From an uncultured Alphaproteobacteria bacterium (GTDB taxonomy: Bacteria > Pseudomonadota > Alphaproteobacteria > UBA7985): a stretch of DNA of 55,513 bases. The notes under the pieces were generated by a model. It made no database searches, was not told the origin of the DNA, and saw nothing but the letters and a program-made list of their open reading frames with translations. The translations under genes and the position numbers were made by a program. Below, piece by piece: positions 1 through 55,513 of this stretch. Numbering within the stretch: position 1 is the first letter of the stretch; each line of letters begins with the position of its first letter. The stretch spans positions 1-55,513 of the forward strand of contig CAJQLX010000055.1 in assembly GCA_905479265.1 (NCBI GenBank). Reading direction: 5' to 3'.

Positions 1-1055
1 TAGCGACGAAAGACCGGGTACAGACCGCCCTTGAGCGTCACGCGGACATCCGCACCGGCGCTGGGGGCCGTCATCACCGGGGAGTGCCAGTGCAACTGTT
101 GGCCGTCGTCCAACGCGACCATGAGATCCACAAACGAGCCCATGTAACGATGACTGAGCACGCGAACGTGGGTGCCTTCGTCGCCTTGCAGGGCGAGCGA
201 GAGGTCTTCTGGCCGGATCAGGATATCGATTTCTTCCTGCCCGCCCGGCGGGTCTTGGACCCAGCGCGGCATGACATCGCCAAAGGGGGTTTCGACGGTC
301 ATTTGACCGGGCGCAAAGCACGCACGCAGAAACGAGCCCTCGCCGATGAAACGGGCAACTTCGCGGGAGGCCGGGGTGGCATAGAGGCTTTCCGGCGCAC
401 CGGACTGCTCAACCTTGCCGTTGCCGATCACGGCCACTTCGTCGGCAAAGGCGAAAGCCTCGCCTTGGTCGTGCGTGACAAGCAAGGCCGTCATCTGCTC
501 CGCATCCAGGATTTCTGTCACCGATTGCAGCAGGCGCAGACGGGTTTCCAGATCGAGGCTTGAAAACGGTTCGTCGAGCAACAGAACCCCCGGCTTGGGC
601 GCCAGCGCGCGCGCCAGTGCAACGCGTTGCTGCTGGCCGCCGGAAAGCTCGCCGGGGCGGGTTGTTCGAAGGTCTCGCAGGCCCGTCAGCTCCAACAGCG
701 CATCGATCCGGTGGGTGGCTTCGCGTCCCGAGATCCCTTTGAGGCCATAGCGAATGTTGCGTTCAACCGTCATGTGCGGGAACAGCGCCAAATCCTGAAA
801 GACCAAACCAACACCGCGCCGCTCAGGGTTGATGGTCAGGCCGGGCGCGCTGACTTCGCGCTCGCCGACGTGAATGCTGCCGTTGGCCACATCCATGAAG
901 CCTGCAACGGCACGAAACAGCGTGGTCTTGCCGCTGCCGCTGGCCCCCACCAACGCCAACCGCCCGCCATCCTCTACGCGCAGCGACAGGTTCTCGAGCA
1001 CCGGATGGTTTGGGCTGTAGCCGGTTGAAATGTTGGAGACGACAAGGCTGGGCAT
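1..1055 (-). CDS. ABC transporter ATP-binding protein (FbpC/PotA type), 3' end at window edge
   Basis: Cytoplasmic ATPase subunit of an importer of the ferric-iron/polyamine/sulfate class. Reading leftward from an ATG at 1055, 351 codons stay open. Walker A is GASGSGKTT (residues 37-45), followed by a Q-loop FQDLALFP, the signature LSGGQQQR, Walker B LLLDEP and an H-loop TH. The last ~110 residues look like a TOBE substrate/regulatory domain. The codon after residue 351 begins TA at the first two bases of the window, so it is either Tyr or the stop. The family's usual ~350 residues suggest the gene ends exactly here. No permease or binding protein is visible, so the substrate is unknown. It is divergent from the GMC oxidoreductase gene. 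Confidence 0.9.
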   Translation of the reverse strand, partial: MPSLVVSNISTGYSPNHPVLENLSLRVEDGGRLALVGASGSGKTTLFRAVAGFMDVANGSIHVGEREVSAPGLTINPERRGVGLVFQDLALFPHMTVERNIRYGLKGISGREATHRIDALLELTGLRDLRTTRPGELSGGQQQRVALARALAPKPGVLLLDEPFSSLDLETRLRLLQSVTEILDAEQMTALLVTHDQGEAFAFADEVAVIGNGKVEQSGAPESLYATPASREVARFIGEGSFLRACFAPGQMTVETPFGDVMPRWVQDPPGGQEEIDILIRPEDLSLALQGDEGTHVRVLSHRYMGSFVDLMVALDDGQQLHWHSPVMTAPSAGADVRVTLKGGLYPVFRR

Positions 1056-1197
1056 TCGGGCTCGGGATGGTGAATGGGGTGTTAAGAAGACTGGTTTGGT
1101 ACTCAATAAAGTCTGTTTGCAGAAAACCGCAAGACATGCGCCTGCATTTAAGCCGTGCTAAAGCTGAAATGCAAAGGGTTCGACGGGAGGAATGGGC

Positions 1198-2793
1198 GTG
1201 GAATTTGACTATATCATCGTGGGCGCAGGGTCTGCTGGATGCGTGCTTGCCAACCGCCTTTCGGCTGATCCCTCGACGACGGTCTGCCTGATTGAGGCCG
1301 GCGGAAAGGACCGTAACCCCGCGATTCACTTACCTTTTGGCCTCGCCCTGCTGGGTAAGTTTACCAACCTGTCATGGGGCTATGACACGGCCCCTCAAGC
1401 CCACTTGCACGACCGCCGTTTGTTTTGGCCGCGGGGCAAGGTTATGGGCGGCTCTTCATCGGTGAACGCAATGATATATGCGCGCGGCATGCGCGCAGAT
1501 TATGATGGCTGGGCCGAGCGCGGCGCCGTGGGCTGGGATTACGATTCGGTTTTGCCGTATTTTATGAAGGCCGAAGACAACGTGCGCGGGGCGGATGATG
1601 TGCATGGCGTGGGCGGCCCGCTTCGCGTTTCTGACCCCATCGACCCCAACCCACTGAGTCAGGCTTTTGTGCAAGCCGGCGCAGAAGTGCAAGTGCCGCT
1701 TGTCGATGATTTCAACACCGGCCAAGACGCCGAAGGGATTGGTCTGTACCAGACCACCACGCGCCGTGGCCTGCGCGCTTCAGCCGCACGATCCTATTTG
1801 TCTGATGAGGTGCAAGCCCGCGACAATCTGCACATCATGACAGCGCAACAGGTGCAGCGCATTACCTTTGACGGTCGGCGTGCAACGGGGATTGAGCTGG
1901 CCGATCAAACCGTCACCGCGCGCCGTGAAGTGCTGCTCAGCGCCGGTGCCATCAACAGCCCCCAATTGCTGCTGCTCTCTGGCATTGGTCCGGCGGAGGA
2001 ACTGCGCGCGCAGGGAATCGATGTGGTCCACGATGCGCCGGGTGTGGGCAAGGGGCTTGCTGATCACCTCGATGTCATCGTCCAGCATCGCGCTAAAACC
2101 GGTGTTGGTATGGGCTATAACTACGACATGCCTTTGCGCGGGCTGAACTGGGCCCGGCTGTGGCTGTCCCGACGGGGCGGGACGCTGGCGTCCAACGTTG
2201 CCGAGGCTGGCGGTTTTGTGAAATCAGCGCCGGAGAAGGATATTCCCGACATCCAGTTTCACTTCTTGCCTGCGCGGATTGCAGATCATGGCCGCAAAAT
2301 TGTTTGGGGCTACGGGTTCTGTGTTCACTGCTGCAATCTCTATCCCGAATCCACCGGAGAAATCCGCCTCGCCTCGCCCGATCCGCTGGCCAAGCCTGTG
2401 ATCGACCCGCAATATTTGTCTGATCCGGACGACCGGGATATGGATGTCCTGATGGCGGCGGTGGACTGGGGGCGAAAGTTGATGGGCGCACCGGCCTTCG
2501 ACCGGCACAGGGGCGCGGAACTCTCGCCGGGGCCGCACGTCCAGACCCGGGAACAACTGCGCACTTGGGTGCGTCAGACCGCGGATACAGTTTATCATCC
2601 AACCAGCACGGTAAGGATGGGCGCGGCGGATAATCTCAACGCCCCACTGCTGCCCGACTTGCGGGTCAAAGGGGTAGAAGGGTTGCGGGTTATCGATGCT
2701 TCGGTCATGCCACGCTTGGTTGGTGCCAATACCAATGCCCCGACAATAATGATTGCCGAAAAGGCAGCGGACATGATCCGCGCGACATCATAG
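1198..2793 (+). CDS. GMC-family FAD oxidoreductase (choline/alcohol dehydrogenase-like)
   Basis: FAD-dependent oxidation of a primary alcohol or choline-like substrate; the real substrate is unknown. The N-terminus has the dinucleotide-binding signature GAGSAG followed by EAGG. The GMC signature GKVMGGSSSVNAMIY follows, and the C-terminal active-site segment has HPTSTVRMG (catalytic His near residue 467) and GANTNAPTIMIAEKAA. The length of 531 aa is normal. Start: a Shine-Dalgarno GGGAGG at 1185-1190 lies 1 nt from the ATG at 1192 but 7 nt from the in-frame GTG at 1198, so GTG is preferred. A GST gene follows after 12 nt, suggesting co-transcription in a small detoxification or catabolic operon. 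Confidence 0.9.
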   Translation: MEFDYIIVGAGSAGCVLANRLSADPSTTVCLIEAGGKDRNPAIHLPFGLALLGKFTNLSWGYDTAPQAHLHDRRLFWPRGKVMGGSSSVNAMIYARGMRADYDGWAERGAVGWDYDSVLPYFMKAEDNVRGADDVHGVGGPLRVSDPIDPNPLSQAFVQAGAEVQVPLVDDFNTGQDAEGIGLYQTTTRRGLRASAARSYLSDEVQARDNLHIMTAQQVQRITFDGRRATGIELADQTVTARREVLLSAGAINSPQLLLLSGIGPAEELRAQGIDVVHDAPGVGKGLADHLDVIVQHRAKTGVGMGYNYDMPLRGLNWARLWLSRRGGTLASNVAEAGGFVKSAPEKDIPDIQFHFLPARIADHGRKIVWGYGFCVHCCNLYPESTGEIRLASPDPLAKPVIDPQYLSDPDDRDMDVLMAAVDWGRKLMGAPAFDRHRGAELSPGPHVQTREQLRTWVRQTADTVYHPTSTVRMGAADNLNAPLLPDLRVKGVEGLRVIDASVMPRLVGANTNAPTIMIAEKAADMIRATS

Positions 2794-2805
2794 GAAAAGC
2801 GAACG

Positions 2806-3501
2806 ATGACCACGATCACCACCTACGACATCACGACCGCCGACGGCACGCGTTTCAGCCCGCACGCTTGGCGCACCACGATGGCTCTGGCGCACAAGGG
2901 GCTGAGCCACGACTGTCATAAGATTGGCTTCACCGATATTCCCGGCATCTGTGATGGCGCGCGCAAGATTGTTCCGACGGTGCAGTTTGGTGACGACGTG
3001 CTTTCTGAAAGTTGGGCGATCGCCCTGCATCTCGAAGAAACCGTGCCCGAAGGGCCGAGTTTGTTTGGTGGTGAGAAGGGCAAGGCCCACGCCTTGTTTC
3101 TGAACAACTGGGCGGCCTTTTCCCTGCATCCACTGGTGATCCGCATCATCCTGTTGGACATCTACAACCGTCTGCAAGACAAGGACCGCGAATACTTCCG
3201 CACGTCGCGTGAAAAGCGCTTTAACATGTCCTTGGAAGATTTTGCCGCTGGGGGCGAGGCTGCCAAAGGCCAGCTCAAGAGCGTGCTGACGCCCATGACA
3301 AAGACGCTGGAAACCCAACAATGGCTGGGGGGCCGTGTGCCGTCTTACGCCGATTACATCGTCTTTGGTGCCTTCCAGTGGGTGCGCACCACCTCCACCT
3401 TTGACCTCGCGTCATACGGTGGCGAGCCGGTTCAAGCGTGGCTGGATGCGACTTTAGACCTTTACGATGGCCTGGGTCGCAATGAACCCGCTGCCTCGTG
3501 A
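2806..3501 (+). CDS. glutathione S-transferase family protein (beta-etherase/LigE-like)
   Basis: Soluble GST-fold protein of 231 aa. The N-terminal thioredoxin-like half contains FSPHAWRTTMALAHKGL, the pattern of the LigE/LigF beta-etherase-like branch, and a cis-Pro segment KIVPTVQF. The all-helical C-terminal half covers about residues 90-225. Glutathione-dependent ether cleavage or conjugation is what the family does; the substrate here is not known. It sits 12 nt behind the GMC oxidoreductase and probably shares its transcript. No membrane segment or signal peptide is visible. Confidence 0.85.
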   Translation: MTTITTYDITTADGTRFSPHAWRTTMALAHKGLSHDCHKIGFTDIPGICDGARKIVPTVQFGDDVLSESWAIALHLEETVPEGPSLFGGEKGKAHALFLNNWAAFSLHPLVIRIILLDIYNRLQDKDREYFRTSREKRFNMSLEDFAAGGEAAKGQLKSVLTPMTKTLETQQWLGGRVPSYADYIVFGAFQWVRTTSTFDLASYGGEPVQAWLDATLDLYDGLGRNEPAAS

Positions 3502-3609
3502 AGGATTGGGCGCGTCTAAGGCTCGATTCTTGCCCGGTTTGTGGACTATAGTCGCATATTGCATTTAGCCCCCTCCATTCTGGTCCGAGATAAGGGTTCT
3601 TCCTCAGTC

Positions 3610-4875
3610 ATGGTTAAACACTGGTTCGCCACTCTTGCCCTCTGCGTGCTGGCTTCGGTCGGCTTTTCAACCGCTGGAGCGCAGCAATCGTCTGTTCGCG
3701 TGCTGGCGGTTGTGAATGATGACATCATCACCGATGTTGATCTGGCCTATCGCATCAACTTGGCGATTATGGTCGCCGAAGTACCAAACACCACGGAACG
3801 CCGTTTGGCGCTCGCGCCACAGGTGCTGGACAAGCTGGTCGCCGACAAAATTCGATTGCAGGAAGTTGAACGCCTGCAAATCGATATTCGTCAGAGCTTT
3901 GTCCTCGATGCCTTTGACAGCATCGCCGCGCAAAACAAACTTGATCGCGAAGGGTTTGAAGCGCTGATCCGTCAATCCGGTGTGCCGGCGGAAACCATGC
4001 GAGAGCAAATCGAAGCGCAGATTGCCATCAACGCGATCAGCCAGCGGCAAATCATTCCAGACGTGGAAATCTCGGACAAGGAACTGCTGGCCGAGGTCAA
4101 CCGCATCAACGCGCTGCGGGGTCGGTCCGAGCGGCAGTTGGTCGAAATCTTCCTTCCGTTTGGCCGTCAGTCCCCTGAGGCGCAGGTGCGCCAGCAGGCT
4201 GAACAGATCATTGGGCAGCTGCAGCAGGGCACCGACTTTGGCAAGCTGGCGCAGCAGTATTCCTATGCCGCAACCGCTGGCGTTGGCGGCTCGCGCGGGT
4301 GGGTGCCGGAAGGATCGCTGGAAGACGATCTGGAAGCCGGCTTGGCCGACCTGCGCCCCGGCAACATCACAGAAACACCCATCCGCACGGATGACGGCTA
4401 TTACATCATGGGCATTCTTGCCCGGCGCCCCATCGGTGCAGCGTCTTCGCGCACCATTGCGGCCTTGCGTCAGCTGTTCATGTTCTTGCCCGATGATCTC
4501 AGCAATCCCATCGCGCAACAGCGCTTGGCCCTACTGACCAATATATCCGAGCAAGTGCGCGGTTGCCGTCAGTTTGATGCGGTCATGGCCCAATATGGTG
4601 AAGCGGGTTCGGGCAATTTGGGCGAAATAGACTTGTCGACCTTACCGCCCATCATTTCCGTTACCCTGTCGTCCTTGGAAGTCGGTGAAGTCAGCCCACC
4701 GCTGCCTGCGGACGGGGGCGGTTCGGTCTATATGGTGTGCGGCAAGCGTGTCGAAGTGGATCCCCTGACCGCCGAAGCGGTGCGGGAGCGCTTGACCAAC
4801 GAGCGCATTGAAAAGCTCACACGCCGCTATGATGCGGATTTGCGCCGAAACGCTTACATCGACTACCGGTTCTGA
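3610..4875 (+). CDS. surA: periplasmic chaperone / peptidyl-prolyl isomerase SurA
   Basis: Periplasmic chaperone that helps outer-membrane proteins fold and isomerises prolyl bonds. The ATG at 3610 gives a clean signal peptide (positive MVKHW, hydrophobic core, cleavage after STAGA) and a 421-residue protein. A GTG 69 nt upstream would put a charged stretch before the signal and is rejected. A SurA N-domain (from VLAVVNDDIIT) is followed by a parvulin domain at about residues 170-275 (ERQLVEIFLPF ... GGSRGWVPEGSL) and a degenerate second parvulin domain. rsmA follows after 12 nt. In related genomes lptD precedes it and pdxA lies between surA and rsmA; neither is present here. Confidence 0.92.
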   Translation: MVKHWFATLALCVLASVGFSTAGAQQSSVRVLAVVNDDIITDVDLAYRINLAIMVAEVPNTTERRLALAPQVLDKLVADKIRLQEVERLQIDIRQSFVLDAFDSIAAQNKLDREGFEALIRQSGVPAETMREQIEAQIAINAISQRQIIPDVEISDKELLAEVNRINALRGRSERQLVEIFLPFGRQSPEAQVRQQAEQIIGQLQQGTDFGKLAQQYSYAATAGVGGSRGWVPEGSLEDDLEAGLADLRPGNITETPIRTDDGYYIMGILARRPIGAASSRTIAALRQLFMFLPDDLSNPIAQQRLALLTNISEQVRGCRQFDAVMAQYGEAGSGNLGEIDLSTLPPIISVTLSSLEVGEVSPPLPADGGGSVYMVCGKRVEVDPLTAEAVRERLTNERIEKLTRRYDADLRRNAYIDYRF

Positions 4876-4887
4876 GTTGCCACTGAC

Positions 4888-5751
4888 GTGAAAATCAATG
4901 ATCTGCCACCGCTGCGAACCGTGCTGGAGACCAACAATCTCTCGCCGACAAAGGCTCTGGGGCAGAACTTCCTGCTTGATTTGAACCTGACGGCGCGCAT
5001 CGCTCGGTCGGCTGAACCATTGGACGGCTGTCACGTGATCGAAGTCGGCCCCGGTCCCGGCGGCCTGACACGTGCGCTGCTGCAAACCGATGCGCAAACA
5101 CTTTTGGTGATCGAAAAAGACACGCGCACCGCCCCGATCATGGATCAGCTGGCCCAAACCGACGAGGGGCAGGCCAAGGCGTTTCGTGTTGCTTTCGAAG
5201 ACGCGCTCGCGCTGGATTTACTCGCCGAAGTCAGCGCCCCCCGCGCCATCATTGCGAACCTGCCTTACAACGTCGCAACCCCCTTGCTGGTGGGTTGGTT
5301 GCGTGATTTGTGGCGCGAAGCGGGGGCGTATCGCTCCCTGAGTTTGATGTTTCAGCGCGAAGTGGTGGACCGGATCGTGGCGCAGCCCGGTGACAAGGCC
5401 TATGGCCGGTTGGCGGTGCTAACCTCGCTGACCGTGGCATCTGCGGAACGGCAATTTGATGTGCCGGCACAGGCGTTTACGCCGCCGCCCAAAGTCACCT
5501 CTGCCATCGTCCGGCTGGATGCCCGCACCGACGTGCCCGGGCCGTTGACGCTGTTTTCACAGATTGAGCGGGTGACAGCCGCCGCCTTTGGCCAGCGCCG
5601 TAAAATGCTGCGCCAGTCGCTGAAGTCACTGGTGCCCCAGACCGAGGCCTTTCTCGAAAAGCTTGAGATCCCGCCGACCGCGCGCGCCGAAGAACGCGCG
5701 CCCCACGATTTTCGCAAAATCGCCGAAGCGCTGTCGTCAGCTCTCGATTGA
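4888..5751 (+). CDS. rsmA: 16S rRNA (adenine1518-N6/adenine1519-N6)-dimethyltransferase
   Basis: Uses four S-adenosylmethionines to dimethylate two adjacent adenines in the helix-45 loop of 16S rRNA during 30S maturation. GTG start, 287 aa, normal length. Motifs: GQNFLLD near the N-terminus, SAM-binding EVGPGPGGLT (52-61), and catalytic motif IV NLPYN (124-128). The C-terminal basic domain contains FGQRRKMLRQSLK. It is 12 nt behind surA, an old alphaproteobacterial pairing. Its last 15 nt overlap the 3' end of the convergent gmk gene. Confidence 0.96.
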   Translation: MKINDLPPLRTVLETNNLSPTKALGQNFLLDLNLTARIARSAEPLDGCHVIEVGPGPGGLTRALLQTDAQTLLVIEKDTRTAPIMDQLAQTDEGQAKAFRVAFEDALALDLLAEVSAPRAIIANLPYNVATPLLVGWLRDLWREAGAYRSLSLMFQREVVDRIVAQPGDKAYGRLAVLTSLTVASAERQFDVPAQAFTPPPKVTSAIVRLDARTDVPGPLTLFSQIERVTAAAFGQRRKMLRQSLKSLVPQTEAFLEKLEIPPTARAEERAPHDFRKIAEALSSALD

Positions 5752-6387
5752 GCGGATGTCCGAAACGATCTGATCCAACCCTTGCCAACGCTCTCGGCGC
5801 AGACGCTCTGCTGCGAGAATTGCACGGACTTGGCCCACGCTTTCTTCGATGTTGCTGTTCACGATGATGAAATCATATTCTGCCCAGTGGGAGACCTCGC
5901 CGGGCGCTTTTGACAGGCGATAGGCGACTTGATCGTCGGTTTCGCCGGTCATGGTCTGACGAGACTTGAGCCGGGATTCCAGCGCGGCCAGCGAGGGCGG
6001 CAGCACGAAGACACTGACGAGGTCTTGAGGCATTTTTTGGCGCAGCTGCTGTGTCCCCTGCCAGTCGATGTCGAACAGCACGTCTTGACCCGTGGCCAGC
6101 GCGCCTTCGATCGTTGCCCGAGGGGTGCCGTAGGAGTTTTTGAACACTGTCGCCCATTCCAGCAAGCCGTCGTTATCGACCAGTTCCTGAAACCGAGGTT
6201 CGCTGATGAAATGGTAATGCACGCCATCCTGTTCGCCTTCGCGCGGGGGTCGGGTGGTGGCGGATACGGACAGTTCGAGGTTGTCGTCGCCCTCCAAAAG
6301 GGCTCGGGAAATGGTGGTTTTGCCCGCGCCAGAGGGGGATGAAAGCACCAGCATCAATCCCCGGCGCGCTAGCGTATTATTCGACAT
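5737..6387 (-). CDS. gmk: guanylate kinase
   Basis: Phosphorylates GMP to GDP with ATP, feeding GTP and, indirectly, (p)ppGpp and cyclic-di-GMP pools. The P-loop SSPSGAGKTT starts near residue 16. The GMP-binding segment (SVSATTRPPREGE, HYHFIS, TYGTP-like SYGTP) and the DIDWQG motif are all present. The ATG at 6387 is chosen because AAGGAG lies 10 nt upstream; an upstream ATG at 6414 would add nine residues before a normal Gmk N-terminus. It overlaps the end of yicC by 11 nt (translational coupling) and converges on rsmA with a 15-nt overlap. 216 aa. Confidence 0.95.
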   Translation of the reverse strand: MSNNTLARRGLMLVLSSPSGAGKTTISRALLEGDDNLELSVSATTRPPREGEQDGVHYHFISEPRFQELVDNDGLLEWATVFKNSYGTPRATIEGALATGQDVLFDIDWQGTQQLRQKMPQDLVSVFVLPPSLAALESRLKSRQTMTGETDDQVAYRLSKAPGEVSHWAEYDFIIVNSNIEESVGQVRAILAAERLRRERWQGLDQIVSDIRSIES

Positions 6388-7270
6388 TGGCCACTTGCTC
6401 CTTGAACTGATCAACCGCTGATTTCAGCGCTAAACCGATGTTTGTAAGCTCCATCGAACCGGCTTTGGAGCACAGTGTGTTGGCTTCCCGCATGAATTCC
6501 TGCGCGAGGAAATCCAGCTTTCGTCCCGCAGGTTGGCCAGAGCCCAGCAACGTCCGCGCGCTGAGGATGTGCGCGTGCAAGCGGTCGAGTTCTTCGCGAA
6601 CATCGGCTTTGGTTGCCAGCATGGCGGCTTCTTGGGCCAAGCGGTCTTCGGGGATCACCGTCCCGGCTCTGCTCGCCAAGTCAGCGGCCAGTGTGGAGAG
6701 ACGGTCGGCCATGGCGACGGTTACGGCATCGGCCAGCGGTTCGGCGCTCTTGGTCAAGGCTTCGACCTGATCCATCAGTCCCGACAGGATCGCAAACAGT
6801 TGCGCGCCTTCGGTCAGGCGCGCGCGCTGCAGGCCTTGGGCTGCATCAACAAAAGACGCAAAAACCGCATCATTGAGCGCGCTTTGCTCGTCTTCACTGA
6901 GCGACGTGCTGCGTGTTTCCAGCACCCCGGGCAGCGCCAGTAAGGCCGCAGAATCCGGCTCTCGCCCATCCCGCCGGCGCACCACCCGCGCAAGGCGATC
7001 CAGCGCGTCGTGGTTCACCTGTACCTCGCTTCGTGCGCCCGGCAGGTCCAGTTGCAAACTGGCTGACACCGAACCGCGTGAAATCTGGCTTTGCAGCGCT
7101 TTCTTGAGTGCTGGTTCAAGGCTGTCCATGCGACTGGGCATCCGCCAACGCACGTCGAGCGATTTTCCGTTTACGGACTTCAGCGACCAGCTCCAGGTCG
7201 CTTCGCCGTGGCTGCCATCAACGGCCGCAAAGCCGGTCATGGATTGCAATGGTGGGAGGTCTGCCGTCAT
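6377..7270 (-). CDS. yicC: YicC/YloC-family endoribonuclease
   Basis: Member of the YicC stress-induced family, described as endoribonucleases acting on RNA ends and small RNAs. The signature QSMTGFAAVDG opens the protein, SVNGKSLDVRWRMP follows, and the C-terminal DUF1732 segment has GRKLDFLAQEFMREANTLCSKA. 297 aa, normal. Placed upstream of and overlapping gmk, which is its usual partner in proteobacteria. The mltG end of the classical block is separated from it by an oppositely oriented SDR gene. Confidence 0.93.
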   Translation of the reverse strand: MTADLPPLQSMTGFAAVDGSHGEATWSWSLKSVNGKSLDVRWRMPSRMDSLEPALKKALQSQISRGSVSASLQLDLPGARSEVQVNHDALDRLARVVRRRDGREPDSAALLALPGVLETRSTSLSEDEQSALNDAVFASFVDAAQGLQRARLTEGAQLFAILSGLMDQVEALTKSAEPLADAVTVAMADRLSTLAADLASRAGTVIPEDRLAQEAAMLATKADVREELDRLHAHILSARTLLGSGQPAGRKLDFLAQEFMREANTLCSKAGSMELTNIGLALKSAVDQFKEQVANVE

Positions 7271-7347
7271 GTCGCGTCTATACTCCTGCTGACCGGCAAA
7301 GGGTAGGGCTTACCCATCAAAGCCAGCCGTTACCTAGGAACATAGCC

Positions 7348-8127
7348 ATGAAAAATCCGTCCGTCATTGTCATCACCGGCGCCTCCAGCGGCTTGGGCGA
7401 AGGGCTTGCCGTTGCGTACGCAGCGCCGGGTCGAACGTTGCTGCTCACAGGGCGTAACCAGGCGCGGCTCACAGGTGTGCTTGCGGCGTGTGAAGCCAAG
7501 GGCGCGACAGCAATTCCAGCGCTGATCGATGTTTCGGATCGGGAAGCGATGGATCGGATGCTCACCGATTTTGACCGCGAGAACCCCATCGACCTGCTGA
7601 TCGCCAACGCCGGTATCGGGCATGGGACCGGCAAGTACCTGATGGAACGGCCCGAGCAGACCCATGAGCTTTCCATGATTAACGTTATTGGCGTGTCCAA
7701 TACTGTCATGCCGATCATCAACCGCATGGCCGCGCGTGGGCGAGGGCAGATTGCCCTGATGGCCTCCGTCGCGGGTTTTGCTGCTGTGACGCAATCGCCG
7801 TCCTATGCGGCGACCAAGGCGTACGTGAAGCACTGGGGTGAGGCGCTACACGGGCGACTTAAGCCCTTTGGCGTTGAGGTCACGACGATCTGTCCGGGTT
7901 ACGTCAAAAGCGCCATGACCGATGCCAACCGCTTCAAGATGCCGTTTCTGATGGAAACTGACCGGGCGGTGGATATTATGGTTCGGGGTATGGAAGCGGG
8001 CAAAGCGCGGGTCGCCTTTCCATGGCAAATCACGTGGCCCGTTGGTTTGGCCAGCGTGCTACCGAGCTTTATCGCGACCCGGTTAAACAGCCTAAAGCGC
8101 AAGCCAAAATTGCCGCCTATTGACTGA
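7348..8127 (+). CDS. short-chain dehydrogenase/reductase (SDR)
   Basis: Classical NAD(P)-dependent SDR of 259 aa. Cofactor loop TGASSGLGEG follows the first strand, LIANAG is the NAG-type motif, a Ser lies in LMASVAG, and the catalytic YAATK follows. The ATG at 7348 has TAGGAA about 7 nt upstream and starts directly at the Rossmann fold. The C-terminal hydrophobic stretch (TWPVGLASVLPSFIATRL) resembles SDRs linked to membrane lipid or polysaccharide work, but the substrate cannot be read from sequence. It lies opposite to the fab/mltG-yicC-gmk block and overlaps the mltG 3' end by 11 nt. Confidence 0.88.
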   Translation: MKNPSVIVITGASSGLGEGLAVAYAAPGRTLLLTGRNQARLTGVLAACEAKGATAIPALIDVSDREAMDRMLTDFDRENPIDLLIANAGIGHGTGKYLMERPEQTHELSMINVIGVSNTVMPIINRMAARGRGQIALMASVAGFAAVTQSPSYAATKAYVKHWGEALHGRLKPFGVEVTTICPGYVKSAMTDANRFKMPFLMETDRAVDIMVRGMEAGKARVAFPWQITWPVGLASVLPSFIATRLNSLKRKPKLPPID

Positions 8128-9181
8128 CAGCGCTATCCGCCAAGGGCCGGTGCGCTGGCAGGTTTTCAGTCGGGCGCACGGTCGGTGGATTGGGCATGAA
8201 TCGTCGGAACTCGCAAGCGCGCCACTCTCGCACCTTTTGCTGATGTTCAGCGTAGGTCACCGTAAAGGCGGTTGCGCCGTCACATCCTGCCACAAAGAAA
8301 ATGAAGTTTGTCGCAGCCGGGGAAAGCGCGGCTTTTAGGGCATCAACCCCGGGGTTGGCGATCGGACCGGGCGGGAGGCCGTCGTTGCGATAGGTGTTGT
8401 AGGGGTTGCTGGCATCGTTCAATTCAGACCGCCGCAAGCCCCGTCCCAAACGCCCGGTTCCCTCGGAAAGGTAGTAGACCAACGTTGGGTCAGCTTGCAG
8501 CCGCATGCCCTGACGCAAGCGGTTTGAATACACGCTGGCGACCAAAGGCCGCTCCGAGGCTATGGCGGTCTCTTTCTCAACGATCGAGGCGAGGATGAGC
8601 GCCTCTTGCTTGCTGCCGACCGCGGCAGTGTCCGCCCGCGCGGCCCAAGCGTCGTCTAGAGCCGCAACCATCGCCGCTTTCATGCGGTCCAGCACGTCCT
8701 GTCGCGTATCATTGAGCGCGTAGGAATAGGTGTTGGGCAACAGGGTGCCTTCGGCGGGTATATCGGTAATTTCCTCGGTCAGACCCGGCGCGGAATTGAG
8801 TCGTGCGATGACGTTTTTCACCGTAACGCCCTCAGGGACCGTGACGAAGCGATTGACCGCGCGGCCCTGGGTCAGAATGTCGAGGATTTCTGCTGGGTCT
8901 GACAGGGCCGGAATGACAAACTCGCCCGCTTTAATCGTCGAGGCATCACCGCGCAACCGCGCGAGCAGGGTGATTTGTTCGGCGCTGTTGATGAGATTCG
9001 CTGCTTCAAGGTCGGCGGCAACGTCGCTCAAGCCTGCGCCAGAGGGCACCACAAATGTTGCGTCACGCGTGGCCGTCGCGGGCGGCTGCATCCAATACGC
9101 GCCCAACCCCATGACAGTTGCAACAGCAGCGGCCAAAATCGTACCCATGGTCACCCCAATTTTAAGAATGAATTTGAACAC
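8117..9181 (-). CDS. mltG: endolytic murein transglycosylase MltG (YceG)
   Basis: Inner-membrane enzyme that cuts nascent glycan strands and sets their length during peptidoglycan synthesis. A short cytoplasmic N-terminus is followed by one transmembrane helix (about residues 8-30). A LysM-like N-domain has FVVPSGAGLSDVAADLE, and the YceG domain carries the catalytic Glu202 in ASIVEKET. NPYNTYRNDGLPPGPIANPG is the family hallmark. 354 aa. It lies downstream of fabF, as usual, and converges with the SDR gene by 11 nt. Thr151 and Tyr152 in PNTYSY also fit the family. Confidence 0.94.
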   Translation of the reverse strand: MFKFILKIGVTMGTILAAAVATVMGLGAYWMQPPATATRDATFVVPSGAGLSDVAADLEAANLINSAEQITLLARLRGDASTIKAGEFVIPALSDPAEILDILTQGRAVNRFVTVPEGVTVKNVIARLNSAPGLTEEITDIPAEGTLLPNTYSYALNDTRQDVLDRMKAAMVAALDDAWAARADTAAVGSKQEALILASIVEKETAIASERPLVASVYSNRLRQGMRLQADPTLVYYLSEGTGRLGRGLRRSELNDASNPYNTYRNDGLPPGPIANPGVDALKAALSPAATNFIFFVAGCDGATAFTVTYAEHQQKVREWRACEFRRFMPNPPTVRPTENLPAHRPLADSAVSQ

Positions 9182-9246
9182 GCGAAGAGTGTCCGCTCCT
9201 GAGGGTGTTAAGCAATCCGGGGGCCGAACAGGCTATAAAAAGTGCT

Positions 9247-10533
9247 TTAGCCCTTAAAGGCGGTGAAAATCACGGAACCATTGGTGCCGCCAAAACCAAA
9301 GCTGTTTGATACTGTAGCACGAATTTGGCGTTCTCGAGGCTGGTTTGGCACCAGATCCATGTCGATGTCTTCTTCCGGATCCAGCAGGTTCAGGGTTGGC
9401 GGCGCCACTTGATCCCGAATGGCCATCAGACAGAAAATCGCCTCCAACGCGCCAGCTGCGCCCAAGGCGTGGCCAACAGCCGATTTGGTTGACGACATGG
9501 ACATGGACTTGCGGTGCTCACCAAACAGCGTCCGGACCGCGCGGAATTCTGCGAGATCACCCAGCGGGGTCGAGGTGCCGTGCGCGTTGACATAGTCGAT
9601 GTCTTCGACGTTCAAGCCGCCCGAGCGCAAGGCATTTTCCATCGCACGACGACCGCCGTTGCCATCTTCTGGCGGGGCGGTGATGTGGTGAGCGTCGCCG
9701 GACATGCCATAGCCGCTGACCTCAGCGAGGATGTTTGCGCCGCGGGCTTTGGCGTGTTCGAGTTCTTCGAGCACCAAAACGCCAGAACCAGAGCCCATGA
9801 CAAACCCGTCACGCCCCTTGTCCCACGGACGCGAGGCTTCAGCCGGGGAGTCGTTGTATTTGGTCGAAAGCGCGCGCGCGGCACAGAACCCTGCAACGCC
9901 GATTTCGATGATGCCGTGCTCAGTCCCGCCAGCCACCATGACCTCGGCATCGCCCAAAGCGATCATCCGAGCGCTGTCGCCAATGGCGTGGGTGCCGGTG
10001 GTACAGGCGGTGGAGTTGGCGTGATTGGGTCCACGGAACCCGTATTTAATGGAGATGTGGCCCGACGGCAGATTCACCAGAATGGCGGGAATGGCAAAGG
10101 GTGACAGGCGGCGTGCGCCCTTGGTCATCACCGTTTGCACCGCGTCGGTAAAGCTTTGGATTCCGCCGATGCCGGAGCCGATCATCACGCCCGTGCGTTC
10201 TTGGCTCGCTTCATCGGTGGGTTTCCACCCTGACATCTCCACCGCTTCGGTTGCGGCGGCGAGGGCGTAAATGGTGATGGGGTCAACGCGGCGGCGTTCC
10301 TTGTCCGGCATGACAGCTTCTGTGTCGAGCGCGAACGGATCGTCAGATCGCACGCCACCCACAGTAGGGACTTCGCCCCCAATGGTGGACGGCAAATGCG
10401 AGGCATCAAAGCCCTGGATCGTATGGATACCGCTTTCACCGTTTAGCAAACGCTTCCAGACGTTATCGACTCCGGCCCCCAGCGGTGAAACCATACCAAC
10501 GCCGGTGACCACAACACGGCGCAAACCGGTCAT
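9247..10533 (-). CDS. fabF: 3-oxoacyl-[ACP] synthase II (FabF)
   Basis: Elongating ketosynthase of type II fatty-acid synthesis that condenses malonyl-ACP with acyl-ACP. Catalytic triad: Cys177 in STACTTG, His in NAHGTSTPLGD, His in VGHALGAAG. The GFGGTNGS glycine motif closes the protein. Two ATGs compete: SD GAGGG (10544-10540) touches the ATG at 10539 but stands 6 nt from the ATG at 10533, so 10533 is chosen (428 aa). It follows acpP with a hairpin-bearing 71-nt spacer. The thiolase-type segment reads HANSTACTTG instead of the commoner HAVVTACSTG, a conservative change. Confidence 0.95.
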   Translation of the reverse strand: MTGLRRVVVTGVGMVSPLGAGVDNVWKRLLNGESGIHTIQGFDASHLPSTIGGEVPTVGGVRSDDPFALDTEAVMPDKERRRVDPITIYALAAATEAVEMSGWKPTDEASQERTGVMIGSGIGGIQSFTDAVQTVMTKGARRLSPFAIPAILVNLPSGHISIKYGFRGPNHANSTACTTGTHAIGDSARMIALGDAEVMVAGGTEHGIIEIGVAGFCAARALSTKYNDSPAEASRPWDKGRDGFVMGSGSGVLVLEELEHAKARGANILAEVSGYGMSGDAHHITAPPEDGNGGRRAMENALRSGGLNVEDIDYVNAHGTSTPLGDLAEFRAVRTLFGEHRKSMSMSSTKSAVGHALGAAGALEAIFCLMAIRDQVAPPTLNLLDPEEDIDMDLVPNQPRERQIRATVSNSFGFGGTNGSVIFTAFKG

Positions 10534-10560
10534 GTTCATCCCTCACCCGTATAGGCAGAA

Positions 10561-10577
10561 TGGCGCGCAGGGCGCCA
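10561..10577 (-). promoter_or_regulatory. intercistronic hairpin between acpP and fabF
   Basis: Perfect 6-bp inverted repeat TGGCGC/GCGCCA with a 5-nt loop, placed between the acpP stop and the fabF start. No T-run follows on the minus strand, so it is not a clear Rho-independent terminator. It could stabilise the abundant acpP message or partly attenuate read-through into fabF; that role is inference. Confidence 0.35.
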
Positions 10578-10604
10578 ATCTGATCATCTTAAAAAGTCTG
10601 TTGC

Positions 10605-10841
10605 TTAACCAACAGCTTCAGAAATGTGCTTAACGGCATCACCAACGGTGCCGATTTTTTCAGCTGCATCATCTGGAATTTCGAGGTTGAACTCTTCCTC
10701 GAAAGCCATGACCAGCTCAACGGTATCAAGGCTATCCGCGCCCAGATCGTCAACAAAGCTTGCGGCTTCAACCACTTTGTCTTCTTCGACAGACAAGCGC
10801 TCGACGACGATTTTCTTAACGCGATCAGCAACGTCACTCAT
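10605..10841 (-). CDS. acpP: acyl carrier protein
   Basis: Small acidic carrier that holds growing acyl chains on 4'-phosphopantetheine. 78 aa, with attachment Ser37 in the invariant [10 protein letters not shown] motif and the usual four-helix pattern (E/D-rich, pI low). AGGA lies about 10 nt before the ATG at 10841. It sits between fabG and fabF in the classical fab order. The 106-nt gap to fabG is large enough for its own promoter, which would match the high ACP demand. Confidence 0.97.
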
Positions 10842-10947
10842 GGTAAACAGTCCTACGGTTGTTCGTTTAAAGGAATAGGATGCGGTCCCTTAACACAAGC
10901 GCCGAGCTTGTCGAAACCACAGAACGAGGGTCTGCTGACCGCTACGG

Positions 10948-11685
10948 CTATAGCATGGCCATCCCGCCGTTCACGTGCAAGGTCGTTCCGCTCATGTATG
11001 CGGCTTCGTCACTGGCCAAGTAAACAACAGCAGCAGCGATTTCTTCGGGCTTGCCCATGCGCCCCGAGGGAACGTGCGCAATTTGGTCAGCGACGACTTT
11101 TTCAGGCAGGTCGGCGGTCATGGCTGTTTCCACAAAACCCGGCGCGACGCAGTTTGCCGTGATTCCCCGGGAGCCCACTTCGCGCGCGATGGATTTGGTC
11201 ATGCCCACGATTCCGGCTTTGGAGGCGGCGTAGTTCGCCTGCCCCGGGTTGCCCATGAAGCCCACCACGGAGACCACATTGATGATCCGGCCCCAGCGCC
11301 GCTTCATCATGCCCTTGATCGCACCGCGACACAGGCGGAAGGTCGCCGAGAGGTTGACGTCGATCACTTGAGAAAAGTCGTCGTCCTTCATCCGCATCAC
11401 CAAGCCGTCCTTGGTCAGGCCCGCATTGTTCACCAGAATATCGATCTGTCCCGCTGCCGCTTCGGCATCAGCGAGCATTTTGGCTTCGCTTTCTGCGTCG
11501 CCAAGATCGGCTGTAAAGATGTGGCAGGGCGTCGAACAGGCGGCTGCGGTTTCCTGCAGCGCTGCTTCGCGACGGCCGGTCAGAATCAGCGTTGCACCCT
11601 GCTGGGACAAAGCAATCGCGGTCGCGCGGCCAATACCGCCAGAGGCACCCGTGACGAGGGCAACTTTTCCAGTAAGGTCAAACAT
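10948..11685 (-). CDS. fabG: 3-oxoacyl-[ACP] reductase (FabG)
   Basis: NADPH-dependent reduction of beta-ketoacyl-ACP in the elongation cycle. 245 aa SDR with cofactor loop TGASGGIG (12-19), NNAG (86-89), and catalytic Ser139, Tyr152 and Lys156 (NYAASKAG). The C-terminal GTTLHVNGGMAM is typical of FabG. Located between fabD and acpP on the same strand, 55 nt after fabD. All catalytic residues are intact, which separates it from the many SDR paralogues such as the one at 7348. Confidence 0.96.
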   Translation of the reverse strand: MFDLTGKVALVTGASGGIGRATAIALSQQGATLILTGRREAALQETAAACSTPCHIFTADLGDAESEAKMLADAEAAAGQIDILVNNAGLTKDGLVMRMKDDDFSQVIDVNLSATFRLCRGAIKGMMKRRWGRIINVVSVVGFMGNPGQANYAASKAGIVGMTKSIAREVGSRGITANCVAPGFVETAMTADLPEKVVADQIAHVPSGRMGKPEEIAAAVVYLASDEAAYMSGTTLHVNGGMAML

Positions 11686-11740
11686 AGATCTTCCTTATTC
11701 GCGGACCCCTCGTGGGGGAAGCATTTGTGTAACTTTGGGC

Positions 11741-12685
11741 TTAGCGGAGCGATTCCGCAAAGCCTTTCAAGCCGTCAGCCGTGCCAACAGACTGCGCCGT
11801 GACATCAGAGACAATGCGCTTGGTCAGCCCACCGAGCACAGCGCCAGCACCCAGTTCAACCAGCTCGGTCACACCTTGACCGGCCATCCACTCCACGGAC
11901 TCGCGCCAGCGCACCCGACCTGTCACTTGGCGAACCAGCAGGTCTGCAGTCTGGCTGGGGTCAGCGTAACTCGTCGCCAGCACGTTCGCGACGACGGGAA
12001 GCGAAGGAGCGTCGATGGTGGCCGTGGCCAGCGCCTGGGCCATGGCATCGGCGGCGGGTTGCATCAGCGAGCAGTGGAAGGGCGCAGAAACGGGCAGGGG
12101 CAGCGCGCGCTTGGCGCCTGCGGCTTTCATGGCGTCACCGGCCGCAGCAATCGCGCCGGCTGAGCCAGAAATCACCACTTGGCCATTGGCGTTGTCGTTG
12201 GCAATTTCTGCCACGCCCAAGCCGGCATCACTTTGGGCCAGCACGTCTTCGACTTGTTCCATGGTCAGCCCCAGAACCGCCGCCATCGCGCCTTCGCCAA
12301 CGGGGACAGCGGATTGCATCGCCTTACCGCGCAACCGCAGCAGCTTGGCTGTGTCCGCAATCGACAGGGCACCAACAGCCGCCAAAGCCGAATATTCACC
12401 CAAGGAGTGACCCGCGACAAAGCTGCCGTGATCTTTCAGCGCGAGTCCCCATTCCGCTTCCAGCGCACGAACGGCCGCCAGCGAAACCGCCATCAGCGCC
12501 GGCTGCGTGTTTTCTGTCAGCTTCAAATCATCGTCGGAGCCATCAAAAATCAGGGCAGAAAAATTCTCGCCCAAGGCTTCATCGACTTCGTCGAAAACGG
12601 CCTTCGCCGATGGGAAGGACTCGGCAAGGTCTTTGCCCATTCCGATTTTCTGACTGCCCTGACCGGGGAACACGAAAGCTCTCAT
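11741..12685 (-). CDS. fabD: malonyl-CoA:ACP acyltransferase (FabD)
   Basis: Transfers malonyl from CoA to ACP, supplying the extender unit for fatty acids. 314 aa from the ATG at 12685, which gives the standard MRAFVFPGQGSQ start; GGAG is 9 nt upstream. Nucleophile Ser94 is in GHSLGEYSAL and catalytic His204 in SAPFHCSLM. It is the first gene of the minus-strand fab block, and the likely operon promoter lies in the 264-bp gap shared with divergent rpsF. A longer in-frame extension to 12724 has no family support. Confidence 0.95.
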   Translation of the reverse strand: MRAFVFPGQGSQKIGMGKDLAESFPSAKAVFDEVDEALGENFSALIFDGSDDDLKLTENTQPALMAVSLAAVRALEAEWGLALKDHGSFVAGHSLGEYSALAAVGALSIADTAKLLRLRGKAMQSAVPVGEGAMAAVLGLTMEQVEDVLAQSDAGLGVAEIANDNANGQVVISGSAGAIAAAGDAMKAAGAKRALPLPVSAPFHCSLMQPAADAMAQALATATIDAPSLPVVANVLATSYADPSQTADLLVRQVTGRVRWRESVEWMAGQGVTELVELGAGAVLGGLTKRIVSDVTAQSVGTADGLKGFAESLR

Positions 12686-12733
12686 GACGCGGCGCTCCGT
12701 AAAAAACGTGACTGATCTCAACAATTGCAGCGG

Positions 12734-12762
12734 TTTATGCGCCGGTGGAGCCAGCCTGACAA
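12734..12762 (-). promoter_or_regulatory. candidate sigma-70-type promoter for fabD operon
   Basis: On the minus strand a TTGTCA box (12762-12757) is followed after exactly 17 nt by CATAAA (12739-12734). This matches TTGACA at 5/6 and TATAAT at 4/6. It would start RNA about 40 nt before the fabD ATG. Assigned from sequence pattern only. Confidence 0.4.
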
Positions 12763-12823
12763 CCAGCGCGGCAGGTTTAGCTGGGTATCACGGGAGCCAT
12801 GCGTCCCAGCGGTTGTTTCCATG

Positions 12824-12835
12824 GCCCTTAAGGGC
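12824..12835. promoter_or_regulatory. 12-bp palindrome in the fabD-rpsF divergent region
   Basis: GCCCTTAAGGGC is a perfect 12-bp palindrome. It lies midway between the divergent fabD (start 12685) and rpsF (start 12950) genes, upstream of the fabD promoter candidate. This placement suits an operator, but no regulator is known to me for this sequence. Confidence 0.35.
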
Positions 12836-12897
12836 TAAACGAACGCTGCTCAACTACTCCTTGCCCGGTCCAGAGCTTTACCAAACGAGCGGGCTAT

Positions 12898-12923
12898 TGA
12901 GCGTACCGATTTTCGGGCGCTCA
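12898..12923 (+). promoter_or_regulatory. rpsF leader hairpin, candidate S6:S18 autoregulatory site
   Basis: The stem TGAGCG/CGCTCA encloses an inner CCGA-TTT-TCGG hairpin, with TA on one side and a single G on the other. It ends 26 nt before the rpsF start codon. Many bacteria carry a structured rpsF 5' leader bound by the S6:S18 complex, recognised by a CCG trinucleotide beside a hairpin, and this element has CCG in the right kind of context. The identification is inference from position, fold and the CCG motif. Confidence 0.45.
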
Positions 12924-12949
12924 TATTATCCAGAGGGAGTCATATAAGA

Positions 12950-13393
12950 ATGGCTTTTTACGAATGCGTCTACATGGCGCGGCCGGATGTATCCCCGACC
13001 CAGGTCGAGGCGATCACCGAGCAAATTACCACCATCGTCACTGAGTTCGGCGGTTCGGTTCACTCTTCCGAGTACTGGGGCCTGAAGTCCCTTGCTTACC
13101 GCGTGAAGAAGAACCGGAAAGCGCACTACGTGCTGTTGAACATCGACATGAACAACGAAGGCAAAGCCGAGATGGAGCGCAACATGGCGCTGAACGAAGA
13201 CGTTCTGCGCATGATGACCCTCCGCATCGAAGAAATGCCTGAAGGTCCATCCATCCAAATGCGTGCCAAGGCCCGTGGCGATCGTCCAGATCGCGGCGAC
13301 CGTGGTGATCGTGGTGGCGAGCGCGGCGGTGACCGTGGCGGCGACCGCGGTGGCGATCGTGGCGAACGCCGCGAACGTCGCGATGCTGAATAA
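12950..13393 (+). CDS. rpsF: 30S ribosomal protein S6
   Basis: Binds the central domain of 16S rRNA together with S18 on the 30S platform. The S6 fold spans about residues 1-100 ([16 protein letters not shown] ... EEMPEGPSI). The remaining third is a low-complexity Asp/Arg/Gly tail built from GDRGG-like repeats and ending in RRERRDAE. 147 aa, longer than the ~100-130 of most S6 proteins; such tails occur in alphaproteobacteria. First gene of rpsF-rpsR-rplI, preceded by a leader hairpin and a GGGAG ribosome binding site. Confidence 0.96.
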
Positions 13394-13416
13394 GAGTTAG
13401 GAAGAGGATAAAGACT

Positions 13417-13644
13417 ATGGCTCGACGTCCCTTTACCCGTCGCAAGAAGTCCTGCCCGTTCTCTGGCCCTAACGCTCCAGTGATCGATTACAAGGACACC
13501 AAGCTTCTCAGCCGCTTTCTTTCTGAGCGCGGCAAGATCGTTCCCAGCCGTATCACGGCTGTGTCCGCGAAGAAGCAGCGTGAACTCTCCCGCGCCATCA
13601 AGCGCTCCCGCACGATGGCTTTGCTGCCATACGTGATCGGCTAA
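13417..13644 (+). CDS. rpsR: 30S ribosomal protein S18
   Basis: 75-aa basic protein that pairs with S6 on the 30S platform. [15 protein letters not shown] near the N-terminus and the core [32 protein letters not shown] are diagnostic. Spaced 23 nt after rpsF and 22 nt before rplI, in the standard operon order. A single Cys is retained in the N-terminal tail. Expected to be controlled together with rpsF if the leader hairpin is functional. Confidence 0.97.
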
Positions 13645-13666
13645 AGCGGAAAAGGAAAACAATACA

Positions 13667-14275
13667 ATGATGAACGTTATCCTTCTCCAACGCGTCGATA
13701 AGCTCGGCCAAATGGGTGATGTCGTAACCGTTAAGCCCGGTTACGCGCGTAACTTCCTGCTGCCACAGGGCATTGCTCTGCGGGCAACAGATGCGAACAA
13801 GGCTTCCTTCGAAGCCAAGCGCGCACAGCTCGAAGCCGACAACCTGAAGCGTCGCGAAGAAGCTGAAGACATGGCTGGCCGCATGGAAGGTCTGTCGATC
13901 CCAATGATCCGTCAGGCATCCGACACCGGTCAGCTTTACGGCTCGGTGACGACCCGCGATATCGCTGCTGGTATCTCTGAGGCTGGCTTCACGATCATGT
14001 CCAGCCAAGTGCTGCTTGACCGTGCGATCAAGACTTTGGGTGCTCACCCGATCCGCGTGAAGCTTCACCCAGAAGTGGATCTGATGGTTCAGATCAACGT
14101 TGCTAAGTCTGAAGAAGAGGCCATGGGCCTTGTTGTTGAGGAAGAAGAAGACGATTTCGGTAACGATCTCGAATTCGGTGCTTTCGACAACGAAGACGGC
14201 GACGTTGTGATCGAGCGCTCTGACGCTGGCGATGATGAAGCAGAAGAAGCTGCTGCTGAGTCCGACGACGACTAA
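13667..14275 (+). CDS. rplI: 50S ribosomal protein L9 with long acidic tail
   Basis: Two-domain 23S rRNA-binding protein at the base of the L1 stalk. N-domain [32 protein letters not shown] is canonical. A helical connector and the C-domain (GSVTTRDIA ... [12 protein letters not shown]) end near residue 148. About 50 further residues are strongly acidic ([20 protein letters not shown]), making 202 aa against ~150 in E. coli. AAGGA 10 nt upstream favours the first of two adjacent ATGs. Last gene of the r-protein operon, followed by a strong terminator. Confidence 0.96.
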
Positions 14276-14302
14276 TCGTCTTCGGCTTTGCCTGAAGATA
14301 TG

Positions 14303-14337
14303 AAAAAGGCCCGGCGCACACAGCGCTGGGCCTTTTT
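14303..14337. terminator. bidirectional Rho-independent terminator between rplI and sqdB
   Basis: A 15-bp stem with one G-T position (AAAAAGGCCCGGCGC / GCGCTGGGCCTTTTT) and a 5-nt ACACA loop. A T-run ends the stem in both directions, so it can terminate the rpsF-rpsR-rplI transcript on the plus strand and the convergent sqdB transcript on the minus strand. Confidence 0.92.
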
Positions 14338-14364
14338 GCTTTTTGGCGCGCTAGAACCGCCCGC

Positions 14365-15522
14365 TTACCACTTGGATACGCACGGCACTTTGGACAAATC
14401 AGCCCGGTCTTTGTAGCGCTGGGCGATGGTCGTGACTTCTGCCATCAAGCCCGCGTCGAGCGTGGTGGGGTTCAAGCCCAAGCCGAGGAACTGCGCGTTG
14501 GCCACGTTCAGCTCGTTCTCCGCCGCTTCCTTGCGCGGGTTTTCCAGCCGAGCCACGTCAGCGCCAGTCATGCCCGCAATCTTGTCAGCCAAATCGCGCA
14601 CGCGGTGGGTCTCGGTCATCTGGTTCAGGATCGCCACACGCGCCCCCGCCGCCGGTGGATGTTCCAGCGCCAGCTGCACGCAGCGCACCGTGTCCTTGAT
14701 ATGGATAAACGCCCGCGTCTGCCCGCCCGTGCCGTGCACAGTCAGCGGATAGCCCACGGCGGCTTGCATCAGAAAGCGGTTCAGCACCGTGCCGTAGTCG
14801 CCGTCGTAATCGAAGCGGTTGATCAGGCGCTCATCACGCTGGGTCTGAGGGGTTTGCGTGCCCCAAACGATGCCTTGGTGCAGGTCCGTGATCCGGATGC
14901 CATCGTTCTTGTTGTAGAAGTGGAAGAACAGCGCATCCTGGGTCTTGGTCATGTGATAGATCGAGCCGGGGTTCGCCGGATAGAGGATCTCGGTCTCGAC
15001 GTCTTCGCCGGGGCGCACCTCGACTTTGACGTTCAAATATCCTTCGGGGATCTGCATCCCCGCTGTGCCGTATCCGTAAACGCCCATTGTGCCCAAGTGC
15101 ACCAAGTGGATGTCTTGGCCTGAGTCCACAATCGCGGCGCAGACGTTGTTGGTCGCTGCCAAGTTGTTGTCCACCGTATAGCGCCGGTGTTTCGCGGATT
15201 TCATGGAGTAGGGGGCCGCGCGCTGCTCAGCGAAGTGAATGATGGCATCGGGTTGGGTTTCCCTGATCAGCGCGAGAAATGCGTCATAGTCGGTCGCCAC
15301 GTTGAGATTGCGGAATGCGATGTCGCGCCCGCTCACCTCTTTCCACGCGGCCAGGCGCACGCCCATGGGTTGGATGGGGGTTAGGGATTGGGCTTCGAGC
15401 TCATTGTCGATATTTCGCCGAGAAAGGTTGTCAACAATCGTGACCTCGTCCCCGCGCTCGGAGAGATGCAGCGCCGTCGGCCAGCCGCAGAAACCATCAC
15501 CGCCTAAAACCATAACTTTCAT
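14365..15522 (-). CDS. sqdB: UDP-sulfoquinovose synthase (SqdB-type NAD-dependent epimerase)
   Basis: Predicted to form UDP-sulfoquinovose from UDP-glucose and sulfite, the head group of sulfolipid SQDG. The extended-SDR N-terminus GGDGFCGWPTALHLS is specific to SQD1/SqdB rather than GalE. The following hallmarks agree: LTPI near residue 48, HFAEQRAAPYSM, LGTMGVYG with Thr145, SIYHMTK with Tyr189 and Lys193, GTVLNRFLMQAAVGYPLTVHGTGGQTR. 385 aa. No sqdA, sqdC, sqdD or sqdX is beside it, so the glycosyl transfer step must be encoded elsewhere. Another SQD1-like sugar dehydratase cannot be excluded. Confidence 0.8.
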   Translation of the reverse strand: MKVMVLGGDGFCGWPTALHLSERGDEVTIVDNLSRRNIDNELEAQSLTPIQPMGVRLAAWKEVSGRDIAFRNLNVATDYDAFLALIRETQPDAIIHFAEQRAAPYSMKSAKHRRYTVDNNLAATNNVCAAIVDSGQDIHLVHLGTMGVYGYGTAGMQIPEGYLNVKVEVRPGEDVETEILYPANPGSIYHMTKTQDALFFHFYNKNDGIRITDLHQGIVWGTQTPQTQRDERLINRFDYDGDYGTVLNRFLMQAAVGYPLTVHGTGGQTRAFIHIKDTVRCVQLALEHPPAAGARVAILNQMTETHRVRDLADKIAGMTGADVARLENPRKEAAENELNVANAQFLGLGLNPTTLDAGLMAEVTTIAQRYKDRADLSKVPCVSKW

Positions 15523-15888
15523 GACACGCGTGCTCCTTCAGGTGAGTAAGCCTCCCATAAAACGGTGATTTTCCTGAGAGGCCAGACCCAGAGCGGCAAG
15601 TCTGTTCAGCGTCTAGATTGCCCTTAAACCGTGAGGATGCTGCGGAAAAACCATGCTGAAGCCATCATTGTTTGAGATGCTCTGTGGATGTCGGGGGAAG
15701 GCGCCCGAATAAGGCGAAAATACGGCAAAAGTGCTGTCGAGCGCCGGGTTCAAACTAGACAGCTTGGCCGAATGATCTCACCCTGAGCGCAGGGCACGTG
15801 TCACATTTTCAACAGTCGCTCTTGGTCTGCTTGTCCTTGGCGGCCAGCGCCTCTATCTAATGAACATACCCTTGGGAGGCATTCTTTG
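15523..15888. other. 366-bp divergent intergenic region, no gene seen
   Basis: This gap separates sqdB (minus) from the TPR-protein gene (plus) and must hold both promoters. No open frame with a ribosome binding site is visible. CCCTG-AGCG-CAGGG (15781-15794) is a short hairpin. TTGTCC at 15831 with TATCTA 17 nt later is a weak promoter candidate for the TPR gene. I see nothing else recognisable. Confidence 0.5.
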
Positions 15889-17568
15889 ATGAAATTCGTG
15901 CTCGGTCTGGCCTGTGTGCTGCCGCTACTTACCCCTGTCACAGCCGCACAGGGACAGTCGGGCGACTTCCTTGCCGCCTTGGCCGCCACACGGTCGAGCG
16001 ACGCTGAAAGCGCGACGTCCTACCTTGCCGACGCGTTGCTGAAGGATCCGGGCGAGCAGGCGCTGATCCGCCAGCAAATGCGCATTCTGACCATCGAAGG
16101 CGACTTTGACGCGGCGTTGGAATACGCGCAGGACTTTTTGCAAATCGACGCAGAGGATCAGCTGGCGCTGAACATCGTGCGGATCGAAGCGATCAAGCGA
16201 GGCGACTGGTCTAGCGCGCTCTCTACCTTGCCCCGACCGGCCGGGTCGCGCTTGGACGACATTATTGAAGCCATTGCCTACACCTCGATCCTGACCGGTG
16301 ATGGCCAGATCGACGAAGCGCTCACGAAGATCGAAGACGGCTTGGATGCCATCGGCTTTTCCCATTTGGGCAATTACGCGCGCGGCTTGGTCTACACGAC
16401 CCAGGCCGAGTACGAAAACGCAGCCGACGCCTTTGCTGCCTTTATCAATCAAGATCCCTTCCAATACCCGCGCATGGCGCAAATTGCCGCCGAAGCGCTG
16501 GAACGCTCCGGGGACACGGACAATGCCAAGCTGCTCTATGAGGCCTTGCTCACCACCGGTGCACGCGTGGCTGGCGAAGCTGGGCTTCGTCGCATCGCGC
16601 AGGGTGAGGCCATGCCTGACGCGCTGGCCATAAAGCCTTTGGATATTTACACCGAGCTGCTGTTTGTTATCGCCCGTTTGCTCGCAGAACAGGACTCACC
16701 TCAGCTCGCCTACCGCTTTGCGCAGGAAATTGGCTATCTGCTCACCCCACAATCGTCCCTGTATCCCGGCTACACGGAGGTCATTGCCTCGTCTTTGCTC
16801 GAACTCGAACGCTATGAGGAAGCAGAGACGTTCTATGCCGCTTTGGAGCAGGTGGAAGAGTTCAAGTTGGCCGCACTGCTGGGGCAGGTGCAGGCGCTGT
16901 CCGACCAGCGGCGCTATGACGATGCGCTAAGCGTTCTTGATGAAGCCGAAGATCTGCTGGGCGGCGCACCGGGTATCAATCGGCAGCGGGGTATTCTGTA
17001 CTTTCGCGCACAGGACTACAAAAGCGCCGTCGATGCCTTCGGCGCGTGGCGCGATCAAGTCCCAACATTGGGCACGGGCGCAGCGCAGCCGTTGTTTATT
17101 GCCGGGATTTCCCATTATCGCCTCGATGACTTTGACAATATGGAAGAGGCGTTGCTCAAGTCGCTGGAACTGAACCCCGACGACCCCAATGTCCTGAACT
17201 TTCTGGCTTATTCTTGGGTTGAACGCGGTTTGAACCTTGATCAGGGGTTTGAGATGCTGAACCGGGCCGTTGAGATGCAGCCTGACAGCGGTGCCATCAT
17301 CGATAGCCTGGGTTGGGCCTATTACCAGCTCGGCGAATACGAAGACGCCTTGCCCCATTTGGAGCGCGCCTTTCAGCTCAACCCATGGAGCTGGGAAATC
17401 GCTGAGCATGTTGGTGACGTCTACTGGAAGCTCGATCGGACGCGGGAAGCGCAGTATTTTTGGGCGCGTGCGCTGGACTTGCCGGATATTCCCGAGGACC
17501 ACGTCGAGGCAATCGATGTCAAAATGACGGACGGCTTGCCGGACGACGATGACGCCGCGCCGGAGTGA
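15889..17568 (+). CDS. periplasmic tetratricopeptide-repeat protein
   Basis: Secreted or lipoprotein-like scaffold of 559 aa. GGGAGG at 15874-15879 is 9 nt before the ATG at 15889, and a signal peptide (MKFVLGLACVLPLLTPVTAAQG) follows. TPR units recur through the chain. The clearest are near the C-terminus: MEEALLKSLELNPDDPNVLNFLAYSWVE, then DQGFEMLNRAVEMQPDSGAI, then EDALPHLERAFQLNPWSW. It probably mediates protein-protein contacts; the partner is unknown. Its last 20 nt overlap ispE, a pairing seen in Rhodobacterales, which implies coupled translation. Confidence 0.88.
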   Translation: MKFVLGLACVLPLLTPVTAAQGQSGDFLAALAATRSSDAESATSYLADALLKDPGEQALIRQQMRILTIEGDFDAALEYAQDFLQIDAEDQLALNIVRIEAIKRGDWSSALSTLPRPAGSRLDDIIEAIAYTSILTGDGQIDEALTKIEDGLDAIGFSHLGNYARGLVYTTQAEYENAADAFAAFINQDPFQYPRMAQIAAEALERSGDTDNAKLLYEALLTTGARVAGEAGLRRIAQGEAMPDALAIKPLDIYTELLFVIARLLAEQDSPQLAYRFAQEIGYLLTPQSSLYPGYTEVIASSLLELERYEEAETFYAALEQVEEFKLAALLGQVQALSDQRRYDDALSVLDEAEDLLGGAPGINRQRGILYFRAQDYKSAVDAFGAWRDQVPTLGTGAAQPLFIAGISHYRLDDFDNMEEALLKSLELNPDDPNVLNFLAYSWVERGLNLDQGFEMLNRAVEMQPDSGAIIDSLGWAYYQLGEYEDALPHLERAFQLNPWSWEIAEHVGDVYWKLDRTREAQYFWARALDLPDIPEDHVEAIDVKMTDGLPDDDDAAPE

Positions 17569-18406
17569 CAGCGTCTTTGCCCCGGCAAAGCTCAATCTGT
17601 TCCTGCACGTTCTCGACCGCCGCTCAAGTGATGGCTTGCACAGCCTGCAAAGCCTGTTCGTCTATTTATCGATGGGGGATCAGCTGCGGTTTTCACCCGC
17701 TGCAGCGTTTGATCTCAGCATGTCGCCCGACTTGGGCGTTGCTCGTGCCGATAATTTGGCGTGGCGGGCCTTGGATGCCGCGCGTGGACTGGCGCCGGAT
17801 TTGCCTGCAACCCACGTGACCATCCGCAAACACCTTCCTGCCGAAGCGGGTTTGGGTGGTGGAACGGCCAATGCGGCTGCGGTTGTGCATTGGGCTGAAC
17901 GCCTGCATCCCGAGATCGACTTTCGCACGCCTCTGGCCGCTTTGGGCGCTGACATGCCCCCGGCAATGGATCAGACCGCCCGCCTGTGGTCCGGCACCGG
18001 TGATCGACCCGGCACGCGTGTTGATGGATTGGCAGGGACGCCGGTCCTGCTGCTCAAACCGCCCACGGGTGTGGCGACGGGCGCGTGTTTTGCGGCCTTA
18101 CAGGGTCAGTTTGGTGCGCCAGCGCCCTGGCCAGATGATGAAGCCGCGCCCAGCGGTGCTGAACTGCAGCACGCGATCAAGGCGGCACGCAATGATCTGG
18201 AAGCCCCGGCCTGCGCCCTGAACCCTGATGTGGCTGAGGCCTTGGCGCTGTTATCGGGCGTGGAGGGGGCTTGGTTGGCGCGAATGACAGGGTCGGGCAG
18301 CACGTGTTTCGCGCTGTTCCACGAAAAAGGGCCGCGCGATGCGGCCCTTGCTTTGGTTCAGCGCACCCGCCCGACATGGTGGTCTGGCGCGGCTGACATC
18401 ATTTAG
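17549..18406 (+). CDS. ispE: 4-diphosphocytidyl-2-C-methyl-D-erythritol kinase (IspE)
   Basis: GHMP kinase of the MEP isoprenoid route; phosphorylates CDP-methylerythritol with ATP. The substrate/catalytic Lys is in FAPAKLNLFLHV, the ATP loop is PAEAGLGGGTANAAA, and the catalytic Asp is in LGADMPPAM. 285 aa. Two family motifs are slightly off: GGGTANAAA replaces the usual GGGSSDAAA, and GADMPPAMDQ replaces GADVPVFL. The key Lys and Asp are intact, so activity is expected. Begins inside the TPR gene (20-nt overlap) and converges on the next gene with an 11-nt gap. Confidence 0.92.
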   Translation: MTPRRSDSVFAPAKLNLFLHVLDRRSSDGLHSLQSLFVYLSMGDQLRFSPAAAFDLSMSPDLGVARADNLAWRALDAARGLAPDLPATHVTIRKHLPAEAGLGGGTANAAAVVHWAERLHPEIDFRTPLAALGADMPPAMDQTARLWSGTGDRPGTRVDGLAGTPVLLLKPPTGVATGACFAALQGQFGAPAPWPDDEAAPSGAELQHAIKAARNDLEAPACALNPDVAEALALLSGVEGAWLARMTGSGSTCFALFHEKGPRDAALALVQRTRPTWWSGAADII

Positions 18407-18417
18407 CGTTCAGCGGG

Positions 18418-19860
18418 CTACTGGATCAGATCCAGAACCCCCATCGCTTCCGCTTCGTCTTCGAGGTGCTGAAGCAAGGCTGCGGAAATTTCCTGGGGTC
18501 CGGTGTAGCCGTATTCGGTGGCATATTCGGTGATTGCTGCCGTCGTGCGGCCATCGATGACGCCATCAACCGTACCGGGATCAATGAACAAGGCATCAAG
18601 CACCGCTTCGATCCGGTAACGCTCGGTTTCACCAATGGTCGTGATGGGCGTGCTGGTCCGTTGCATGATCGAAATCGTCGCCCAGGCTGCTGCGGCGAGC
18701 AGAACCAGCGTCACAACAATCAGCGACAGGGACGAAAACGCCATCCGGCCCCGCTTGGTCTGTGTGATTGGACCGGCGGGTGTCTCTGCGCGGGCTTCTG
18801 TGCGCTCGACATTATCCTGAATTTTCCGGGCGAGCAGCGTCCGGCGCGGCTCAGGCTCTTGATTCAGCACGCCATCGCTTTTGACCGGGCGCACGTTGGC
18901 ATCGGGCCGGGCATGCGCTGCGTCCGCTCGCGCCGAAGCGGCGAGAGATCCCATTTGTGGGGTCAGAAGAGAATTAGCGGGTAGATGAGACACGCGACCT
19001 ATTACTCCTACACCGCTTTGAGCGGTGACATTCGGTAGCGCTAGGCCTTTAGCGATCAGGCCTTTTCCACGCTGGGTGATATTTTGCCACATCGAATCTG
19101 CTTTAGCGACTAAAGATTTCGCGACTAAGGCCGATTTAGAGGCGTATTTTCCCACAAAAGCCGCGGGGCTTTCGCCAGTGCCATCGGTCCGAGCGCGCGG
19201 GTCTGTCGCCGGATGTACAGTGGCCGACTGAAAGACCTCAGGATCTACAGAGGGATCATTTTCGGCCGTGGTTTGGTCAAAGCCGTGGTCGTCTTGTGGC
19301 GCTGGTGCGAATTCTGCCGTGTCTCGGACGGCTTCCACCGTCTCAATCGGACCGGCGGTTTCAGCCGTTGCGGCTGTAATGGGCGCTTCGAGTGGGCTGA
19401 TGTCTTCGTCCGCGACTGGATCAGCGGTGGGAACAACCAGTTCGTGCGCAGGTTCCAGATTGTGGAACTCGGCCTCGCGCTGGGTGAGCTGCGGCGTGCG
19501 GCCAACGTAGGCTTCGGCCATGGGGCTTGGTGGTTCCGGAATCACGGTGCCATAGGAAGCCGTATCAGAGGCTGAACCGCTGTTTGGCATTCGGTTGCTT
19601 GGCGGCGGCGTGCTGCGCTTTGCTGTAGAGGCGTCGCGCGGTGCTTGGCGGTCCAATACGGTCGCCGCTTCCGCGTAGGTCCGAAGGCGCTGGCGCGCAC
19701 GGAACTCCAACGATGGCTGGGGCGCGCGATTGGTTGGCGCGGCGGAGAGCGGCGCAACGCGCTCGTCTCTCGACGTGACAATTTTGGGTCGACTGCGAGT
19801 GCTCCCCAACTCAAGAGCAGTAAATCGACGGCTGCGAGACAAATCGTCTGAACGGTCCAT
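18418..19860 (-). CDS. unrecognised single-pass membrane protein with PG-binding-like C-terminus
   Basis: 480 aa, not assigned to a family. Residues 1 to about 370 are low-complexity: rich in Pro, Ala, Thr, Ser and charged residues, with an amphipathic Lys/Ala segment (SKSALVAKSLVAKADSM). One transmembrane helix lies at about 375-397 (SLIVVTLVLLAAAAWATISI), after basic TKRGR, which predicts N-in/C-out. The exported tail (about 415-468) has RIEAVLDALF...VDGVIDGRTTAAITEYATEYG. This resembles the peptidoglycan_binding_1 repeat (VDGxxGxxTxxAxxxFQ). It may anchor or sense cell wall; that is inference. It is followed convergently by ispE. Confidence 0.7.
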   Translation of the reverse strand: MDRSDDLSRSRRFTALELGSTRSRPKIVTSRDERVAPLSAAPTNRAPQPSLEFRARQRLRTYAEAATVLDRQAPRDASTAKRSTPPPSNRMPNSGSASDTASYGTVIPEPPSPMAEAYVGRTPQLTQREAEFHNLEPAHELVVPTADPVADEDISPLEAPITAATAETAGPIETVEAVRDTAEFAPAPQDDHGFDQTTAENDPSVDPEVFQSATVHPATDPRARTDGTGESPAAFVGKYASKSALVAKSLVAKADSMWQNITQRGKGLIAKGLALPNVTAQSGVGVIGRVSHLPANSLLTPQMGSLAASARADAAHARPDANVRPVKSDGVLNQEPEPRRTLLARKIQDNVERTEARAETPAGPITQTKRGRMAFSSLSLIVVTLVLLAAAAWATISIMQRTSTPITTIGETERYRIEAVLDALFIDPGTVDGVIDGRTTAAITEYATEYGYTGPQEISAALLQHLEDEAEAMGVLDLIQ

Positions 19861-20064
19861 ATAGGCCTCAAAATCGTTTAGCCAGAAACACTTAGGTCTC
19901 TGATTTAAAATATAATTTTCGACCGAAATTATGATGATGGTCGAAGAAAGTGGGCTAATGCCCTGAAATTAGGCGTGTTTATGACAAAGAATGGCCCGTA
20001 ATGCAAGCTTTATGCGAATTTTCGTGATGGCCGATTTTCGCTGGTCCGATACGCAGGATTGCCC

Positions 20065-20093
20065 TTGCCATCCTTTAATCCCTCGCCTAGAAA
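20065..20093 (+). promoter_or_regulatory. promoter candidate for tRNA-Gln
   Basis: TTGCCA (20065-20070, 5/6 to TTGACA) and TAGAAA (20088-20093, 4/6 to TATAAT) are exactly 17 nt apart. The second box ends 13 nt before the mature tRNA 5' end. Spacing and position are right for a tRNA promoter. Confidence 0.5.
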
Positions 20094-20106
20094 CCAATCC
20101 ATCGGT

Positions 20107-20180
20107 TGGGGCATGGCCAAGCGGTAAGGCACCCGGTTTTGATCCGGTGATCCCAGGTTCGAATCCTGGTGCCCCAGCCA
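20107..20180 (+). tRNA. tRNA-Gln (anticodon TTG)
   Basis: Full cloverleaf of 74 nt. The acceptor stem TGGGGCA pairs with TGCCCCA, the discriminator is G, and the CCA end is encoded. The anticodon stem CCGG/CCGG closes the loop TTTTGAT with anticodon TTG, and the T-arm is CCAGG-TTCGAAT-CCTGG. A promoter candidate stands just upstream. No terminator T-run is obvious immediately downstream. Confidence 0.97.
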
Positions 20181-20307
20181 CCTTTATTTCTACGACAAAC
20201 GCAGCATGATTGCGGGCGCGCTGATGCGCCGCTCTTTGTCTGGTTCAGCGCACATTCTATCGTGGTGCTGTAACGATGACATTTCTTTCAGGGCAATAAG
20301 CGTTCTC

Positions 20308-20808
20308 ATGGCCAATCAAATCCGCGCTCTTCACGACATCAAAGACCTCGACATGCGAATCGCTGCGAATGGCGATTGGTTCTACCAAGGCTCCAAGATC
20401 GAACGCCCAGCGCTGGTGCGCTTGTTTTCGACCGTTTTGCGGGTGGAGCCGGATGGCCGATTCTTTTTGCAGACGCCGGTAGAGCGCGGCGAGGTCATCG
20501 TTGAAAAAACACCCTTTATCGCCATTCTGATGACGGTCGAGGGCAGCGGGGCGGATCAGACCTTGCGGTTTGAGACGAACGTGGGCGACTCCGTTGTTGC
20601 CGATCCTGCGCACCCTCTGTCTTTCACGCTTGATCCCGAAACCAACGAGCCGTTCCCCGTGTTGGACGTTCGCGATGGTCTGACCGCGCGGCTCAATCGA
20701 GCGGTGTTCTATCAATTGGTGGATTTGGCGGTCGAAGATCCGGAGTCGGGCGGCCTGCGGGTTTGGTCGGGCGGTACGGCGTTTTCGCTTGCTGGCCTTG
20801 ATCCGTGA
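20308..20808 (+). CDS. DUF1285 domain protein
   Basis: Conserved 166-aa cytoplasmic protein of unknown function, recognised by DMRIAANGDWFYQGSKIERPALVRLFSTVLRVEPDG and by the VEDPESGGLRVWSGG ending typical of DUF1285. No signal peptide or membrane segment. The ATG at 20308 matches the usual family N-terminus. The stop overlaps the GTG of the next gene (GTGA), so it is translationally coupled to a CoA-type NUDIX hydrolase and then cca, a conserved alphaproteobacterial trio. Confidence 0.85.
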   Translation: MANQIRALHDIKDLDMRIAANGDWFYQGSKIERPALVRLFSTVLRVEPDGRFFLQTPVERGEVIVEKTPFIAILMTVEGSGADQTLRFETNVGDSVVADPAHPLSFTLDPETNEPFPVLDVRDGLTARLNRAVFYQLVDLAVEDPESGGLRVWSGGTAFSLAGLDP

Positions 20809-21431
20809 CGCTGACGGCGGCGGCGCTGCGCCAGACCATCGGCGCTTGGGGGCAATCGGAAGCAGAGCGCCAGCCGCGTTTTGGCGATGACCTGCGCGCT
20901 GACGGCAGCAACCCGCAACGCCGCGCCAGCGCTGTCATGGTGATCCTGCTCGATCATGGGACAGACATTACACTGGTTCTGACCCAACGCGCCGCGCACT
21001 TGCCCAAGCACCCCGGTCAGATTTCCTTTCCCGGGGGACGGGCAGAGGCCGAAGACGCGGATTTGCTCGATACAGCCCGGCGCGAAACCCGTGAAGAAGT
21101 TGGTTTCGACATCGCGCGGCACGACGTTTTGGCCGCCTTGCCCCGATACGCCACGCGAACCGGCTACGACGTTGCGCCCTTTGTTGCGCTGGTCAAACCA
21201 CCAACCCAGTGGACCCCACAAGAGAGTGAAGTAGCCGCCATTTTTGAGGTGCCGTTGGCGCGGTTTTTGGCCGGTGATAACTGGCACCGCGACGGCGCGC
21301 GCTTCGCAGGCAGTCCATTGAGGCATTGGTGGGCCATGGATATTGAGGGTCGTTATCTTTGGGGCGCGACTGCGGCCATGCTACATGGCTTTGCAGAACG
21401 CCTGTGTGCGGACCTGAACCGACCCTTTTGA
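20805..21431 (+). CDS. NUDIX hydrolase, CoA diphosphatase type
   Basis: Predicted to cleave CoA or its derivatives into acyl-phosphopantetheine and 3',5'-ADP. The CoA-specific motif LTQRAAHLPKHPGQISFPGG precedes the NUDIX box, whose catalytic part is ARRETREEVGF. GTG start at 20805 overlaps the DUF1285 stop by 4 nt, and cca begins 8 nt after its end. 208 aa. The gene is NudL/PCD1-like; exact substrate preference cannot be read from sequence. Confidence 0.88.
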   Translation: MTLTAAALRQTIGAWGQSEAERQPRFGDDLRADGSNPQRRASAVMVILLDHGTDITLVLTQRAAHLPKHPGQISFPGGRAEAEDADLLDTARRETREEVGFDIARHDVLAALPRYATRTGYDVAPFVALVKPPTQWTPQESEVAAIFEVPLARFLAGDNWHRDGARFAGSPLRHWWAMDIEGRYLWGATAAMLHGFAERLCADLNRPF

Positions 21432-21439
21432 CGTGATCC

Positions 21440-22741
21440 ATGATCCCTTCTGACGACGATCCGAATGTAACTGAGCCTTTGCCCGACGATGACAGTCGCC
21501 CTGTCGCGACGGTTGATGCATCTGTGCTGCTGTCGGCGCACGGCGGGGCCGCGGCTGAGCTGATCGATATTTTGGGCCGCGACGCGCGCTTTGTCGGCGG
21601 CTGTGTGCGCGACATGGTGTTGGGGCAGTTTGGTGAGGGTGACATCGACATCGCCACGCCCTTGCACCCCCGCAACGTCACCCGCCGCCTGACCCGCGCC
21701 AATTGGAAAGCCATTCCCGTTGGCATCGAGCACGGCACGGTTTTGGCGGTCGCGCCCGAAGGCGGGGGGACGTTTGAGGTGACGACGCTGCGCGAAGATG
21801 TTGAGACCGACGGACGGCACGCCACGGTGCGCTTTACCGACAGTTGGAAAGAAGACGCGGCGCGGCGTGATTTTACCTACAACGCCATTTCCGTGGATCG
21901 CGAAGGCTATCTGTACGACTACTTTGGCGGCCTTGAAGACCTCGAAGGCGGCTATACGCGCTTTGTCGGCAATGCTTCTGACCGCATTGCTGAGGACAGA
22001 CTGCGGATTCTGCGGGCGTACCGGTTTCATGCCCGATTTGGCTTGCGCGCGTGGGACGGGGCCACGGCGCGGGCGTTGGCGGCCCAAGCCCATGAGTTGC
22101 AGCACCTCTCTGGCGAACGGATCCGGCAGGAGATGGGGAAGCTGCTGGTTGGGCCAAACGTTATTGCCGTCCTGAAAATGATGGCGAGTCATGGCGTCCT
22201 CCAACACGTTATTCCCGCCGCGCCCCACCGGTTCCGCACCGATGACTTTGGCTTGCTTGATCGTTTGATGATTTTGGAAGATTTGCACGATCAGCCGGGC
22301 TTGTGGCGGCGGCTTGCCGCTTTGCTTCACCGGGATCAAGACCGCATGAAGGCGCTGGCTGAACGTTACCGGATTTCTAACCGAGACCGTGATGCCCTCA
22401 TGGCCCTGAGCGCACAGGTGCCAGCAAAACCCCTTAATTGGGCGCTGTATCAAGATGGGTCTGGCGCGGCTTTGGACCGCTTGCTGTTGGACGCCGCTGA
22501 GATGAATGCGCCTGCCAGTGCCGGACATGTGCACCGCATCCTGTGCTACGAGCCGGCGGTGCTGCCCATCAGCGGGCAAGACGCCCTCGACCTCGGCGTT
22601 GGTCCGGGGCCACTGGTTGGGCAGCTTATTCGACGGGTTGAGGCGTGGTGGATCGAGCGCGATTTCCAGCCCACGCGAGAAGACTGCCTGTGGCAGCTGT
22701 CGCACGCGATCAAGGCAGAATTTGACTTAGGCGACAGATGA
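21440..22741 (+). CDS. cca: CCA tRNA nucleotidyltransferase / poly(A) polymerase family
   Basis: Class II nucleotidyltransferase that builds or repairs the tRNA 3' CCA end. FVGGCVRDMVLG starts the catalytic head, GDIDIATP holds the metal-binding Asp pair, RRDFTYNAISVD binds the incoming nucleotide, and DRIAEDRLRILRAYRFHARFG leads into the neck. 433 aa including a ~30-residue acidic N-terminal extension. The tRNA-Gln just upstream already encodes CCA, so repair is its likely role for that tRNA. A poly(A) polymerase role is possible within the family. Confidence 0.92.
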   Translation: MIPSDDDPNVTEPLPDDDSRPVATVDASVLLSAHGGAAAELIDILGRDARFVGGCVRDMVLGQFGEGDIDIATPLHPRNVTRRLTRANWKAIPVGIEHGTVLAVAPEGGGTFEVTTLREDVETDGRHATVRFTDSWKEDAARRDFTYNAISVDREGYLYDYFGGLEDLEGGYTRFVGNASDRIAEDRLRILRAYRFHARFGLRAWDGATARALAAQAHELQHLSGERIRQEMGKLLVGPNVIAVLKMMASHGVLQHVIPAAPHRFRTDDFGLLDRLMILEDLHDQPGLWRRLAALLHRDQDRMKALAERYRISNRDRDALMALSAQVPAKPLNWALYQDGSGAALDRLLLDAAEMNAPASAGHVHRILCYEPAVLPISGQDALDLGVGPGPLVGQLIRRVEAWWIERDFQPTREDCLWQLSHAIKAEFDLGDR

Positions 22742-22784
22742 ACGATGTCCTTGAGTGCGCCTGCGGCGAAGAAGACCTATGCAC

Positions 22785-22796
22785 ACATGCGCATGT
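22785..22796. promoter_or_regulatory. 12-bp palindrome upstream of the GntR regulator, candidate autoregulatory operator
   Basis: ACATGCGCATGT is a perfect 12-bp palindrome directly upstream of the likely GntR start, and GATAAT (22799-22804) follows it. FadR-type GntR regulators often bind short palindromes in front of their own gene. If it is an operator, the longer start choices at 22755 and 22779 are wrong. Confidence 0.4.
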
Positions 22797-22802
22797 AAGA
22801 TA

Positions 22803-23612
22803 ATGTGGCATGACCATTTGGACCAACGGACAAGAGATAATCTTTTGACTTTGAACCCTGAAACATCCAGCGACCGCCGCACGGCGGGGCAATCGGTAGC
22901 GGACTGGGTCGCCGAAGAACTCAAGCGACACATCGCTTCGGGTGAACTGGCGCCGGGCGATCGCTTGCCGGGGGAGCGTCAGCTTTCTGATGCGTTGAGT
23001 GTAAGCCGGGTTTCCATTCGGTCCGCTTTGCAAAACCTCAAGGCCCAAGGCTTGCTCAGCTCGGTTCAGGGTGGCGGCACGCACGTTGTGGCGCGCGATC
23101 CGTCTATGGATCGTCCCTTGCTGCACTTGGTTGCCTCTGACCCGCATGCGTTGCACGATCTGGCTGAGATGATCGGTCACGTGGCCAGCTTTGGCGCACG
23201 CCGTGCTGTGCAGAATATCACGTCGGACCAAATCGAAGACATGAAAGCGGTGTTGGAGACCATGGCGCTGTCTGGACGCTCACCGTCCTTGCAGGCCACC
23301 GATGACATTAAATTCCACGCTTTGCTCGCCCGCGCGTCAGAAAGCGGGGCGTACATGCACCTGATGTCGGTGTTGCAGGAAACATTGGGCGCAGCGTTGA
23401 TGTCGAAAGCGGCGCGCAATCAGCCAACACGCGAAGAGGCCCACGCCTTTCTGCACATCAATCGGCTGCTGGTTTTGGCTTTGGTTGAGCGCGATGCTGA
23501 TCAGGCCGGTCAATTGGCGCAATCCCATGCGGACCAACGCCGAAAGTTGATGGAGAACGCTGTTCCTTTGCAGGACGCTCAGCGCTCCACCCCGTTAAGA
23601 GCGGCCGGTTAA
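22803..23612 (+). CDS. FadR/GntR-family transcriptional regulator
   Basis: DNA-binding repressor or activator responding to an organic acid-type ligand. The winged helix spans QSVADWVAEELKRHIASGELAPGDRLPGERQLSDALSVSRVSIRSALQNLKAQGLL and continues into GGGTHV. The C-terminal ~150 residues form an all-helical FCD-like ligand domain (DIKFHALLARASE ... HINRLLVLALVERD). The start is uncertain: ATG 22803 is chosen, TTG 22845 is possible, and upstream GTG 22755 and ATG 22779 are disfavoured by the palindrome. No metabolic gene is adjacent, so its target is unknown. Confidence 0.85.
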   Translation: MWHDHLDQRTRDNLLTLNPETSSDRRTAGQSVADWVAEELKRHIASGELAPGDRLPGERQLSDALSVSRVSIRSALQNLKAQGLLSSVQGGGTHVVARDPSMDRPLLHLVASDPHALHDLAEMIGHVASFGARRAVQNITSDQIEDMKAVLETMALSGRSPSLQATDDIKFHALLARASESGAYMHLMSVLQETLGAALMSKAARNQPTREEAHAFLHINRLLVLALVERDADQAGQLAQSHADQRRKLMENAVPLQDAQRSTPLRAAG

Positions 23613-23620
23613 CCGCTCTT
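23597..23620. terminator. terminator-like hairpin after the GntR gene
   Basis: AAGAGCGG and CCGCTCTT form an 8-bp perfect stem around CCGGTTAA. The GntR stop codon is in the loop, and only TTT follows the stem. It is placed between two convergent genes and may serve both. Confidence 0.6.
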
Positions 23621-23633
23621 TCCCATTCCCGCG

Positions 23634-24182
23634 TTACAGATCCATCGTTCCCGTCATATCGCGCAGGCGCTCGGCTACGGTCTGCCACATGGCGTTGTTG
23701 GGGCTCAGGGCCAGTGCGGCTTCCACAAACTCAAGCGCCAGTTCAGTCTGACCAGACCGCATCGCAATCTGCGCGCCGCCCATCAAAGCACCAAAGTGCC
23801 GCGGTTCAAGATCGATGGTGACTTGAACGTCGGTCAAACTCTCAAAATTATTGCCCATCAGGAAATGCGTGGTTGCGCGCATATTGTAGGCTTCGGCGAA
23901 GTCGGGGTTAAGCTCGATCGCTTGGGTGAATTGCTCAATGGCCGCTTTGTAGTCAGAGGACTGCATCGCATCCATACCCAGCGTAAAGGCTTCGTCCACG
24001 GCTGGTTGTTCGACGGAGCGCCACGCACTCCAGATCTGGTTTTCCAAAATCTGTCGTTCAATGACGTCCTCGGTCTGGTAGAGGGCGTCGAAATAGGCAT
24101 CAAGGCGGGGATCGGTCTGATCGGCCTGCGCCACCGTCACGGGCGCAGCAAAGAGGGTGAGGAAAAAAATAATCTGTTTCAT
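23634..24182 (-). CDS. small secreted TPR-repeat protein
   Basis: 182 aa from the ATG at 24182, giving a signal peptide MKQIIFFLTLFAAPVTVAQA. Two or three TPR units follow: SSDYKAAIEQFTQAIELNPDFAEAYNMRATTHFLMGN, then ESLTDVQVTIDLEPRHFGALMGG, then GQTELALEFVEAALALSPNN. Likely a periplasmic protein-binding adaptor; function unknown. It converges with the GntR gene and lies before rpmJ on the same strand, separated from it by the rpmJ terminator. Confidence 0.85.
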   Translation of the reverse strand: MKQIIFFLTLFAAPVTVAQADQTDPRLDAYFDALYQTEDVIERQILENQIWSAWRSVEQPAVDEAFTLGMDAMQSSDYKAAIEQFTQAIELNPDFAEAYNMRATTHFLMGNNFESLTDVQVTIDLEPRHFGALMGGAQIAMRSGQTELALEFVEAALALSPNNAMWQTVAERLRDMTGTMDL

Positions 24183-24283
24183 GATCTTAACCATGAAACG
24201 ACCGACCGGCTCTGCAAGGGTCGGATTGTCACAGTGGGGTCATAAACCCCGGAAACTCACGCATCCGTGACGAGCCAAAAGAA

Positions 24284-24313
24284 AAAGGCCGGAGCTATGC
24301 GCTACCGGCCTTT
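24284..24313 (-). terminator. Rho-independent terminator of rpmJ
   Basis: Stem AAAGGCCGG-AGC with its complement GCT-A-CCGGCCTTT (one bulged base) around a 5-nt loop. On the minus strand it is followed by a T-rich run (TTTTTCTTTT). It stands 43 nt after the rpmJ stop. Confidence 0.85.
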
Positions 24314-24356
24314 CCCGAATATTCATACTGTCTTGCCACCCTAGAGCGGCACAACA

Positions 24357-24482
24357 TCAGCCCTGGCGGGCCTTAAAGCGTGGGTTACGCTTATTGATAA
24401 CGTAGACGCGACCGCGACGACGGACGATTTTACAGCCCTTCTCGCGCAGTTTTGCGGTCTTCAGTGAGTTACAAACCTTCAT
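24357..24482 (-). CDS. rpmJ: 50S ribosomal protein L36
   Basis: 41-aa basic protein of the large subunit. Reading leftward it begins [20 protein letters not shown] and ends [11 protein letters not shown]. This is the Zn-ligand-poor (C-minus) form common in alphaproteobacteria, with Cys only at 4 and 17. GGAGAG lies just before the ATG at 24482. Monocistronic, with its own terminator at 24284-24313. Confidence 0.95.
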
Positions 24483-24782
24483 GGCTCTCTCCGTGGCCAT
24501 GCGGCCAACTCAAATAGGGTTCCGAGGAATTGGGCGGGTTTTAACCGGGAGTCTGCCTCGGAGTCAACGAAGCGCAGTCTTGCGTCTAGGGCGGAGCAGG
24601 TCGAACTCACGAATTAAATCATCTCAGAGCGCTTTGTTGTAATATTTGTTACAAGCTCGGTAACATAATCCGTAACCCAGCCAATCTATAGACAGTCCAG
24701 CAGCAGGCACGCATAACCACCCCTTGTGGCGCCCCTCCACCCCTGCTTGATCACGGCCCCACCACTGGCAAAGGCACAAACC
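24483..24782. other. 300-bp divergent region between rpmJ and the pyruvate kinase gene
   Basis: No gene is seen. The notable content is at 24637-24676. TTGTAATATTTGTTACAA is a perfect TTGTAA/TTACAA inverted repeat (6-6-6). It overlaps a ladder GTTAC-N7-GTAAC-N7-GTAAC with a 12-bp period (24648, 24660, 24672). The area is more AT-rich than its surroundings and is likely the pyk promoter/operator. Confidence 0.45.
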
Positions 24783-26210
24783 ATGCTTCGCAACCGACTG
24801 GCAAAAATCGTCGCGACCCTAGGCCCGGCCTCAAACACCGCTGAGGCCATCACGTCTCTGTATGAGTCCGGCGCAGATGTGTTCCGTATTAATGCCGCCT
24901 ATTCCAACGACGCCGACAACGCGGCACTGATTGGTCAAGTGCGCGAAGCGATTTCGGATGACTCAAAGCCGGTGGGCACCATCTGGGATCTGCCGGGGCT
25001 GAAAATGCGCATCGGTGGCTTTAAGGATGGCAGCGCAACGCTGGTTGCCGGATCGACCTTCACGCTCGACCAATCCCCTGAGGATGGTGACGAAACCCGC
25101 GTTTATCTGCCCTTTCCCGAGGCTTTTGCCCACACGCGCGTCGGCGATGTCCTGCGCTTGGATGACGGGCGCCTGACACTGCGGGTGACGGAGGTCACGT
25201 TGTTCCGCCTTTCGACCACCGTCGTTGCGGGCGGTGAGCTGTCGGCCAACAAGGCCATTTTGTTCCCCAACGTCCCCATTCCAACCGCTGAAGTATCCAA
25301 CCGCGATGCGGAAAGCCTGAGTGTCGCGCTGGAGGCCGGGGCTGACTGGATCGCAGCGACGGCCAACGGCTCGCTCGACGTGGTTCGCGATTTGAAGCGC
25401 CGGATTGGCGGCAAGGCGCGGTTGATGGTCAAAATCGACAGCAAGGAAATGCTGGATCAGCTCGAAGCGGTGCTTGAGCTCGCCGATGGGTTGTTTCTGG
25501 CGCGCGGTGATCTGGGTTCTCGCATGCCGGTCGAAATGATCCCCAATGCGCAAAAAGACACTATTCTTGCCGCCCGCGAAGCCGGGAAGCCGGCGATTGT
25601 CGCAGCGCAGATGCTTGAATCCATGGTTGGTGATCCAACCCCGACCCGGGCTGAGGCCTCGGATGTCTGTCAGGCCATTTACGATGGTGCAGACGCGGTA
25701 ACGCTGTCAGCCGAGACGGCCGTTGGTCACTATCCCATCGATTCCGTCGCGATGATGGAACGGCTGATCATGTCAGCAGAGACGGACGATTTCGATACAG
25801 CCGTGGGCCGTGCCTTGGGCACAGCGGGGGAAGACGGCTCAAAGGTCGAGACCATTGGCGGGGCGATTTCCAACGCCGCTGTCTCCGTTTCCAACGAGCT
25901 GCAAGCCTGTGCGATTGTCGTGCACACGTCCAGCGGATCCACGGCGCGCCGCGTGGCGCGTCTGCGTCCGGGGCGTCCGATCCTGTGTCTGACAGATATG
26001 GAAGAAACCCGCCGTTACATGACGGTTGTTTGCGGTGTGCACTCCTTGCACATGCCATCGCTGAGCAGCTGGAAAGAGGTTGTTGAGGTCGCGGTCAAGG
26101 CGGCCAAAGAGCAGCAATTGGGCGAAGCGGGTGAAGTGATTGTCATCACCGCTGGCATGCCATGGGGCGCATCGGGGTCAACGAACATTCTGCGCGTGGC
26201 AACGCTCTAA
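24783..26210 (+). CDS. pyk: pyruvate kinase, divergent active site
   Basis: Pyruvate kinase fold, 475 aa: ATP formation from phosphoenolpyruvate is the family reaction. Conserved: ATLGPAS, R35-I-N37, D69, K217, LARGDLG with D243, QMLESM, PTRAEASDV, ETAVGHYP and the C-terminal allosteric-type domain. Changed against E. coli/muscle enzyme: NFSHG is NAAYS (Ser to Ala39, His to Tyr40), KIE is KID (Asp219), ATQML is AAQML (Thr to Ala275), and ASFVR is ATANG. DLPGLK has Lys where K+-independent enzymes do. Activity or substrate may therefore be altered. Upstream is a palindrome-rich region. Confidence 0.85.
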   Translation: MLRNRLAKIVATLGPASNTAEAITSLYESGADVFRINAAYSNDADNAALIGQVREAISDDSKPVGTIWDLPGLKMRIGGFKDGSATLVAGSTFTLDQSPEDGDETRVYLPFPEAFAHTRVGDVLRLDDGRLTLRVTEVTLFRLSTTVVAGGELSANKAILFPNVPIPTAEVSNRDAESLSVALEAGADWIAATANGSLDVVRDLKRRIGGKARLMVKIDSKEMLDQLEAVLELADGLFLARGDLGSRMPVEMIPNAQKDTILAAREAGKPAIVAAQMLESMVGDPTPTRAEASDVCQAIYDGADAVTLSAETAVGHYPIDSVAMMERLIMSAETDDFDTAVGRALGTAGEDGSKVETIGGAISNAAVSVSNELQACAIVVHTSSGSTARRVARLRPGRPILCLTDMEETRRYMTVVCGVHSLHMPSLSSWKEVVEVAVKAAKEQQLGEAGEVIVITAGMPWGASGSTNILRVATL

Positions 26211-26246
26211 CCCCGGCTCCGCTTCGTCATCCTGTCCGGGTCTGGG

Positions 26247-28070
26247 TCAGGCGGATTGCTGTTCCGTCTGACGCTGCCACAGGCCGGCATAAAGCCCGTC
26301 CAGCGCCAGCAGCTCGTCATGGGTTCCGCGTTCGACCAAGCTGCCGTTATCCAACACCAAAATCTGATCGGCATGCATGACGGTCGAGAGCCGATGCGCG
26401 ATGATCAGCTGCGTGCGCCCTTCGCCAGCGTGGGCGAAGTTGCGGACGATTTCGGCTTCGGTTCCGCTGTCGAGCGAGGATGTCGCTTCGTCGAGGATAA
26501 AGATGCGCGGGTTCTTCAGGTAGGCGCGTGCGATCGCCAAGCGCTGGCGCTCCCCGCCTGAGAGCTTCAGCCCCCGATCCCCAACAATGGTCTCGTAGCC
26601 CATGGGTAGGCCTTCGACAAAGGTACTGAACGCCGCCATGCGCGCCGCCTCGCGGACTTCGTCCATGCTGGCCTCAGGGCGGGCGTAGCGGATGTTGGCG
26701 TCGATGGTGTCGTGGAACAGCACACAGTCTTGGGGCACCACGCCCAAGGCGTCGCGCGCGCTCCTCAGACGGACGTCGCGAATGTCCTGCCCATCAATCA
26801 GAATGGATCCCTTGTCTGGATCATAGAGGCGCAGCAACAGTTTCTGGATCGTAGACTTCCCCGCCCCCGTCGGCCCGACCAGCGCTGTTGTTTTGCCGCC
26901 GGGTACGACAAAGCTCAAGTCGCGCAAAACCGTGCCTTTGGAGGCGTAATCAAAGGTGACACCTTCGAACGCAAGCGACCCGTCGCCCGGCACCAAATCT
27001 GGCGCGCTGGCTTTGTCGTGGATGGTATTGGGGACTTCGAACAGAGACATCATGCGCTCGGTGTGGCGCAGGCTGTCGAGGATGCGACGGTTGACGATGC
27101 CCAAGCCCCGCAGCGGCTGGAACAAGCGCAAGATCAGCGCCGCCAACGCCACAAACCCGCCCACGGTTAGCGCGCCGGCGGAAACCTTGGGCACGGTGAT
27201 GGCGAGCAGGGTGATCAGGGAGCCGCTGAGAATCACGGCAATCGTCACTTGTCGGATCATGAAGTAGACCGAAACTTTCAACGCTCGGCCGCGATATTCT
27301 TCCATAGCGCCGTCAACGGCCTCGGCCTGACGGTCCTCTGCGGCAAACGTCTTGACGGTTTCGGCGTATGAGAGGCCTTCGACGATCAGGTCAGACACCC
27401 GGTCTTCGGACTCGTTCACCCGGCCAACCAGCCGCGAGCGGACCCGGTCAAACAGCACCACAGCGCTGAGATAGAACACCATCGTCACGGCCAAAATCCC
27501 TGCGGACCAGAGATCGTATCGCGTGGCCAGCAAGACGTAAGCGATCAGCAGCTCGATGATGATGGGAACGAAACTGAGCAACACCACGTTCGCCAGTTCT
27601 TCCAGCGCGCGGGTGCCGCGTTCGACCGACTGGGCCAAGCCGCCCTTGCGATTGTCCAGGTGATACGCCAGCGGCAGCCGCAGGATGTGGCCGTAAACGT
27701 CTGTCGTCACCCGCCGAATCGCTCGCAGGCTGACGCGGTCCATCAGCATATCCATGACGTTATCCAGCACCGTATCCGCCACGCGGAACAGCCCGTACGC
27801 CAGCACCAGCCCCAGCGGCAGCGCCACTTCCATACCGATGCCCAAGTTGTCGATCAGCGCGCCGTAAACAAACGGCAAGCCAATGACAAAGACCTTGTCC
27901 GCCACAAGCAGCACGGCAATCAGGATCAGCAACCCGGGGCGACGCTCAGCGGGGTTTTTGGACCAGACGATTTCCTTAACCAAGCCAATAAGATCGCGCA
28001 GCTTTGGCTTGGATTTACCATCATGAGCCCGGGGCCAATTACCCATGGCAACTTTAGAAACGGGGGGCAT
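26247..28070 (-). CDS. ABC exporter, Atm1-type (half-transporter with fused ATPase)
   Basis: 607 aa: six transmembrane helices in residues ~45-320, then the nucleotide-binding domain. The intracellular segment LRLPLAYHLDNRKGGLAQSVERGTRALEEL is the Atm1/ABCB7 pattern (export of glutathione-linked sulfur/metal species), unlike MsbA. Walker A GPTGAGKST, signature LSGGERQR, Walker B IFILDEATSSLDS and an H-loop AHRLST are intact. The homodimer is expected in the inner membrane. It starts 3 nt after the mnmC stop, so the two are probably co-transcribed; both touch thiolation/sulfur chemistry, an inference only. Confidence 0.88.
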   Translation of the reverse strand: MPPVSKVAMGNWPRAHDGKSKPKLRDLIGLVKEIVWSKNPAERRPGLLILIAVLLVADKVFVIGLPFVYGALIDNLGIGMEVALPLGLVLAYGLFRVADTVLDNVMDMLMDRVSLRAIRRVTTDVYGHILRLPLAYHLDNRKGGLAQSVERGTRALEELANVVLLSFVPIIIELLIAYVLLATRYDLWSAGILAVTMVFYLSAVVLFDRVRSRLVGRVNESEDRVSDLIVEGLSYAETVKTFAAEDRQAEAVDGAMEEYRGRALKVSVYFMIRQVTIAVILSGSLITLLAITVPKVSAGALTVGGFVALAALILRLFQPLRGLGIVNRRILDSLRHTERMMSLFEVPNTIHDKASAPDLVPGDGSLAFEGVTFDYASKGTVLRDLSFVVPGGKTTALVGPTGAGKSTIQKLLLRLYDPDKGSILIDGQDIRDVRLRSARDALGVVPQDCVLFHDTIDANIRYARPEASMDEVREAARMAAFSTFVEGLPMGYETIVGDRGLKLSGGERQRLAIARAYLKNPRIFILDEATSSLDSGTEAEIVRNFAHAGEGRTQLIIAHRLSTVMHADQILVLDNGSLVERGTHDELLALDGLYAGLWQRQTEQQSA

Positions 28071-28073
28071 AGA

Positions 28074-29720
28074 TCAGGTCTCTTGCGGGTTATGGCGGAA
28101 AGGGTGGAGCGCATCCCACACCCAGCGTTCGAGGGGCACCGGTAGCCCCATCGCTTCCGCCAGCAGGCTTGAGGCTAATATGGGGGCATAGAGGTAACCT
28201 TTGGACCCCAAGCCGGTCAGAATGCCCAAATTTTCTCCGCGCCACCCGGTCAGCGGTATGTGATCCGGCGTCGTGGCGCGCAGGCCGACCCATGAGGTGC
28301 CCGTGGGTTGGGCGGCGAAATCTGGCAAAGCCGTGCGGAGGCGATCGAGGTTGTCCGCCTGATCACTGTCGCGGACAGCGCGCCAGTCTTGAGGCGGGTT
28401 GCGGTCAAAACTTGCGCCAAGCCAAGCCTGCATGCTGTCTTCACTCGGCAGCAGAAGCCGACCAAAGTTCAGCGGATGGGTGAGCGGCGCATCCAGGGTT
28501 AGCAGCTCTTGTTGCCCGCGATTGGCGCGCAGAGTTAATCCATCGAGCAACGCCGCAGACTCCAACCCCGCCGCAACGACGCAAGGGCCATCGGGCAGGC
28601 TCTGCACCGCTTCGGCGCGATGATCGACCTGCGCCAGAACCTGTGCGCGAAAGGCAGCGGTATCGACGCTGAGCGCCTGATGCACCCGCACTCGCTGGTC
28701 ATCGATCCAATCATAAGCCACGTCGGTTTCCGCCTGCCAGCGTGCCCTGAGCTTGTCGTCCGCCACCACGGCATCAACGCCCCTGCGGGCTGTGGGTCCA
28801 TAGGCGCTGAGATGAAAAAAACCGGCGCGGCGCAAGTGACCGAGCGGTCCTAAATCCCCGCTTGGGCGGAAGTTGACCAACGCGAAGGGAACAGCCGAAC
28901 CGGGCGCAGCCTCACCCGTGCCGTGGATGGTCGCTGGCCAGCCCAGACGCTGTGCGGCCAACCCCACCATCAAGCCAGCCACACCGGCGCCAGCAATCGT
29001 AAGGGGGGCGGTTGGCTTGGCGCGAGGGGTCCAGCGGCCACTGTACTGTGCGGTCAGGTGCTCGCGCTTCTTGGCCCAGCCGGTGCGCTTTTCAACCGCA
29101 AAGCCCGCGCGCTCTAGCCCACGGCGCACGTCGCCTGCGGCGGTAAAGGTGGAAAGCCGAGCGCCGGGGCGGGAGAGCCGCGCGATTTGCGTAAACAGGT
29201 CAGGCGTCCACAGATCTGGGTTCTTCGCGGGTGAAAAACCGTCGAGAAACCAGAGGTCAACGCGCGCATTCAACCGGCTCAGCGCTGACGCAGCATCCCC
29301 GTGCAACAACAGCAAATCTTCATCGTCGGCTGGTGTGACAAACCCAGCGCGTGGCTGGTCCGCCGCCGGGCGCCATCGCAGCGGTTCTGGCCGCAAATCA
29401 TTGGCCGCTTGTGCTTGTGCCGCGGTCAGTGGGCGCGCTTCAACGCCGATATAGTGCAGCCGACCCTTAAAGCCGCAAACCGCCATCGCCTCCCGCACGA
29501 GGCGATAGGTCAGCCCCGTGCCAAAGCCGATTTCGCCCACCACCAGATCGCCATCATCGGCCAGCAGATCGAGCAAGCCTGAGCCTTCGAGGTAGACGTA
29601 GCGAGACTCGTCGAGGCCGTCGTACTGAAAATACCAGTCCCCGTGCGCGGCATCGATTACCTTGCCATCGTCGATAACCAGCCGCGCTGGATCAATTTTT
29701 AGCGGTTTTGGAAAAGCCAT
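28074..29720 (-). CDS. mnmC: bifunctional tRNA 5-methylaminomethyl-2-thiouridine synthase MnmC
   Basis: Final two steps of mnm5s2U34 formation in wobble uridines of tRNA. The N-terminal methyltransferase half (to about 235) has GEIGFGTGLTYR, YIGVEARPLT and the DGFSPAKNPDLW catalytic signature. The C-terminal FAD oxidoreductase half starts at TIAGAGVAGLMVGLAA and ends with GLRATTPDHIPLTG and GLGSKGYLYAP. 548 aa, about 120 shorter than the E. coli fusion but with both halves complete. Upstream of, and coupled to, the Atm1-type exporter. Confidence 0.9.
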   Translation of the reverse strand: MAFPKPLKIDPARLVIDDGKVIDAAHGDWYFQYDGLDESRYVYLEGSGLLDLLADDGDLVVGEIGFGTGLTYRLVREAMAVCGFKGRLHYIGVEARPLTAAQAQAANDLRPEPLRWRPAADQPRAGFVTPADDEDLLLLHGDAASALSRLNARVDLWFLDGFSPAKNPDLWTPDLFTQIARLSRPGARLSTFTAAGDVRRGLERAGFAVEKRTGWAKKREHLTAQYSGRWTPRAKPTAPLTIAGAGVAGLMVGLAAQRLGWPATIHGTGEAAPGSAVPFALVNFRPSGDLGPLGHLRRAGFFHLSAYGPTARRGVDAVVADDKLRARWQAETDVAYDWIDDQRVRVHQALSVDTAAFRAQVLAQVDHRAEAVQSLPDGPCVVAAGLESAALLDGLTLRANRGQQELLTLDAPLTHPLNFGRLLLPSEDSMQAWLGASFDRNPPQDWRAVRDSDQADNLDRLRTALPDFAAQPTGTSWVGLRATTPDHIPLTGWRGENLGILTGLGSKGYLYAPILASSLLAEAMGLPVPLERWVWDALHPFRHNPQET

Positions 29721-29800
29721 GCCGTCCTATGGCTTGATTTTCGTCGCAAGGAAAGCAACGACTGTGCTTTCATCCACGACACGACAGGAACACGCAGACA

Positions 29801-30466
29801 ATGACGCTGAAACGCTATGGTGCCGTAAAGGGCCGGGTCTGTGATGTCTATGGCGAGCGACGGGACAATAAATCTCCGCATTTCTACATGACCTTGGACT
29901 GCGGTCGGCGCGAATGGCGCTTGGCGATCAATGTCAAATCGCGGCGCTGGCCCAGTGAAGTTGCCTTTACGCGCATTGCGCCGTTTACCAATGCCTTCAC
30001 CCATCAGCTCGACGCGCTGGACTTGGGGCTCAACAGCATGAATCGAGGCCGAGAGCGCCGGCGGGGCGGTTTGGATTATCTGCGGGACAACTTTTTTCAG
30101 CTCAATCAGCTGGTTGCGCTGCCACATCACAAGCCGGGGCGGAACAACGATTTGATCGATATTCTCTACCGTGACGGCAATCGCGCACAGCAGCAGGGTT
30201 GGGAAGCGGTTGCCTTTGGCGAGCCGTACAACGACCGGGCGCGCTGGGGGCTGCACAACATCCACATGAACCAAGGCTCGATGGGGCGTTACAAGCGCGT
30301 CAACGGGCCGTCACAGGACGGGGCGCTGTTTCTGCGCGCGCCGGACGAGGGTTGGATCGCATACTTCTGGGCGTTTCAAAGCCAAGCGGCACAGACGGAC
30401 CCGATCACCGGCAACGCCATCGAAGACGCGCCGCTGATCTGGAACATTTTGCACCCCGAAGGTTAG
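29801..30466 (+). CDS. DUF2278 family protein (YukJ-like)
   Basis: 221 aa, unknown function. Family hallmarks read in order: YGAVKGRVCDVYGERRDNKSPHFYM, WRLAINVKSRRWPSEV, LDYLRDNFFQ, PGRNNDLIDIL, NIHMNQGSMGRY, QDGALFLRAPDEGWIAYFWAFQSQ. No signal peptide or membrane helix. The ATG at 29801 has CAGGAA 11 nt before it. Divergent from mnmC and convergent with the molybdopterin-binding gene (4-nt overlap). The family is mostly reported from Firmicutes, Actinobacteria and scattered proteobacteria, so it may be a patchy or transferred gene. Confidence 0.85.
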   Translation: MTLKRYGAVKGRVCDVYGERRDNKSPHFYMTLDCGRREWRLAINVKSRRWPSEVAFTRIAPFTNAFTHQLDALDLGLNSMNRGRERRRGGLDYLRDNFFQLNQLVALPHHKPGRNNDLIDILYRDGNRAQQQGWEAVAFGEPYNDRARWGLHNIHMNQGSMGRYKRVNGPSQDGALFLRAPDEGWIAYFWAFQSQAAQTDPITGNAIEDAPLIWNILHPEG

Positions 30467-31449
30467 CCCTCTGGCGCTTTGAGTCGGGGCAATGGGCGAG
30501 ACGGGATTTCCTTCAGCAACCCGCCGACACCCAAGCCCTGAATATCCCGCGCGCTTGGGAACAAATCGGCGCAGGCCCGTTCAAGCACCCAATCAAAGCC
30601 GTTAAACGCCACCGACCGCGCACAACCCGGCGCGCCAATCACGGGCACATCGCCAAACTGGCCGATGAACAGCAGGTTGCCCGGATCCACTGGCATGCCC
30701 AAGTGATCCACCCGGCCCCCGGCTGCGACCAATCCCGCTGGCCCGACATCGCGCCGATCTTGTGTGGCGGCACCGGGAAAGATGACAATCAGGTCGCCTC
30801 GGGTATGGCGCAAGGCTTGGGCCACGGCGTCATGCTGGTGGGCAACGCGGTGTTCTTCGCGGATGGAACTGCCCAGGGCGGCCAACCGCGCACTCAGCGC
30901 ATCGCGGGCTTTATCAAGCGTGCGGTCTTGCACGGCGTCAGGCTGGGTTTGGATCAGCGCAATGGACCGGGGTTGCAAAGGGTGCACGCGCAGCAACGCT
31001 TTCGCCGGTGTCGCGGCCTCTACGATCGTCCGGTGCACGCCAAAGGGAATGACTTTCAGCGTGGCGACCAAGTCGCCTGCTTCGACCCGTTGCAAGTCGG
31101 GCAAAGTCGCCAGCGTCAGCGCTTCGCCAGCCCGGTTAAAGGCGGCAACGCCGGGGGCATCAACGACCAACAGCCCCGCTTCTTCTGCCAATGCATTCAC
31201 CCGACCTGTTCGCGCTTCGCTCAGCGTCAGGGACGGGCCAAAGACATCGGCTTGCAGCGCTTTGGCGGCGGCGTCTTCACACAAGTCTTCAGGATCGAGC
31301 TGGTAGACCTGAATGCGTTGCGCGCCCAGCAAACTGGCATTGGTCTCCGACAGCAGCGTTCCCTTGCGCAGCCGCCGTCCTTCGAGAACAACGGCCTGCG
31401 CCAGTTGCCATCCGGCCGAGCGCTGCGCTTCTTGCGTGGCGAACTTCAC
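30463..31449 (-). CDS. molybdopterin-binding protein (MoaB/MogA fold)
   Basis: 328 aa with the N-terminal half of the alphaproteobacterial MobA-like fusion proteins: LRKGTLLSE, IQVYQLDPEDLCEDAAAKALQ. The MoCF_biosynth domain follows at about 165-320, with DLIVIFPGAATQDRRDVGP, HLGMPVDPGNLLFIGQFGDVPVIGAPGCARS and NGFDWVLER. It is likely a chaperone or carrier that handles molybdenum cofactor for an oxidoreductase of the xanthine dehydrogenase type. No nucleotidyltransferase domain is fused here. Three nt after the methyltransferase gene, same strand. Confidence 0.82.
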   Translation of the reverse strand: MKFATQEAQRSAGWQLAQAVVLEGRRLRKGTLLSETNASLLGAQRIQVYQLDPEDLCEDAAAKALQADVFGPSLTLSEARTGRVNALAEEAGLLVVDAPGVAAFNRAGEALTLATLPDLQRVEAGDLVATLKVIPFGVHRTIVEAATPAKALLRVHPLQPRSIALIQTQPDAVQDRTLDKARDALSARLAALGSSIREEHRVAHQHDAVAQALRHTRGDLIVIFPGAATQDRRDVGPAGLVAAGGRVDHLGMPVDPGNLLFIGQFGDVPVIGAPGCARSVAFNGFDWVLERACADLFPSARDIQGLGVGGLLKEIPSRPLPRLKAPEG

Positions 31450-31452
31450 CGC

Positions 31453-32073
31453 TCAGTCAGCCTTCTGGCCAACGTATTGGTATATGGCCGCGCTGCCGTG
31501 CAGGCGCCCTTCGCGCAAAACCCGGCCAACAGCGCGGTTGATGCGGGCGTCCAGCATGCCAAAGTCCTCGTTGATCTCTTCAGCTGAATACATCCAATCC
31601 TCCACACGCGGCCCGCCCGATAACAGCGGCATTTGCTCTTTTCTGAATCCTTCAAGGATCAATCGACCACCGGGTTTGAGTGCTTTCAAACACCCGCGAT
31701 GCGCTACCTTGGCAGGCTCGCGCGGTAAATGGAAATAGAACAGGACGATCAGGTCAAAATGCGCCTCGGGGTAGTCCCATTGGCTGGCATCGGCGCAAAT
31801 GGTTTCCAGCGCCACCCCGCGCTGCGTGGCGAGCTGCTGGGTCTTCGCGATCCCTTCTTGGGAATAATCCAGCGACGTTACAGACCAGCCCTGCTCCGCC
31901 AACCAGACACCATTGCGGCCTTCGCCGTCGCCAACCGCCAACGCTTTTCCGCCTTTTTCTGGCACTTGTTCGACCAAAAATGCATTTGGCTTGGTTGAAA
32001 ACATGAAGCGACCCTTCTGGTATCGCTCATCCCAGAAGGACGGGTTCATTTGGGCAGCAGGCTTGGAATTCAC
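31453..32073 (-). CDS. class I SAM-dependent methyltransferase (TehB-like)
   Basis: 206 aa. Residues FWDERYQKGRFMFSTKPNAFLVE begin the TehB/thiopurine-type fold; motif I is ALAVGDGEGRNGVWLAEQG, followed by SLDYSQEG and FDLIVLFYFHLP. Substrate unknown; TehB-type enzymes methylate metalloids or small thiols. A GTG at 32073 is preferred over the internal ATG at 32049 because GAGG lies 9 nt upstream of the GTG and no ribosome site precedes the ATG. Next on the same strand is the molybdopterin-binding gene after 3 nt. Confidence 0.85.
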   Translation of the reverse strand: MNSKPAAQMNPSFWDERYQKGRFMFSTKPNAFLVEQVPEKGGKALAVGDGEGRNGVWLAEQGWSVTSLDYSQEGIAKTQQLATQRGVALETICADASQWDYPEAHFDLIVLFYFHLPREPAKVAHRGCLKALKPGGRLILEGFRKEQMPLLSGGPRVEDWMYSAEEINEDFGMLDARINRAVGRVLREGRLHGSAAIYQYVGQKAD

Positions 32074-32409
32074 TGGTTTTGACCTCGTTGACGCAGAAAA
32101 ATAGGTAAATATCCTAACAATCTAGGCGCGAGCCCTAGATTTCGCCTCATTTTCCAATTATGCGTTATTGCGTTTACATTCACGTATTCATTTTCATTCG
32201 TTGCGGCACAAAATCCGCATAAAAAACCCATGATTCAACCGCAATAAAGTCGAAGAAGTCTTTAGACTTTCGCCGACGCGGATATGACTGGCTTTGCTGA
32301 GACAAAAGTGTCATACCCGCCATTGCTTATGGGGAAAACAAGCAAGTGCGTTAAGCACAGAAGCCACGTTTCCAGCAGGGAATGCGGCCATATTCATTGG
32401 AGCGTATTA
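32074..32409. other. 336-bp AT-rich intergenic region with two inverted repeats
   Basis: Unusually AT-rich stretch (about 32140-32260) between the methyltransferase gene (minus) and the 44-residue peptide gene (plus). It contains AATCTAGG-N7-CCTAGATT (32119-32141), about 45 nt upstream of the methyltransferase start, and AAGTCT-TT-AGACTT (32256-32269). Both may be operators or structured leaders; no further gene is supported. Confidence 0.45.
32119..32141. promoter_or_regulatory. 8-bp inverted repeat upstream of the methyltransferase gene
   Basis: AATCTAGG and CCTAGATT are perfect complements separated by 7 nt. No T-run follows on either side, so an operator is more likely than a terminator. 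The nearest start is the methyltransferase GTG at 32073. Confidence 0.35.
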
Positions 32410-32544
32410 ATGCGAATTATTGGGGTCTTTCTCGGACTTTTCGCCATTGTCAGCCTCGCTGGCGCCGTTGCGGTATTTTCAACAGCCGCAGCAGAATTCG
32501 AAGCCGAAATTCCGTCTGAACAAGTGCTGATCATCGATAACTAA
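32410..32544 (+). CDS. 44-residue membrane peptide, unknown function
   Basis: ATG at 32410 with GGAG 7 nt upstream (ideal spacing). The peptide opens MRIIGVFLGLFAIVSLAGAVAV, a hydrophobic segment of about 20 residues long enough to span the membrane, followed by STAAAEFEAEIPSEQVLIIDN. A signal peptide cut after AAA is also possible, leaving an acidic ~18-residue secreted peptide. No homologue is recognised. Its stop lies inside a 26-bp tandem duplication shared with the end of rlmJ. The ribosome binding site and the plausible membrane topology support a real small gene. Confidence 0.5.
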   Translation: MRIIGVFLGLFAIVSLAGAVAVFSTAAAEFEAEIPSEQVLIIDN

Positions 32545-32580
32545 GTTCTCGTCGAATCATCGACGGCTAAGTTCTCGTCG
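32529..32580. repeat. 26-bp imperfect tandem duplication at convergent gene ends
   Basis: Two adjacent 26-bp units (32529-32554 and 32555-32580) agree at 22 positions. They share ATCATCGA near the start and CTAAGTTCTCGTCG at the end. The first unit contains the stop of the 44-residue gene and the second the stop of rlmJ on the other strand. Confidence 0.85.
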
Positions 32581-33382
32581 CACCACCGCCAAAGTGCGCC
32601 TGTAGCGCGCGATCTATGACCTTCAACGGTCGGCGGTTTTCGGCAATATCACCGAATACGACCATACCCGAGCCCACCATTCGGTGCGCTTGGTTGTGCC
32701 GGTTGAATGTCACGCGACTGTGGAATGACCCTTGGTCAACCGCAATCGCTTCACCTGTGCTCAGCACAGGATACCAGACCAGCACCAGAGCATCCGGCAC
32801 GCGCTCCACCAGCCGCTTGGCGAGCTGGGGTGCGCGGTCGAAGTCTTCTTTCAGCTCGTACGACGGGTCGATCATTCCAATGAGGCGATGGCGCGGGTCG
32901 TGGTCGGTGAAAACATCCAACATGCCGTCAAAACCGTCGCCGCGCATGGGTTCAGCGTGTCGATAGTGGACCATGGCCTGTTCCAGCGCTTTGAACTCAG
33001 CCGGGTGCTGTTCAAACAACACCAGCCGGTCGCGCTTGCGCAGCGCACCCCCAGCGATGCACGGACTGCCCGGCAGCTGCATGATCGCTTCCCCGCGGTT
33101 CCAGCGTGCGACGACATCGCGGTAGCGCGCCAAGGGCGTTGCAAGCCCGCTTTGCTCGTAAATCGCACCAATGCCTTCGCGCCATTCCCCGGTTTTTTGC
33201 GCCTGTTCCCCGGTCAGATCATAGAGGCCGCGTCCCGCGTGGCTTTCGATATAGGTGAGTGGCCGCGCTTTCTTGGCGAGCAAGGAAAGAACGGCGAGCA
33301 GGAAAGTATGCTTGTGCACATCGGCCTGATTTCCGGCATGAAACCCATGTTGGTAAGACAGCAAAGTCTGGGGTGCTCCCAT
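32567..33382 (-). CDS. rlmJ: 23S rRNA (adenine2030-N6)-methyltransferase RlmJ
   Basis: Methylates A2030 in domain V of 23S rRNA using SAM. The core LLSYQHGFHAGNQADVHKH near the N-terminus is diagnostic. ESHAGRGLYDL is motif X/I, and DPSYE (172-176) sits where N6-adenine methylases have DPPY; Asp and Tyr are kept. The ATG at 33382 is favoured because it places the core near the terminus and leaves a 66-nt promoter gap to dapF; a start at 33478 would run into dapF. 271 aa. The last codons lie in the 26-bp tandem duplication. Confidence 0.9.
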   Translation of the reverse strand: MGAPQTLLSYQHGFHAGNQADVHKHTFLLAVLSLLAKKARPLTYIESHAGRGLYDLTGEQAQKTGEWREGIGAIYEQSGLATPLARYRDVVARWNRGEAIMQLPGSPCIAGGALRKRDRLVLFEQHPAEFKALEQAMVHYRHAEPMRGDGFDGMLDVFTDHDPRHRLIGMIDPSYELKEDFDRAPQLAKRLVERVPDALVLVWYPVLSTGEAIAVDQGSFHSRVTFNRHNQAHRMVGSGMVVFGDIAENRRPLKVIDRALQAHFGGGATRT

Positions 33383-33448
33383 TCGTGAATTGCGGATGCC
33401 CTGCCTAAGCGGTGGCAGGGCGGAGAGAAAAGGCCTATTTTCAGCTCC

Positions 33449-34285
33449 ATGACTACGAGACCTTTCAAGAAAATGCACGGATTAGGCAACGACTTCGTTG
33501 TTGTTGACGCCCGCATTGACCCCTTCCAGCCCTCAGCGGCTGTCGCGCAGCGGATCGCAGACCGGCACTTTGGCGTTGGCTGTGACCAGCTGATCGTGCT
33601 CGAACGCCCCCTCGATCCTGCGGCGCAGGTCTTCATGCGCATTTACAACGCCGATGGTTCACAGGCCGAGGCCTGCGGTAACGCAACCCGCTGTGTGGCG
33701 CGCTTGCTGTTCGAAGAAAGCGGTATTCCGCCGGTTGTCCAAACCGTCGCCGGTCTGCTGCCGACGCAGCGCTTGCCCGATGGTCAGTATTCAGTCGGCA
33801 TGGGCCCGGCATTTTTGGAATGGCAAGAGGTGCCACTGTCCGAGGCGACCGACACGCTGAACTTGCCTGAGCTTGTGCCGGGTTTGGGCGCGCCGGTCGC
33901 GGTATCGATTGGCAATCCACATTGTGTCTTTTTCGTCGAAGACGCCGATGTGATGGACTTCGCGCCCATTGGACGGGAAATCGAGCATCACCCCTTGTTC
34001 CCCAACCGGACCAACGTTCAATTCGTGACTCCCATAGGCCGAACCCATATTCGCCAACGGGTTTGGGAGCGCGGGGTCGGCATCACGGGCGCCTCTGGAT
34101 CCGGCGCCTGTGCCGGCGCGGTGGCGAGTTTGCGCCGGGGTTTGGTCGATGGCCCGGTCAGCGTCTTTCTGGACGGTGGCTTGCTGGTCATCGATTGGGA
34201 CCAAAGCAGCAATCAAATCACCATGACCGGAACGGCGACCTTTGCCTTTAACGGTGGGCTGTCTGAGGAAATGCTCGATGGCTGA
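33449..34285 (+). CDS. dapF: diaminopimelate epimerase, Ser at second catalytic Cys position
   Basis: Converts LL- to meso-diaminopimelate for lysine and murein. 278 aa with MHGLGNDFVVVD, NADGSQAEACGNATR carrying Cys76, and IGNPHCVFFV. The second catalytic Cys is expected in T-x-ACGSG; here the text is GITGASGSGACAG, with Ser216 (codon TCT at 34094-34096) at that place and a Cys at 221. Whether this lineage has shifted the acid/base residue or the enzyme is altered cannot be decided from sequence. Overlaps mtaB by 8 nt. Confidence 0.92.
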   Translation: MTTRPFKKMHGLGNDFVVVDARIDPFQPSAAVAQRIADRHFGVGCDQLIVLERPLDPAAQVFMRIYNADGSQAEACGNATRCVARLLFEESGIPPVVQTVAGLLPTQRLPDGQYSVGMGPAFLEWQEVPLSEATDTLNLPELVPGLGAPVAVSIGNPHCVFFVEDADVMDFAPIGREIEHHPLFPNRTNVQFVTPIGRTHIRQRVWERGVGITGASGSGACAGAVASLRRGLVDGPVSVFLDGGLLVIDWDQSSNQITMTGTATFAFNGGLSEEMLDG

Positions 34286-35530
34286 GGGTAAGCAGGTTCT
34301 GTCGTTCGGCTGTCGGCTTAATATTTACGAGTCTGAAGTGATCAAAGGGCACTTGCCCGAAGGATCAAATACGCTGGTGGTCAACACCTGCGCGGTCACC
34401 TCCGAAGCGGAACGACAAGCCCGTCAAGCCATCCGCCGCGCCCACCGCGAGAACCCCGAGGCGGAAATCGTTGTGACGGGCTGCGCGGCGCAAGTGAACC
34501 CCAAAGCCTTCGCCGATATGCCTGAAGTCGCGCGCGTGGTTGGCAATCAGGAAAAGCTTGAAGCGGCAACGTGGCAAGCAACGGACGCCCAACCCCAGCG
34601 CGTGGTGGTGCAGGATATTATGGCCGTGCGCGAAACCGCGCCGCATTTGCTCGACGGCTATGTCGAACACACTCGCGCTTTTGTGCAGGTTCAAACCGGC
34701 TGTGACCACCGCTGCACGTTCTGCATCATTCCGTTTGGCCGGGGAAACAGCCGGTCTGTGCCGGTTTCCGACGTGGTGGATCAGGTCCACCGCTTGGTCG
34801 AAGGTGGGGCGCGTGAAGTGGTGATTACGGGGGTTGATGTCACGTCTTTTGGCGCGGATTTACCCGGTGAGCCCACGCTGGGACAACTGATTCGCCGAAT
34901 TTTGATGGCTGTCCCAGCGCTGCCGCGCCTGCGTTTGTCGTCGCTGGACGCCGTGGAAATGGATGATGATCTGCTGGCGCTGGTCGCAAACGAGCCGCGC
35001 TTGATGCCGCATTTTCATCTCAGCCTGCAGGCTGGTGATGACATGATTCTCAAGCGGATGAAGCGCCGACACCTGCGCCACCATGCGGTTGATTTGGCGC
35101 GGGAGCTGCGGCGCTTGCGGCCTGACTGCGCGCTGGGCGCGGATATCATCACAGGCTTTCCAACGGAAACCGAAGATATGTTCCGCAATTCCCTGGATCT
35201 GGTGGATGATTGCGGCCTTACGTATCTGCATGTTTTTCCCTATTCCGAGCGCGAGGGCACGCCAGCGGCAAAAATGCCGCCGGTCGCCAAGTCCGAGCGC
35301 AAGCATCGCGCCGCGCGTCTGCGGGCCAAGGGCGATTTGGCGAAGTCAGCGTTCTTGTCGGCGCAACAAGGCGAGGTCGTCCCGGTTTTGTTTGAAAAAG
35401 ACGGCTGGGGTCGCACGCCAAACTTTGCCTCCGTGCGCCGATTGGATGGCAGCACGCCAGCGGCAGGAACGCTGGAATCCCTGCGATTGGTTGACTTACA
35501 GGATGGAATTTTGATGGGAGTGCCGCACTG

Positions 35531-35531
<1 letters not shown>
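34278..35531 (+). CDS. mtaB: tRNA t6A37 methylthiotransferase MtaB
   Basis: Radical-SAM enzyme that adds methylthio to t6A at position 37 of ANN-decoding tRNAs. Three Cys of the N-terminal cluster are in place (C12, C38, C69), and the radical-SAM cluster is CDHRCTFC (C142, C146, C149). The ATG at 34278 overlaps the dapF stop by 8 nt; an upstream start at 34242 would run 36 nt deeper into dapF. The C-terminal TRAM region is short. 417 aa. Its stop and the ftsY ATG share one base. Confidence 0.93.
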
Positions 35532-36724
<1,193 letters not shown>

Positions 36725-36863
36725 GCGCACCAGACCGGTCCGTGATAAACTTTTCTTCACGGGCTTCTTACTGGACCGTTAGGACCGATTTTTGCTCCAC
36801 ACAGGGGAGAAAGGGTATTGCGATGCCATCGCGCCCTACACCCTTATGTAAGGAACAAGAATC

Positions 36864-37268
36864 ATGATGAAACGCATTTCTAGTGTGCTAGCGATCCTGT
36901 TTGCAGTTTTCGCAATTGGCAGCGCAGCGCAGGCCGATACCAACGCTAACCTTGGCTTTATGGACTGGGATCCCGCGGCGGCGCAGGAAGCGGTTTCGAA
37001 CGGCGAGCGCGTCGTCATCAACACGTGGGCGACGTGGTGCCCGTTTTGTAAGGCGCAGCGACGTGCGCTCAGCAGCTTGCTCAAGGCTGATCCCGATACC
37101 TATGGCGATGTGAAAGTGTTTGCCGTGGACATCGATGATGCAGACACCCCAACGCGCATTGGGTCGGTGGGCGTTTCAAAAACCACATTGATTTTCTTCG
37201 CCAATGGCGAGGAAGTGTCTGTCTACAAAGGCCAAGACACAGCGGAAATGGCGGGTTTCCTTCAGTAG
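36864..37268 (+). CDS. secreted thioredoxin-fold protein with CPFC motif
   Basis: 134 aa with signal peptide (MKRISSVLAILFAVFAIGSAAQA) and a thioredoxin domain. The active site is TWATWCPFC (C59, C62), as in DsbE/TlpA-type periplasmic reductants. Ahead of the fourth strand, where thioredoxins have cis-Pro, the text is VSKTTLIFF with Thr107. AAGGA lies 8 nt before the ATG at 36864. A terminator follows its stop, so it is probably monocistronic. Likely a periplasmic thiol oxidoreductase or sensor; partner unknown. Confidence 0.85.
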   Translation: MMKRISSVLAILFAVFAIGSAAQADTNANLGFMDWDPAAAQEAVSNGERVVINTWATWCPFCKAQRRALSSLLKADPDTYGDVKVFAVDIDDADTPTRIGSVGVSKTTLIFFANGEEVSVYKGQDTAEMAGFLQ

Positions 37269-37317
37269 GCTCCGGCCCGGCCTAAAGCCAAGGCTTTGAA
37301 ACCTATGTGAACCGTGT

Positions 37318-37355
37318 AAGGGTCTCGCTGTACGTTTTCAGTGAGGCCCTTTTTC
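37318..37355 (+). terminator. Rho-independent terminator after the thioredoxin-like gene
   Basis: AAGGGTCTCGCTG pairs with CAGTGAGGCCCTT, with two G-T or mismatched positions, around an 8-nt loop and is followed by TTTTT. It lies directly before the GTG start of the DMT transporter. Confidence 0.8.
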
Positions 37356-38285
37356 GTGACCGACGACACCCGCAAAACCCAATTCGACTCCACCGGCGTT
37401 GCCGCTATGGTTGGTTTCACGATGCTCATGGCCTTTAACCAAGTCTTGGTGAAGTTCGTGAACACCGGGTTGCAGCCTGTGTTTCAAGCGGGACTTCGTT
37501 CGGCGCTGGCGGCTCTGGTGATGACGATTTTCGTCTACGCCATGGGCAAGCGGTACACGATTAAGCGCGCCTACATCCTGCCCGGGCTGTTCATCGGTTT
37601 CCTGTTTGGGGCCGAGTTCCTGTTTCTGTTCATCGCGTTGGACTTGTCCACGGTCAGTCGCACCACGTTGCTGTTCTACACCATGCCGCTGTGGATGGCC
37701 GTGCTGGCGCACTTGTTCATCCCCGGCGAGCGGTTGACCCCCGTGCGCTGGGTCGGCATTGCGGTGGCGATTGCCGGTGTCGTTCTGGTGCTCAGCGAAC
37801 GGTTGTTCTCAGAGAAAGCGGGCGGCAATTTGGGTTGGCTTGGTGACGTGCTGTGCTTGCTGGGCGCGGCGTTCTGGGCGCTGCTGGCGCTGACGATCCG
37901 GCTTACGCCCTTTGGTCAGGCGAGCAACGAAACGCAGCTGTCGTTCCAGTTGGTGATCTCAGCGATTATCCTGATCCCGGCCAGCGTCATGCTGGCGATC
38001 ATCGCGCCGGATAGCGCGGTATTTGGCCCCCTGATCCGGGATTTCACACCGCTGATTGGCGGCGTGGTGGTGTTCCAGGTTGTGGTTGTTGTGTGCTTTG
38101 GCTTTAGCGCGTGGCTGTGGATTGTCCGGCACTATCCAGCGACGCAAATGGCGTCGTTTATTTTCCTCACGCCGGTTTTCGGCGCGGCGTTTGGTGTGCT
38201 GTTGCTGGGTGAGCCACTGACATTCAGACTGGTCGCCGCGCTGGTGATGGTCAGCATTGGCATTGTGCTGATTAACCGAAAGTAG
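37356..38285 (+). CDS. EamA/DMT-family transporter
   Basis: 309-aa inner-membrane protein with about ten transmembrane helices in two EamA repeats (residues ~10-140 and ~155-305). The repeat signatures are FRSALAALVM-like FQAGLRSALAALVM and LTPVFGAAFGVLLLGEPLTF. Such proteins export metabolites or amino acids; the substrate is unknown. A GTG at 37356, immediately after the terminator hairpin, is preferred to one at 37341 that lies inside the hairpin stem. It converges with a NUDIX gene. Confidence 0.85.
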   Translation: MTDDTRKTQFDSTGVAAMVGFTMLMAFNQVLVKFVNTGLQPVFQAGLRSALAALVMTIFVYAMGKRYTIKRAYILPGLFIGFLFGAEFLFLFIALDLSTVSRTTLLFYTMPLWMAVLAHLFIPGERLTPVRWVGIAVAIAGVVLVLSERLFSEKAGGNLGWLGDVLCLLGAAFWALLALTIRLTPFGQASNETQLSFQLVISAIILIPASVMLAIIAPDSAVFGPLIRDFTPLIGGVVVFQVVVVVCFGFSAWLWIVRHYPATQMASFIFLTPVFGAAFGVLLLGEPLTFRLVAALVMVSIGIVLINRK

Positions 38286-38306
38286 CGGGCGCGGTGAAGC
38301 GAGCGG

Positions 38307-38852
38307 CTAGCGGCCAACGGGGTCGAGCGTTTCCATGCGCGGCACCCACGTATTTTGCGGCTGATCTTTGATCTTCAGGAAGTGGCTGAGCGATTTCTTG
38401 CTCGATGGGAACGAATAGTCGTCCCATGGAATTTCATCAAAGCCGAACCATTTGACCTCAAGCGATTCTTGTCCGGCAACGGCCTTGCCGTCGGGACAAT
38501 CGGCGTAGAAGAAGATCTGCACCTGCGCGATGTGGGGCACAGTGAACATACCGAGCAAAGGGCCAACGTCAATTTTGGCACCGCACTCTTCCCACGTTTC
38601 CCGCGCTGCGCCTTCTTGCAGGGATTCGCCCTTTTCCATAAAGCCGCCCGGTACTGTCCAGAACCCGCGGCGGGGTTCAATGGCGCGACGGGCCAGCAGG
38701 ATTTTGTCTTCAAAGACGGGGATAGCGCCAACGACCACGCGGGGGTTGTGGTAGTCGATGAACCCACAGTGATCGCAGATCGACCGTTCCAGATGATCGC
38801 CTTCCGGCACTTCGCGCCGGAATTGTTCTTTCAAGGTCTGCTGCTGGCTCAT
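38307..38852 (-). CDS. NUDIX hydrolase with N-terminal zinc-ribbon half
   Basis: 181 aa from the ATG at 38852. N-terminal RSICDHCGFIDYHNPRVVVGAIP has two Cys of a NudC-like ribbon. The NUDIX box is GGFMEKGESLQEGAARETWEECG. Family members hydrolyse ADP-ribose, NADH or similar nucleotide diphosphates; the exact substrate is unclear. The stop of pgk and this ATG share one base (TGATG), so the two are translationally coupled. Confidence 0.87.
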   Translation of the reverse strand: MSQQQTLKEQFRREVPEGDHLERSICDHCGFIDYHNPRVVVGAIPVFEDKILLARRAIEPRRGFWTVPGGFMEKGESLQEGAARETWEECGAKIDVGPLLGMFTVPHIAQVQIFFYADCPDGKAVAGQESLEVKWFGFDEIPWDDYSFPSSKKSLSHFLKIKDQPQNTWVPRMETLDPVGR

Positions 38853-40060
38853 CACTGTCGATCCTTTGCCGCTTCCAACGCTTTCACGCCCGGGAGGGTT
38901 TTGCCTTCCATCCATTCGAGGAAAGCACCACCCGCTGTACTGACATAGGTCAAATCACGCTCAACGCCAGCGCGGGCGAGTGCGGCGACCGTATCACCGC
39001 CGCCGGCGACAGAAACCATTTTCCCTTTCTTGGTCGCTGAAGCGATGGTTCCGGCGAGGGTAAAGGTTGCTGTGCCAAAGGGTTCAAACTCAAACGCACC
39101 AAGGGGACCATTCCACACGACGGTTTTGATGCTCTTCATCCGTTCCAGCAAACTTTCCACCGCCAGCGGGCCGTAGTCGAGGATCATGTGGGTGTCTGGA
39201 ACCGTGTCCACGGTCACGATGTAGGACTGGTCCCCACCGTCGATGGTCTCAGCCACGTTTGCGTCTTCGGGCAAAAAGACGGTGCAGCCCGATTTCTGTG
39301 CAGCGGCAAGGATGTCTTTTGCAGTTTCGGTCAAGTCAGCCTCAACGAGGCTCTTGCCCAGCTTGTATCCGGCGGCGAGCAGGAATGTGTTGGCCATACC
39401 CCCGCCGATCACCAGCAGGTCAACTTTGCTGACCAAGTGCTGCAGCACGTCGATTTTGGTGGAGACCTTGGCCCCGCCGACAATCGCAGCGACAGGGCGC
39501 TCTGGTGCATCCAGGGCGGCGCTGAGGTTGGTCAGCTCGGCTTCCATGGCCAAACCAGCATAGGCGGGCAGGTGGTGGGTGATGCCTTCGGTCGAGGCGT
39601 GGGCGCGATGGGCCGCGGAGAAAGCGTCGTTGACGTAAAGATCGCCCAAGGCGGCGATGGCTTGGCTCAAGCCCGGATCGTTGGCTTCTTCGCCCGCGTG
39701 AAACCGGGTGTTTTCCAGCACGAGAACGTGGCCGGCGGGTAAGAAGTCGATGGCGGTTTGCGCCTCGCTGCCGATGCAATTGGCGGCAAACTGAACCGTT
39801 GCGCCCAGCACCTCGCCCAAGACCGCCGCAACCGGTTCGAGCGACATTTCAGGCACGACTTGCCCTTTTGGTCGACCAAAGTGGCTGAGCACAGCAACCT
39901 TTGCCCCGCGCTGGGTCAAGTGTTTGAGCGTTGGAACCAGCCGGTCGAGGCGCGTTGCATCGGTGACGCGGCCATCGGCCATTGGAACGTTCAAATCGGC
40001 ACGGACCAGAACCGTTTTGCCACTGACATCTGCATCGTTGAGGGTGAGAAAACGGGTCAT
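38852..40060 (-). CDS. pgk: phosphoglycerate kinase
   Basis: Interconverts 1,3-bisphosphoglycerate/ADP and 3-phosphoglycerate/ATP in glycolysis, gluconeogenesis or the Calvin cycle. 402 aa. Substrate motif VLVRADLNVPM, hinge sequence SHFGRPKG, ENTRFHAGEE, GGAKVSTKIDVLQ, and the nucleotide loop GGGDTVAALA are intact. Follows glpD by 44 nt on the same strand and is coupled to the NUDIX gene. No tpi or gap gene is adjacent. Confidence 0.97.
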   Translation of the reverse strand: MTRFLTLNDADVSGKTVLVRADLNVPMADGRVTDATRLDRLVPTLKHLTQRGAKVAVLSHFGRPKGQVVPEMSLEPVAAVLGEVLGATVQFAANCIGSEAQTAIDFLPAGHVLVLENTRFHAGEEANDPGLSQAIAALGDLYVNDAFSAAHRAHASTEGITHHLPAYAGLAMEAELTNLSAALDAPERPVAAIVGGAKVSTKIDVLQHLVSKVDLLVIGGGMANTFLLAAGYKLGKSLVEADLTETAKDILAAAQKSGCTVFLPEDANVAETIDGGDQSYIVTVDTVPDTHMILDYGPLAVESLLERMKSIKTVVWNGPLGAFEFEPFGTATFTLAGTIASATKKGKMVSVAGGGDTVAALARAGVERDLTYVSTAGGAFLEWMEGKTLPGVKALEAAKDRQ

Positions 40061-40104
40061 GCGTAAGGGGTCTCTTTGTTTGGGGTGGGGGAGCGCGTGG
40101 TGGT

Positions 40105-41577
40105 TTAGGCGCTAGAAAGAACGTCGCTGATGCGGGCTTTGGTCTCCGCAGAGGCGATCAAGCCAAGCTTGGAGCGCCGCCAGAGGACATCATCGAGTGC
40201 GGTAGCGTACTCGCGGTCGCGCAGATACTCAATTTCGCCCTGTGATACACCGCTGCCAAAGTCTTCGCCCCGTGCGGCTGCGATATCATAAGCATGGGCG
40301 CCATAGTTGCGCAGCAGACGCCAAGCCGTCTTGGTCGGCATATCGGGATGCGCGGCGCTGAATTGGGCCAGCGCTGCGTCGAAGTCCAGGCCGATTTCAC
40401 CGCCGGGGAGAACCGCGCCCTTGGTCCATGTTTGACGCATGTCAAAGAACGGCTTGAAGTAATCGACGGCTTCTTCGGAAAGCTCGCGGTAGGCGGTCAG
40501 CTTGCCGCCGAAAATGGTCAGCAACGGCGCATCGCCACCGGGTTTTCCGTCGAGGCGGAAGGAATAGTCGCGGCTCACTTTGGAGGCTGATTTGCCTTCC
40601 TCAAACAACAAAGGCCGCACGCCGGCGTAGGTCCAGACAACATCGGCATCGGTCAGCGACTTCTTGAAATAGCGGTTCACGGCGGTGAGCATGTAGCTCT
40701 GCTCTTCGCTCGTGCAGTGAACCTCGCGCGGGTCGTCTGTGTGCTCAACATCCGTGGTTCCGATCAGGGTAAAATCCTGCTCATACGGAATGGCGAACAG
40801 GATCCGCCCATCGGTGTTTTGGAAGATATAGGCGTGGTCGCCTTCGAAAGCCTTGGGCACGACGATGTGCGAGCCGCGCACCAGCCGCAGCTTGGCGGGG
40901 TCGTTGGCGCTGACAACGTGCGCATCAATATCCGCTGCCCAAGGGCCGCCAGCGTTCACCACAGCGCGGGCTTGGGCCTGGGTTTCTGCGCCATCATCGG
41001 CGCGCAGGGTCAGGGTCCACAGCGTGCCGTCTTCGGTACGACGGGCGCTGGTGACTTTGGTGCGCGTGCGGACGGTTGCGCCGCGGGCCTGTGCGTCCAT
41101 CGCGTTGAGCACGACCAGCCGCGCATCCTGCACCCAGCAATCGGAATAGAGAAAGCCGCGCTTGACCCAATCCTGCAATGGCGCGCCTTCGGCCCCGGAG
41201 CGCAAAGAAAGACCTTTGGAGCCGGGCAGCAGTTCGCGCTTGCCTAAGTGGTCATAGAGAAACAGGCCCGCCCGGATCATCAAGAAGGGCCGCTGTTCGG
41301 GGGAGTGCGGCAGGCAGAAGCGCAAGGGCCAAACGATGTGCGGGGCCGCGCGCATGATCACTTCACGCTCTGCCAGCGCTTCGCCAACCATTTTGAACTC
41401 GTAGTTTTCCAAGTAGCGCAGGCCGCCGTGGATCAGCTTGGTGGACGCCGAAGAGGTGCCGCTTGCGAAGTCTTTGGCCTCGACCAACAGCGTCTTCAGC
41501 CCCCGTCCCTGTGCATCGCGCGCGGTCCCGGTTCCGTTCACGCCGCCGCCAATCACGGCGAGATCGAAAATCTCCAT
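40105..41577 (-). CDS. glpD: aerobic glycerol-3-phosphate dehydrogenase
   Basis: Membrane-associated FAD enzyme that oxidises sn-glycerol 3-phosphate to DHAP and passes electrons to quinone. FAD motif DLAVIGGGVNGTGTARDA at the N-terminus, ASGTSSASTKLIHGGLRYLE, and the IGTTDVEHTDD segment are canonical. 490 aa. The next genes on the strand are pgk and NUDIX; cobB lies upstream (27 nt). Glycerol uptake or repressor genes are not in the window. Confidence 0.95.
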   Translation of the reverse strand: MEIFDLAVIGGGVNGTGTARDAQGRGLKTLLVEAKDFASGTSSASTKLIHGGLRYLENYEFKMVGEALAEREVIMRAAPHIVWPLRFCLPHSPEQRPFLMIRAGLFLYDHLGKRELLPGSKGLSLRSGAEGAPLQDWVKRGFLYSDCWVQDARLVVLNAMDAQARGATVRTRTKVTSARRTEDGTLWTLTLRADDGAETQAQARAVVNAGGPWAADIDAHVVSANDPAKLRLVRGSHIVVPKAFEGDHAYIFQNTDGRILFAIPYEQDFTLIGTTDVEHTDDPREVHCTSEEQSYMLTAVNRYFKKSLTDADVVWTYAGVRPLLFEEGKSASKVSRDYSFRLDGKPGGDAPLLTIFGGKLTAYRELSEEAVDYFKPFFDMRQTWTKGAVLPGGEIGLDFDAALAQFSAAHPDMPTKTAWRLLRNYGAHAYDIAAARGEDFGSGVSQGEIEYLRDREYATALDDVLWRRSKLGLIASAETKARISDVLSSA

Positions 41578-41604
41578 AGTCAGGCTGTCCCTTCGCGCCG
41601 GGAA

Positions 41605-42900
41605 TTAGGGCAACTGTGCGGTCGGATCCCGGTCGATGATGTGAATGTATGACCCCAGAATATTACCGATTTGATGCCCGTGAAGGCCCAATGATGCCTG
41701 TCTGCTGTCCGCTGCGTGGAACAACGAAGGTGGAGCGAGGCATTCGGCGCTGGAAGCGTGGAATTCGTGACCTTTTAGCGCGGTTCCCGCCCAAAAATCT
41801 TCCGGAGCTGTGAGGGAACGATAGCCCAAGGTGCGCGCGCTGCCGGTGGTGTAGTGCGTGGCGACCGGCAGCAGGCTGGCCATGGGGAAGCGGGTGCCGT
41901 TGACGGTGATCGCTTCACCCAGTGCCATGTACCCACCGCACTCGCCATAAATCGTGGCCCCGCGCGCGGCGGCACTGCGCAGCGAGTCCCAGAACGCGTC
42001 GGCTTTGCTGAGCGTGGCAGCGTGCAATTCGGGATAGCCGCCGGGGAGAAAAACGAAGTCGGCGGTGTCTGGAACCCGCTGGTTGGCCAAGGGCGAAAAG
42101 CGCGCCTCTTGCCCTGTGAGCCAATGGGGGTAGGCGAAGCGGAAAGCGTCATCCCATGCCAGTGCGACGGTGCCTGCGGTGTGCGGGAAAAAGCCCGCTT
42201 TGCGCGGCTGTGGTGGTTCAGCGCCGGGAATAAACCGCGCAAGGGACAGGAGCTTGGGCAGGTCAAACCGCTCTGCGATCAAGCCTGCGAGGTGTTGGGC
42301 TTGCGCGCCCATGTCGGGCAATTCTTGGGGCAGGGTCAGGCCGAGATGCCGGCTGGGCCAGCGCAACGCGGACAGCCGAGGCAGGCTGCCAAGAACCGGA
42401 ATACCGCTGTTGTGCAGGGCTTCGCGCAGCATGGTTTCGTGACGATCTGAACCCACGCGGTTGAGGATGACGCCTGCGATATCAATCGACGGGTCAAAGT
42501 GGCTGAACCCGTGAACCAAGGCGGCAACGGAGCCAGACATGCCCTTGGCATCCACCACCAAAACCACGGGCAAACCCAAGGTGCGGGCCAGATCAGCGGT
42601 GGAACCGCCCCCGGCTTGAGCGCCGTCAAACAGCCCCATGACGCCTTCGATCACGCAAAGGTCGGCGTCACTGGCGGCGAGAAGGGCTTTCATCCGCGCC
42701 GGGGTCATGGCCCAAGGGTCGAGGTTGGGGCACGGTCGACCGGCGGCGAGGGCGTGGTATTGGGGATCGATGTAGTCGGGTCCAACCTTGAACCCCTGAA
42801 CGGCGGTGCCCGCATCGCGCAGCGCCGCAAGCAACCCAAAGGTCAGGCTGGTTTTCCCCGAGCCCGATGACGGCGCCGCAAGGATAAACCCCTTAGCCAT
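41605..42900 (-). CDS. cobB: cobyrinic/hydrogenobyrinic acid a,c-diamide synthase (CobB)
   Basis: Glutamine amidotransferase that amidates the a and c side chains of the corrin ring with ATP. The P-loop is FILAAPSSGSGKTS (7-20), VGPDYIDP and GVMGLFDG are family motifs, and the class-I amidotransferase Cys is in YGECGGYMALG. 431 aa. Its first 8 nt overlap the cobA stop, so the pair is translationally coupled and starts the minus-strand arm of the cobalamin cluster. Confidence 0.93.
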   Translation of the reverse strand: MAKGFILAAPSSGSGKTSLTFGLLAALRDAGTAVQGFKVGPDYIDPQYHALAAGRPCPNLDPWAMTPARMKALLAASDADLCVIEGVMGLFDGAQAGGGSTADLARTLGLPVVLVVDAKGMSGSVAALVHGFSHFDPSIDIAGVILNRVGSDRHETMLREALHNSGIPVLGSLPRLSALRWPSRHLGLTLPQELPDMGAQAQHLAGLIAERFDLPKLLSLARFIPGAEPPQPRKAGFFPHTAGTVALAWDDAFRFAYPHWLTGQEARFSPLANQRVPDTADFVFLPGGYPELHAATLSKADAFWDSLRSAAARGATIYGECGGYMALGEAITVNGTRFPMASLLPVATHYTTGSARTLGYRSLTAPEDFWAGTALKGHEFHASSAECLAPPSLFHAADSRQASLGLHGHQIGNILGSYIHIIDRDPTAQLP

Positions 42901-43669
42901 TCCAGTTCAGATGCTCGCGCAGGGGCACCACATCCCCCACGACAATCAGCGACGGCGGCGTCAAGCCAGCGGTTTCAACGTCCTTGGCGCAATCGGCGAG
43001 CGTTGACATCAAAACCTGTTGGTCGGCGTAGGTTGCTTTGCACACCACGGCGACGGGCTCGTCAGCAGGCCGGCCAGCGGCGATCAATCGTTGGGTGATT
43101 CGCGCGATATGCTTGATGCCCATAAAGATCACCAGCACGGGTGACCCTTTGGCCAGTGCTTCCCAGTCCAGCCGCTCGTCCGGCATGTCGCCGCTCATAG
43201 AGTGGCCAGTGACAAAGGAGACCGCGGCATTGACCGTCCGGTGCGTTACGGGGATGCCCGCATAGGCGAGGCCACCAACCCCCGCAGAGATGCCCGGCAC
43301 CACGCGGAAGTTCACACCCGCTTCACGCAGCACCAGCGCTTCTTCGCCGCCGCGTCCAAAGACAAACGGATCTCCGCCCTTGAGCCGGACCACGCGCTTA
43401 CCCTGTTGCGCCAACCCGATCAGGCGCTGGGTGATGTCTGTTTGCTTTGGCGAGGGCCGCCCGCCGCGCTTGCCAGCAAACACGATCTCAGCCGACTCTG
43501 GCGCAAGGGACAGCAAGCGCTCGTCAACCAATGCGTCATAGACGACGGCGTCCGCTTGCTTCAGCGCTTCTGCGCCCATCAGCGAAATCAAACCGGGATC
43601 ACCGGGGCCAGCACCCACCAGCCACACCCAGCCGGGTTCAAGTTCAGGAAAGGTATAACTACGAATCAT
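42893..43669 (-). CDS. cobA: uroporphyrinogen-III C-methyltransferase (CobA)
   Basis: Adds methyl groups at C2 and C7 of uroporphyrinogen III to give precorrin-2, shared by B12 and siroheme. LVGAGPGDPGLIS opens the SAM fold, GGDPFVFGRGGEE and the SFVTGHS segment follow, and GIPVTHRTV is near the substrate site. 258 aa without a CysG-type oxidase/ferrochelatase fusion. Divergent from cbiD with a short ~100-bp spacer that contains a palindrome. Confidence 0.95.
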   Translation of the reverse strand: MIRSYTFPELEPGWVWLVGAGPGDPGLISLMGAEALKQADAVVYDALVDERLLSLAPESAEIVFAGKRGGRPSPKQTDITQRLIGLAQQGKRVVRLKGGDPFVFGRGGEEALVLREAGVNFRVVPGISAGVGGLAYAGIPVTHRTVNAAVSFVTGHSMSGDMPDERLDWEALAKGSPVLVIFMGIKHIARITQRLIAAGRPADEPVAVVCKATYADQQVLMSTLADCAKDVETAGLTPPSLIVVGDVVPLREHLNWNG

Positions 43670-43711
43670 GGGATCCTAATCAGCACATTCGACCGGTTTT
43701 CGCCTAGAGCT

Positions 43712-43721
43712 ATGCGCGCAT
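43712..43721. promoter_or_regulatory. 10-bp palindrome between divergent cobA and cbiD
   Basis: ATGCGCGCAT is perfectly palindromic and lies between the divergent cobA and cbiD starts. Its GCGCGC core recurs in the palindrome upstream of cbiX at 54332. Such short GC-rich palindromes can arise by chance. Confidence 0.3.
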
Positions 43722-43772
43722 GGCACGAAGGAGGACTTGGCATCTGCGGCAGAAACAGGCTTTTGTGCGTCT

Positions 43773-44864
43773 ATGAGCGTTTCAACTGTACCCGCCCCGA
43801 AGAAACCTGAGGACACCAGCGCGCTGCGTCGCGGCTGGACCACGGGGGCGTGCGCGGCTGGGGCTGCGGCGTCGGCCTTTGGTGCGCTGACGGGGCAGGG
43901 GTTTGAGGATCCGGTCCGTATCATTCTGCCCGGCGGTCAAGACCCGGCGTTTGCGTTGGCGGTTGAATCCCAAGGCGACGGCTGGGCGCTGGCCGGGATC
44001 ATCAAGGATGCGGGCGATGACCCCGACGTCACCCATGGCGCGATGGTTCAGACCCGCGTGAGCTGGGGCGAGCCAGGCAGCGGCGTGGTGTTTGTTGCCG
44101 GCGAAGGGGTTGGAACGGTGACCAAGCCGGGCTTGCCGATCGACGTCGGTGAGCCGTCAATCACACCCGGCCCCCGCGCCCAAATCGCCGACGCCTTGCG
44201 GGCGCGGAACAAGGGAACAGTGCCGGACGTGGTGATAGAGCTGTCAATTCCCGGCGGGGAGGCCATGGCGCTCAAGACGTTGAACCCGCGTTTGGGTGTT
44301 CTGGGCGGGTTGTCGATTCTGGGCACCACGGGCGTGGTTATTCCCTATTCCTGCAGTTCATGGATTCACTCGATCCACCGAGGGATCGATGTGGCGCGGG
44401 CGCTGGGGGTGGATCATGTTGTGGGTTCAACCGGTGACACGTCCGAGCAAGCCGCAAAGGCCATGCTGGGCTTAGGCGATCAAAGCCTGCTCGACATGGG
44501 CGACTTTGCCGGGGGCATGCTGAAGTACTTAGCAAAGAACCCCGTGGCGCGGGTGACAGTCGCAGGCGGTATCGGCAAGCTGACAAAACTGGCGCAGGGC
44601 GCTTTGGATCTGCATTCCAGCCGCAGCAAAGTCGATGTTGGTTTCCTGCAGGATCTCGTCGCGGACGAGGGCAAAGCCATCGACTGGAGCGCGGTTGAAA
44701 CGGCGGCTCAAGCGCTGCTGGTGACAGAAGCGGCAGGGGTCGCGCTGGCGGATCGGGTGGCTGCTTTGGCGCAAACCAAGGCGCAAGCGGTGGCCGGGTC
44801 GGAGTGCCGCGTGGATATCCTGGTGTTTGACCGGCGGGGGCGGTTGGTGGGACGTGCAGACTAG
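43773..44864 (+). CDS. cbiD: precorrin-5B C1-methyltransferase (CbiD)
   Basis: In the cobalt-early route CbiD methylates C1 of cobalt-precorrin-5B. 363 aa from the ATG at 43773. RRGWTTGACAAGAAASA is the family N-terminal motif; GEGVGTVTKPGLPI, NPRLGVLGGLSILGTTG and VGSTGDTSE follow. A TTG at 43737 is an alternative: AAGGAGG at 43728-43734 stands only 2 nt before it, too close for comfort. The CobF gene that does this job in the classical aerobic route is absent from the window. Head of the plus-strand cobalamin arm. Confidence 0.9.
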   Translation: MSVSTVPAPKKPEDTSALRRGWTTGACAAGAAASAFGALTGQGFEDPVRIILPGGQDPAFALAVESQGDGWALAGIIKDAGDDPDVTHGAMVQTRVSWGEPGSGVVFVAGEGVGTVTKPGLPIDVGEPSITPGPRAQIADALRARNKGTVPDVVIELSIPGGEAMALKTLNPRLGVLGGLSILGTTGVVIPYSCSSWIHSIHRGIDVARALGVDHVVGSTGDTSEQAAKAMLGLGDQSLLDMGDFAGGMLKYLAKNPVARVTVAGGIGKLTKLAQGALDLHSSRSKVDVGFLQDLVADEGKAIDWSAVETAAQALLVTEAAGVALADRVAALAQTKAQAVAGSECRVDILVFDRRGRLVGRAD

Positions 44865-45606
44865 GCGGCACCACATCCTGATTTTGGGCGGCACCAAAGA
44901 AGCGCGCTTGCTGGCCGAAGCACTGGCGCAGGAGCCGGGCTTGTCCGTGACCTATGCGTTGCACGCGCCGACCGGAACCGTCGCAGCGCCCAAAAACTGC
45001 GCGATGCATGTCGGTTCATTTGGCGGTGAAGCGGGTCTTGTGCGGTACATGGCCGAGCAGGGCGTGAGCGTGTTGGTCAATGCGTTGCACCCCCACGCGC
45101 AGACCATGCAGGACCGCGCAGATCGGCTGTTTGAAACCCTCGACATGCCAACATTTCGCTTGGCGCGAGGGCTGTGGCAGGCTCAGCCCGGCGACCGCTG
45201 GACTCACTTTTCCGACGCTGAAACCCTGACAAACGCGGTTCAACACGCCGGCCATGAGCGACTGTTTTGCGCTGTGGGGCCAAAGGCGATGGCGCAGTTT
45301 CTGCCCTTGAGCGCCTTTGCGACGGTCTTTGCCCGTCGATTTGATGTCTCCCGCGGCCCCGAAGATGGCTCGATCAGCTGGATCGATGCCCTGCCGCACC
45401 CGAGCATCGAGGCGGAGACCGCCTTGCTGGTCCAGCGGGGCATTCACGCGCTGGTGACGAAAAACAGTGGCGGGGATCGCCCGACCAAGCTGGATGCTGC
45501 TGCTGGCCTTGATCTACCGGTTTACATGCTGGACCCACCCCGCCGAACCAGCCCCGCTTTTGAGCGCTGGGAAGACATCAAAGATGCCATCGGAGCTTTG
45601 GGCTGA
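44854..45606 (+). CDS. cobK: precorrin-6A reductase (CobK)
   Basis: NADPH-dependent reduction of precorrin-6A. GTG at 44854 starts inside the cbiD stop region (11-nt overlap) and gives HHILILGGTKEARLLAEAL. VNALHPHAQTMQDRA, RFDVSRGPED and LVTKNSGGDRPTKLDAA are family motifs. 250 aa. In the anaerobic route the same fold is CbiJ, and the gene cannot be assigned to one route by sequence. Confidence 0.92.
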   Translation: MQTRRHHILILGGTKEARLLAEALAQEPGLSVTYALHAPTGTVAAPKNCAMHVGSFGGEAGLVRYMAEQGVSVLVNALHPHAQTMQDRADRLFETLDMPTFRLARGLWQAQPGDRWTHFSDAETLTNAVQHAGHERLFCAVGPKAMAQFLPLSAFATVFARRFDVSRGPEDGSISWIDALPHPSIEAETALLVQRGIHALVTKNSGGDRPTKLDAAAGLDLPVYMLDPPRRTSPAFERWEDIKDAIGALG

Positions 45607-45709
45607 ATGGCAAGCATCAGACCACCAAAACAGCGCGCGGCGGAAACGGGATACTTTGAGTCTCCCACAGGTCGCTGCCTTCTTTCCAACAGCCGTAATC
45701 CTTCGATCT

Positions 45710-45949
45710 ATGACCATCGATGACACCCCCTTCAATCAACCCGCCCGGCGCACCAATGGCCGCCGAGGGGCGGGCGCGCGCCGGATGATTGACACGTCCG
45801 TGCCGAGCCCGTGCATTTCGATTTGTCAGATCGACAAGGCGTCGGCAAGTTGCACCGGCTGCAAGCGCACGCTCGACGAAATTCGCGATTGGATGATCAT
45901 GACCGCAGACGAAAAACTGAGCGTCATTCGCGCGCTGGACGAGCGCTAA
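45710..45949 (+). CDS. DUF1289 protein with four-cysteine motif
   Basis: 79 aa. Core SPCISICQIDKASASCTGCKRTLDEIRDWM is the DUF1289 pattern with spaced Cys (C-x3-C ... C-x2-C) suited to an Fe-S or zinc site. The function is not established. ATG at 45710; another at 45785 starts nearer the motif. It lies inside the cobalamin arm between cobK and cobP, two nt before cobP, so a role linked to B12 or metal handling is possible but unproven. Confidence 0.8.
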   Translation: MTIDDTPFNQPARRTNGRRGAGARRMIDTSVPSPCISICQIDKASASCTGCKRTLDEIRDWMIMTADEKLSVIRALDER

Positions 45950-45951
45950 TC

Positions 45952-46467
45952 ATGACGCGTATTCGACTGGTTCTGGGCGGAGCGCGGTCGGGAAAGTCGG
46001 CCTTTGCCGAGCGCGTGGCCCGGGAAACGGGGCTAGAGCGTCACTACCTCGCCACCAGCCGCATTTACGACGACGCCCACGCCGCCCGGATTGAGCTGCA
46101 CCGCCAAGCCCGCGCAGGCGATGATTGGACCGTCCACGAAGAACCCATCGCCTTGGCGCAGAGCTTGCGCGACACAGCGGCGGATCATCGCGTGGTCTTG
46201 GTTGATTGCTTGACCCTGTGGCTGACAAACCTGCTGCTTGATAACATGGATATCGATGCGCACTTCGACGGGCTAGAAGAGGTGCTGCCGACCTTGCCCG
46301 GTGCTGTCTTGTTCGTTGCCAACGAAGTCGGGCTTAGCGTCGCGCCAGAAACCAAACTCGGCAACCAGTTTCGCGATTGGGCGGGCGTGCTCAATCAGCG
46401 CGTTGCGCACCACGCGCAGCACGTCGATTTCATCGCGGCGGGATTGCCGCTCAAACTTAAGGGTTAA
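45952..46467 (+). CDS. cobP: adenosylcobinamide kinase/guanylyltransferase
   Basis: Bifunctional enzyme that phosphorylates adenosylcobinamide and transfers GMP, entering the nucleotide-loop steps. RLVLGGARSGKSAFAERVA is the P-loop, YLATSRIYDDAHAARIELHRQAR holds the guanylylation His, and LVDCLTLWLTNLL follows. 171 aa, normal length. Two nt after the DUF1289 gene and 5 nt before cobW. Confidence 0.94.
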   Translation: MTRIRLVLGGARSGKSAFAERVARETGLERHYLATSRIYDDAHAARIELHRQARAGDDWTVHEEPIALAQSLRDTAADHRVVLVDCLTLWLTNLLLDNMDIDAHFDGLEEVLPTLPGAVLFVANEVGLSVAPETKLGNQFRDWAGVLNQRVAHHAQHVDFIAAGLPLKLKG

Positions 46468-46472
46468 ACACC

Positions 46473-47510
46473 GTGGCTCAAAAAGTTCCTGTTACCGTTG
46501 TTACGGGCTTTCTTGGCGCTGGCAAAACCAGCTTGATCCGCCATTGGCTGGAGAACGCGGACGGTCGCCGCTTGGCGCTGATCGTCAATGAATTCGGTGA
46601 CGTTGGGGTGGATGGGGAGATCCTGCGCGGTTGCGGCATCGAAAGCTGCGCGGACGAAGACATTATGGAGCTGGCCAACGGCTGCCTGTGTTGCACCGTC
46701 GCTGATGATTTCATTCCCACGATGGAAGCCTTACTCGACCGACCGAATCCGCCAGAGCACATCATCATCGAAACCAGCGGTCTGGCGCTGCCCAAGCCCT
46801 TGGTCAAAGCCGTTGACTGGCCAACGTTGCGCCCCCGCGTGACCGTTGACGGTGTGGTCACGGTCGTCGATGGCCGCGCGGTCGCTGACGGCCTGTTCGC
46901 GCCGGATCCAGCGGCGGTTCAGGCAGCCCGCGAAGCGGACGAAGCACTCGACCACGAAACCCCGCTCGAAGAGCTGTTTGAAGAGCAATTGGGCTGCGCG
47001 GATTTGGTGATCGTCAACAAGACTGACTTGATCCAAGACACAGACTGGGCCGAGATCGAAGCCCGCGTGAAAGAAGACGCGCGCGGCGGGGCTGGTTTGA
47101 TCAAGTCCAGCTTTGGCGCTGTCCCCCCATCGGTTGCGCTGGGGCTGGGCGCCGCCGCAGAAGACGACTTGGACTCCCGCCCGTCTCACCACGACGACGG
47201 CCACGAGCACGACCATGACGACTTCGACAGCCGGGTCATCCACTTGGGCGAAATGACCTCCGAAGCGGCGTTTCAGCAGGCGGTTGAAACCATTGCAGGT
47301 GAATTCGGCCTGTTGCGTGCCAAAGGCTTTGTTGCGGTGACGGGCAAGCCGCGTCGCTACGCCATGCAAGGCGTCGGCACCCGCTTTCAGGGTTACTTTG
47401 ACCGCGAGTGGACCGCCGCTGAAACCCGGCGCACGTCGGTGGTTTGTATCGGGGAGCACGATTTAGACTGGGACGGCATTCACGCGGCTGTATCCGGCAT
47501 TTCGGCCTAA
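46473..47510 (+). CDS. cobW: CobW, COG0523-family metal-handling GTPase
   Basis: GTPase metallochaperone thought to deliver Co(II) to cobaltochelatase CobN. VTGFLGAGKTSLIRHW is the P-loop, ELANGCLCCTV holds the CxCC metal motif, ETSGLALP is switch-like, and VNKTDL is the guanine-specificity motif. A His/Asp-rich insert (SHHDDGHEHDHDD) lies near residue 240. GTG start; 345 aa. Directly before cobN, as in other CobN-type clusters. Confidence 0.94.
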   Translation: MAQKVPVTVVTGFLGAGKTSLIRHWLENADGRRLALIVNEFGDVGVDGEILRGCGIESCADEDIMELANGCLCCTVADDFIPTMEALLDRPNPPEHIIIETSGLALPKPLVKAVDWPTLRPRVTVDGVVTVVDGRAVADGLFAPDPAAVQAAREADEALDHETPLEELFEEQLGCADLVIVNKTDLIQDTDWAEIEARVKEDARGGAGLIKSSFGAVPPSVALGLGAAAEDDLDSRPSHHDDGHEHDHDDFDSRVIHLGEMTSEAAFQQAVETIAGEFGLLRAKGFVAVTGKPRRYAMQGVGTRFQGYFDREWTAAETRRTSVVCIGEHDLDWDGIHAAVSGISA

Positions 47511-47516
47511 GCCGCC

Positions 47517-50500
47517 ATGCACTTACTCGCCGCCCAACCCGGCGCACTGACCGACAGCGACGAAGCGGTTGATCTGGCGCAGACGCCGGGCGCGCTGGTG
47601 TTTCTCTCCGCAGCTGATACCGACCTTGCCCTGATGACAGCGGCGCAAGAGGGCGTGTTGCTGGATGACCCCCAAGCCCCCACGTTGCGCGCTGCGAATA
47701 TCATGCAACTCGCTCACCCCATGAGCGTTGATCTCTACGTCGAACGCATCATCGCACAGGCGAAAGTGGTGGTTGTCCGGGTTTTGGGCGGCAAGGCCTA
47801 TTGGTCCTATGGGGTCGAACAGCTGGTCTCTGCCTGTCAGAAATCCGGCGCGACGCTCGCGTTTTTGCCCGGCGATGACAAGCCGGATGCTGAACTCCGC
47901 GCTTGGTCAACCATGGATGGGGCAAGTTACGAGGCGCTGTGGTCGCTGCTGATCCACGGCGGTGCGGTCAATGCGCGGGCTGCGGTCCAAGGGTTGGGTC
48001 AGCTGGCCCGGGGTGAAATGCCGGTCTTTGCTGCCGCGCAAGCCCTGCCGGAAAACGGCGCGCTTTCTGTGCCGGACGCATCTGGCGGCGCTGTTGTGCC
48101 GGTGGTTTTTTACCGCGCCTTGGTCCAAGCGGGTGATCTCGCGCCGGTTTATGCCCTGAGGCAAGCGTTGGCGGACCAAGGCCTCCGTCCCCTGCCGATC
48201 TTCCTCAAAAGCCTCAAAGACGCAGGCTCTCGCGCGTTTCTCGCGCAGACATTCGCGGATTTTCCGCCCTCTGCCATCATCAACTTCACCGCATTTTCCG
48301 CGTCAAAACCCGGCCAAAGCTCCGACGACAGTCCCTTCGGTGTGGATGCGCCCGTGATCCAAGCCGTGCTTTCGGGCGGATCCTATGAGGCTTGGGTCGA
48401 AGGCACCCAAGGGCTGGGGCCGCGAGACTTGGCCATGAACGTCGTCTTGCCCGAGGTCGATGGCCGCATATTGAGCCGTGCCATTTCCTTCAAGTCCGCC
48501 GGCGACCCCTCGCCGGCCAGCGAATGTGCCATCGTTCGTCACCAACCGGTCAGCGATCGGGTCGAATGGGTGGCGCGGTTGGCGGCTTCTTGGGCCCGCT
48601 TGCGGGCGGCGGAAACCGGCGAGCGCCGGGTGGCGCTGGTGCTCGCGAACTATCCGAACAAAGACAGCCGGATTGCCAACGGCGTCGGTCTGGATGCTCC
48701 GGCGAGCACCACCACGCTGCTCCGCGCGCTGTCGGAGGCCGGCTACCGTATCGGACAAGCGCCTTGTGAAGATCCAAAGGCGCTGATGGACGTGTTGCTG
48801 ACCGGTCCAACCAACCTCGATCCCAGCCGACAAAGCACCACCACGCTGCACTTGAGCGCGGCAGACTACGAGGCCTTTTTTGCTGCGCTGGACCCCCAAG
48901 TGCGCACGGCGATTTCCGAGCGCTGGGGCGCGCCCTCGGCTGATCCGTTCTGGGATGGAAACGGCTTTCATCTGGCTTTGCACCGGTTTGGCAACATCCT
49001 GCTCGGCATCCAGCCACAGCGTGGGTATCACTTGGATATCGAAGGCACCTACCACGACCCCGATTTGGTGCCTCCCCACGGCTATTTGGCTTTTTACGCC
49101 GCTGTTCGCGCGCAGGCGGATGCTGTGGTGCACGTGGGCAAGCACGGCAATCTCGAATGGTTGCCGGGCAAGGCTTTGGCGCTGTCGCAGCAGTGTTTCC
49201 CCGACGCCATTCTTGGCGCGATGCCGCAGCTCTACCCCTTTATCGTCAATGACCCCGGCGAAGGCTCGCAGGCCAAGCGCCGAACCGCTGCCGTGGTCAT
49301 CGATCACCTGACCCCGCCGCTGACGCGCGCTGGATTGCACGGCGATTTGGCGCTGCTCGAAGCCGACGTGGACGAGTACTTCCAAGCCGCCGGGTTGCAT
49401 CCTGCGCGCGCGAAATTGCTGGTGACGGACATTGTGAACAAGGTCTACGACTTTGGTCTCGCCGGTGATTTGGGGCTCAAGGAGAACGAGGGCGAAACGG
49501 CTGTTTTGGGCAAGCTCGACGGCTTTCTCTGTGACCTCAAAGATTTGCAAATCCGCGATGGTCTGCACATTTTTGGCTGTGCCCCCACGGGCGCGCAGCA
49601 TCGCGATTTGGCGCTGGCTTTGGCGCGTCCCGGCTTTGGTGATGTTGCGTCCTATATCGATGCCCTGGCGCAGGCCGAGGGCTATGACGGCTCCTCCCTT
49701 CTCGCGCTCGATCCCGGCGCGGCGTTGAGCGCTGAACGTCACCCAGAGCGGCGCACCGTGTCCGATCACGTCGAAGCGCTCGAAGAGCAGGCGCAGGCGA
49801 TCTTGGATGGGGCGGAAAGCGCGCCTAATGCGGCTTGCGCAGCGGTCTTTGACGCTATTGTTGCTGTGATTTTCCCGCTCATCGAACAATCGACCACGCG
49901 GGAAATTCAAGCGACGTTGACGGGTTTGAGTGGGCGTTTTGTGCCCCCCGGCCCGTCTGGTGCGCCGACACGCCGACGGCTCGATGTCTTGCCCACGGGC
50001 CGGAATTTCTATTCCGTCGATACCCGTTCAGTCCCAACCCAAGCCGCTTGGCGCTTGGGCTGGAAGTCGGCGTCGCTGCTGGTTGAGCGGTTTGCACAAG
50101 ACAACGGTGATTGGCCGCGTCGGATGCTGCTGTCGTGCTGGGGAACGGCAAACATGCGCACGGGCGGTGAAGACATTGCTCAGGCGTTGGCGTTGCTGGG
50201 TGTGAAGCCGCAGTGGGATACGACATCGGGCCGTGTGACGGGATTCGAGGTCTTGCCCCTGGACGCTTTGAACCGCCCCCGGGTGGACGTGACGCTGCGC
50301 ATTTCTGGCTTTTTCCGGGATGCCTTTCCCGGTTTGATGGACTTGTTTGATGCAGCGGTAAAAGCCGTTGCTGCGCTGGACGAGGACGAGCGGGACAACC
50401 CCTTGGCCCACCGCGTTCAGGCTGAAACGGCGCGTTTGACGGCCAGCGGCTTGGATCAAGCCGACGCCGCGCGCCAAGCCAGCTTTCGCGTTTTTGGCTC

Positions 50501-51197
50501 CAAACCCGGTGCCTATGGCGCAGGCCTGCAGGCGCTGATTGACAGTGGGGCTTGGGAAGATCCATCCAAGTTGGCGGAAGCGTTCTTGGGCTGGTCGTCC
50601 TACGCTTACGGCCAACGCGTGGCTGGACGAGCAGCGGGGGAGGCTCTGCGCGGGCAGTTGCGGGATGTTGAGGCTGTGATCCACAATCAGGATAACCGCG
50701 AACACGATATCCTCGACAGCGATGATTATTACCAATTCGAAGGCGGCGCGTTCGCGGCGATTCGGCACCTGAGCGGGCAATCGCCCAAGGCCTACCACAA
50801 CGACCATTCCGAGCCCGAACGCGTGAAAATCCGCTCGTTGTCTGAGGAAATGAGCCGAATTGTGCGGGGCCGGGCAACCAACCCCAAGTGGATCGACGGC
50901 GTCATGCGCCACGGCTACAAGGGCGCGTTCGAAATGGCAGCGACGCTGGATTACCTCTTCGCCTTTGCCGCCACAACCGACGCTGTGTCACCCGATCATT
51001 TTCAAGCGCTGTACGACGCGACCTTGGCACAGGACACTGTGCGTGATTTCATAGCCGAGCATAATCCCGAGGCGCTAAAAGACATGGCGGCTCGCTATCT
51101 GGAAGCCATCCGACGTGGCTTTTGGACCCCGCGCTCAAACACAGCCGGTGCCGCGCTGACGGACTGGTCAACAGGAGGAACCGACGCATGGCTCTGA
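47517..51197 (+). CDS. cobN: cobaltochelatase large subunit (CobN)
   Basis: Catalytic subunit of the ATP-dependent chelatase CobN-CobS-CobT, which puts cobalt into hydrogenobyrinic a,c-diamide in the late-insertion route. 1226 aa, close to known CobN proteins. HVGKHGNLEWLPGKALALS, LGAMPQLYPFIVNDPGEGSQAKRR and the C-terminal YQFEGGAFAAIRHLSG are family motifs. CobS and CobT are not in this window. Its last 10 nt overlap cobO. Confidence 0.95.
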   Translation: MHLLAAQPGALTDSDEAVDLAQTPGALVFLSAADTDLALMTAAQEGVLLDDPQAPTLRAANIMQLAHPMSVDLYVERIIAQAKVVVVRVLGGKAYWSYGVEQLVSACQKSGATLAFLPGDDKPDAELRAWSTMDGASYEALWSLLIHGGAVNARAAVQGLGQLARGEMPVFAAAQALPENGALSVPDASGGAVVPVVFYRALVQAGDLAPVYALRQALADQGLRPLPIFLKSLKDAGSRAFLAQTFADFPPSAIINFTAFSASKPGQSSDDSPFGVDAPVIQAVLSGGSYEAWVEGTQGLGPRDLAMNVVLPEVDGRILSRAISFKSAGDPSPASECAIVRHQPVSDRVEWVARLAASWARLRAAETGERRVALVLANYPNKDSRIANGVGLDAPASTTTLLRALSEAGYRIGQAPCEDPKALMDVLLTGPTNLDPSRQSTTTLHLSAADYEAFFAALDPQVRTAISERWGAPSADPFWDGNGFHLALHRFGNILLGIQPQRGYHLDIEGTYHDPDLVPPHGYLAFYAAVRAQADAVVHVGKHGNLEWLPGKALALSQQCFPDAILGAMPQLYPFIVNDPGEGSQAKRRTAAVVIDHLTPPLTRAGLHGDLALLEADVDEYFQAAGLHPARAKLLVTDIVNKVYDFGLAGDLGLKENEGETAVLGKLDGFLCDLKDLQIRDGLHIFGCAPTGAQHRDLALALARPGFGDVASYIDALAQAEGYDGSSLLALDPGAALSAERHPERRTVSDHVEALEEQAQAILDGAESAPNAACAAVFDAIVAVIFPLIEQSTTREIQATLTGLSGRFVPPGPSGAPTRRRLDVLPTGRNFYSVDTRSVPTQAAWRLGWKSASLLVERFAQDNGDWPRRMLLSCWGTANMRTGGEDIAQALALLGVKPQWDTTSGRVTGFEVLPLDALNRPRVDVTLRISGFFRDAFPGLMDLFDAAVKAVAALDEDERDNPLAHRVQAETARLTASGLDQADAARQASFRVFGSKPGAYGAGLQALIDSGAWEDPSKLAEAFLGWSSYAYGQRVAGRAAGEALRGQLRDVEAVIHNQDNREHDILDSDDYYQFEGGAFAAIRHLSGQSPKAYHNDHSEPERVKIRSLSEEMSRIVRGRATNPKWIDGVMRHGYKGAFEMAATLDYLFAFAATTDAVSPDHFQALYDATLAQDTVRDFIAEHNPEALKDMAARYLEAIRRGFWTPRSNTAGAALTDWSTGGTDAWL

Positions 51198-51823
51198 AGC
51201 GTCCTGAAGGCATGACCGATGAAGAATTCATCGCCCGTGCCAATGACAAGGCCCGAAAGAAGAAAGCCGCGCGCGACAAGATCCTGGCGACCAAGACCAT
51301 CGAAAAGGGGTTGCTGATCGTTCACACCGGGCCGGGCAAGGGCAAGTCTACGGCAGCCTTTGGCATGGTGTTCCGTGCACTGGGCAATGGCATGAAAGTC
51401 GGCGTGGTGCAGTTCGTTAAGGGCAAATGGGAAACCGGCGAGCGGGCTGTTTTGGAGAAGTTCCCAGACACCTGCACCATTCGGTCGATGGGCGAGGGCT
51501 TCACGTGGGAAACCCAAGACCGCGAGCGCGATATTGCGGCGGCCAATGGCGCTTGGGAGATGGCCAAGGAAATGATGGCTGACCCCAGCTACGATATGAT
51601 TCTGCTCGACGAGCTGAACATCTGCTTGCGCTACGATTATTTGAACATCGATGATGTGGTCCAAACACTCAATGAGCGCCGGGAGATGCTGCACATGATC
51701 ATCACGGGCCGGAATGCCAAAGACGCCCTGATCGAGGCTGCGGACTTGGTCACCGAAATGGGGCAGATCAAGCATCCCTTCCGCGAACAAAACGTCAAAG
51801 CGCAACGAGGCGTGGAGTTTTAA
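51188..51823 (+). CDS. cobO: corrinoid adenosyltransferase (CobO)
   Basis: Transfers the 5'-deoxyadenosyl group from ATP to the reduced corrinoid. P-loop [25 protein letters not shown] and [14 protein letters not shown] are typical of the CobA/CobO family. AGGAGG lies about 10 nt before the ATG at 51188. 211 aa. Overlaps cobN by 10 nt and precedes cobQ by 2 nt. Confidence 0.95.
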
Positions 51824-51825
51824 GC

Positions 51826-53301
51826 GTGACCAGAACGCCGGCGCTGATGCTGCTGGGCACCGGATCAGACGTCGGCAAGTCGCTGGTGGTCGCGGGGCTC
51901 TGCCGCGCCTTTACCCGTCGCGGCCTGCGCGTTGCGCCCTTCAAGCCGCAGAACATGTCGAACAATGCGGCGGTTACGCGCGACGGCGGTGAAATCGGTC
52001 GCGCTCAAGCGCTGCAAGCCAAGGCCTGCGGTCTGGCGCCGCACACCGATATGAACCCGGTGCTGCTCAAGCCCCAAAGCGAAACCGGCGCCCAAGTGGT
52101 GGTGCAGGGCAAAGTTTGGGGATCCGCACGCGGGGCTGAGTATCAGGCTATCAAAGGCCAGCTTATGCCTGCTGTGCTGGAGTCCTACGACCGCATCAGC
52201 GCGACGGTGGATTTAATGGTTGTTGAAGGCGCGGGCAGCGCCTCGGAGCTCAACCTGCGCACGGGTGATATTGCCAACTGGGGTTTTGCACGCGCTGCGC
52301 AGATTCCAACGGTGCTGGTCGGCGACATTGATCGCGGTGGCGTCATCGCCAATATCATCGGCACCCATCGGCTTATTTCCGCTGACGACCGAGCGATTTT
52401 GCGTGGTTTTCTGATCAACAAGTTTCGCGGTGACACCAGCCTTTTTGCCAGCGGCTCGACTTTGATTTGCCGTGAAACGGGCTTGCGCGATTTGGGCATT
52501 GTCCCGTTCTTTCCAGCCGCCCGCGATTTGCCCGCGGAAGATGTTCTGGCGCTGGATCAAACCCGTGTGGCATCGGCAGGCTCGGCCACGCGGGTGAAAA
52601 TCGCCGTGCTGCGGTTGGGGCGGATCTCCAACTTTGACGACTTTGACCCCCTGGCCGCCGAGCCGGAAGTCGATTTGGTCTTTGTTCAAGCGGGTGAGAC
52701 GATTCCGGCAGACGCTGATTTGGTGATCGTGCCGGGGTCCAAAGCGACGTTGGCAGATTTGGCTTTTGTCCGGGCGCAGGGCTGGGACATCGACATTGCC
52801 GCTCATGTGCGCCGGGGAAAGCCCGTGTTAGGCATTTGCGGGGGCTATCAGATGCTTGGCCGACACGTCGCCGATCCCGATGGTATCGAAGGCCCCCCGG
52901 CCAAGGCGACAGGCTTGGGTCTGCTGGACGTCGAAACGGTCATGAAAGGCCCAAAAACGCTGGTTGAAATTCGCGGTACGGACTGCGCTTGGGACCAAGA
53001 CGTTGCGGGCTATGAAATGCACATGGGGGTGACGACCCCGGTGGGCGAAGGCGTGCGTCCGATGTTGCGCTTGGGCGGTCAGGACGACGGCGCCGTGCAA
53101 GGGGTAGTTCAGGGGTGTTACTTGCACGGGTTGTTCAACGAAGACGGCTTCCGCGCCGCATTTCTGCGCGCGCTGGACCCGGCCTTGCAGAGCGCTCTTG
53201 CCTTTGATCAGCGCGTAGAGAGCACGCTGGATGACTTGGCAAAACACTTTGAAACCCACCTCGATCTCGACGAATTTTTCGCCTTGGCTCAAGCGGGTTG
53301 A
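51826..53301 (+). CDS. cobQ: cobyric acid synthase (CobQ)
   Basis: Amidates the b, d, e and g side chains of adenosyl-corrin, using glutamine and ATP. N-terminal [29 protein letters not shown] and [13 protein letters not shown]; the C-terminal amidotransferase has [10 protein letters not shown] with the nucleophile Cys and a YEMHMG signature. GTG start. 491 aa. Ends 3 nt before the convergent cobD. Confidence 0.95.
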
Positions 53302-53304
53302 CCC

Positions 53305-54270
53305 TCAAAGGCTGAGGGCGGCCCAGAGGATGAGGGTACCCAGAGCGACGATAGCGGTCATCACGGCGCCTGCGCGGAAATAGAGCCCGAGCGCGCGGAC
53401 AATGTCGCCGCCGGTCAGGTCTCGCCGACCATTGCCCATTGGGGGATCGGTGGACCAGCCGGTATCGTACTTGCGCGGTCCGGCCAGTGCCACGTTCAGC
53501 GAAGCGGCAAAGGCGGCTTCGGGCCATCCCGCGTTGGGTGAGCGATGCTGGGGCGCACCCCGCACCATCGCGCGCCAACCGCCACCAGAGACAAGGCAAA
53601 CTAAAGCGCCCGTAAGCCGGGCGGGAATCCAGTTTGCAGCGTCGTCCAGACGCGCTGCGGGCTTACCAAAGTCCTCAAAGCGTTCGTTTCGATAACCCCA
53701 CATGCTGTCCAGCGTATTCACCGCTTTGTACGCCAGCAGACCCGGTAATCCGCCGATCAGACCCCAAAACAGAGGGGCTGTGACGCCGTCGGAGAAGTTT
53801 TCGGCCAAGGATTCAATCGCAGCGCGGCTCACGCCGGCTTCGTCCAAGGCTTTGGGGTCACGGCCAACGATGTGGGATACCGCTTCGCGTCCTTGGTCCA
53901 ACCCTGAGGCCAGACCGTCAGCCACCCGCGCGACAAACTGTGCCAGCGTTGAAAACGCGAGCAGGACGGCGCTGGTCAGCGCAAAGACCAGCGCGTAGCC
54001 CCAGAACGGCAAAAGCAACAGCGCGAGCAGGCCCAAAGCCGCGCACCCCGCCACCAGAACCGTCCAAGCCACTGCCCCTTTCCACCGCCGATTCTGCACA
54101 GAACCGCGGTTCAACCGCTTTTCAAGCCACGAAACCACGCCACCAAAAAGCACCACGGGATGCGGGTTCGGTTCGAAGGACCGGCGAAGCGTGCAAAGCA
54201 CCAATTCCAGCGCCATCACGACCGAAAGCACAGCGCCGTTCACCAAAAGAAAAGATAAGAGCATCATCAT
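53305..54270 (-). CDS. cobD: adenosylcobinamide-phosphate synthase (CbiB/CobD)
   Basis: Inner-membrane enzyme that attaches the aminopropanol arm to adenosylcobyric acid. About five hydrophobic segments are visible; PNPHPVVLFGGVVSWLE, ESLAENFSDGVTAPLFW, NTLDSMWGYRNERFEDFG and DDAANWIPARLTG are family motifs. Three ATGs stand in a row at 54270, 54267 and 54264, and no good ribosome binding site separates them. 321 aa. The only minus-strand gene among cobQ and cbiX; it is divergent from cbiX. Confidence 0.93.
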   Translation of the reverse strand: MMMLLSFLLVNGAVLSVVMALELVLCTLRRSFEPNPHPVVLFGGVVSWLEKRLNRGSVQNRRWKGAVAWTVLVAGCAALGLLALLLLPFWGYALVFALTSAVLLAFSTLAQFVARVADGLASGLDQGREAVSHIVGRDPKALDEAGVSRAAIESLAENFSDGVTAPLFWGLIGGLPGLLAYKAVNTLDSMWGYRNERFEDFGKPAARLDDAANWIPARLTGALVCLVSGGGWRAMVRGAPQHRSPNAGWPEAAFAASLNVALAGPRKYDTGWSTDPPMGNGRRDLTGGDIVRALGLYFRAGAVMTAIVALGTLILWAALSL

Positions 54271-54331
54271 GGCGCGAGAAATACAGGACTCGCCGCACTG
54301 TGTCGCGTCAAAGTGGGCTAACCAGTGGTCC

Positions 54332-54345
54332 TTTAGCGCGCTAAA
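54332..54345. promoter_or_regulatory. 14-bp palindrome upstream of cbiX
   Basis: TTTAGCGCGCTAAA is a perfect 14-bp palindrome between the divergent cobD and cbiX genes, 42 nt before the cbiX ATG. Its position suits an operator. The regulator is unknown, and no cobalamin riboswitch fits in this 117-bp gap. Confidence 0.4.
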
Positions 54346-54387
54346 TGTGCGGATAAGTCATCTGCGAAGTTGAGGAGCACTCGGGAA

Positions 54388-55494
54388 ATGAAGACAGGCG
54401 TAATGGTGTGCGGCCACGGTAGCCGTAATGAAGGGGCAGTTCGCGAGTTTGCCCAAGTTGCTGAAGGCCTGCGCACGCGGCTCCCACAGTTTGACGTGGA
54501 CTACGGCTATCTCGAATTCGCCACGCCGATCATCAAAGACGGTTTGGACCGTTTGCGGGAAAAGGGCTGTGAGCGGATTTTGGCTGTTCCGGGCATGCTG
54601 TTCGCGGCGGGTCACGCCAAGAACGATATCCCCTCGGTCCTGAACACCTATGGTGCGCAGCACAACATCGAAATGCACTATGGCCGCGAGCTGGGTGTCG
54701 ATAACAAGATGATCCGCGCCGCCGGCGAGCGTGTGCGCGAAGCGATGCAGCGCGCCAATGCAGAGCAGGGCGAAGTCCCTGCGCACGAGACGCTGTTGGT
54801 TGTTGTCGGTCGCGGCGCGTCTGACCCGGATGCCAACGGCAACGTCACCAAGATCACCCGCATGCTGTGGGAAGGCTTGGGTTTTGGCTGGGCCGAGACG
54901 GCTTACTCTGGCGTGACGTTCCCGCTGGTGATGCCAGCGCTGGAAAAGTGCGCCATGCTTGGGTTCAAGCGCATCGTCGTCTTTCCGTACTTTCTGTTTA
55001 CGGGCGTTCTGGTGAACCGGATTTACGACCAGACCGATGAAGTCGCCGCAAACTACCCCGGTTTGCAGTTCATCAAGGCGGGTTATTTGAACGACCACGA
55101 TCTGGTGCTTGATACCTTCAAGGACCGGGTTGAAGAGTGCATGACCGGGCAGAATGTTATGAACTGCCTGAATTGTAAGTACCGGGAGCAGGTGCTGGGC
55201 TTTGAAGCCGAAGTGGGCCTGCCACAGGAATCGCACCATCACCACGTTGAGGGCGGCGATAAGTCTGATGGGCATTCGCATGACCATTCCCACGATCATG
55301 CGCCCGGGCATGCGCACGAGCACGCGCATGGGCATTCCCATGATCACAGCCAGCCGCACACACACCACCCCTATCCCCACAACGATCATCCGATGGGGCC
55401 ATGGTCTTTGCCGGGCAGTCGCCAGGGCGATCACTTGGTGTGTCCCTGTGGGCGCTGGGCTGTGACGAAAGATGATGAGCGTTTTGGGGCTTAA
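54388..55494 (+). CDS. cbiX: CbiX-type sirohydrochlorin cobaltochelatase, Fe-S and His-rich
   Basis: Class II chelatase thought to insert cobalt into sirohydrochlorin. GAGGAG 10 nt upstream favours the ATG at 54388 (368 aa). N-terminal VMVCGHGSRNEG and GMLFAAGHAKND carry the metal-site His; a second chelatase half follows, with VVVGRGASDPDANGN and FPYFLFTGVLVNRIYDQ. MNCLNC (258-263) is the MXCXXC Fe-S motif known in the long CbiX. Then comes a tail with 21 His in 52 residues (283-334). A CPC pair (352-354) lies near the end, before a Trp-containing terminus. Last gene of the window. Confidence 0.9.
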   Translation: MKTGVMVCGHGSRNEGAVREFAQVAEGLRTRLPQFDVDYGYLEFATPIIKDGLDRLREKGCERILAVPGMLFAAGHAKNDIPSVLNTYGAQHNIEMHYGRELGVDNKMIRAAGERVREAMQRANAEQGEVPAHETLLVVVGRGASDPDANGNVTKITRMLWEGLGFGWAETAYSGVTFPLVMPALEKCAMLGFKRIVVFPYFLFTGVLVNRIYDQTDEVAANYPGLQFIKAGYLNDHDLVLDTFKDRVEECMTGQNVMNCLNCKYREQVLGFEAEVGLPQESHHHHVEGGDKSDGHSHDHSHDHAPGHAHEHAHGHSHDHSQPHTHHPYPHNDHPMGPWSLPGSRQGDHLVCPCGRWAVTKDDERFGA

Positions 55495-55513
55495 GCCCGC
55501 TCAACTTTTTGAG

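Follow-up and report, generated by a model that had tools for sequence, protein, structure and literature searches.

The window, the whole stretch of 55,513 nucleotides analyzed here, encodes a variant pyruvate kinase (PK) paralogue whose sequence is best explained by loss of the ordinary PEP/pyruvate pocket and retention of the phosphate-, Mg2+- and nucleotide-handling core together with the C-domain. The pocket has been rebuilt along the same lines in all members of one genus and kept under selection, so that the variant probably performs something other than ordinary PK chemistry. The favored reading, given a probability of roughly 45%, is a neofunctionalized phosphotransferase of PK fold whose substrate pocket has changed to take another acceptor or enol.

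The variant gene and its genomic setting

The variant gene and its surroundings comprise the following features:
23634..24194, minus strand: TPR protein gene, a conserved neighbor, divergent from the variant gene (locus comparison)
24357..24482, minus strand: rpmJ (ribosomal protein L36, 41 aa), divergent and adjoining the variant gene (sequence, alignment, motif scans)
24647..24665, no strand: inverted repeat TGTTAC-N7-GTAACA upstream of the variant gene (conservation)
24783..26210, plus strand: variant PK paralogue, 475 aa, monocistronic (open frame, PF00224 and PF02887)
26247..28070, minus strand: ABC transporter (membrane and ATPase domains), convergent with the variant gene (conserved in the genus)

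The frame runs uninterrupted from the ATG at 24783 to the stop at 26210. An in-frame GTG at 24726 offers a possible upstream extension. The ATG at 24783 opens the conserved protein (MLRNRLAKIV) in the alignment of all six genomes of the genus, and a purine-rich AAAGG or GAAGG lies directly 5' of it wherever the alignment covers the region.

By homology and fold the product is a full-length PK-family protein with both PK domains, scoring 248 bits against PF00224 (cut-off 30) and 113 bits against PF02887 (cut-off 28). It clears the NCBI equivalog TIGR01064 with 364 bits (cut-off 306). For the subfamily model NF004886 it reaches 470 bits, below the cut-off of 623, which is cleared by the ordinary copy of the same genome (655) and by the order relative G009 (667). 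An AlphaFold2 model from a 20-sequence alignment (pLDDT 87.8) has the full PK fold; an earlier model from 6 alignment rows (pLDDT 57.8) was set aside. Compared with Zymomonas PK (7UEH), the model gave Z = 52.2 and an rmsd of 2.2 Å over 464 residues, and its best-matching solved structures were all PKs. The passed equivalog cut-off and the intact fold would fit a functional second PK whose kinetics or regulation differ, as in PykA/PykF pairs, and in which compensating changes preserve the use of PEP and ADP; two-isozyme bacteria are common (PMC8637920, PMC5501398). Nevertheless, the missed subfamily cut-off counts against such an isozyme, which we regard as less likely than the favored reading.

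The variant gene occupies the same slot, between the TPR–rpmJ pair and the ABC transporter, in six genomes of the genus, in which the protein is 76–92% identical to the window copy. The five public relatives are metagenome assemblies that bear the labels Geminicoccus sp., Kiloniella sp. or Rhodospirillaceae bacterium, and their isolate names (MED..., SP156) were read as indicating a marine genus. In all six, rpmJ anchors the locus; it is too short for the usual lists of open reading frames. The TPR gene also adjoins rpmJ in relatives from the order that have no variant at this locus (G006 and G008); there the pair is followed by two genes, neither a PK. Judged by eye from the sequence, these two resemble psd and pssA. 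Thus, the variant adjoins rpmJ where relatives carry other genes.

The flanking genes on both sides lie on the opposite strand, leaving no operon. The neighborhood was considered as a guide to function and set aside, as the FCD/GntR regulator, TPR, ABC and MnmC-like neighbors suggest no substrate. All six genomes preserve the left half of the inverted repeat (TTTGTTACA) unchanged. A genome-wide search for the exact pattern gave a single match, in the rpmJ/variant intergenic region; the repeat could be a putative operator for the variant gene. Further along the window, phosphoglycerate kinase (38852–40060, minus strand) and a gene resembling glycerol-3-phosphate dehydrogenase by its N-terminal sequence (40105–41577, minus strand) lie about 13 kb from the variant gene. 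A second gap-like gene stands some 5–6 kb from the variant in G002, G004 and G005 (loci L036, at G005:C23:29914-30876, L037 and L040) and has no counterpart in the window; close to the end of its contig, the G005 frame is broken by TAG twice.

The preliminary description had predicted a second, canonical pyk in the genome, and one was found at G000:C19:54674-56071, divergent from gap. Its product carries the motifs NFSHG, KMEKP, ATQML and LSFVQ, is 40% identical to the variant and clusters with the PKs of its order (support 100/99). The gap–pyk pair is also present in G002 and G005 and in the order relatives G007, G009 and G010. No ordinary pyk was found in G001, G003 and G004 (82, 72 and 63% complete). 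In G001 and G003 the neighboring nuo contig stops just short of the gap–pyk position; true absence was therefore rejected for these two, and missing sequence at an assembly gap is probably the cause. The ordinary pyk beside gap can carry the housekeeping reaction.

Replaced and retained residues of the pocket

Residue numbers of the variant coincide with those of P. aeruginosa PykF without offset, and the segments of interest are as follows:
24885..24905, plus strand: residues 35–41, RINAAYS for the ordinary R(L)NFSHG, with F38A, S39A, H40Y and G41S (alignment)
24987..25013, plus strand: residues 69–77, DLPGLKMRI for DLQGPKLR(V/I/L), with Q71P (114) and P73L (116) (alignment)
25251..25265, plus strand: residues 157–161, KAILF for KGVNV/L, lid Lys157 retained, G158A and N160L/F (alignment)
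25356..25373, plus strand: residues 192–197, ATANGS for LSFVQR, with S193T/S, F194A, V195N and Q196G (alignment)
25431..25445, plus strand: residues 217–221, KIDSK for KIEKP, Lys217 retained, E219D, K220S and P221K/Q (alignment; PMC8637920)
25500..25523, plus strand: residues 240–247, ARGDLGSR for ARGDLGVE, Asp243 retained, V246S and E247R/S (alignment)
25602..25610, plus strand: residues 274–276, AAQ for ATQ, with T275A at the proposed proton-donor Thr (alignment; PMC8637920)
25641..25655, plus strand: residues 287–291, PTRAE retained, with Arg289 the cross-interface arginine (alignment; PMC3467265, PMC8637920)

The translation carries R35, N37, A39, Y40, D69, K217, D219, D243 and A275, as the preliminary description had listed, together with its ATANG (192–196) and PTRAE (287–291). 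That description had overlooked Q71P, P73L, G158A, N160L/F, K220S, V246S, E247R/S, M307T and others. The active site of P. aeruginosa PykF consists of Arg35, Lys217, Glu219, Gly242, Asp243 and Thr275 (PMC8637920), of which two are changed in the variant (E219D and T275A).

R35 and N37 are retained in the first segment, and position 41 varies within the genus. The NxSH motif, which holds the K+-site Ser (Ser76 in the rabbit enzyme), reads NAAY in 6/6 variant PKs. The second segment retains D69, L70 (113), K74 (117), R76 (119) and I77 (120), its replacements Q71P and P73L sitting in the loop between the A and B domains. G158A and N160L/F belong to the lid. V246S and E247R/S fall in helix alpha-6', and M307T changes another universal PK position. 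E219D affects the Mg2+ ligand (Glu271 in rabbit PK, Glu219 in PykF), which is Asp in all six genomes of the genus and Glu in 48/48 ordinary PKs. Position 275 corresponds to Thr327 of the rabbit, Thr275 of PykF and Thr298 of the yeast enzyme; it is Ala in 6/6 genomes and Thr in every ordinary PK compared. Yeast Thr298 was reportedly studied as a proton donor by Susan-Resiga and Nowak in 2004. From muscle PK, Phe194 and Thr275 are known to face the PEP/pyruvate pocket, while Arg76 and Lys157 act toward the nucleotide. Changed positions in rabbit numbering include Ser76, His77, Glu271 and Thr327. At nine of the replaced positions the usual residue (S39, H40, Q71, P73, G158, F194, Q196, E219 or T275) is present in 100% of the 48 ordinary PKs from Alphaproteobacteria.

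The catalytic Lys (K217), the metal Asp (D243), the PEP-phosphate Arg (R35) and the lid Lys (K157) are kept in 6/6 variant PKs. Arg35, Asn37, Asp69, Lys74, Arg76, Lys157 and Lys217 are invariant in the six-genome alignment, as are Arg241, Gly242, Asp243, Arg289, Ser309 and Glu311 and the TSSGSTA segment of the C-domain. The PTRAE arginine spans the A–A interface, and Leishmania PK is inactive without it (PMC3467265). Catalysis could equally have been abolished by E219D and the remaining changes. A regulatory pseudoenzyme, dead or nearly so, might form mixed tetramers together with the ordinary PK or sense an effector through its C-domain. Such a protein would account for the replacement of the Mg2+ Glu, of the Ser at the K+ site and of the proton-donor Thr, for the sparing of the C-domain (2/25 conserved positions changed), the invariant TSSGSTA and the retained interface arginine. 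However, a protein without catalysis should have lost Lys217, Asp243, Lys157 or Arg35 in the course of this divergence, yet all are invariant, and 40% identity to the ordinary PK makes mixed tetramers uncertain. We consider the pseudoenzyme less likely than the favored reading.

The replaced positions had also been said to bind K+, Mg2+, phosphate or the enolate. The K+ part of this reasoning is weak in a Lys117-type lineage. In muscle PK, Asn74, Ser76, Asp112 and Thr113 are K+ ligands (PMC4374775). PKs with Lys117 (rabbit numbering) are K+-independent (PMC8835810, PMC5501398), with the signature L113/Q114/K117/(L,I,V)120 (PMC8835810). The variant matches 3/4 of it, with Leu70, Lys74 (equivalent to Lys117) and Ile77, and Pro71 in place of Gln. 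The Lys117 type is also that of the ordinary PK of the genus and of every other ordinary alphaproteobacterial PK compared, so that loss of the K+ ligand Ser76 does not equal loss of a K+ requirement, and S39A as loss of K+ dependence was rejected. S39A does break the Ser76 site, which both branches of the family are reported to conserve (PMC8835810).

Extent, selection and origin of the changes

Positions at least 95% conserved in 48 ordinary alphaproteobacterial PKs were counted as near-universal (n = 125). Thirty of these are changed in every variant PK of the genus, compared with 1–5 in each of seven ordinary PKs, and 25 of the 30 carry a fixed residue across the genus. The A barrel and B lid hold 28 of the changes among 100 such positions and the C domain two among 25; most cluster around the barrel mouth and lid. 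The 88/125 positions retained in the variant would suit a working isozyme. Against it, S39A, E219D and T275A are absent from the ordinary PKs compared, both those of the 48 loci from Alphaproteobacteria and those on viral contigs (alignment A4), and a true second isozyme, P. aeruginosa PykF, has a strictly conserved active site (PMC8637920).

As had been anticipated for close homologues, the substitutions are conserved, being invariant in 6/6 genomes; the pocket changes have stayed so although the protein has diverged at up to 24% of its positions. The preliminary reading of a low-activity, regulatory or substrate-shifted paralogue is thereby supported in part. Values of dN/dS among the variant PKs are 0.03–0.16, rough because dS is near saturation, yet far below 1, and the variant is under purifying selection. 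That the five named relatives are metagenome assemblies might suggest an assembly artefact. Nevertheless, all six assemblies agree on the variant, and the invariance of its changes in them excludes chance or sequencing error. A decaying duplicate was likewise rejected, with the frame intact, the position the same, the motif changes invariant and dN/dS at most 0.16; decay or artefact is highly improbable.

Among 11 genomes of the order examined, the variant is present in only one genus. No other protein with these changes appeared among the 30 best loci from 385 genomes of the class. A close relative missed at lower rank is unlikely, because it would outrank those matches. No PK of this type was seen outside the genus in the genome contigs searched or in the viral contigs searched, and full-text searches of open-access papers turned up no previous account of these changes in a natural PK.

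The stem of the variant clade measures about 2–3 changes per site, with end branches of median length near 0.4. Duplication of the ordinary pyk at genus level was rejected by the AU test (p = 0.012), while duplication within the order was not (p = 0.082), with caution for long branches. The nearest ordinary PKs share 48% identity and are close by score only, and placement of the clade beside L010 is poorly supported (80/67). The variant is best read as an old, genus-restricted second PK-family copy.

Possible function and comparison with known systems

A phosphotransferase with a changed substrate is favored because the variant retains the residues that handle phosphate, metal and nucleotide, whereas the PEP/pyruvate walls and proton donor are gone. 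With Arg35, Arg76, Lys157, Lys217, Asp219 and Asp243 present, it most likely still binds a Mg-nucleotide together with a keto acid or a phosphorylated acid, and most likely still transfers a phosphoryl group. S39A, H40Y, F194A, T275A and the change from SFVQ to TANG would make the pocket larger and re-polarize it, and would leave it without the usual proton donor. The enzyme would then use a different 2-oxo acid or enol phosphate, or would skip the protonation step from PEP to pyruvate. Counting against a changed substrate, no substrate, partner gene or operon indicates a particular reaction.

The N-domain of PPDK/PEP synthase (PF01326) was not found in G000 or G005 (94–96% complete), and an ATP-type PEP carboxykinase (PckA) is present. 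The variant as a stand-in for PPDK/PEP synthase was rejected, with PckA present and nothing tying the variant to PEP synthesis.

According to a 2023 paper on the family, no known PK homologues lack canonical PK catalytic activity (PMC10176505). The variant would on balance be a PK-family member that no longer catalyzes the PK reaction, fixed in one marine genus and either the first PK-fold phosphotransferase for another substrate or the first PK pseudoenzyme. If so, it would be a natural, selected exception to a family described as functionally uniform, the first of its kind, and would offer a natural experiment on the residues that make a PK. Because it passes TIGR01064, automatic annotation would call it pyruvate kinase, and metabolic models of these marine bacteria could then assign carbon flux wrongly. 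Filing under EC 2.7.1.40 is premature, because the Mg2+ Glu, the active-site Thr and the NxSH features are lacking.

The ordinary alphaproteobacterial PK (PRK06247/NF004886, as in G000:C19) resembles the variant in three-domain fold, length and Lys117-type loop and shares the catalytic Lys, Asp and Arg at 40% identity. The variant differs in its 30 near-universal changes, including the Ser-Phe-Val-Gln stretch. P. aeruginosa PykF (7OO1) is likewise a second PK copy beside a main one, and its identity to the variant is about 40%; unlike the variant, which is without Glu219 and Thr275, it has an unchanged active site and works as a PK under effector control (PMC8637920). With the K+-independent PKs that have Lys117, such as M. 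tuberculosis PK (5WRP/5WS9), the variant shares the equivalents of L113, K117 and I120 (Leu70, Lys74 and Ile77); it differs from this type in Pro71 for Gln114, Leu73 for Pro116 and Ala for the K+-site Ser.

Three further paralogues, L041 (G011), L042 (G039) and L043 (G033), read DRGD for ARGD and PTKAE or PTKSE for PTRAE and form a separate long branch. Like the variant, they are extra PKs with changes near the RGD motif. They are distant from it in the tree (100/100) and, in contrast to it, retain Ser39, His40, Glu219 and Thr275.
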